From assembly GCA_030041385.1 (NCBI GenBank), contig JASHNY010000190.1, positions 1 to 34,643 of the forward strand: 34,643 nt of DNA. Direction: 5' to 3'. Position 1 is the stretch's first letter. Every line of letters starts with the position of its first letter. Both the position numbers and the translations under genes were made by a program. The notes beneath the pieces are model-generated. The model saw nothing but the letters and a program-made list of their open reading frames with translations, was not told the DNA's origin and did not search any database. Below are positions 1 through 34,643 of the stretch, one piece after another. Origin of the DNA: Alphaproteobacteria bacterium. Lineage in GTDB: Bacteria; Pseudomonadota; Alphaproteobacteria; ATCC43930; CGMCC-115725.

Positions 1-1
1 G

Positions 2-346
2 CCGGGTCATGCGCCGTTCATCTCGTCGATCCGGCCGGGCACGATCGACATTTACGAAGGCCGCACGATCACCCAGCGCTTTTTTGTCGTCGGCGGCATC
101 GCCGAGGTGACGCCGGAGCGGTGCACCATCTTGGCCGATGAGGCGGTGGCGCCCGAGACGCTCGACCGGGTCGTGCTCGAAGCCGAGTTGCAGACCATCC
201 AGGGCAACCTGCCGAGCCTCAGGGATCAGGCGACGCGCGCTTCCGGCACCGAGCGCGAGCGGCTCGCCGCCGAATTGCGCCAGCTCGAACGCCACCAATC
301 CGTCGCCCGCGCCAAGCTCCAGGCCCTCGACGAACGCGCCCATTAG
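2..346 (+). CDS. atpC: ATP synthase F1 epsilon subunit (5' end outside window)
   Basis: This is the C-terminal 114 residues of the epsilon subunit of the F1 sector, which couples the central rotor stalk to the catalytic head and can inhibit ATP hydrolysis. The frame is open from base 2. It shows the end of the epsilon beta-sandwich, with PGHAPFISSIRPG, then GGIAEVTPERCTILADEA, followed by a charged helical hairpin rich in Glu, Arg and Leu (about residues 50-110). That order is typical of alphaproteobacterial AtpC. The stop is TAG at 344-346. The rest of the atp operon presumably lies to the left of the window. A palindromic repeat begins 4 bases after the stop and may act as a transcript end. 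Family assignment is secure; full length cannot be judged. Confidence 0.9.
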   Translation, partial: PGHAPFISSIRPGTIDIYEGRTITQRFFVVGGIAEVTPERCTILADEAVAPETLDRVVLEAELQTIQGNLPSLRDQATRASGTERERLAAELRQLERHQSVARAKLQALDERAH

Positions 347-350
347 GGGT

Positions 351-435
351 TGTCATTGCGAGGGGCCGCAGGCGACGCGGCAATCCCCGTCTGGATGCGC
401 CCAGAGGGGATTGCTTCGCTACACTCGCAATGACA
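351..435. repeat. Dispersed palindromic repeat, GTCATTGCG family, copy A
   Basis: The outer arms TGTCATTGCGAG (351-362) and CTCGCAATGACA (424-435) are perfect inverted copies. A nested stem pairs CAATCCCC (381-388) with GGGGATTG (406-413), and TCTGG (390-394) pairs with CCAGA (401-405), so the whole element can fold into one long hairpin. It shares its left end, TGTCATTGCGAGG then CCGCAGG, with a second copy at 2740-2848. Elements starting GTCATTGCGAG are, from general knowledge, common intergenic repeats in alphaproteobacterial genomes. The right arm contains an ATG in frame with the next gene. Confidence 0.85.
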
Positions 436-444
436 GTTTGGGGC

Positions 445-1266
445 ATGGGCTCCTGGACGCTCGACGATATTCCCTGGCAGGATTTCGATCGGCAGAAACT
501 GGACCCCGATCTTGTCCGCATCGTCAAGGCGGCCAGCCTGGTCGAGCACAACGGCGCAGCCTATGCGCATCATCTGTGCCGGGTATTCGCCGACGATCCC
601 GCGTTCCAGGAGGATGCCCGGCGCTGGGGCGAGGAAGAGGTGCAGCACGGGGCGGCGCTGGCCCGGTGGGCGGCGCTGGCCGACCCGGATTTCGATTTTG
701 CCGCCGCCGCCGCCCGCTTTCGCGCCGGCTACCGCGTCGATTTCGACAGCGAGCGCTCGCGTCGCGGCTCACGCTCGGGCGAGATGATCGCGCGCTGCAT
801 CGTCGAGACCGGCACCAGCTCGTATTACACGGCGTTGCGCGAAGCGGCCGCTGAGCCGGTATTGCGCGAGCTGTGCCGCCATATCGCCGCCGACGAATTG
901 CGCCACTACCGGATGTTCTACAAGACCCTCGACCGGCATCTCGCCGGCGACGGCCTCGGCCGCTGGGGACGGCTGCGCGTCGCGCTCGCGCGCATCGCCG
1001 AGACCGGCGATGACGAGCTCGCCTACGCCTATTACGCCGCCAATATCGACAAGCCGCTTTACGACCGCCGTCGCTGCCGCCGCGCCTATTCGCGCCGAGC
1101 CTTTGCATTGTACCGCCGGCACCATGTCGAGCGCGGCGTCGCGATGGTGTTGAAGGCGGTCGGGCTCAAGCCCAACGGCCGCCTCGGCTACGTTGCGAGC
1201 CTCGCCGCCTGGCAGGCGATGCGCTGGCGGGTGAGACATCTGGCCAAGGCCGGGGCTGGTGGGTGA
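445..1266 (+). CDS. Ferritin-like diiron-fold protein
   Basis: This protein of about 273 aa has the four-helix diiron ligand pattern of the ferritin-like superfamily: a helix Glu in VEHNGAAY, EEVQHG (ExxH), a second helix Glu in CIVETGTSSYY, and DELRHY (ExxH). Two Glu plus two ExxH motifs make the expected carboxylate-bridged two-metal site. The substrate is unknown; rubrerythrin-like peroxide reduction, oxygenation or metal handling are all possible. The C-terminal third is Arg/Tyr-rich and helical, with no signal peptide. An in-frame ATG at 430 lies inside the repeat arm and would add MTVWG. I prefer ATG 445, where the native-looking sequence starts, though neither start has a strong Shine-Dalgarno. 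It converges on the M20 gene with a 6-base gap. Fold call is confident; function is not. Confidence 0.75.
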   Translation: MGSWTLDDIPWQDFDRQKLDPDLVRIVKAASLVEHNGAAYAHHLCRVFADDPAFQEDARRWGEEEVQHGAALARWAALADPDFDFAAAAARFRAGYRVDFDSERSRRGSRSGEMIARCIVETGTSSYYTALREAAAEPVLRELCRHIAADELRHYRMFYKTLDRHLAGDGLGRWGRLRVALARIAETGDDELAYAYYAANIDKPLYDRRRCRRAYSRRAFALYRRHHVERGVAMVLKAVGLKPNGRLGYVASLAAWQAMRWRVRHLAKAGAGG

Positions 1267-1272
1267 GGGTGG

Positions 1273-2691
1273 TCAGCCGCGCCCGAGATGGTCGGCCAGG
1301 ACGCGGGCGATCACCTCGGTGATTCTCCTGCCGGTCGGGATGTGCAGGAATTCGTTCGGGCCGTGCGCATTCGAATGCGGGCCCAATACGCCGGTCACGA
1401 CAAACTGCGCCTGCGGAAAGCGCTCGCCGAGCATCGCCATGAACGGGATGCTGCCGCCTTCGCCGATATAGGCGGGCGGCGCGCCGAACGCGGCCTGCGA
1501 CGCGCGGGCGAGCGAGGCTTCGAGCCACGGTGCGAGCGCTGGCGCGTTCCACCCGGGCGATGCCGTCTGCCCGGAAAACTCGACCCTGGCGCCGTAGGGC
1601 GGATCGGCTTCGAGCAGGCGCTTCACCGTCGCCAGCGCCGATTCGGCATCCAGCGTCGGCGGCAATCTGAGGCTCAACTTCGCTGCGGTGAACGGCAATA
1701 GGACATTGCCGGCATCGCGTGGCGGCGGCAATCCGTCCACCCCGGTCACTGCGAGCTGCGGCCGCCACGAGCGGTTCAGCATCAGTTCGGCGAGGTCCGT
1801 GTCGGTGGGCGTCGCACCGGGCACGAACGGGAATTCGGCATGGATCTCGTTGCCGAGCGCGGCGGCTGCGCGCTTTGCCTGCGCGACCCGCTCGGCCGGG
1901 ATCTGCACGTAAAGCGCATCGGGCCGGATCGTGCCGGTGTCCTCGTCTTCGAGCCGCGACAGCAACCGCCGCAAGACGCGGAAACTCGACGGCACGATGC
2001 CCGATGCATGGCCGGAATGGACCCCCTCGGTCAAAACGTCGATCGTCAACGTGCCGGCGACGACTCCGCGCAACGAGGTGGTCAGCCATAGCTGGTCGTA
2101 ATTGCCGCATCCCGAATCGAGGCAGACCACGAGCGAGGGGTCGCCGATGCGCGACGCGAGATGGGTGACGTAATGCGGCAGGTCGTAACTGCCGGACTCT
2201 TCGCACGCCTCGATCACGATCACGCAATGGGCGTGCGGCACGCCCTGGTCGTGAAGAGCGGCGAGCGCGGCGAGGGCGCCGAACATCGCGTAGCCGTCGT
2301 CGGCTCCGCCGCGGCCATAGAGCCGGTCGCCATCGAGCTTCGGCGTCCACGGCCCATAGCCGTCGCTCCACCCGGCCATCTCCGGCTGCTTGTCGAGATG
2401 GCCGTACAGCAGCACGGTATCGGTGCCGGTGCCGGGCACGTCGATCAGGATCAACGGCGTGCGTTGCGGCAGCCGGACGACATCGAGCGCGGCGCCGGGC
2501 AACGCGCGCAGTTTGTCGCGCGCCCAACGCTCGAACATGGCGACCGCCGCCTCCATGTGCCCATGCGCCGCCCAGTCGGAATCGAAGGCGGGAGATTTGT
2601 TCGGGATCTTGATGTATTCGATCAGGGTCGGGACGATTTCGTCGCTCCAGCACCGATCGACAAAGGTCTTGAGCCTTGAATCGTCCAGCAT
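1273..2691 (-). CDS. M20 family metallo-dipeptidase
   Basis: A cytoplasmic zinc peptidase of the M20 family, 472 aa, with the dipeptidase architecture. Visible metal and catalytic residues, in order: LLYGHLDKQP (His98, Asp100), GRGGADDGYAMF (bridging Asp131), EACEESGS (catalytic Glu164 and metal Glu165), CLDSGCG (Asp192), the dimerisation-domain HSGHASG, and a C-terminal GPHSNAHGPNE that supplies the last metal His. There is no signal peptide. A start at 2745 has been rejected because that ATG lies inside repeat copy B; the start at 2691 has GGAG 9 bases upstream and begins MLDDSRLKTF, as expected for the family. It is divergent from the ribokinase. The peptide substrate cannot be told from sequence; carnosinase-like or broad dipeptidase activity is likely. 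Confidence 0.88.
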   Translation of the reverse strand: MLDDSRLKTFVDRCWSDEIVPTLIEYIKIPNKSPAFDSDWAAHGHMEAAVAMFERWARDKLRALPGAALDVVRLPQRTPLILIDVPGTGTDTVLLYGHLDKQPEMAGWSDGYGPWTPKLDGDRLYGRGGADDGYAMFGALAALAALHDQGVPHAHCVIVIEACEESGSYDLPHYVTHLASRIGDPSLVVCLDSGCGNYDQLWLTTSLRGVVAGTLTIDVLTEGVHSGHASGIVPSSFRVLRRLLSRLEDEDTGTIRPDALYVQIPAERVAQAKRAAAALGNEIHAEFPFVPGATPTDTDLAELMLNRSWRPQLAVTGVDGLPPPRDAGNVLLPFTAAKLSLRLPPTLDAESALATVKRLLEADPPYGARVEFSGQTASPGWNAPALAPWLEASLARASQAAFGAPPAYIGEGGSIPFMAMLGERFPQAQFVVTGVLGPHSNAHGPNEFLHIPTGRRITEVIARVLADHLGRG

Positions 2692-2739
2692 CCGTGTGCG
2701 CTCCGCTCTCGTGCGCGCCGATGCTAGCTTGATTTGCGC

Positions 2740-2848
2740 TGTCATTGCGAGGACCCGCAGGTTTTCACGGGGACGAAGCGATCTCGCTGGTCGGAGTCTC
2801 CTGCAGCATCGGATTGCTTCGTCGGCTGACGGCCTCCCCGCAATGACG
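2740..2848. repeat. Dispersed palindromic repeat, GTCATTGCG family, copy B
   Basis: The outer arms are GTCATTGCG (2741-2749) and CGCAATGAC (2839-2847). Inside, GACGAAGCGAT (from 2772) pairs with ATTGCTTCGTC (ending 2823) with one mismatch. The left end matches copy A at 351 over TGTCATTGCGAGG and CCGCAGG. It fills most of the 176-base gap between the divergent M20 and ribokinase genes, so any promoters for them must lie within or immediately beside it. The CAT at 2743-2745 provides a minus-strand ATG in frame with the M20 gene. Confidence 0.82.
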
Positions 2849-2867
2849 TGACCCGAGGCAGCCTGAC

Positions 2868-3761
2868 ATGATCCTCGTCTTCGGCTCGATCAATGCGGAT
2901 GTCGTGGTGCCCGTGCCGCATCTGCCCGGCGCCGGCGAAACCGTGCTCGGCGGCGACTATGCGCTGTTGCCGGGCGGGAAGGGCGCCAATCAGGCGCTGG
3001 CGGCGCGCCGCGCCGGGGCGGCAGTGGCGCTTGCCGGAGCGGTCGGGCGCGACGCGTTTGCCGCAACCGCGCTCGGATTGCTGCGGCAGGACGGCGTGGA
3101 TCTGAGCCTGCTGCGCGCGGTCGGGCGGCCGACCGGCTGCGCCGCGATCATGGTCGGCAGCGACGGCGAGAACCTGATCGCATTGGCGCCGGGCGCCAAC
3201 GAGGCGGCGACGGCTGCGCAGGTTGCCGACGATGGCCTCGGCCCTGCCGTTACCCTCGTCTGCCAGATGGAAGTGCCGCCCGCCGAGACCGTGGCATTGA
3301 TCCGCCGTGCCCGCACCCGGGGCGCGCGCACCATGCTCAACCTGGCGCCGGCATTGCCGCTCGATCCCGCCGCGCTGGCCGACATCGACCTGATCGTCGC
3401 CAATCAGGTCGAGGCGGCGACCCTTGGCGAGAATCTTGCGCTGCTCGGCCGTCGGCTGCGCCACGGCATGATCGTGACTCGCGGCGCCAGCGGTGCCACC
3501 GCCTACCTTGCGGATGGCGGGCGCTTCGACATCCCGGCCCTGCCGATCGAGCCGGTCGATACGACCGGCGCAGGGGACACGTTTGTCGGGGTTCTCGCCG
3601 CCGGACTTGATCTGGGGCTCGACCTTGCCGAGGCGGCGCGCCGCGCCAGCGCCGCCGCGGGGCTTTCCTGTCTTGGCCGGGGCGCCCAGACCGCGATGCC
3701 CGACCGCATCGCGATCGAAGCCGCGCTGATCAGGCTTCCAGAAGCGCGCGGAATTCGCTGA
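2868..3761 (+). CDS. rbsK: Ribokinase (PfkB-family sugar kinase)
   Basis: A 297-aa cytoplasmic kinase that phosphorylates ribose to ribose 5-phosphate with ATP. Both PfkB signatures are present: N-terminal FGSINADVVV followed by LPGGKGANQALAARRAG (residues 35-50, sugar-binding loop), and C-terminal DTTGAGDTFVG (residues 231-239) with catalytic base Asp237 and the anion hole. Length and the GGKGANQA form fit ribokinase better than fructokinase or adenosine kinase, but no ribose transporter or regulator lies nearby to confirm the sugar. Its last 32 bases overlap the 3' end of rppH on the other strand, so the two transcripts must converge inside coding sequence. Confidence 0.85.
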   Translation: MILVFGSINADVVVPVPHLPGAGETVLGGDYALLPGGKGANQALAARRAGAAVALAGAVGRDAFAATALGLLRQDGVDLSLLRAVGRPTGCAAIMVGSDGENLIALAPGANEAATAAQVADDGLGPAVTLVCQMEVPPAETVALIRRARTRGARTMLNLAPALPLDPAALADIDLIVANQVEAATLGENLALLGRRLRHGMIVTRGASGATAYLADGGRFDIPALPIEPVDTTGAGDTFVGVLAAGLDLGLDLAEAARRASAAAGLSCLGRGAQTAMPDRIAIEAALIRLPEARGIR

Positions 3762-4218
3762 GCACGTCGAAATAGATTTGGCGCTTGAACGGGACGACCA
3801 GTACCGGTAGCGCATCCGGCACGACCCATTGCCAGGCGTCGAATTCCGGATGCCCGGTGGCGACGTCGATATCGGCATCGCTGCCGCAAAAGCGCATCGC
3901 GAACCATTTCTGGCGCTGCCCGCGGTAGCGCCCGCCCCAGATGCTGCCGGCGATTTCGGGCGGCACATCGTAATGCCGCCACACCGCGCTTTCGGCGAGA
4001 ATGTCGGCCTTGTCGGTGCCGGTTTCCTCGCGCAGCTCGCGCAGCGCGGCCTGGCGCGGGGTTTCACCCGGATCGATGCCGCCCTGCGGCATCTGCCAGG
4101 GATTGAGCCCGCGCGGCATATTGGTACGACGGCCGGCAAAAACCTTCCCGTCGCGGTTCAGCAGCAGGATGCCGACGCAGGGCCGGTAGAGCGGAAGATC
4201 GCTGTCCGACAGGGTCAC
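3730..4218 (-). CDS. rppH: RNA pyrophosphohydrolase (Nudix)
   Basis: A Nudix hydrolase that removes pyrophosphate from the 5' triphosphate end of mRNA and so starts decay. The Nudix box runs from GGIDPGETP (around residue 46) to LREETG (around 67), with all Glu ligands in place. YRPCVGILLLNRDG near the N-terminus and the PQGGIDPGE context are typical of alphaproteobacterial RppH. I chose GTG at 4218, giving MTLSDSDLPLYRPCVG and 162 aa, the usual length. A TTG at 4239 overlaps the ctpA stop as TTGA and would add 7 basic residues; this alternative would make the two genes translationally coupled. The gene is last in the long minus-strand block and overlaps rbsK tail to tail. Confidence 0.88.
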   Translation of the reverse strand: MTLSDSDLPLYRPCVGILLLNRDGKVFAGRRTNMPRGLNPWQMPQGGIDPGETPRQAALRELREETGTDKADILAESAVWRHYDVPPEIAGSIWGGRYRGQRQKWFAMRFCGSDADIDVATGHPEFDAWQWVVPDALPVLVVPFKRQIYFDVLSEFRALLEA

Positions 4219-4235
4219 CGCATGGACCCGGCGCT

Positions 4236-5525
4236 TCAATTCACCATGTGCTTATGGAACAGCGCGATGCCGCGCAGCATGTCGATCGCGCGGGCCAACT
4301 GGTAATCCTCGGGCGTGCCCAGCACCGCGGCATCGACCGTGCTCTGTTCGGCTGCGGTGTCGCTGGTGCTCGCCGGCTTGGCCGCGTCGGGCTTGCCGTT
4401 GGCCGACGGGTGCTCGATCTTCGCCGCCGGAATGACGATGTCGGGCTCGATCCCCTTCGCCTGGATCGAACGCCCCGACGGCGTGTAGTAGCGGGCGGTG
4501 GTCAGGCGCATCGCGCCGTGCCCCGGCAGGGGAATGATGGTCTGCACCGATCCTTTGCCGAAGGAGCGGGTGCCGACCAGGATCGCGCGATGGTGATCCT
4601 TCAGCGCGCCGGCCACAATCTCGCTCGCCGAGGCGGAGCCGCCGTTGATCAGCACCACCATCGGCAACCCGTTGGTAATATCGCCCGGCCGCGCGTCATA
4701 GCGCTGCGCGTCTTCGGCGCGCCGGCCGCGAGTGGAGACGATCTCACCCTGGTTGAGGAAGGCGTTAGCCACCGCAACAGCCTGGTCCAGCAGACCGCCG
4801 GGGTTGTTGCGCAGGTCGAGCACGACCCCGACAAGCTTGTCGTTTGACTGCTGTTTCAGGCTCTTCATCGCATTGTTGAGGCCGACATCGGTCTGTTCGG
4901 TAAAGCTCGTGATGCGGATGTACCCGATATTTCCATCCTCGAGATGCGAGCGGACCGACTGTATCTTGATGTTGGCGCGAACCAGCTTCACATCGAACGG
5001 ATTGCGGCCGGATCGGCGGATCGTCAGCGTGATCTCGCTGTTGATCGGCCCGCGCATCTTTTCGACGGCCTCGGGCAAGGTCATGCCCTGCACCGGCTGG
5101 CCGTTGATATGGGTGATCAGGTCGCCCGGCCGCAGCCCGGCGCGGGCCGCCGGCGTATCGTCGATCGGGGAGACCACCTTGACGAGGCCGCTCTCCATCG
5201 AAACCTCGATCCCGAGCCCGCCAAACTCGCCGCGGGTCTGGACCTTCATGTCGTCGAAATTCTTGGCGTTGAGGTAGTTCGAGTGCGGGTCGAGCGCCGT
5301 CAGCATTCCGTTGATCGCGCCTTCGATCAGCGATTCGTCGCTGACCTTGTCGACGTAGTCGGCGCGAACGAGCTGGAACACGTCGCCGAACAGGTGGAGC
5401 GCGCCGTAGGTCGCGGTCGTGTTGCCGTCCGGGTTTGCCGCGGTGGCCGCCGCGTCCACGTCCTGGTGCAGCGAAAATACCAGCGCCGTCGCCGTGACCG
5501 CCGCGATCAACCCCAATCGTTTCAT
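4236..5525 (-). CDS. ctpA: C-terminal processing peptidase, S41 family
   Basis: A periplasmic serine protease of 429 aa that cleaves near protein C-termini and is often involved in envelope and murein-enzyme turnover. Residues 1-25 form a signal peptide (MKRLGLIAAV then a hydrophobic stretch to VDA). A tail-specific N-domain is followed by a PDZ domain (about 95-180, with GLGIEV and GLRPGDLI) and the S41 core. The catalytic dyad is visible: Ser299 in GGSASASEI and Lys324 in SFGKGSVQ, 25 residues apart as in the family. DLRNNPGG (about 237) is the usual oxyanion-region motif. A Pro/Ala/Ser-rich linker follows the core. The upstream neighbour in this conserved order should be envC, which here is a pseudogene; its remnant stop overlaps the ctpA ATG as ATGA. 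Confidence 0.93.
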   Translation of the reverse strand: MKRLGLIAAVTATALVFSLHQDVDAAATAANPDGNTTATYGALHLFGDVFQLVRADYVDKVSDESLIEGAINGMLTALDPHSNYLNAKNFDDMKVQTRGEFGGLGIEVSMESGLVKVVSPIDDTPAARAGLRPGDLITHINGQPVQGMTLPEAVEKMRGPINSEITLTIRRSGRNPFDVKLVRANIKIQSVRSHLEDGNIGYIRITSFTEQTDVGLNNAMKSLKQQSNDKLVGVVLDLRNNPGGLLDQAVAVANAFLNQGEIVSTRGRRAEDAQRYDARPGDITNGLPMVVLINGGSASASEIVAGALKDHHRAILVGTRSFGKGSVQTIIPLPGHGAMRLTTARYYTPSGRSIQAKGIEPDIVIPAAKIEHPSANGKPDAAKPASTSDTAAEQSTVDAAVLGTPEDYQLARAIDMLRGIALFHKHMVN

Positions 5526-5852
5526 TCACACACCCTATGATCTCCGGCCCGCCGTGCCGCTCCGCCGAAAATCGGCGGATCGAGCGGGCGACCGTCACGG
5601 CGCAGTCCGGGGCGGGTCGCAGTGCCCTATCGGCCCTGGCGGGATCCCCGTCGCGGCTACCGCTCGCGGGGCCAGTACCTTGCCCGGCCGCAGCGTCCAA
5701 CCCGCCCGATCCCGACGACGGCGGATGATATCCGCGGCCATGCCCAGGGATCAAGATCGGGCCATAGCGGCAAGAGAGGCCTGACCCTCGGCTCACTCGC
5801 TGATCGGGCGGCTCGCTCCCAGAACCCGTTTCGCCCGCTGTCACTCCGCGGC
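5522..5852 (-). pseudogene. envC: Decayed envC (murein hydrolase activator, M23/LytM) remnant
   Basis: The 315 bases between gpmI and ctpA have no intact gene, but on the minus strand fragments of the C-terminal LytM domain of EnvC appear in order across shifting frames: VTAGETGSGS, then YGPILI..HGRGYH, then VVGIGR, then LDAAAGQ, then VLAPRAVAATG, then LRRDGRPLDP. An intact EnvC reads roughly ...FGE..., GYGxILIxxHGxGYHxLLAGxGRIDxxxGQxVLAGEPV..., ELRRDGxPxxP in one frame. At least four frame changes are needed, and the N-terminal coiled coil and part of LytM are missing. The last frame ends at a TGA overlapping the ctpA ATG, and the first fragment overlaps the gpmI stop, exactly where envC sits in related genomes. 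EnvC normally activates septal amidases. This is my reading of short motifs, not an alignment. Confidence 0.72.
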
Positions 5853-7400
5853 ACGGCGCCCGCGATCGGCTCCGATCAGGGAATTTCCGGTCATCGCCCA
5901 AGGCTTGGGCAGGCCGAGGAGGTCGAGCAATGTCGGTGCGATGTCGCACAGCCGTCCCCTGGAAAGATGCGCGATCGCGCTTGGCGGGTTGACGATGATG
6001 AACGGCACCGGGTTCAGCGTGTGTGCGGTATGCGGCTCGCCGGTCTCGGGGTCGCGCATCAATTCCGCGTTACCGTGATCGGCGGTGATGACCAGGGTTC
6101 CCCCGGCGGCCTCGACCGCCTGGGCCAGCCGGCCGAGGCAGGTATCGACCGTTTCGACCGCCGCGATCGCCGCGTCGAGTTTGCCGGTGTGTCCGACCAT
6201 GTCGGTATTGGCATAGTTCAGCACGATCACGTCGAACCGCCCGGACCGGATCGCCGCGACGATCTTGTCGGTCACCTCGATTGCCGACATTTGCGGCTGC
6301 TGATCGTAGGTCGCGACCTTGGGCGAGGGCACCAGGATGCGCTCCTCGCGATCGAACACCGTCTCGCGGCCGCCGTTGAAGAAAAACGTGACATGCGCGT
6401 ATTTCTCGGTCTCGGCGATGCGCAGCTGCGCCATCCCGGCCTTGGCGATGACCTCGCCGAACGTGTCTGTGAGGTTCTCTGGCGGGAACAAGGCGGGGAG
6501 GAACCGGTTGAGCTCGTCGGAATATTCGACGAGGCCGAGCGTCGCTGAAAACGCCATGCGCCGTTCCCGCGCGAACCCGGCGAAATCGGGATCGACCAGC
6601 GCCGCGGCGATCTCGCGGACCCGGTCGGCGCGGAAATTGGCGAACAGGATGCCGTCGCCGTCCTTCATCCCCTGGTATGACCCGATCACGGTCGGCAATA
6701 CGAACTCGTCGGTCTCGCCCCGCGCATAGGCCGCCTCGACGGCGGCGAGCGGATCGTCGGCGTGCGCGCCGGCCGCCATCGCCATCGCGACATAGGCCTT
6801 TTCGACCCGGTCCCAGCGCTTGTCCCGGTCCATCGCGTAATAGCGCCCCGAAACCGTCGCGATCCGCAGATCACCCGCGCTTTTGATGTCGTCGCGAAAC
6901 TGCGAAAGGAACTCGCGCGCCGATTTGGGCGGCGTGTCGCGCCCGTCGAGCACGGCATGCACGGCGACCGGCAATTCCGCCTTGGCCAGGATGCGGGCGA
7001 GCGCGGCGATCTGGCGTTGGTGCGAATGCACGCCGCCGGGTGAAATCAGCCCGAACACATGGGCGGTGCCGCCCTTGGCCTTGAGGCGGACGATGAACTC
7101 GTTCAACGCCGGCGCCTTTTCCAGCGAGCCGTCGGCGATTGCCGCATCGATGCGCGGCAAATCCTGCATGACGATCCGCCCGGCGCCGATATTGGTATGT
7201 CCGACCTCGGAATTTCCCATCTGCCCGTCGGGCAGTCCGACATAGTGCTCGCTCGCGTCGAGCGTCGAATGCGGCCAGCGCCCGACCAGCCGGTGCCACA
7301 CCGGGGTGCGGGCCCGGGCGATCGCATTGTCGTCGCCGTCCGGCCGCTCTCCCCAGCCGTCGAGGATGCACAGGACAAGCGGGCGCGGGCGCGACGTCAT
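5841..7400 (-). CDS. gpmI: 2,3-bisphosphoglycerate-independent phosphoglycerate mutase
   Basis: Interconverts 3- and 2-phosphoglycerate in glycolysis and gluconeogenesis using two Mn ions and a phosphoserine intermediate; 519 aa, typical for the family. ILDGWG (Asp14) supplies a metal ligand, MGNSEVGHTN (61-70) holds the phosphorylated Ser64, DGRDTPP and a later GHTGKLDA are substrate and metal motifs, and ITADHGNAE near the C-terminus supplies the last metal ligands. The start at 7400 is set by a strong GGAGGT 9 bases upstream (7410-7415 on the plus strand) and by homology; the frame stays open to 7478 but that extension is not protein-like. Its stop overlaps the envC remnant. An 88-base gap separates it from rlmH, so it may have its own promoter. 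Confidence 0.95.
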   Translation of the reverse strand: MTSRPRPLVLCILDGWGERPDGDDNAIARARTPVWHRLVGRWPHSTLDASEHYVGLPDGQMGNSEVGHTNIGAGRIVMQDLPRIDAAIADGSLEKAPALNEFIVRLKAKGGTAHVFGLISPGGVHSHQRQIAALARILAKAELPVAVHAVLDGRDTPPKSAREFLSQFRDDIKSAGDLRIATVSGRYYAMDRDKRWDRVEKAYVAMAMAAGAHADDPLAAVEAAYARGETDEFVLPTVIGSYQGMKDGDGILFANFRADRVREIAAALVDPDFAGFARERRMAFSATLGLVEYSDELNRFLPALFPPENLTDTFGEVIAKAGMAQLRIAETEKYAHVTFFFNGGRETVFDREERILVPSPKVATYDQQPQMSAIEVTDKIVAAIRSGRFDVIVLNYANTDMVGHTGKLDAAIAAVETVDTCLGRLAQAVEAAGGTLVITADHGNAELMRDPETGEPHTAHTLNPVPFIIVNPPSAIAHLSRGRLCDIAPTLLDLLGLPKPWAMTGNSLIGADRGRRAAE

Positions 7401-7488
7401 GGTCGAGACACCTCCAGTGGCCTGAGTGGTGCTGGTATACGCGAAACTCCTTCCGGCACGGTAGCGTTCCGGCATCATTTCCGGCGGG

Positions 7489-7947
7489 CTACTCCCGATG
7501 ATAGGGATGACCGGCGAGAATCTGCTGCGCCCGGTAGAGCTGCTCCAGCAGCATAATTCTTGCGAGCAAATGCGGCCAAGTCATTGTCCCCAATGACAAG
7601 ACCGTGTGAGCCTCCGCCAATACCCGATCGCCGAGCCCGGCGGCACCGCCGATTGCGAATGCGGCCGTTGCGATGCCGTGATCGCGCCAGCGGGCGAGAT
7701 GCTGGGCAAGATCGCGGCTCGACCAGGAGACGCCGCTGCGGTCGAGCGCGACGAGGCGGGCGCCGGCTGGAACCGCGGCGAGGATCAGCTCGGCTTCGCG
7801 CAACGGCAACGCGGCCTCCGGCAGGCGCCGTTTTTCCTCGATCTCGGTGACGGTTGCGGGCGGGACCAGGCGGCGGACATACTCCGCCTGCAGCTCGGCA
7901 AGCGGCCCGCGCCGCATGCGTCCGACGGCGAGAAGGTGGAGGCGGAT
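7489..7947 (-). CDS. rlmH: 23S rRNA (pseudouridine1915-N3)-methyltransferase, apparent ATC start
   Basis: RlmH is a SPOUT-fold methyltransferase that methylates pseudouridine 1915 in helix 69 of 23S rRNA on assembled 70S ribosomes. The trefoil-knot signature FAIGGAAGLGD and the C-terminal LLLEQLYRAQQILAGHPYHRE-type ending (YRA...GxPYHxE, where the SAM and tRNA-contact tail lies) are present. The first ATG, at 7917, gives 142 aa and lacks the first beta strand. Reading upstream in frame restores IRLHLLAVGRM, the conserved N-terminus (usually M-[RK]-[IL]-x-L-L-A-V-G), with ATC at 7945-7947 in the Met position. No ATG, GTG or TTG occurs in frame back into rsfS. ATC start gives 152 aa, the normal length, 10 bases after the rsfS stop with AGGG between. 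Confidence 0.88.
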   Translation of the reverse strand: MRLHLLAVGRMRRGPLAELQAEYVRRLVPPATVTEIEEKRRLPEAALPLREAELILAAVPAGARLVALDRSGVSWSSRDLAQHLARWRDHGIATAAFAIGGAAGLGDRVLAEAHTVLSLGTMTWPHLLARIMLLEQLYRAQQILAGHPYHRE

Positions 7948-7957
7948 CGGCCCGGCC

Positions 7958-8371
7958 CTATTGCCGCGCGGCTTCGGCCTCGGAGAGCGCCGAGCCCCAC
8001 ATCTTTTCGAGATTGTAATAGGCGCGGATCTCGGGCCGGAACAGGTTGACGATCACGTCGCCGGCATCGATCAGCACCCAGTCGCCCTGCGCCTTGCCCT
8101 CGATCGCAATGCGGAAGCGCCCGGCCAACGCCGCGGCGAGATGCTCGGTCATCGCCGCCACCTGGCGGCCCGAGCGCCCGCTGGCGATGACCATGTAATC
8201 GGCGATGGCGGTCTTGCCGGCGAGGTCGATGGTTACGATATCCTCGGCCTTGCTGTCTTCGAGGCTGGCCTCGATGCGGCGAAGCAACTCCGCGGTGCGG
8301 CCGGCCCGCGGAGCGCGTCGCGGCAGCGTCGCGACCTCCGGGCTGCCGGCGCGGCCGGGTTCGCCGCTCAT
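7958..8371 (-). CDS. rsfS: Ribosomal silencing factor RsfS (internal start within nadD-rsfS frame)
   Basis: RsfS (Iojap/DUF143 family) binds bL14 on the 50S subunit and blocks subunit joining in starvation. The domain is complete: [19 protein letters not shown] at the N-terminus, then [33 protein letters not shown] and [15 protein letters not shown], in family order. The ATG at 8369-8371 ([10 protein letters not shown]) would give a 137-aa stand-alone protein, a normal length, with a moderate AGGG 4 bases upstream. Because nadD has no stop codon upstream, this may be an internal re-initiation product or just the C-terminal domain of the fusion. The C-terminus ends 10 bases before the rlmH start, keeping the usual nadD-rsfS-rlmH order. 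Confidence 0.75.
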   Translation of the reverse strand: MSGEPGRAGSPEVATLPRRAPRAGRTAELLRRIEASLEDSKAEDIVTIDLAGKTAIADYMVIASGRSGRQVAAMTEHLAAALAGRFRIAIEGKAQGDWVLIDAGDVIVNLFRPEIRAYYNLEKMWGSALSEAEAARQ

Positions 8372-8965
8372 CCCGCCCTGCTGCGCCCGGATCAGGGTCG
8401 CCGAACGCGGGTCGAGGCGGGTGGGAAAAAATGCCCAGGCCGGCGGCCGCAAGTCGGCGAGGCGCCGGGCTCGGGACGGCGCCACCCGGGCATGGGCGAA
8501 GCGCCGGGCCGCGGCTCCGGCCAATGCTTGCCGTGCCGTCGCCGGCCTGTCGAACACCGCGATCGGCACGCTGCGGGCGATGTCGGCCCAGTGCCGCCAG
8601 CGCGGCAGTTGCGCCAGATTATCGGCGCCCATCAGCCACACAAATCGCGTCCGCGGAAAGCGCCGGCGTAACGCCGCCAGCGTGTCGGCCGTGAAGGCGG
8701 TGCCGAGCCGCGCCTCGATATCGCTGGCGACGATGCGGCGATCCTCGGCCGCGACGGCGCGCGCAGCCGCGAGGCGCGCCGCAAAGGGCGCCATGCCCTC
8801 AGTCGGCTTCAGCGGGTTCTGCGGCGAAACCAGCCACCATACCTCGTCGAGATCGAGGCAATGCAATGCCATCCGGCTGATGTGCAGATGTCCGCCATGC
8901 GCCGGGTTGAACGAGCCGCCGAGCAGCCCGATCGCGCGTTGCCGCCGGGACCCGGTCGCGCTCAG
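7958..8965 (-). CDS. nadD: NadD-RsfS in-frame fusion (nicotinate-nucleotide adenylyltransferase plus ribosome silencing factor)
   Basis: One uninterrupted frame of 335 codons encodes NadD (about residues 1-198) followed by RsfS. NadD transfers AMP to nicotinate mononucleotide in NAD synthesis; its nucleotidyltransferase motif [15 protein letters not shown] (about residues 15-29), then [12 protein letters not shown] and [13 protein letters not shown] are all present. The NadD domain ends around [12 protein letters not shown], but no stop follows; translation continues through a Gly/Arg-rich linker into RsfS. The start is inferred as CTG at 8963-8965, overlapping the proA TGA stop as CTGA, because no ATG, GTG or TTG lies in frame between there and the GGSFNP motif and none close upstream. 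Either a bifunctional protein is made, or RsfS is also made separately from an internal ATG (see separate entry). Confidence 0.8.
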
Positions 8966-10251
8966 GGCCGCACCTGCCCGTTGCCGCGGACGAGGTATTT
9001 GTACGTCGTCAACTCGGCCGCCCCGACCGGCCCGCGCGGCGGCAGGCGCTGGGTCGAGATGCCGATTTCGGCGCCCATCCCGAATTCGCCGCCATCGGCG
9101 AACTGGGTCGAAGTATTGACGAGCACGATCGCGCTGTCGACTTCGCGCAGGAAACGCTCGGCGGTCGCCTTGTCCTCCGTCACGATCGCGTCGGTGTGGT
9201 GCGAGCCATAGCGCTCGATATGGTCGATCGCGCCGGCGACGCCATCGACCACACGCACGGCGATAATCGCGTCGAGATATTCGGTCCGCCAATCCGCCTC
9301 GCTCGCCGGCAGGGCGGCCGGGTCGAGCTTCACGACCTCGGGGTCGCCGCGAATTTCGCACCCGGCCGCGCGCAGATCGGCAAGGATCGGCGGCAGCAAC
9401 GCCGTGGCGGCGCGGTCGACCAGCAATGTCTCGGTCGCGCCGCAGATCGACACCCGGCGCATCTTGGCGTTGAGCACGATCGCCCGCGCCTTGTCCGGGT
9501 CGGCGGCGCCATCGACATAGGTGTGGCACAGCCCTTCGAGATGGGCGATGACCGGGATGCGGCTTTCGCGCTGGACCCGCTCGATCAGCGAGGCGCCGCC
9601 GCGCGGAACGATGATGTCGATCGCCCCGACCATCGTCAGCATGATGCCGACGGCCTCGCGTTCCCGCGTCGGCACAAGCTGGATCGCGGCTTCCGGCAAT
9701 CCGGCCGCGCGCAGCCCCTCGGCCAGCGCCTCTACCAGCGCATGCGAGGAGTGAAAGCTTTCCGAACCGCCGCGCAGGATCGCGGCATTGCCGGATTTGA
9801 GCGCGAGCCCGCCGGCATCGGCGGTGACGTTCGGCCGGCTCTCGTAAATGATGCCGATCACGCCGAGCGGCACGCTGACGCGCGAGATCTTGAGCCCGTT
9901 CGGCCGGGTCCATTCGGCGAGGACGCGGCCAATCGGCTCGGGCAGCGCGGCGATCTCTTCGAGTCCCTTGGCAATCGCCTCGACCCGTTTCGGGTCGAGG
10001 GCCAGCCGGTCGATCAGCGCGGGGCCGATGCCGGCCCGTTTCGCCGCGTCGACATCCCTGGCGTTGGCCGCGAGTATCGCGGCCTCGCGGCCGCGCACCG
10101 CGGCGGCCGCCGCGCGCAATGCCCTCGTCTTCGTCTCGGCCGAGGCAAGAGCCAGCGCCGCTGCCGCTTCGCGCGCCTTCCGGCCAAGCTCCGCCATTGT
10201 GGCGGCGAGATCGTCGGCGCGGGAATCGCGCAGCAATTCGGTCGTCGTCAT
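8962..10251 (-). CDS. proA: Glutamate-5-semialdehyde dehydrogenase (gamma-glutamyl phosphate reductase)
   Basis: Second enzyme of proline synthesis: NADPH-dependent reduction of gamma-glutamyl phosphate to glutamate 5-semialdehyde. Length of 429 aa is normal. Visible family blocks are [20 protein letters not shown] (about 128-147), [38 protein letters not shown], and the catalytic Cys270 in [13 protein letters not shown]. The C-terminal GRGPxG-type segment reads [18 protein letters not shown], as expected. Its ATG overlaps the proB stop by 4 bases, and its TGA overlaps the inferred nadD CTG start by 4 bases, so translation is likely coupled along proB-proA-nadD. Confidence 0.96.
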
Positions 10252-11392
10252 CGCGCTTCGGTCAGCACCAGATCGTCGCGGTGAATGATCACGTCGCGCC
10301 CACGGTAGCCGAGGATCGCGGAGATTTCACCACTCTTGTGCCCGGCGATGCGGCGGATGTCGGCGCTGGCATAGGCCGACAGCCCGCGGCCGGCCTCGAT
10401 CCCGGCGCGGGTGCGGACAATCACGCAGTCGCCGCGCTCAAACGCGCCGTCGACGTCGACGATACCTGCCGGCAACAGGCTCTTGCCGCGGCGCAAGGCG
10501 GTCGCGGCGCCGTCGTCGACGACGATTGCCCCGGCGGGATTGAGCGCGCTGGCGATCCATGCCTTGCGGGCCGAGCGCGGCTCGGCGCGCGGGACAAACA
10601 GCGTTGCCCGCGCCCCTGCCTCGATCGCCGCCAGCGGGCCGCTCCCGCGCGGGGCCTGGCCCTTGGCGATCAGCATCAGGCAGCCGGCGTTCATCGCGAT
10701 CCGCGCGGCGGCAAGCTTGGTGACCATCCCGCCCGAGCTGTAGCCGGGCGGTGCCGCACCGGCCATCGCCTCGATTGCCGGACCGATCTCGTCGACCAGC
10801 GCGATGTGCGCCGCTTCCGGGTCCCGGCGCGGGTCGGCGCTGTAGAGCCCGTCGATATCCGACAGCAGGACCAGCATGTCGGCGCTGATCATCTGGGCGA
10901 CCCGGGCGGCGAGGCGGTCGTTGTCGCCAAAGCGGATCTCCGCCGTCGCAACCGTGTCGTTCTCGTTGACGACCGGGACCGCACCCAGCGCCAGAAGCTG
11001 CTCGAACGTGGCGCGGGCGTTGAGATGCCGGCGGCGCGCCTCGGTGTCGTCGAGGGTCAGCAGAATCTGCGCGACGGTGATGCCGTGCCGGGCAAGCGCC
11101 TCCTGGTAGGCGTGGGCGAGACGGATTTGCCCGGTCGCGGCGGCAGCCTGCTTTTCTTCGAGGCGCAATCTGCGGCCGGTAAGGCCGAGATGGGTGCGGC
11201 CAACCGCGACCGCGCCCGACGACACCAGGATCAATTCCTGGCCGCGCGCCCGGCAGCGCGCGACATCCTCAACCAGGGCATCGAGCCAGGCGCTGCGGAT
11301 CGCCCCGTCGCCGCCGACCAGCAATGCCGAGCCGATCTTGACGACGAGACGCTTTGCCTGGCTGAGGGCGGCCGCCGGCGTCGGTATTGGCA

Positions 11393-11393
<1 letters not shown>
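10248..11393 (-). CDS. proB: Glutamate 5-kinase with PUA domain
   Basis: First and feedback-controlled enzyme of proline synthesis: ATP-dependent phosphorylation of glutamate. 381 aa, the long form with two domains. The amino-acid kinase domain (about 1-260) shows [59 protein letters not shown] and [15 protein letters not shown], which cover the ATP and glutamate sites. A PUA domain (about 290-370) follows, with [20 protein letters not shown]. The start ATG overlaps the obgE stop (TGATG), and its stop overlaps proA. Proline inhibition acts on the kinase domain in this family; no leader peptide or riboswitch is visible because the gene is internal in the block. Confidence 0.95.
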
Positions 11394-12490
<1,097 letters not shown>

Positions 12491-12763
12491 CTATTCGGCG
12501 GCTTCTGCCGGTAGCGGCAACACCGATATATAGGTGCGCCCGCCGATTCCTGTGTGAAACTGCACCGCGCCCTCCGCGATCGCGAACAGCGTATGGTCGC
12601 GGCCCATGCCGACCCGACTGCCGGGGTGAAACTTGGTGCCGCGCTGGCGCACGATGATGTTGCCGGGGGCGACGATCTCGCCGCCGAATTTCTTGACGCC
12701 GAGGCGCCGCCCGCGGCTGTCGCGGCCGTTGCGCGAGGAACCGCCCGCCTTTTTATGCGCCAT
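12491..12763 (-). CDS. rpmA: 50S ribosomal protein bL27
   Basis: 90-aa ribosomal protein whose N-terminal tail reaches the peptidyl-transferase centre. [16 protein letters not shown] at the start and [15 protein letters not shown] in the middle are diagnostic. The N-terminus lacks the cleaved extension known from Firmicutes. AGGAGG lies 8 bases before the ATG, inside the end of rplU, whose last 11 bases overlap this gene. The C-terminal ending LPAEAAE is a common alphaproteobacterial variant. Confidence 0.97.
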
Positions 12764-13112
12764 CTCGAACCTCCTCGGCCGCCCCGCCGCCCGCTTGGCT
12801 CCCGGCGCGGATTTCGGCGATCCGCAACACGGTCTGGTGCTGGCGATGGCCGGCCTTGCGGCGATAATTCTGCCGCCGCTTCTTCTTGAACACGATGATC
12901 TTGTCGGCGCGGCGGTGCGCGACCAGCGTCGCGCTGACCGAGGCACCGGCGACCAGAGGCGCGCCGGTGGAGACCGCGGCGCCGTCGCCGACCATCAACA
13001 CCTCGCCCAGTTCGATCGTCTCGCCAGGTTCGCCGGCGAGCTTCTCGACCGTGATCAGGTCGTCCGGAGCGACCTTGTATTGTTTTCCGCCGGTGCGGAT
13101 CACTGCAAACAT
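12753..13112 (-). CDS. rplU: 50S ribosomal protein bL21
   Basis: 119-aa protein that binds 23S rRNA early in 50S assembly. [18 protein letters not shown] at the N-terminus and [21 protein letters not shown] (a basic RNA-binding stretch, about 72-92) identify it. A TTG one codon upstream (13113-13115) could also be read; ATG 13110-13112 matches the family. The last third, beyond the basic stretch, is a Gly/Ala-rich tail of about 25 residues. It is the promoter-proximal gene of the minus-strand block and overlaps rpmA by 11 bases. Confidence 0.96.
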
Positions 13113-13211
13113 CAAACGCCAATATCGGTTGCCGGAACGGCCGCCGCTCCCGTAACCCGGATTCGCAGCAGCTTGGGGCTTCCGGGCGAGCCAACCCGCC
13201 CGGAGGCGCGC

Positions 13212-13239
13212 ACTATAGTGGCGTGCCCGAAGCTGTCAA
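13212..13239 (-). promoter_or_regulatory. Sigma-70-type promoter for rplU-rpmA
   Basis: On the minus strand a consensus -35 TTGACA (13234-13239) is followed after 16 bases by -10 TATAGT (13212-13217). A start near 13205 would give a leader of about 93 bases before rplU. The -35 box is perfect and the -10 differs at one position, so this is a strong housekeeping promoter by pattern. Confidence 0.7.
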
Positions 13240-13294
13240 TCGCAATGGGCGAGCCACGGCGGCGCTGCGGCGCTCATGCCGCGGGCACGCAGCT

Positions 13295-13323
13295 TTGACG
13301 CAAGCACGGCCGCTCCCTACATT
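13295..13323 (+). promoter_or_regulatory. Sigma-70-type promoter for maeB
   Basis: TTGACG (13295-13300), a 17-base spacer, then TACATT (13318-13323). The predicted start near 13330 leaves about 50 bases before the maeB ATG. It is divergent from the rplU promoter, with the two -35 boxes 55 bases apart. Together they account for the 270-base gap between the genes; I see nothing else in it. Confidence 0.55.
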
Positions 13324-13382
13324 TGCGAAGGCGTCAAGGCCGGGCACCGCCGGCCGACGCGCGGGAGGATCGTTTGGCAAGC

Positions 13383-15650
13383 ATGGATACGGTCAACAGT
13401 CGCGCCACCGAAGACGAGGCACTGCAATTCCATTCCAATGGACGCCCCGGCAAATTGTCGATTGCGCCGCACAAGCCGCTGACCACCCAGCGCGATCTGT
13501 CGCTTGCCTACTCTCCGGGGGTGGCCTTTCCCTGCCTGCATATCCAGCGCGATCCGGCGACCGCGTTCGACTATACCTCGAAGGGTAATTTCGTCGCGGT
13601 CATCTCCAACGGCACCGCGGTGCTGGGGCTTGGCGACCTCGGGGCGCTGGCGGCCAAGCCGGTCATGGAAGGAAAGGCGGCACTGTTCAAGCGGTTCGCC
13701 GATATCGATTCGATCGATCTCGAAATCGATACCAAGGATGTCGACGAGTTCGTCAACTGCGTGCGCTTTCTGCATCCGTCGTTCGGCGGCATCAATCTCG
13801 AGGACATCCGCGCCCCGGAATGCTTCGTGATCGAGCAGCGGCTGCGCGAATTGCTCGACATTCCGGTGTTTCACGACGATCAGCACGGCACCGCGATCAT
13901 CGCCGCCGCCGGGCTGATCAACGCGCTGCACCTGACCGGCCGCGAGCTGGGCCGCATCAAGATGGTGGTCAACGGCGCCGGTGCCGCCTCGATCGCCTGC
14001 GTCGAACTGTTGAAGACGATGGGATTGCCGCACGCCAATGTGCTGCTGTGCGACACGCGGGGCGTGATCTACCGCGGCCGCAGCGACGGCATGAACCAGT
14101 GGAAATCGGCGCATGCGGTGGAGACGAAGGCTCGCACCCTGGCCGAGGCGATGGAAGGTTGCGACGTGTTTTTCGGCCTCTCGGTCAAGGGCGCGGTCAC
14201 CCAGGCCATGGTCCGGTCGATGGCCGACAAGCCGATCATCTTCGCGATGGCCAACCCCGATCCCGAAATCACTCCCGAGGAGGCGCGCGCCGCCCGCTCC
14301 GACGCGATCATCGCCACCGGGCGGTCCGACTATCCGAACCAGGTCAACAACGTGCTCGGCTTTCCTTACATCTTCCGCGGTGCGCTCGACGTGCGCGCCT
14401 CGCAGATCAACGATGCGATGAAGATCGCCGCGGCCGAGGCGCTGGCGCGCCTGGCGCGCGAGGATGTGCCCGACGAGGTTGCCGCCGCCTATGCCGGCGA
14501 GCGGCTCTTGTACGGACCCGACTACATCATCCCGGCGCCTTTCGACCCGCGCCTGATTTGGGCGGTGCCGGCGGCGGTGGCGCGCGCGGCGATGGATTCG
14601 GGGGTGGCGCGCAAGCCGATCCCGGACATGCCGGCCTACGAGCGCGCGCTCCGCGCCCGGCTCGACCCGACCGCCGCCGGGCTCGACCTGATCTTCGAGC
14701 GGGTCCGCGCCAACCCCAAGCGCGTCGTCTTTGCCGAGGGCGAGGAGGAAAAGACGATCCGCGCCGCCCTGCTGTTTGCCGGCACCGGCTACGGCACGCC
14801 GGTGCTGGTCGGTCGCGAAGAGCGGGTCCGCGCCGTCATGGAAAACATGGGGCTCACCGCCGCGGCGCCGCTCGAAATCCACAATGCCCGCTTGTCGCAC
14901 CACAACAAGCGCTACACCGACCTGCTGTATGCCCGTTTGCAGCGCGAGGGCATGCTGTACCGCGATTGCCAGCGGCTCGTTAACCAGGACCGCAACGTCT
15001 TTGCCGCCTGCATGGTCGCCTGCGGCGATGCCGACGCGATGGTGAGCGGCGTCACCCGCAACTCATTCGACGTGCTCGACGAGGTGTCGCGCGTGATCGA
15101 GATCGACAGCGGCGCGGTAATGTGCGGGCTGACCATCCTGCTGGCGCGCGAGCGCACGGTGCTTCTCGCCGATACGCTGGTCCACGAGATGCCGACGCCC
15201 GCCCAGTTGGCCGGCATCGCCTGCCAGGCGGCGGCAAAGGCGCGCGAACTGGGGCTCGAGCCGCGCGTGGCGCTGCTGTCGTATTCGAATTTCGGCAACC
15301 CGGTCGGCGACGGCGGGCAGCGCGTGCGCGAAGCCGTGGGCCTGTTGGACCGCAGCGCCGCCGATTTCGAATACGACGGCGAGATGAGCGCCGATGTCGC
15401 CCTCGACGACCGCCTGATGCGTCAGCTCTATCCGTTTTGCCGGCTGTCCGGTCCCGCCAACATCCTGGTGATGCCGGAACTGCACAGCGCCAACATCAGC
15501 GCCAAATTGTTGCCGCGGCTCGGCGGCGGCACGGCGGTCGGGCCGCTGTTGCTGGGCCTGGCGCGCCCGGTGCAGATCGTCAATATCGGCGCGACCGTGT
15601 CGGACCTTGTGAACCTTGCCGCGCTGGCGGCCCACGACGCGATCCGCTAG
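13383..15650 (+). CDS. maeB: NADP-dependent malic enzyme with C-terminal phosphotransacetylase-like domain
   Basis: A hybrid malic enzyme of 755 aa, the normal MaeB length. It converts malate to pyruvate, CO2 and NADPH. The malic domain (about 1-160) has [12 protein letters not shown] and CFVIEQRL...[11 protein letters not shown] with metal and malate ligands. The NADP-binding domain (about 160-400) has [16 protein letters not shown] and [15 protein letters not shown]. Residues from about 430 match phosphotransacetylase ([15 protein letters not shown], then [17 protein letters not shown]); in characterised MaeB proteins this part binds acetyl-CoA as an allosteric domain and is not known to act as an enzyme. 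ATG 13383 gives [21 protein letters not shown] (13363-13369) is 13 bases off, so TTG at 13374 is possible. A -35/-10 pair lies just upstream. Confidence 0.95.
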
Positions 15651-15686
15651 CCGGGACATCCCGGCGGCGCTGCGGCCCGCCGCCCG

Positions 15687-17105
15687 ATGACGGCGCGCAG
15701 GCTGCGCCGGGCGCTTGTGGTGACCATCGGAGTCCTGCTGCCCGGCGCGGTGTTCGCCGTGCTCTATTGGCTCGGTCTGGTCGCGGCCCGCCCGGCCGCC
15801 ATTGCCGGCGGCGTGAGCATGGCGGTGACCGCAATGGCTGTCGTGCCCGCCGCGCAGTCTCTGGCGGTCGTGCAGGACGCCGTCGACCGGCTCGATGCCG
15901 ATCCGGCTGCCGGGGCCGAGGCGTTGCGCGGGCGGCGCATCGGGCGCCTTACCCCGGCCGCCGAGGCGCTGCGGCTGTCGGTTGCGCGCGCCTGGTACAG
16001 CGCGGAGCAGCGCCGGGGCGAAGCCCAGCGGCGTCTTGCTGCGGCCGAGGCGGTGATCGCCGCGGCACCGGATCCGCTGATCCTGATCGACGCGCAGCGC
16101 CGGATCGTGCGCGCCAATGCCGCCTCCATTGATCTGATCGGGATGGTGCCGGAATCGCGCGACCTCGCCGCCGCGTTGCGCAACCCCGCCGTGCTGGCGG
16201 CCGCCGACGCCGTCTTGCGCGGCGAGCCCGCGCGTGTCGTCGAATTTTCGCTGACGATCCCGGTCGAGCGCTGGCTCAGCGCCCGGTTCGCGCGCATCGG
16301 CGGCACCTCGCTCGACGGTGCGGTCGCGATCCTGACATTGCACGATGTCACCGCGCTGAAACGGGCGGAGGAGATGCGGGCCGACTTTATCGCCAATGCC
16401 GGGCATGAGCTGAAGACGCCGCTCGCGACGTTGATCGGGTTCATCGAAACATTGCGCGGGCCGGCCCGGGACGACGCCGCCGCCCGCGAGCGGTTTCTCG
16501 GCATCATGAACGAGCAGGCCGAACGCATGGCGCGACTGGTCAATGACCTGCTGTCTTTGTCGCGGATCGAACTCAACGAGCATGTCGCGCCGACCGAACG
16601 GATCGATCTCGCGCCGGTCATCGAGCACATCGCCGATACCCTCGAATTGCGAGCCGCCCAACGCGGCATGCGGCTCGAACTGTCGTTGCCCGCGGACCTG
16701 CCGGCCGTGCCGGGCGATGCCGACGAGCTGGCGCAGGTATTCCAGAACCTGCTCGACAACGCGATCAAGTATGGCCGGCCGCACACCGCGATAGCGGTCG
16801 CCGCAGCGTACGACCATGCCGCGGTGCGGCGCGGGGGCGCCTTTGTACGGGTTGCGGTGACGGACCACAGCGAGGGCATCTCAAGCGAGCATCTGCCGCG
16901 GCTGACCGAGCGCTTTTACCGGGTCGACACCGCACGCTCGCGCGAGATGGGCGGCACCGGCCTTGGGCTGGCGATCGTCAAGCACATCCTCAACCGTCAT
17001 CGCGGCCGCCTCGAGATCGAGAGCGTGCTGGGCCGCGGCTCGACCTTCACGGTCTGGCTGCCTGCCGCCGACGGCCGCGGCGAGGCCCCCGTCGGTCGGG
17101 CCTGA
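15687..17105 (+). CDS. phoR: Phosphate-regulon sensor histidine kinase
   Basis: A 472-aa membrane kinase that phosphorylates PhoB under low phosphate. Two N-terminal hydrophobic segments (about 10-32 and 36-55) have almost no periplasmic loop, as in PhoR. A PAS domain follows (about 118-225, PDPLILIDAQRRIVRANAA). The HisKA H-box is NAGHELKTPLATLIGF with His240. HATPase boxes: N FQNLLDNAIKYG, F FYRVDTARSREMGG, G2 GTGLGLAIVK. The G1 box reads DHSEGI, with Ser395 where Gly is usual. It starts 36 bases after maeB; that gap folds as CCGGG-ACAT-CCCGG plus a GC stem, and no clear Shine-Dalgarno is seen. Assignment rests on the architecture plus the pst/phoB context. Confidence 0.92.
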   Translation: MTARRLRRALVVTIGVLLPGAVFAVLYWLGLVAARPAAIAGGVSMAVTAMAVVPAAQSLAVVQDAVDRLDADPAAGAEALRGRRIGRLTPAAEALRLSVARAWYSAEQRRGEAQRRLAAAEAVIAAAPDPLILIDAQRRIVRANAASIDLIGMVPESRDLAAALRNPAVLAAADAVLRGEPARVVEFSLTIPVERWLSARFARIGGTSLDGAVAILTLHDVTALKRAEEMRADFIANAGHELKTPLATLIGFIETLRGPARDDAAARERFLGIMNEQAERMARLVNDLLSLSRIELNEHVAPTERIDLAPVIEHIADTLELRAAQRGMRLELSLPADLPAVPGDADELAQVFQNLLDNAIKYGRPHTAIAVAAAYDHAAVRRGGAFVRVAVTDHSEGISSEHLPRLTERFYRVDTARSREMGGTGLGLAIVKHILNRHRGRLEIESVLGRGSTFTVWLPAADGRGEAPVGRA

Positions 17106-17149
17106 GCGGCCGGCGCGACAACATCGTCCTAGCGAAAAGGGCTCTGATA

Positions 17150-18271
17150 ATGCGCTCACTTGCAGCAGGGGCGAGCCGATATGGACGGATGGCGGCATCG
17201 CGGCTGTGGCCGAGCCTGGTGCGGCGTCGCCCGATCGTCGTCCTGCTGACGTCGCTTTTCGCCGCAATCTGCGCGCCTGGACCCGCCGGCGCCGGCGATG
17301 TTTCCGGTGCCGGGGCGACCTTTCCCTATCCGGTCTACGCCGAGTGGACCCGGGCCTACAAGGCGCAGACCGGGGTCAATGTGCTCTACCAGGCCATCGG
17401 TTCGAGCCGCGGAATTGCACGGGTCGTCGCCCGTACCGTCGATTTCGGTGCGTCCGACATGCCCCTCGACCCGCAGAGCCTGACGCAAGACCGGCTGCTG
17501 CAATGGCCGATGGTCATGGGCGGGGTGGTGCCGATCGTCAACCTGCCCGGCATCGAGCCTGGCCAGCTCAAGCTCGACGGCAAGGTGCTTGCCGGCATGT
17601 ATCTCGACGCGATCACCAAATGGAACGACCCGGCTATTGCCGCGCTCAACCCTGGCCTCGCGCTGCCTGGCCTGGCGATCACGACGGTTCACCGCGCCGA
17701 CGGATCGGGTACCAACTTCATCTTTACCCATTACCTGTCGGGCATCGATGCACGCTTCAGAAGCGAGATCGGCGAGAACACGGCGGTCCAGTTTCCCGGC
17801 GGGGTCGGTGCGGACGGTAATGTCGGGGTTGCTGCGCTCACTCGCCGCACGGCCGGCGCGATCGGCTATGTCGAATATGCCTATGCCTTGCAGAACAGGA
17901 TGACATACGTCCTGCTGCGCAACCGCGCGGGCGCGTTCGTCGCGCCGACGAACGCCAGCTTTCAGGCCGCCGCGGCCAATGCCGACTGGTCGCGCAGTGC
18001 CGGCTTTCAGGTCTTGCTGACCGACCAGCCCGGCCGGGAAAGCTGGCCGATCACCGGCGCCACCTTCATCCTGGTGCCGAGACGCCCGGCCAACCCCGTG
18101 ATCGCGCGCCAGGCGCTGGATTTCTTCGACTGGGCCTATCGCAACGGCGGCAAATTGGCCGAAAGGCTTGCCTATGTGCCGATGCCGGCGAAAGTGATCG
18201 ACCTGGTCGAACGCGCCTGGCACCGCGAGATCACCGGGCCGGACGGCAAACCGGTATGGGCAGGCTCGTAA
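17150..18271 (+). CDS. pstS: Phosphate-binding protein PstS, first paralogue
   Basis: A periplasmic phosphate receptor for the PstSCAB importer, 373 aa. A signal peptide occupies about residues 1-48 (basic start, VVLLTSLFAAIC core, cleavage after AGA). The phosphate-site loops are recognisable: GAGATFPYP, DFGASDMPL, and HRADGSGTNFIF with Arg, Ser, Gly and Thr ligands. The second loop reads AIGSSRGIARV, where most PstS have GSGGG. About half of the positions in these motifs match the second paralogue immediately downstream. No Pho box is visible in the 44 bases before it, so it may rely on a transcript running from phoR or maeB. The two copies could differ in affinity, but sequence cannot decide this. 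Confidence 0.87.
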   Translation: MRSLAAGASRYGRMAASRLWPSLVRRRPIVVLLTSLFAAICAPGPAGAGDVSGAGATFPYPVYAEWTRAYKAQTGVNVLYQAIGSSRGIARVVARTVDFGASDMPLDPQSLTQDRLLQWPMVMGGVVPIVNLPGIEPGQLKLDGKVLAGMYLDAITKWNDPAIAALNPGLALPGLAITTVHRADGSGTNFIFTHYLSGIDARFRSEIGENTAVQFPGGVGADGNVGVAALTRRTAGAIGYVEYAYALQNRMTYVLLRNRAGAFVAPTNASFQAAAANADWSRSAGFQVLLTDQPGRESWPITGATFILVPRRPANPVIARQALDFFDWAYRNGGKLAERLAYVPMPAKVIDLVERAWHREITGPDGKPVWAGS

Positions 18272-18310
18272 TGACGATCGCCGCCTTTGCGGTAATGGTT
18301 ACCGGCACCA

Positions 18311-18344
18311 TTGTCACAAAAGTGACCTTAAACCATCACATAAT
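18311..18344 (+). promoter_or_regulatory. Pho box and -10 element (PhoB-dependent promoter) before the second pstS
   Basis: Heptamers spaced every 11 bases: TTGTCAC (18311-18317), AAAA, GTGACCT (18322-18328), TAAA, CCATCAC (18333-18339). The first is one base off the CTGTCAT/C consensus heptamer; the second and third are weaker. CATAAT (18339-18344) begins 10 bases after the first two heptamers, the classical spacing of a Pho box to its -10, with no -35 needed. The position, in the phosphate cluster ahead of pstS-pstCAB-phoU-phoB, fits activation by PhoB-phosphate. A small inverted repeat, AATGGT/ACCATT, lies at 18294-18312. The leader to the gene is about 180 bases and shows nothing else. 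Confidence 0.62.
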
Positions 18345-18532
18345 CGCAGCGTGGATTTCCTACTAATGCCGCCCGCGGCGATACCGCCGCGACATGGCCG
18401 TGCCGCTGTGATTTCTCCAAAGGTTGAGACGATCGGCGCGAAGCACAGTGCGAGTGACCTTCCGCCGGCCACGCTCTGCGGTCGGCGAGCACTGCCATGG
18501 CAACAGGGGAACAGGCATACGAGGAGGATGCT

Positions 18533-19582
18533 TTGAGCGACTTAGAAAGCCGGAGGCGGCAGCTTGGCGCTGGATTGTTGCGCGGCGGCGCGTTTGCGGT
18601 CGCGTTGACGATGGCGCCGGCAGCGTTCGCCGCGACCCAAATCGTGGGCGCCGGCTCCACCTTCGATTACCCCTTTTTCTCGAAGGCCTTCTACGAATAC
18701 ACCGCAAAGCATCCGGATGTTACCGTCAATTACCAATCCATCGGGAGCGGCGGCGGTATCCAGCAATTTACCGCGAAGACGGTCGATTTCGGGGCCAGCG
18801 ACGTGCCGATGAACGCGGCCGAATTGGCGCGCACCAAGGCGCCCGTGCTGCAAATCCCGATTACGCTCGGGGGCGCCGGGATCGCCTACAACCTGCCCGG
18901 GATCGCAAAGGGTATGCATCTCAGCCGCGAGGTGATCGCCGACATCTATCTGGGTAAAATCACCAAATGGAACGATCCGGCGATTGCCAAGCTCAATCCC
19001 GGGATGAAACTGCCCGACATGGCGATCACCGTCGTGCATCGCTCTGACGGATCGGGGACGACCTACATCTTCACCGATTTCCTCAGCCATGTTTCGCCCG
19101 AGTGGAAGTCGAAGGTGGGGACCAACAAGGACGTGCAATGGCCGGCGCCGAGCAGCGTCGGCGGCAAGGGCAATGAGGGCGTTGCCGGTCTGGTGAAGCA
19201 GACGCCGGGCTCGATCGGCTATGTCGAGCTGGCCTATTTGCTCGAAAACGATATGGCCTACGCGCTGGTGCAGAACAAGGCGGGCACCTATGTCTACCCG
19301 ACGATCGGCACGGTCGCGGCCGCCGCGGCAACCAAGCCGAACGTCTCCTCCCAGGATTTCTCGATCGTCGACACCGCCTGCGCCCAGTGCTACCCGATCA
19401 GCGGGTATTCCTGGGTGCTGCTGTACCAAAAGCCGCAGGACGCGGCCCGCGGCAAGCTGGTCAAGGAAATTATGACATGGCTGGTGACCCGGGCCCAGCC
19501 GATCGCCAAGACCGTCGATTATGTGCCGCTGCCGGACAACGTCCAGAAGCAGGGGCTGAACGTTCTTGGGGAAATGGAGTAG
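18533..19582 (+). CDS. pstS: Phosphate-binding protein PstS, second paralogue
   Basis: A second periplasmic phosphate receptor, 349 aa from the chosen start. Loops: GAGSTFDYPFF, SIGSGGGIQQF, DFGASDVPMN, HRSDGSGTTYIFTDFL; these are closer to canonical PstS than the upstream copy. I choose TTG at 18533 because GAGGAGG (18521-18527) lies 5 bases before it and the resulting signal peptide is ordinary (basic start, then AVALTMAPAAFA, cleavage before ATQ). An ATG at 18497 would add 12 residues that include the ribosome-binding site itself. pstC follows 43 bases on. The Pho box upstream makes this the likely main, phosphate-regulated receptor gene. Confidence 0.92.
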   Translation: MSDLESRRRQLGAGLLRGGAFAVALTMAPAAFAATQIVGAGSTFDYPFFSKAFYEYTAKHPDVTVNYQSIGSGGGIQQFTAKTVDFGASDVPMNAAELARTKAPVLQIPITLGGAGIAYNLPGIAKGMHLSREVIADIYLGKITKWNDPAIAKLNPGMKLPDMAITVVHRSDGSGTTYIFTDFLSHVSPEWKSKVGTNKDVQWPAPSSVGGKGNEGVAGLVKQTPGSIGYVELAYLLENDMAYALVQNKAGTYVYPTIGTVAAAAATKPNVSSQDFSIVDTACAQCYPISGYSWVLLYQKPQDAARGKLVKEIMTWLVTRAQPIAKTVDYVPLPDNVQKQGLNVLGEME

Positions 19583-19625
19583 CCGCGAGAAGAAGACCAG
19601 CGGGATCTCGCGCCTGGAGCATGGG

Positions 19626-20594
19626 ATGACCGAACAGGCAATCGCTGCTTCAGCCACACCGCGTCCGGGCGCCGGCAGCCGCAAGCTGCGGCAGGCGGAG
19701 CGGGTGGGCTCGGCGATCTTTGTCGGGATGCTGCGGGGATCCTGCTGGCTGTTCCTTCTGATCGTCCTTGGCTTGGCCGCCGAGCTGATCTGGGGCGCCC
19801 GGCTCTCACTGCGGAAATTCGGTATCGGGTTCCTCTGGAGCACCCAGTGGAACCCGGTCACCGAACAATTTGGCGCCGCTCCTTTTATTTACGGCACGGT
19901 CGTAACCTCGGTCATCGCGCTGGCATTGGCGGCGATTGTCGGCGTCATGGCGGCGATCTACCTCGCCGAATTCGCGCCGCGCCGGGTCGGCGCCTATCTC
20001 GGGCTGCTGATCGAGCTGCTCGCCGCGGTGCCAAGCATCGTCTACGGCCTGTGGGGGCTGTTCGTGCTCGCGCCGATCGTCGCCAATTGGATCGGCCCCG
20101 CACTGCAAAGCGTGCTCGGGTTTCTGCCGTTCTTTCAGGGCACGATCTACGGCGTCAACGTGCTGACGGCGGCGTTTATTCTGACCTTGATGATCATTCC
20201 GACGATCACGGCGATCACGCGCGATTTGATTGTCGCCATCCCGATGCGGTTCCGCGAGGCGGCGCTCGCCCTCGGCGCGACACCATGGGAGATGGCGGTG
20301 AAGGTGGTGCTCCCGTCGGTACGGCGCGGCATCATCGGCGCCTCTATGCTCGCCTTTGGCCGCGCACTCGGCGAGACCATTGCGGCAACGATGGTTATCG
20401 GCAATCGCCCTGTGATCAGCGCCTCGCTCTTTGCGCCGGGCTACACGATCGCGAGCGTCATCGCCAACGAGTTCACCGAGGCGACGTCCGATCTTTACCT
20501 GAGCGCTCTGATCGAGCTCGGCCTCATCCTCCTGGTCGTCAGCATACTCGTTATCGGCATGGGCCGCCTGATGGTGCGGCTCTTGATTCGGTAG
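19626..20594 (+). CDS. pstC: Phosphate ABC transporter permease PstC
   Basis: One of two inner-membrane channel subunits of the high-affinity phosphate importer, 322 aa. Six membrane spans can be followed, with the first at about residues 42-60, and the EAA coupling motif reads REAALALGATPWEMAVKVV, which docks on PstB. GRALGETIAATMVIGN is a strong PstC signature. Start at 19626 (MTEQAIAAS) rather than 19566, since the added 20 residues run from the end of pstS and look non-coding. Lies in tight order with pstA, 7 bases downstream. Confidence 0.94.
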   Translation: MTEQAIAASATPRPGAGSRKLRQAERVGSAIFVGMLRGSCWLFLLIVLGLAAELIWGARLSLRKFGIGFLWSTQWNPVTEQFGAAPFIYGTVVTSVIALALAAIVGVMAAIYLAEFAPRRVGAYLGLLIELLAAVPSIVYGLWGLFVLAPIVANWIGPALQSVLGFLPFFQGTIYGVNVLTAAFILTLMIIPTITAITRDLIVAIPMRFREAALALGATPWEMAVKVVLPSVRRGIIGASMLAFGRALGETIAATMVIGNRPVISASLFAPGYTIASVIANEFTEATSDLYLSALIELGLILLVVSILVIGMGRLMVRLLIR

Positions 20595-20601
20595 GCGGAC
20601 C

Positions 20602-21480
20602 ATGAGCGCCACGAGCGCAGCGGCCCTGTTTCGACGCCGTCGGCTGAAGAGCGTGTTGTGGATCGGGGCGTGCGGGATTTTCGCGACGGCCGTCGCGGTA
20701 ATCCTCCTGCTGATCATGGGCTATATCGTCCGCGAGGGGATCAGCGCCATATCGATCCCGTTTCTCACCCGCCTGCCGCGGCCGACCGGCATTTCCGGCG
20801 GCGGCGTCGCCAACGGCATCGTCGGTACGCTGATCATTGTCGGTATTGCCGCATTGATGGCGTTTCCTGTCGGCGTGCTGGTCGGAACCTATGTGGCCGT
20901 TTACGGGCACCGGCGGATGTCGCAGTGGCTGAGCTTTCTTGCCGATGTGCTTGCGGGGGTTCCCAGCATTGCCATCGGCATTTACGCCTATACGCTGCTG
21001 GTCGAGCCGTTCCGGCACTTTTCCGCCTTTTCCGCGTCGTTCGCTTTCGCGGTCTTGATGATCCCTCTGGTCATCCGCGCCACCGAGGGCGCAATTTCCA
21101 TTGTCCCGCGCGAGTTGCGAGAGGCGGCGACCGCATTGGGGGCGCCCGAAGCGCGGGTTGTGCTGAAGATTCTGGTGGTCGCCGCGCGTCCCGGCATTAT
21201 CACCGGCCTTCTGCTCTCGCTCGCGCGGGTGACCGGCGAGACGGCGCCGCTTCTTTTCACGGCTTTCGGCAGCCAGTACTGGGAGTTGAGGCCGGGCCAA
21301 CCCATGGCCGAGCTGTCGCTGCAGATTTTCACCTATGCGATCTCGCCGTATGCCGACTGGCATGCCCAAGCCTGGGGTGGCGCGCTGATTCTGATTCTGG
21401 CCGTCTTCGTGCTGAGCGTCCTCGCGCGCCTGTCGGTGCTCTTCGGCCGCGAGGGCCGCGGCCATGGAGGCACGGCGTGA
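20602..21480 (+). CDS. pstA: Phosphate ABC transporter permease PstA
   Basis: The second channel subunit, 292 aa, pairing with PstC. Signatures are GGVANGIVGTLIIVG, ADVLAGVPSIAIGIYAY, an EAA loop REAATALGAPEARVVLKIL, and LARVTGETAPLLFTAFG. Six membrane spans are expected and seen. ATG at 20602 follows a GGCGGACC run and is 7 bases after the pstC stop. The gap of 80 bases to pstB is the longest inside the cluster and carries a run of six T (around 21539), but no convincing hairpin before it. Confidence 0.94.
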   Translation: MSATSAAALFRRRRLKSVLWIGACGIFATAVAVILLLIMGYIVREGISAISIPFLTRLPRPTGISGGGVANGIVGTLIIVGIAALMAFPVGVLVGTYVAVYGHRRMSQWLSFLADVLAGVPSIAIGIYAYTLLVEPFRHFSAFSASFAFAVLMIPLVIRATEGAISIVPRELREAATALGAPEARVVLKILVVAARPGIITGLLLSLARVTGETAPLLFTAFGSQYWELRPGQPMAELSLQIFTYAISPYADWHAQAWGGALILILAVFVLSVLARLSVLFGREGRGHGGTA

Positions 21481-21560
21481 TAATGTCGATCCCGCAGAGG
21501 CGGCCCAGCGCCCGTGATTGATGCCCGCGTGCACCCCGTTTTTTGGAGCAACGCCGCGAC

Positions 21561-22436
21561 ATGGATATAGAGAACAGCCCCCGCGCAGGCATGTGGTTAG
21601 CGAGAGTCGCCGTGCCCGCGCCCGGTGCGTCCGCCCTTCCTCCTGTGCAGCCTGAAGCGGTCGCGCCTGCGGCCGCGGAGGTTCGGGTCAAGGTCGATAT
21701 CCGCGACGTCGATTTCTTTTATGGGAAGACGCAGGCACTGAAAAACATCAACATGTCGCTGCGCGACCGCCGGGTGACCGCCTTTATCGGCCCGTCAGGC
21801 TGCGGCAAGTCGACCCTGCTGCGCATCGTCAACCGCATCTACGAGCTCTATCCCAATCAAACGGCGACCGGCGAGGTTCTTGTCGATGGCCAGAACATTC
21901 TGGCCTCGACGTTCGATCTGAACGCGGTGCGCTCAAAGATCGGCATGGTCTTCCAGCGGCCGACACCATTTCCAATGTCGATCTATGACAACATCGCCTT
22001 TGGCATCCGGCTTTACGAAAAGCTGCCCACATCCGAGATGGACAACCGGGTCGAATCGGCGTTGCGCCGCACCGCGCTGTGGGATGAGGTCAAAGACAAA
22101 TTGCGCCAGAGCGGTCTCAGCCTTTCGGGCGGCCAGCAGCAGCGGCTGTGTATCGCGCGGGCGATCGCGGTGCAGCCCGAGGTGCTGTTGCTCGACGAAC
22201 CGGCATCGGCGCTCGATCCGATCTCGACCCAGCGCATCGAAGAACTGATCGCCGAGCTGAGGCCGGATTATTGCATCGTCATCGTTACCCACAACATGCA
22301 ACAGGCGGCGCGTTGCTCCGACTACACCGCCTTTATGTATCTCGGCGAACTGATTGAATTCGACGAAACCGAGCGGATGTTCACCCATCCCCGGGAAAAG
22401 CGAACCGAGGACTACATCACCGGGCGCTTCGGCTGA
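21561..22436 (+). CDS. pstB: Phosphate ABC transporter ATPase PstB
   Basis: The ATPase that powers PstCA, 291 aa. Walker [10 protein letters not shown] (77-85), Q-loop [10 protein letters not shown], signature [14 protein letters not shown] (188-201), Walker [13 protein letters not shown] (209-220) and the switch His in VTHNMQQA are all intact. KNINMSL and [16 protein letters not shown] mark it as PstB rather than another importer. It has a Pro/Ala-rich N-terminal extension of about 40 residues before the ATPase fold. Start ATG 21561 is chosen; TTG at 21543 would add six residues. phoU starts 14 bases after the stop. Confidence 0.96.
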
Positions 22437-22450
22437 CGGGAGTTGCGCAT

Positions 22451-23176
22451 ATGGCTGCCGAACATATCGTCAAGAGCTATGATGAAGAGCTGGGCCGGCT
22501 CAGCAAGATCATCGCCGAGATGGGCGGTCTTGCCGAGAGCCAGCTTGCCGCGGCGGTGGATGCGGTATCGCGGCGCGACAGCGCGCTTGCGCTGCAGGTG
22601 GTGGAAGGCGACGCCAAGGTCGATGAGCTCGAGCGCGAACTCAACAACCTGGCGATCCGGCTGCTGGCGCTGCGCCAGCCGATGGCGATCGACCTGCGCG
22701 AGATTTTCGTCGCGTTGAAGATCGGCAGCGACCTCGAACGCATGTGCGACTATGCCGCCAATGTCGCCAAGCGCTCGATCGCGTTGTCGCATACGCCGCC
22801 GGTGCAATCGGTCCACTCGTTGCCCCGCATGGCTCATCTGGCGCTGCGGCTGGTCAAGGACGTAATCGACGCGTATGTCGCCCACGATGCCGACAAGGCG
22901 CTGCAGGTGTGGCGCAGCGATGAGGAACTCGACGAGATGTACGCGAGCCTCTTCCGCGAGTTCCTGACCTATATGATGGAGGATGCTCGCAACATCGGCA
23001 CCTATACACATTTGCTGTTTATGGCGAAGAACATCGAACGGATCGGCGATCACGCCACCAACATTGCCGAAAACCTGTATTACCTCGTGCACGGCACGGC
23101 GCTGACCGAGGTGCGGCCGAAAGGCGACAGAACCAGCCTCGAAGTCGTCGCGCCCGAGAGCCGGGTGGGGCGATGA
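22451..23176 (+). CDS. phoU: Phosphate transport and signalling regulator PhoU
   Basis: A 241-aa all-helical cytoplasmic protein that links PstB to PhoR and keeps the regulon off when phosphate is plentiful. Two three-helix repeats (about 1-110 and 120-220) each contain a PhoU metal-cluster motif: EIFVALKIGSDLERMCDYA and LLFMAKNIERIGDHATNIA, with the ExxxD and ExxxDHxxN residues. GGAG lies 7 bases upstream. It overlaps phoB by 4 bases (ATGA), so the two are likely made together. Confidence 0.95.
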   Translation: MAAEHIVKSYDEELGRLSKIIAEMGGLAESQLAAAVDAVSRRDSALALQVVEGDAKVDELERELNNLAIRLLALRQPMAIDLREIFVALKIGSDLERMCDYAANVAKRSIALSHTPPVQSVHSLPRMAHLALRLVKDVIDAYVAHDADKALQVWRSDEELDEMYASLFREFLTYMMEDARNIGTYTHLLFMAKNIERIGDHATNIAENLYYLVHGTALTEVRPKGDRTSLEVVAPESRVGR

Positions 23177-23862
23177 AGCCGCTCGTCCTCGTCGTCGAAG
23201 ACGAAGCGCCGCTGGTCACGCTCCTGCGCTACAACCTGGAGCGCGAGGGTTTTGCCGTGAGCGAAGCCGCGGACGGCGAAGAGGCGCTGCTGAGCATCGC
23301 CGAGCGCAAGCCCGATGCGGTATTGCTCGACTGGATGCTGCCGGTCGTCTCCGGCCTCGAAGTGTGCCGGCGCATCCGCCGCGCCGCTTCCACCAGGGTG
23401 TTGCCGGTGATCATGCTGACCGCCCGCACCGATGAAGCCGACCGCGTGCGCGGCCTCGACAGCGGCGCCGACGACTATATCGTCAAGCCGTTCAGCACCA
23501 GCGAGCTGGTGGCGCGGCTGCGCGCCGTCATTCGCCGGGCGCAGCCGAGCATGGCCGAGGATGTGCTGCGCTATGCCGATCTGTCGATGGACCTGACCGC
23601 GCACCGCGTGTCGCGGGCCGACCAGCCGATCCATCTGGGGCCGACCGAGTTTCGCCTGTTGCAGCACTTTCTGCGCTATCCCGGCCGGGTTTTTTCGCGC
23701 GAGCAACTGCTCGACCGGGTATGGGGCGAAGACGCCGAATTGGAGATGCGGACGGTTGATGTCCACATCCGTCGGTTGCGCAAGGCCCTCAACGAAGGCG
23801 GTGGAGACGATCTCCTGCGCACCGTCCGCTCCGTCGGCTACGCCCTTGACCGGGTTCGCTGA
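23173..23862 (+). CDS. phoB: Phosphate-regulon response regulator PhoB
   Basis: An OmpR/PhoB-type activator of 229 aa. The receiver has the acidic pair E9/D10, phosphorylated Asp53 (LLDWMLP), Thr in MLTART and Lys in YIVKPFS. The winged-helix domain (about 130-228) shows LGPTEFRLLQHFLRYPGRVFSREQLLDRVWG with the recognition region TVDVHIRRLRKAL and the wing VRSVGYALD. It is cognate to PhoR, five to seven genes upstream, and would bind the Pho box before the second pstS. A small hairpin CCGGG-TAAA-CCCGG at 23916-23929, without a T run, follows it and could mark the transcript end. Confidence 0.95.
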   Translation: MKPLVLVVEDEAPLVTLLRYNLEREGFAVSEAADGEEALLSIAERKPDAVLLDWMLPVVSGLEVCRRIRRAASTRVLPVIMLTARTDEADRVRGLDSGADDYIVKPFSTSELVARLRAVIRRAQPSMAEDVLRYADLSMDLTAHRVSRADQPIHLGPTEFRLLQHFLRYPGRVFSREQLLDRVWGEDAELEMRTVDVHIRRLRKALNEGGGDDLLRTVRSVGYALDRVR

Positions 23863-23983
23863 ATCGCACATTGCGCAATTCGCCTGCAGCTGCCTTTACG
23901 ACATCTTAAGTGTGTCCGGGTAAACCCGGCGTTGTAGGCGGCTGCCGCGTGATGCGGCCGAGGGCCGCGAAGCGAACTGCGCG

Positions 23984-26158
23984 ATGAATCCTGCTGGCGT
24001 CAAATACCGTCTTCATCCGAGCCATCGCCTCTTCCTGATCGGGATCATCGTGGTCGCCGGCATCATGCTGGCAGCGGGACTTGCCGTGTGGGACCGCTAT
24101 CACGAGGCGATCGCCCGCTCGCGCAAGGACATGACCAATCTGGGCGTCGTCCTGGCCGCGCAGAGCGGACGCACATTGCAGGCGGTGGACCTGGTATTGC
24201 AGGAAATGCAAGGGCTGGTGCGCAGCGAGGGCATCGTCACCCCCGACCGGTTCAGACAGAAGCTAAGCACCGAGGACGTGCACAACTATCTGCGCGACCG
24301 GTTGCGCAGTCTGCCCCAGGCCGACGCGGTCTCGCTGATCGACGATACCGGCAGGATCATCAATTTCTCGCGCACCTGGCCGATCCCGCGGATCGAGACG
24401 GCAGACCGCGATTTCTATGCGTATTTTCGCGATCATAACGATCCCGGCATCTTTATCGGCAAGCCGGTGATCAACAAGGTCACCGGCGCTTGGGTGATCA
24501 CCTTGACGCGCCGCGTCAACGCGCCCGACGGCACCTTTCTCGGGATTGTCCTCGGCGTCGTCAACGTGCGCTATTTCCAGGAGTTTTACGGCGCTATTGC
24601 GACGGATACCGGCGAATCGGTGGGGCTGTTTCACCGCAACGGCACCATGCTGGCGCGCTATCCGCATAGCGAGCGCGAGATCGGCGCCCGGCTCCCGCGC
24701 GGGTCGCTGTGGTACAAGTTTGCCGACCGTGGCGGGACCTATTTTTCGCCCGGCTATTTCGACGGCGTGCGGCGGGTGGTTTCCGTCCAGCCGGTCCGCG
24801 ACTTTCCGCTCGACGTTGCGGTCGGGGTAACCGACAGCTCGGCGCTGAGAGATTGGCGGCGCCAGTCGATCATGATGGTGATCGGTGCGCTCGCCGCGGC
24901 GGTGGGCTTCGCGCTGCTGTTTCGCATGCTGGCGGCGCAGGCCGCGCGCCTGGAGCGCCAGGCCGCGGATCTCGAGCGGGCGGCTTCGGCCTTGGGCAAG
25001 AGCGAGGCGCGGTTCCGCGATTTCGCGACGACCTCGTCGGATTGGCTGTGGGAAACCGACACCGCGCACCGTTTCACCTACCATTCCGACAATATCCGCG
25101 CCTTCGGCCAGAATCCGCAGAACCGCCTCGGCCGCACGCGGATGGAACTGGCGGCCGATGCTGCGAGCGAGGTGGACAAATGGGCGGAGCACCGCGCGGT
25201 GCTCGACCGCCACGAGCCGTTCCGCGACTTTGTCTACAAGCGCAGGGTCGACAACGACCCCGAGGCCTACATCTCGGTCAGCGGCAAGCCGATCTTCGAC
25301 GCGGAGGGAAAATTCGTCGGCTATCGCGGCACAGTGCGCGACATCAGCCGCCAGGTGGTCGGCGAGCGCACGCTGCGCGCGGCAAAATCGGCGGCAGAGG
25401 CGGCCAATCTGGCGAAATCGCAGTTTCTCGCCAATATGAGCCACGAGTTGCGCACGCCGCTCAATGCGATCCTCGGCTTCTCCGAAATGCTGCAGCACGG
25501 TCTGGTCGGGCCGCTGCTGCCGCAGCAGCAGGAATATTGCGGGCTGATCCACCAGAGCGGCCGTCACCTGCTCAACGTCATCAATGAGATTCTCGACCTT
25601 GCGCGGGTGGATGCGGGCAAGCTCGAACTGCACGAGGAGAAGGGGGTAGACCCGCAGCGGGTCATCGATTCGTGCGTTCGCCTCGTCAACGCGCGCGCTG
25701 CCTCGGACATGCCCAATCTGTTGGTCGATCTGCCGGACGAGCTGCCCGAACTGGTTGTCGATCCAACCCGGCTGACTCAGATCCTCCTCAACCTGCTGTC
25801 GAATGCCGCGAAGTTCACCGGGAGGGACGGTACGATCACGGTGTCGCTGCGCCGCCGCGACGACGACGGTGTCGAGTTCGAGGTGCGCGATACCGGCCCC
25901 GGAATGACCGCCGCGGAGGTCGAAATCGCGTTGGAGCCGTTCGGCCAGATCGATTCGACCCATGCGCGCCGCCACGAGGGCACCGGGCTTGGCCTGCCGC
26001 TGGCGCGCCGCCTTGCCGAGCTGCACGGCGGTTCGCTGACCGTGCACAGCAAAAAAGGCCGGGGCACGGCGGTCGTTGTGGTGTTGCCGGCAAGCCGCGT
26101 GCAGTTCCGTCTGGCGGAGCCCGCGGCAACGCATCGCGAGATGAGCGCGGTGCAATAG
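23984..26158 (+). CDS. Membrane sensor histidine kinase with Cache-like sensor and PAS
   Basis: A 724-aa kinase. First membrane span about 17-36, then an extracytoplasmic domain (about 37-292) that looks like a double-Cache (PDC) sensor: SLIDDTGRIINFSRTWP, then DRDFYAYFRD and FIGKPVINKVTGAWVITLTRRV are typical for small-molecule-binding Cache domains. Second span about 296-314, a PAS domain (340-455, SSDWLWETD...GYRGTVRDIS), HisKA with SHELRTPLNAILGFSEM (His487), and HATPase with LLSNAAKFT, DTGPGM and GTGLGLPLARRL. There is no receiver domain. The ligand is unknown. It is probably separate from the Pho cluster, after a 121-base gap; the response regulator partner may be the one at 27.9 kb or elsewhere. 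Confidence 0.85.
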   Translation: MNPAGVKYRLHPSHRLFLIGIIVVAGIMLAAGLAVWDRYHEAIARSRKDMTNLGVVLAAQSGRTLQAVDLVLQEMQGLVRSEGIVTPDRFRQKLSTEDVHNYLRDRLRSLPQADAVSLIDDTGRIINFSRTWPIPRIETADRDFYAYFRDHNDPGIFIGKPVINKVTGAWVITLTRRVNAPDGTFLGIVLGVVNVRYFQEFYGAIATDTGESVGLFHRNGTMLARYPHSEREIGARLPRGSLWYKFADRGGTYFSPGYFDGVRRVVSVQPVRDFPLDVAVGVTDSSALRDWRRQSIMMVIGALAAAVGFALLFRMLAAQAARLERQAADLERAASALGKSEARFRDFATTSSDWLWETDTAHRFTYHSDNIRAFGQNPQNRLGRTRMELAADAASEVDKWAEHRAVLDRHEPFRDFVYKRRVDNDPEAYISVSGKPIFDAEGKFVGYRGTVRDISRQVVGERTLRAAKSAAEAANLAKSQFLANMSHELRTPLNAILGFSEMLQHGLVGPLLPQQQEYCGLIHQSGRHLLNVINEILDLARVDAGKLELHEEKGVDPQRVIDSCVRLVNARAASDMPNLLVDLPDELPELVVDPTRLTQILLNLLSNAAKFTGRDGTITVSLRRRDDDGVEFEVRDTGPGMTAAEVEIALEPFGQIDSTHARRHEGTGLGLPLARRLAELHGGSLTVHSKKGRGTAVVVVLPASRVQFRLAEPAATHREMSAVQ

Positions 26159-26246
26159 ATGCCGCCCTGCCGCACCCGGCGGCAGCAATACAACGAAAAT
26201 TTTAGTGACATGACTTTTTGTTCGTCTTTTACGTGTATATCGCTTA

Positions 26247-26303
26247 TCGTCATCCCGCGCTGAGAGCCAGAACCCGCCTCGGGAGGGGCTTTGGGGGTGA
26301 CGA
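26247..26303. repeat. Imperfect inverted repeat over the start of the soluble kinase gene
   Basis: TCGTCATCCC (26247-26256) pairs with GGGGTGACGA (26294-26303) with one mismatch. The element resembles a shorter relative of the GTCATTCCGG-type repeat seen at 34142. The loop holds the GGGAGGGG Shine-Dalgarno, and the right arm includes the GTG start. The 50 bases before it (about 26195-26245) are unusually A/T-rich for this window and could hold a promoter, though I see no good -35/-10 pair. Confidence 0.45.
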
Positions 26304-27898
26304 GTTGCGGTATTGGGGAGCATCGTGAAGCGGCCCTGCTCTGCCGCGTCCGCGGCGATGAGACCCGGCCGCGGGGACCGGTAGGCGATGAAGGCGCCGA
26401 GGCGCCGTATCGGGAGATCGTCGCCACAGCGGTCGATGCGATCGCCCTGATCGACGAGGATGGGACCATCCTCACCTTCAACCCGGCGGCGGAAGAGATT
26501 TTCGGTTATCCGGCCCGCGAGGTCGTCGGCAGGCCCGCATCGCTGCTGCTGCGCGATCCGATCGGGGCGACGCGCGACCTGTATCTGGCCGCCGGCGGCC
26601 GTAGGATCGTCGATATCGGTCGCGACGCGGTGGGCCGGCGCAAGGACGGATCGGCCTTTCCGCTCGACCTTTCCGCGGCCGAATGGGTCGACAATGGTCG
26701 CCGTTTCGTCACCGCAACGATGCGCGACGGCACCTTGCGGCGCCAGGCCGAGGCGGATTTGCGCGATCTCGGTGCGCGCCTGTCCGCCGTGCTCGAAAGC
26801 ACCGCCGACAGCGTCATCCTGGTCGATCGCGCGTGGCGAATCTCGTTCGCCAATGGTCAGGCGCGGGGCCGGTTCGGCCGGGCCGGCGGCGACCCGGTCG
26901 GGACGGGGCTGTGGGATTTCTGGCCCAGGGATGACGGCGACCGCCTGCGCCGCATGTTGGAAGACGCGCTCGAACGCCAGGCGCCGCAAGCCCGCGAGGT
27001 TTTCATTTCCGCGCTTGCGGCCTGGCTCGAAATCCGCGCCCATCCCTGGGATGGCGGCCTCGCCCTGTTCGTCCGCGACATCGGCGAGCGCAAGGAGGCC
27101 GAGCGGCAGCGGCAGATTCTCGAACACCAGCTGCGGCAGAGCTCCAAGATGGCGGCGCTCGGCCGGCTCGCCAGCGGCATCTCGCATGATTTCAACAATT
27201 TGTTGCTGGCGATGGGAAACATGGTCGCGCTCGCAGCCGACACGTTGCCGGGAGCGGCCGAAGCGCGCGAGCACCTCGCCCTGGTTTCCCAGGCAGTCGA
27301 GCGCGCCGGCGGCCTGGTCGGCCAGATTCTCGCCTTCTGCCGGCAGGAGGAGCCGCGGCGGGAGCGGGTGCGCCTGTCCCGGGTGATCGCGGAAGTCCTC
27401 GATCTGGTGCAAACCACGATCCCGGCGACGATCGCGCTGCGGCCGCGCCTTGCCTATCGCGGCTCGGTTCTGGGCGATCCGGTGCAGTTGCATCAGATTG
27501 TCGTCAATCTGGCGATGAACGCCGCCGACGCGATCGGCCGCCGGCCCGGCACGATCGCGATCGACCTCGACCGTGCCGGAGCCGACGACGAGCGGCGATT
27601 ATCGCTGCCGGCCGGCGACTACGTCCGCCTCGTCGTCCGCGACGACGGCGCCGGAATGTCGGCGGAGGTGCTCGAACGCGCATTCGAGCCCTTCTTCACG
27701 ACGAAGAAGGCGGGCGAGGGCACCGGGCTTGGGCTTGCCATCGTCCACGGCATCGTTACCGCGCATGGCGGCGCGATCCTGGTCGACAGCCGGCCCGGCG
27801 CCGGTACCGCATTCACGATCTACCTGCCGCGGCCCCGCCGCGATCGCGCCGGCGACGTCGCCGGCCTCGCCATGCCGGCCCCGGGCCGGGAACCCTGA
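26297..27898 (+). CDS. Soluble double-PAS histidine kinase
   Basis: A cytoplasmic kinase of 533 aa with no membrane span. PAS 1 (about 37-145) has AVDAIALIDEDGTILTFNPAAEEIFGY-type sequence with the FGY motif; PAS 2 (about 160-265) has STADSVILVDRAWRISFAN. The phospho-acceptor segment GISHDFNNLLLAMGNM (His297) is the HDFNN form of HisKA, common in PAS kinases that act with single-domain regulators. The ATPase has VNLAMNAADAI, DDGAGM, FFTTKKAGEGTGLGLAIVHG. I take GTG 26297, spaced 8 bases from GGGAGGGG (26281-26288); TTG at 26291 would be too close. The receiver gene 19 bases downstream is the probable partner. Confidence 0.86.
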   Translation: MTSCGIGEHREAALLCRVRGDETRPRGPVGDEGAEAPYREIVATAVDAIALIDEDGTILTFNPAAEEIFGYPAREVVGRPASLLLRDPIGATRDLYLAAGGRRIVDIGRDAVGRRKDGSAFPLDLSAAEWVDNGRRFVTATMRDGTLRRQAEADLRDLGARLSAVLESTADSVILVDRAWRISFANGQARGRFGRAGGDPVGTGLWDFWPRDDGDRLRRMLEDALERQAPQAREVFISALAAWLEIRAHPWDGGLALFVRDIGERKEAERQRQILEHQLRQSSKMAALGRLASGISHDFNNLLLAMGNMVALAADTLPGAAEAREHLALVSQAVERAGGLVGQILAFCRQEEPRRERVRLSRVIAEVLDLVQTTIPATIALRPRLAYRGSVLGDPVQLHQIVVNLAMNAADAIGRRPGTIAIDLDRAGADDERRLSLPAGDYVRLVVRDDGAGMSAEVLERAFEPFFTTKKAGEGTGLGLAIVHGIVTAHGGAILVDSRPGAGTAFTIYLPRPRRDRAGDVAGLAMPAPGREP

Positions 27899-27917
27899 CG
27901 CCGCATGAGGGATGAAG

Positions 27918-28298
27918 ATGGCCTCTATACTGGTGATCGATGACGAAGACCTGGTGCGGCTGTCGATCGGCTCGGTGCTGCGCCGGGCCGGGCACCGGGT
28001 CGTCCTTGCCCGCGACGGCGAGGATGCCCTGAACCGTTTTCGCACGGCGCGCTTCGACCTTGTCATCACCGATATCGTCATGCCGCGCATGGAAGGGATC
28101 GAGACCGTGCGCGCGCTGCGCGGCGCCGCGGCCGAGGTCAAGATCGTCGCCATGTCGGGATGTGAGCGGGCGGGGGCGAGCCTCTACCTCAGCGCCGCCA
28201 AGGCGCTGGGCGCCGATGCGATCATGGCGAAGCCGTTCTCGCCGGCCGAATTGAACTCGGCGGTCGCCCGGGTGCTCCGGTCCGCCACCGCGGAATAG
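27918..28298 (+). CDS. Single-domain response regulator (CheY-like receiver)
   Basis: A stand-alone receiver of 126 aa with no output domain. Acidic pair in VIDDED, phosphorylated Asp in VITDIVMPRMEG (Asp52 from this start), Ser in AMSG and Lys in IMAKPFSP. Such proteins act as phosphate shuttles, sinks or by protein binding. ATG 27918 is preferred because GAGGG (27907-27911) lies 6 bases before it; ATG 27912 would add MK and touch the ribosome-binding site. It lies directly after the soluble kinase, which is probably its phosphodonor. Confidence 0.88.
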   Translation: MASILVIDDEDLVRLSIGSVLRRAGHRVVLARDGEDALNRFRTARFDLVITDIVMPRMEGIETVRALRGAAAEVKIVAMSGCERAGASLYLSAAKALGADAIMAKPFSPAELNSAVARVLRSATAE

Positions 28299-28300
28299 CG

Positions 28301-28314
28301 GCCGCCGCGGCGGC
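28301..28314. other. Perfect GC palindrome between convergent genes
   Basis: GCCGCCGCGGCGGC is a 14-base perfect palindrome placed 2 bases after the response-regulator stop and 6 bases before the stop of the minus-strand small gene. It could form a short hairpin in both transcripts and act as a shared, weak bidirectional transcript end. There is no T run on either side, so it is not a standard intrinsic terminator. Confidence 0.35.
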
Positions 28315-28320
28315 GCGGCC

Positions 28321-28467
28321 TCAGCTGACCAGCAGGGTTATCGGCAAAACCACGGCTGCGGCCTTCAGCGGCCAGATCCAGCCCTCGGCATAGACCAGCA
28401 CGACGAGGGCGACCGCACAGACAATCAATACCGCCTCGTGCAGTCTGATTTCCAGGCGCGGCCTCAT
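28321..28467 (-). CDS. Small membrane protein, 48 aa, unknown
   Basis: An ORF of 49 codons starting 10 bases after the stop of the dehydratase gene on the same strand. The protein begins MRPRLEIRLHEA and is otherwise hydrophobic: a first span at about 12-27 (AVLIVCAVALVVLVYA) and a second at about 35-47 (KAAAVVLPITLLV), separated by a short EGWIWPL loop. The positive N-terminus suggests an N-in hairpin in the inner membrane. Length, hydrophobicity and the tight operon-like spacing support a real gene, but there is no clear Shine-Dalgarno and I recognise no family. Confidence 0.5.
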   Translation of the reverse strand: MRPRLEIRLHEAVLIVCAVALVVLVYAEGWIWPLKAAAVVLPITLLVS

Positions 28468-28476
28468 GCCGATCTG

Positions 28477-29490
28477 TTAGCACGAAACCGCCGAATCCGA
28501 CAGGCCGACGGCAGCGCCCGTTTGCCGCGCGCCCGCCTCCGCCAGCACTCCGGCGAATGTGTCCGGGTCGACGTTGCCGCCGGTCAAAATCACCGCGACG
28601 CGCTTTCCGGCGAGCCTGTCGCGCTCCTGCAATGCCGCGGCCAGCGCCGCGGCGCCGGCACCTTCGGCAACGTTGTGCGTGTCGGCAAACAACGCCCGCA
28701 TCGCCGCGCCAATCTCCGCCTCGCTAACGGTGACGATGCGCGCCGCGCCGCGCCGGATCGTCTCGAACGCATCCGGGTCCGGCACACGGCAGGCGAGGCC
28801 GTCGGCGATCGTGTCGGCGCTGTTGGTGCTGACCGGCGCGCCCTGGGCGAAGGACAGCGCATAGGCCGCCGCGTTGGCGGCGACCACGCCGACGATCTCG
28901 GTGCCGAGGCCCAGCGCCTCGCGCGCCGCGATCATGCCACAGATGCCGCTGCCGAGCCCGATCGGCACATAGACCGTGTCGATCCGCTCGACCGCCCGCA
29001 GCAATTCGAGCGAATAGGTCGCCACGCCGCGCACCAGCAGCGGATCGAACGGGCGGACAAGATGGAGCCCGTCGCGCAGCGCGAGGCCGGCGGCATATTC
29101 GGCGGCTGCCTGGTAGTCGTGCCCGGCTTCGACGAGCGTGGCGCCAAACCCAGCCATGGCCCGGTTTTTGTCGGCGCTGTTGCCATATGGCACAACGACC
29201 GTCGCGGCGAGGCCGTGCCGGGCGGCGGCGAGCGCAATGCTCTGCCCGTGGTTGCCGCGGGTCGCGGTGACGACGCCGGGGCAGTCGGGCTGAGACCGTT
29301 TCAGCGCATCCAGATACACAAGCCCGCCGCGCAATTTGAACGCGCCGATCGGGGTGTGGTTTTCGTGCTTGACCCAGATTTCAACGCCCAGCCGGCGGCA
29401 TAGCAGCGGCCAGCAATATTGCGGCGTCGGCGGCACCACTGTGCGCACCACCGCCGCTGCGGCGTCGAGCGCGTCGAGCGCGGCGCTCAT
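28477..29490 (-). CDS. PLP-dependent threonine dehydratase family protein
   Basis: A fold-type II PLP enzyme of 337 aa. ENHTPIGAFKLRGG (about 42-55) holds the PLP-binding Lys, TRGNHGQS is the phosphate-side Asn loop, and PIGLGSGICGM is the glycine-rich PLP phosphate cup. There is no C-terminal ACT domain, so it resembles catabolic threonine/serine dehydratases and hydroxyaspartate or ectoine-pathway (EutB-like) ammonia-lyases; the substrate cannot be fixed. The likely reaction is deamination of a beta-hydroxy amino acid to a keto acid. It is flanked by a 68-aa gene 6 bases upstream and a 48-aa membrane gene 9 bases downstream, which looks like a three-gene operon. Confidence 0.82.
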   Translation of the reverse strand: MSAALDALDAAAAVVRTVVPPTPQYCWPLLCRRLGVEIWVKHENHTPIGAFKLRGGLVYLDALKRSQPDCPGVVTATRGNHGQSIALAAARHGLAATVVVPYGNSADKNRAMAGFGATLVEAGHDYQAAAEYAAGLALRDGLHLVRPFDPLLVRGVATYSLELLRAVERIDTVYVPIGLGSGICGMIAAREALGLGTEIVGVVAANAAAYALSFAQGAPVSTNSADTIADGLACRVPDPDAFETIRRGAARIVTVSEAEIGAAMRALFADTHNVAEGAGAAALAAALQERDRLAGKRVAVILTGGNVDPDTFAGVLAEAGARQTGAAVGLSDSAVSC

Positions 29491-29496
29491 CCGCTG

Positions 29497-29703
29497 CTAG
29501 GGCGAGTTGCCGCTGACGAATTCGTTGTTGCGCTCGTCATAGCTGCCCCATTGCACATCATAGCCGGGCCCCGCCTGTTGCGCCGCGGCCAGCGCCTCGG
29601 CCCGCGTCTCGTAGATGCCGGCGAAATGCCAGTTGGGCGGGCTGCCTTTGATGACGCCCCAACCCTGCACCCAGCCCGGATAGCGCGGATCGCTCGCCAG
29701 CAT
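29497..29703 (-). CDS. Small hypothetical protein, 68 aa
   Basis: A soluble 68-aa protein rich in aromatic residues: DPRYPGWVQGWGVI, then NWHFAGIYETRAEALAAAQQAG and YDVQWGSYDE. The pattern, a short strand, a helix (TRAEALAAA) and a strand ending in VQWGSY, recalls small SPOR-like or single-sheet folds but I do not recognise the family. It ends 6 bases before the dehydratase ATG on the same strand, so it is probably co-transcribed. Codon use is like its neighbours. Confidence 0.6.
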   Translation of the reverse strand: MLASDPRYPGWVQGWGVIKGSPPNWHFAGIYETRAEALAAAQQAGPGYDVQWGSYDERNNEFVSGNSP

Positions 29704-29878
29704 CTCTCATGCTCCCGTCAACGCGTTCCACCGTTAACCTTGGTTGATTTTGGCCGATAATCGCCGGTTGTAAAGCCCCGCAGCCGGGAGGGCCGCAGCG
29801 CCCGGCAGTCGCGTGCGTGGCACGAGTTCTTTTCGCCCCTTGCCCGGCGGCGGCACTCCGATAAGGTGCACGCGCGAG

Positions 29879-31486
<1,608 letters not shown>

Positions 31487-31498
31487 CAGACGATGAGA

Positions 31499-31676
31499 TT
31501 TCACCACGAAGACACGGAGGCACGGAGGCGCGCGACGCGCGCAAAAGGCTTCTGCACAATGAGACAGTGAGGCGGTGAGATGCCGAGCCACCGTACCTTC
31601 ATTGCCTCATTGCCTCGTTCTGAATATTGGCGCTTCGCGCCTTTTACTCCGTGTCCTTCGTGCCTCTGTGGTGAAT
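31499..31676. repeat. Dispersed palindromic repeat splitting the mccB-mccA pair
   Basis: About 178 bases with long imperfect arms: TTTCACCACGAAGACACGG at the left and, inverted, TTCACCACAGAGGCACG at the right (ending 31675). Inner arms include AAAAGGC copies, and the core has AATGAGACAGTGAGGCGGTG against CATTGCCTCATTGCCTCGTT. TTCACCACGAAGGCACGGAG-like elements are, from general knowledge, widespread intergenic repeats. Here it fills nearly all of the 194 bases between two genes that normally sit close together, and its right end sits on the start of mccA. Confidence 0.8.
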
Positions 31677-31680
31677 TTTC

Positions 31681-33657
31681 TTGTTCGCTAAAATCCTGAT
31701 CGCCAATCGCGGCGAGATCGCCTGCCGGGTGATCCGCACCGCGCGGCGCCTCGGCGTGGCGACGGTCGCGGTCTATTCCGCGGCCGATGCCGGCGCCTTG
31801 CACGTCGAGATGGCCGACGCGGCGCGCTTGATCGGCCCGCCGCCGGCGCGGCAGAGCTATCTCGACGGCGATGCAATCATCGCGGCGGCGCGCGAATCCG
31901 GCGCGGAGGCGGTGCATCCCGGCTATGGGTTCCTGTCGGAGAATGCCGACTTCGCCGAAGCCTGCGCCGCCGCCGGGCTCGTTTTTATCGGCCCGCCTCC
32001 CGGCGCGATCCGGGCGATGGGGTCGAAGGCGGCGGCGAAGGCGCTGATGGCGGCAGCCGGGGTACCGGTCGTGCCCGGCTATCACGGCGACGACCAGGGT
32101 CCGGCGCGGCTGCTCGACGCGGCGCGGCGGATCGGCTTCCCGGTCATGATCAAGGCCTGGGCCGGCGGCGGCGGCCGCGGCATGCGCGAGGTCGATGATG
32201 CCGAGGATTTCCCGCGCGCGCTCGATGCGGCCAGGCGCGAGGCGGCGGGCGCGTTCGGCGACGACCGCGTCCTGATCGAGCGGCTCCTCACAGCCCCGCG
32301 CCATATCGAGGTGCAGGTCTTCGCCGACAGTCACGGCAACACCGTGCATCTCTATGAGCGCGATTGCTCGATCCAGCGCCGTCACCAGAAGATCGTCGAG
32401 GAGGCGCCAGCGCCAGGGCTGTCGCCGGCGCGGCGCCGCAAGATGGGCGAGGCCGCGGTCGCCGCGGCGGCTGCAGTCGGCTATGTCGGAGCCGGCACGG
32501 TCGAGTTCATCGTCGAGAAGGCCGGATTCTATTTCATGGAAATGAACACCCGGCTTCAGGTCGAGCATCCGGTGACCGAGGCGATAACCGGGATCGATCT
32601 GGTCGAGTGGCAGTTGCGGGTTGCCGCCGGCGAGGCACTGCCGTTGCGGCAGGAACAGATCGTCCTGAAGGGCCATGCGATCGAGGCGCGGCTCTACGCC
32701 GAAAATCCCGAGCGCGGCTTTCTGCCGGCGACCGGGACCCTCCATGGACTGAGACTGCCGGCGCCGGAGGTGGCGCGCGTCGATACCGGGGTGCGCCAGG
32801 GTGATACGGTAACCCCGTTCTACGACCCGATGATCGCCAAGATCGTGACCTGGGGCGACGATAGGGCCGGTGCCCGGCTGCGCCTCGTTCGCGCGCTGGC
32901 CGACAGCGCCGTCTACGGCCCGGCCACCAACCTCGCCTTCCTTGGCCGCATCGCCGCCGCCGACGAGTTCGCCGCCGGCGCGGTCGATACCGGCTTTATC
33001 GAGCGGCGCCGCGCCAGCCTGCTGCCGCCGCCGGCACCGCTGCCGCCGGCCGCGCTCGCCGCGGCGACCGTGCATTGCCTGATCCAATTTGCCGGCAATA
33101 GCGCCGACCCCTGGGCGCGGCGCGACGGCTGGCGCCTCAACCATGAGCATGCGCCGCTCGATTTCCGCTTCCGCTGCGGCGACGAGACGATCGAGGCGGC
33201 GGCGGTCGCCGAGAGCGGTGGCTGGCGCCTGACCCTCGGCGGGCGGGAGTATCGCGCCCAGGCCGCGCGCGGCGCGGCGGGTGCGCTGGCGGTGAGCCTC
33301 GACGGGGTCAGGACGAACGCGGTTCTGTTCGAGCACGCCGGCGAGTTGTTCGTGGCGGTAGACGGTGCGAGCTGGCGCCTCGCCGAGATCGACCCGCTGG
33401 CTGCGCCGGAGCAGGCGCATGAAGCCGGCGGCCGGCTCAGCGCGCCGATGCCGGGGCGGGTCGTGCAGCTCTTCGTCGCCGCCGGTGACGCGGTGCGCCG
33501 CGGCCAGCCGCTGCTCGTCATCGAGGCGATGAAAATGGAGCACACGATCGCGGCGCCGCGGGACGGCATCGTCGAGCGCCTGCGCTATGCAGTCGGCGAT
33601 CCGGTCGAGGAGGGGGCGGAACTGGTCGCGCTGGCGTCGCCCGAAGCGAGCGCCTGA
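31681..33657 (+). CDS. mccA: Methylcrotonyl-CoA carboxylase-type biotin carboxylase (alpha) subunit, TTG start
   Basis: The ATP-dependent biotin carboxylase plus biotin carrier, 658 aa. The biotin carboxylase part (1-450) has ILIANRGEIACRVI, the ATP-grasp loop AGGGGRGMREV, then ERDCSIQRRHQKIVEE and FMEMNTRLQVEHPVTE. The C-terminal carrier domain has EAMKMEHT with biotinyl Lys618. Start is TTG at 31681: it lies at the exact family Met position (MFAKILIANRG), an in-frame TGA lies at 31672-31674, so no upstream start exists. The only ribosome-binding candidate, GGTGA at 31670-31674, belongs to the palindromic repeat. Pairs with mccB; the stop overlaps the next gene (TGATG). Confidence 0.9.
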   Translation: MFAKILIANRGEIACRVIRTARRLGVATVAVYSAADAGALHVEMADAARLIGPPPARQSYLDGDAIIAAARESGAEAVHPGYGFLSENADFAEACAAAGLVFIGPPPGAIRAMGSKAAAKALMAAAGVPVVPGYHGDDQGPARLLDAARRIGFPVMIKAWAGGGGRGMREVDDAEDFPRALDAARREAAGAFGDDRVLIERLLTAPRHIEVQVFADSHGNTVHLYERDCSIQRRHQKIVEEAPAPGLSPARRRKMGEAAVAAAAAVGYVGAGTVEFIVEKAGFYFMEMNTRLQVEHPVTEAITGIDLVEWQLRVAAGEALPLRQEQIVLKGHAIEARLYAENPERGFLPATGTLHGLRLPAPEVARVDTGVRQGDTVTPFYDPMIAKIVTWGDDRAGARLRLVRALADSAVYGPATNLAFLGRIAAADEFAAGAVDTGFIERRRASLLPPPAPLPPAALAAATVHCLIQFAGNSADPWARRDGWRLNHEHAPLDFRFRCGDETIEAAAVAESGGWRLTLGGREYRAQAARGAAGALAVSLDGVRTNAVLFEHAGELFVAVDGASWRLAEIDPLAAPEQAHEAGGRLSAPMPGRVVQLFVAAGDAVRRGQPLLVIEAMKMEHTIAAPRDGIVERLRYAVGDPVEEGAELVALASPEASA

Positions 33658-34106
33658 TGGCGGACGGTTACGCCGCGGCTGCAGGCCCGCTGCATCTCGT
33701 GAAACTGGCGGTCGGCGCCGGCAGCTTCGAGGAATTGCGCCGCTTTCGCGCCGAGCGCCTGGCCGAGCGCGGCGCCAGTTGGGTCTACACCCGCAACCGG
33801 CCGCGCCGCGAGGCGGAGGTGCTTGCGGGAGGCTCGCTCTATTGGGTCATTCGCGGCCAGATCCGGGCCCGCCAGCGCGTCAGCGGCTTTCTCGCCAAGC
33901 GCAACGACAGCGGCCGCGCCTATTGCCTGATCGAGACCGAGCCCGAAGTCGTGCCGACGCTGTGGCGCCCGTTCCGGCCGTTCCAGGGCTGGCGCTATCT
34001 GCTGCCCGCCGACGCGCCGCCCGACGCAACCGGCGGCGCCAGCATTGGCGACGAGCCGGCGCCCGAGGCGATGCTGCGCGAATTGCGCGAATTGGGGCTG
34101 ATCTAG
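33657..34106 (+). CDS. DUF1489 family protein
   Basis: A 149-aa cytoplasmic protein of the alphaproteobacterial DUF1489 family: PLHLVKLAVGAGSFEELRRF at the N-terminus, GGSLYWVIRGQIRARQ in the middle and FRPFQGWRYLLPADAPPD near the end match the family pattern. No function is established for it to my knowledge. In-frame start overlaps the mccA stop by one base, which suggests shared translation with the carboxylase, although the family is usually found away from mcc genes, so the link may only be positional. The C-terminus after about residue 125 is variable. Confidence 0.85.
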   Translation: MADGYAAAAGPLHLVKLAVGAGSFEELRRFRAERLAERGASWVYTRNRPRREAEVLAGGSLYWVIRGQIRARQRVSGFLAKRNDSGRAYCLIETEPEVVPTLWRPFRPFQGWRYLLPADAPPDATGGASIGDEPAPEAMLRELRELGLI

Positions 34107-34141
34107 TGGCTGGAATCTGACATTTGAAACCCGTCACTCGA

Positions 34142-34242
34142 GTCATTCCGGAGCACCGCGCAGCGGCGAATCCGGAACCCATGAACACCGGCCTCTGGAA
34201 CATGGGTTCCGGGCTCGGCCCCTCGGGCCGCCCCGGAATGAC
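34142..34242. repeat. Palindromic repeat, GTCATTCCGG family
   Basis: Outer arms GTCATTCCGG (34142-34151) and CCGGAATGAC (34233-34242) are perfect. Inner arms TCCGGAACCCATG (34171-34183) and CATGGGTTCCGGG (34201-34213) match over 12 bases. The result is a long two-stage hairpin 35 bases after the DUF1489 stop, able to end its transcript. It differs from copies A and B in the arm sequence and is a separate family. Confidence 0.8.
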
Positions 34243-34252
34243 GGTCGGGATT

Positions 34253-34643
34253 CATTCGCCTGAATTGGACCACTGGCGCGCAACCGGTCCGGTGAAATTT
34301 TATGCGTCCTGCCCTGGACAGGTCCTGCGTCGGTCACTATGTTGGTCGCTCGCCCGCCGTTCGCGGGCGAGGTTCCGCGCCGGATGACGTGGCTTCTTCC
34401 GCCCCCCACGGGCGGCTGGTGCAGCGTCGGTGCCGGCGGGGTATGATGATTGAGATTGTGAGGGGAGTGGAAGGGATGCGCGGGCGGCGGCGTCGAAGGG
34501 CGCTGTTGCTTGCGGATGGGACGCGCTGCGGCTGGGTTTGGGTCTTCGGTGAGGGGATTTGGGTCTGGTTGTGGCGTGAGGTTTCATCTTTGAGAAGGAC
34601 AGCGGCCGAGTAAGAGGCAAGGCTCTGGGTCTGGCTGGTTTGG
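34253..34643. other. Tail region without a recognisable gene; strong hairpin and G/T-rich stretch
   Basis: No reading frame here looks protein-like. A perfect 9-bp hairpin, CTCGCCCGC-CGTTC-GCGGGCGAG, lies at 34349-34371, with no T run after it. From about 34450 the plus strand turns G-rich and C-poor, with TTTGGGTCT at 34537-34545 and 34558-34566 and TCTGGGTCT at 34624-34632. This is unlike every gene in the window. It may be non-coding sequence, the edge of an element, or an RNA gene cut by the window end; I cannot name it. Confidence 0.4.

Follow-up and report, generated by a model that had tools for sequence, protein, structure and literature searches.

A probable mosaic pst operon in an alphaproteobacterial genome, with a foreign-type transport cassette, a native signalling frame and a stranded native phosphate receptor

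The window, i.e. the whole stretch of 34,643 nucleotides of alphaproteobacterial DNA that was analysed, carries a phosphate locus with the gene order phoR, pstS1, pstS2, pstC, pstA, pstB, phoU, phoB. Sequence identities and phylogenies show pstS2-pstC-pstA to be a cassette of foreign type set within the native phoR and pstB-phoU-phoB, and show PstS1, which on the same comparisons is the native receptor of the genus, to lack native pstC and pstA as well as the usual native Pho box. The locus is, in all probability, a mosaic pst operon made up of a native frame, a foreign transport cassette and a stranded native pstS1. Its features are as follows.

15687..17105, + strand: phoR, sensor kinase, native type (best NCBIfam match phoR_proteo, 312 bits, slightly below the cut-off of 334)
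17106..17149, + strand: phoR-pstS1 gap of 44 bp without a Pho box (best matrix score -11.9)
17150..18271, + strand: pstS1, native receptor, intact, fast-evolving, without native permeases beside it (PstS trees, invariant-site counts, model)
18311..18343, + strand: putative Pho box of three 11-bp half-sites (matrix score 22.9; aligns with the boxes of G001 and G007)
18360..18366, + strand: -10-like element CTACTAA (TA at the family offset past the box)
18533..19582, + strand: pstS2, foreign-type receptor (identities, trees, AGGAGGA ahead of TTG)
19626..20594, + strand: pstC, foreign type, ATG start (NCBIfam, identities, tree, AU test)
20602..21480, + strand: pstA, foreign type (type found in 3 of 39 family genomes; AU test)
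21543..22436, + strand: pstB, native ATPase (identities, tree)
22451..23176, + strand: phoU, native (NCBIfam, relatives)
23173..23862, + strand: phoB, native (NCBIfam, relatives)

The first-pass annotation reported two PstS genes between phoR and pstC. Both are indeed present and complete, and their products (P0001 and P0002, for PstS1 and PstS2) score above the curated TIGR00975 cut-off of NCBIfam (346.6 and 376 bits, respectively, against 205). The start of pstS2 more likely lies at TTG 18533 than at ATG 18497, a shift of 12 codons, since AGGAGGA a few bases 5' of the TTG is also present in G001 and G007.

The two receptors had been regarded as diverged tandem duplicates, with a phylogeny called for to date the duplication. 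In the phylogeny now performed there is no such event to date, as pstS1 is native, pstS2 appears horizontally acquired and the sister pairing is rejected. PstS1 and PstS2 fall in separate, well-supported regions of the PstS tree, PstS1 lying in the native clade of the genus (SH-aLRT 98-99 in the PstS trees), although its unusual amino-acid composition and long branch leave its exact place within that clade uncertain. Forcing the two as sisters costs 234 log-likelihood units (AU p 7e-46), and constraining all the PstS of the family to one clade gives AU p 3e-44; the AU tests for PstS, PstC and PstA were performed on reduced row sets, short PstS fragments were dropped by a length filter and the trees include no third PstS copy from G000 or G001. 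A tandem duplication within the lineage, after which one copy diverged, would account for two adjacent genes of the same family that are 42% identical, and true same-locus paralogues do exist elsewhere, at the Acidobacteriota loci L048 and L058, whose pairs fall in two shared subclades. It is hardly credible here, as pstC and pstA have the origin of pstS2 and the receptors occupy different parts of the tree at the cost given above; under the model used it is rejected, and only a strong model artefact could restore it.

The cassette occurs at the same locus in three of the eight genomes of the genus (the window, G001 and G007). Its pstS2 is 86% identical to that of G007 and 77% to that of G001, and at most 54% identical to sequences in the rest of the 61 genomes, with the exception of a 93-residue fragment at 58%. 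For pstC the corresponding values are 85% (G007) and 73% (G001), against 42-51% to the native-type pstC of relatives, and the window type of pstA was found in three of the 39 family genomes searched. Constraining native and cassette types to a single clade gives AU p 6e-69 for PstA, where tree and test carry no G007 row because its pstA is split across two contigs, and AU p 0.013 for PstC, the weakest of the tests. Among the matches listed, the cassette is closest, outside its kin, to MAGs that carry the labels Eremiobacterota and Acidobacteria (58-63% across S, C and A; pstS2 63% to an Eremiobacterota MAG); L045, one of these matches, is a MAG whose taxonomic label could be wrong.

The flanking genes are of native type. 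pstB is 74-86% identical to the pstB of G002-G005 and is native in the tree, and phoR is 63-71% identical to its positional counterparts in G002, G003 and G005, the comparison with G004 covering 56 residues only; it falls in the genus clade in a C-terminal tree from which G016b was dropped and in which G004 and G029 have no usable row. Native-type pstA was not detected at E 1e-40 in G000, G001 and G007, and native pstS was not found in G001 and G007 (94% and 79% complete, respectively), while the window has both types of pstS. The arrangement is that of a mosaic operon, with a foreign part at a conserved locus, native flanks and the displaced genes absent, except that pstS1 stays in the window.

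The extension of the foreign part over pstC and pstA was missed in the first-pass annotation. GC content is about 61-65% in the cassette, about 60-64% in pstB-phoU and about 65-75% in phoR-pstS1; as the cassette thus differs from phoR-pstS1 only and not from pstB-phoU, composition was not used as evidence of transfer.

Both versions of the locus occur in the genus, and the genome, which is in 264 contigs, appears to be metagenome-like, so that strain variants with the native pstS and with the foreign cassette might have been fused in one contig. Such an assembly chimera is very unlikely, as it would fuse ordinary variants, whereas pstS1 is boxless and carries nine changes at sites that do not vary among its kin; in addition, the leader of pstS2 aligns with that of G007 as far back as the Pho box, and both flanks are of native type.

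A Pho box had been claimed before pstS2 and not before pstS1, and this was borne out with a weight matrix trained on 11 relatives, the window being excluded: the site at 18311-18343 scores 22.9, while no Pho box was found in the 450 bp scanned upstream of pstS1, where the best score is -11.9. Over the whole 34.6-kb window the second-best site scores 5.9. Among 40 simulated windows the maximum was 11.7, and 400 simulations that matched the composition of the intergenic stretch upstream of pstS2 gave at most 16.6. Compared with the training boxes themselves, which score 22.1-46.3 on leave-one-out, 22.9 is near the low end. The 11-base periodicity and the -10 described earlier were also recovered, the box comprising three 11-bp half-sites, with a perfect inverted repeat (GTCAC-AAAA-GTGAC) at 18313-18326 inside it, followed by a TA at the fixed offset of the family; in this region, which lies outside the matrix, TA occurs at the same offset in 20 of the 29 native-type relatives and CTA in G001 and G007. 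A simple consensus scan, uninformative for Pho promoters, found no sigma-70 site in 16900-18700.

Ahead of native-type pstS, Pho-box-like sites score above 11.7 in 25 of 29 copies and above 16.6 in 19 of 29, and the position of the phoR-pstS1 gap is the site of the Pho box in many relatives. As four of the 29 copies have no site above 11.7 and ten none above 16.6, absence of a recognisable box is not peculiar to PstS1. The earlier proposal of differing regulation holds as far as the sequence goes, with a family-type box ahead of pstS2 and a boxless pstS1 44 bp after phoR. The two receptors probably differ in regulation, PstS2 being probably the PhoB-induced receptor and PstS1 probably an orphaned receptor with basal expression.

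The reading frame of PstS1 is intact over 373 codons and its N-terminus reads as signal-like, and the predicted model (pLDDT 85) has the PstS fold and matches the PstS of E. coli and Yersinia. The phosphate ligands were mapped by us from the seven ligands given for Xanthomonas citri PhoX in the available part of PMC5439949, with a constant offset of 23; all seven (T57, S85, D103, R182, G187, T188 and N224) are kept in PstS1, and PstS2 carries the same residues in these columns. The binding loop of PstS1 (GSSRG) had been described as altered relative to that of PstS2 (GSGGG). The unusual residue is the Arg, as R87 stands in a column with G or A in 114 of 114 other aligned PstS; the Ser in third place is not unusual in itself, as the alignments also show it in Yersinia and Burkholderia PstS (GSSGG); the ligand serine S85, adjoining the Arg, is unaltered. 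G021_2, with its very long branch, was dropped from these column counts.

PstS1 is changed at nine of the 80 family-invariant columns, against none of the 80 in each of four sisters, and at 118 of the 265 variable columns. The changes adjoin three ligand positions (G86S/G87R, S183A and K222D) and alter charge elsewhere (K65E, Q91R and G153D); Lys is present at position 65 in 111 and at position 222 in 110 of the 114 other PstS, and both are lost in PstS1. Its excess divergence is 1.33, against 0.96-1.14 for PhoR, PstB, PhoU and PhoB (native set without G016b, G021_2 and cassette-type rows), with no greater divergence at the silent sites alongside. Since no mapped ligand is changed and the changes adjoin ligands, altered permease docking is as plausible as altered affinity, and the changes suggest an effect on docking or the pocket rim rather than a loss of phosphate binding.

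PstS1 could be a decaying relic, left by displacement of native pstC and pstA and loss of the Pho box and drifting to loss as in G001 and G007, in which the native gene was not found. The absence of the box, the higher protein divergence and the invariant-site changes agree with this, but decay is somewhat unlikely given the intact frame with its signal-like N-terminus, the retention of 71 of 80 invariant columns and all the mapped ligands with a good predicted fold, and changes far rarer at invariant than at variable columns.

In cyanobacteria, two phosphate receptors (SphX and the cyanobacterial PstS1) occur in one organism. PstS and PhoX of X. citri are another such pair (available part of PMC5439949). 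These precedents and the different upstream signals make it a real possibility, though one that falls short of even odds, that two receptors of different affinity serve one hybrid PstCAB, PstS1 constitutively and PstS2 on starvation; against it stand the loss of the near-universal K65 and K222 from PstS1 and the docking of PstS1 to a foreign PstC/PstA, which is not the default expectation. A non-transport role, as a phosphate sensor for PhoR, a chemoreceptor partner or a receptor for another oxyanion or phosphonate, is unlikely. It draws on the position next to phoR without a Pho box, on the Arg gained beside the anion site and on Pseudomonas aeruginosa PstS, which also interacts with the chemoreceptor CtpL (PMC5439949, available part), but all seven mapped ligands are retained and plain relaxation fits the same sequence. 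More speculatively still, and with little probability, PstS1 freed by the permease replacement may have become a dedicated periplasmic phosphate receptor, co-expressed with PhoR and informing that kinase or a chemoreceptor independently of flux through the foreign importer; such a sensor arm, if real, would mean that the sensing of phosphate has been naturally uncoupled from its transport.

In the mosaic operon favoured here, PhoB would bind 18311-18343 at low phosphate and drive pstS2-pstC-pstA-pstB-phoU-phoB. PstS2 would hand phosphate to the foreign PstC/PstA channel, with native PstB powering transport, and PhoU and PhoR would read the state of the hybrid importer. Read-through from phoR, which is assumed, would supply PstS1 as a phosphate-binding protein at a low, near-constant level, and it is tentatively proposed, at slightly less than an even chance, that PstS1 acts as an accessory receptor when phosphate is at its ordinary level.

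The locus represents a natural part-exchange within one genus, in which PstS, PstC and PstA were swapped and the ATPase and signalling genes kept, the boundary lying between pstA and pstB. Should the hybrid be functional, native transmembrane subunits are not needed for phosphate signalling by way of PstB, PhoU and PhoR, and the interface of PstC/PstA with PstB accepts permeases only about 40-51% identical. The stranded receptor illustrates a possible fate after permease replacement, in which ligands stay and otherwise invariant neighbours change. With native (G002-G005), swapped (G001 and G007) and two-receptor (window) loci at hand, receptor-permease specificity is directly testable, and the operon is a natural hybrid for comparing old and new parts side by side.

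The usual components of the E. coli type, PstSCAB-PhoU with PhoR-PhoB, are present here, but with two receptors, and with PstS2 and both permeases differing in lineage from the ATPase and regulators. In Synechocystis, tandem receptors (sphX-pstS1) precede one importer, and the present locus is alike in having two receptors before one importer. Mosaic operons formed by gene displacement in situ were reportedly described by Omelchenko and colleagues in 2003; there too part of an operon is swapped for distant homologues and the rest stays native, whereas here the receptor of the displaced version persists beside the newcomer in one genome. PstS and PhoX of X. citri are likewise two phosphate-binding proteins with conserved ligands and differing expression and permease-facing regions, but PMC5439949 explains them by gene duplication and describes phoX as lying outside the pst operon, while here a native and a foreign gene are adjacent. 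The phosphate islands of HIMB59, as far as the accessible text of PMC10734472 describes them, similarly hold pst versions at one position with a phylogeny not following the genomes, but the pst operon lies with PstB and PhoU in the flexible island, whereas the boundary in the present locus separates pstA from pstB. No description of a mixed native/foreign pst operon was found in the literature searched, which consisted mostly of listings and the starts of abstracts.

A single acquisition in one carrier clade was rejected by the gyrB+rpoB tree (AU p 0.00018), as judged also from the pairings window+G007 (p 0.00066) and window+G001 (p 0.039); the marker tree and the phoR tree agree in making G007, for which gyrB only was available as rpoB was not found, the sister of G003, a genome of native type. 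As the carriers do not form one clade, a single simple acquisition is insufficient, and the pattern calls for either more than one exchange or coexistence combined with differential loss; PstS1 would either never have left or have come back by recombination. That G000 and G007 exchanged the cassette recently looked possible at the protein level, where they are 86% identical in pstS2, 85% in pstC and 90% in part of pstA, against 80% in pstB. The four-fold silent sites lend this no support, as those of the cassette are 45-58% diverged, as much as in the rest of the operon (54-64%); these sites look saturated and do not allow dates to be assigned.

The contig forming the window (C90) belongs to an assembly of 264 contigs that is 98% complete, and carries two neighbouring receptor genes within the following arrangement:

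15687-17105, + strand: phoR
17150-18271, + strand: pstS1, the upstream receptor gene
18533-19582, + strand: pstS2, the downstream receptor gene (start 18533 likelier than the alternative 18497)
after pstS2, up to 23862, + strand: pstC, pstA, pstB, phoU and phoB, in that order

Gene order and relatives suggest that the genome is proteobacterial, probably that of an alphaproteobacterium. Both receptors lie above the curated family cut-off and share 42% identity over 317 columns. A third, distant PstS-like gene of the same genome (L136 on contig C172, about 4612-5700, - strand; ~33% identity to PstS2) is flanked by two genes resembling MFS transporters in sequence, and a relative lies on contig C255 of G001, another genome of the genus.

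Seven further genomes of the genus were compared. G002-G005 carry the PstS1-type receptor only, and G001 and G007 carry the PstS2 type at the locus without the PstS1 type; neither was found in G006, which is 74% complete. The two receptors are adjacent in the window only, among the genomes examined, and it alone has two TIGR00975-type PstS within 2 kb in a sample of 144 genomes of the class, 18 of them PstS-bearing. The window pstC shares 73-85% identity with its counterparts in G001 and G007 and 42-51% with those in G002-G005 and the other relatives; the corresponding values for pstA are 73-80% (90% for the remaining part of the G007 gene) and 40-45%. A search of 39 family genomes with the window's PstA found this type in the window's genome, G001 and G007 only, the others matching at 46% or less. 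phoR, pstB, phoU and phoB show about 63-86% identity to G002-G005, a short phoR fragment of G004 aside. The G007 locus is split across two contigs with shared end sequence, which combined read phoR-box-pstS2-pstC-pstA-pstB-phoU-phoB. In the window, a foreign-type pstS2-pstC-pstA cassette is set in a native frame. In genome G021 (L031/L149), a second, divergent PstS gene (36-39% identity to the window's two) lies near the native-type pstS in opposite orientation; the contig bearing it also has a second pstA-like gene.

Phylogenetic analysis grouped PstS1 with G002-G005 (SH-aLRT 99; 98 in a smaller set). The PstS2, PstC and PstA trees, the last without the G007 row, placed the window with G001 and G007 and then with Eremiobacterota, Acidobacteria and Dormiibacterota rows, and in the PstB tree the window falls inside the native family clade. 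AU tests on 33-38 rows rejected a sister pairing of PstS1 and PstS2 (p 7e-46), a single clade of all family PstS (p 3e-44), a single clade of native and cassette PstA (p 6e-69) and, less strongly, the same for PstC (p 0.013). PstB of G001 (L125) branches outside the other family members despite its native flanks, for which an additional exchange or rapid evolution may be responsible.

Named genomes were scanned by pattern, and 588 of 596 candidate stretches were confirmed. Among the best 80 of these 588 matches, the nearest is from an Eremiobacterota MAG (63%), with the S-C-A-B order of the window and the next three genes at 58%, 59% and 54%, followed by Acidobacteria and Dormiibacterota MAGs. 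In a sample of 385 class genomes, the window itself was the sole match at E 1e-100, G001 and G007, both expected to match, evidently lying outside the sample. Two pstS genes upstream of pstC on one strand were also observed in Acidobacteriota (L058:307-2472; L048:3748-6906) and Gemmatimonadota (L111:3532-6912). The Acidobacteriota copies pair across loci and stem from an old, true duplication; those of L111 pair with each other.

A single clade of the three cassette carriers was rejected by the gyrB+rpoB tree (AU p 0.00018), in which G007 is sister to the native-type G003 (100/99; 99/96 in the phoR tree) and G001 is placed among native-type genomes. Since the carriers are not a clade, the locus has alternated between the native and cassette versions, either by repeated exchange via the conserved flanks or through ancient coexistence with differential loss. 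At silent sites, the cassette gave no sign of a younger age than that of the remaining operon. pstS1 may have stayed throughout, or recombination may have brought it back between phoR and the box.

In many relatives, a Pho box adjoins or overlaps the phoR end, ahead of the native pstS. A matrix built from 11 relatives' boxes (leave-one-out scores 22.1-46.3) was used for scanning, with chance levels of 11.7 (top of 40 simulated windows) and 16.6 (top of 400 simulations of intergenic composition). The first-pass annotation had placed a Pho box before pstS2 and seen none before pstS1, and this contrast was borne out: 18311-18343 is the top site of the window at 22.9 (runner-up 5.9), whereas the 450 bp upstream of pstS1 hold no Pho box, the top score being -11.9. 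The same interval was scanned for 29 native-type pstS copies from the family, order and class; 25 exceed 11.7 and 19 exceed 16.6 (14 and 8, respectively, of the 18 outside the training set), those below 11.7 being G016b, G054, G044 and G031, the last right at the limit. Judged on these sites, pstS1 is the odd one of the pair, because its orthologues usually carry a box. In G001 and G007, the box (31.2 and 30.4, respectively) is positioned at the phoR end and aligns with that upstream of pstS2 in the window. Outside the matrix, a TA at a fixed downstream offset occurs in 20 of the 29 relatives, and a CTA at this family offset in the window (-10 CTACTAA), G001 and G007. Within the window's box, GTCAC-AAAA-GTGAC (18313-18326) forms a perfect inverted repeat, because the second half-site of this box is GTGACCT; this repeat was not seen in the relatives' listed boxes. 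In the family member G018, a Pho-box-like site (24.7; L142:3670) lies between maeB and phoR, so its phoR may be PhoB-regulated, unlike that of the window.

PhoB would activate pstS2-pstC-pstA-pstB-phoU-phoB from the predicted site at 18311, PstS2 would serve the foreign permeases, native PstB would power them, and PhoU and PhoR would sense the hybrid importer, with PstS1 presumably produced along with phoR at a basal level. Taken singly, the components, the promoter and the in-place replacement are of already known kinds; less usual is the combination, in which S-C-A but not B has been exchanged and the displaced version's receptor is kept beside the newcomer, without the usual box.

Measured against other family members, PstS1 has diverged in protein sequence 1.33 times as much as its genus sisters have; the corresponding ratio is 0.99 for PhoR, 1.06 for PstB, 1.14 for PhoU and 0.96 for PhoB. 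Nine columns at which 26 other native-type PstS do not vary are changed in PstS1 (K65E, N79L, G86S, G87R, Q91R, I92V, G153D, S183A and K222D), against 0-2 departures in each of those 26; of 80 invariant columns, nine are changed in PstS1 and none in any of four sisters. Across 114 PstS, position 87 is Gly (104) or Ala (10) and never Arg, position 153 is Gly throughout, and Lys occupies positions 65 and 222 in 111 and 110, respectively; S183A is the mildest change, Ala occurring in seven. The predicted model (mean pLDDT 85, confident except for the first 46 residues) matches PstS structures (TM 0.95 to 2z22, normalised by target length) and places R87 in the first turn of a helix, since this begins at residue 85. 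The phosphate ligands given for X. citri PhoX (Ser34, Ser62, Asp80, Arg159, Gly164, Thr165 and Asn201; PMC5439949) correspond, at a constant offset of 23, to T57, S85, D103, R182, G187, T188 and N224, all seven of them kept, and four of the altered residues are no more than two positions away from S85, R182 or N224. With these changes in an intact frame, a functional protein under altered constraint fits better than a pseudogene, although PstS1 may, less probably, be a declining relic. Altered docking is a plausible effect of the changes, because the X. citri receptor pair has conserved ligands and differs in the PstC/PstA-facing regions (PMC5439949).
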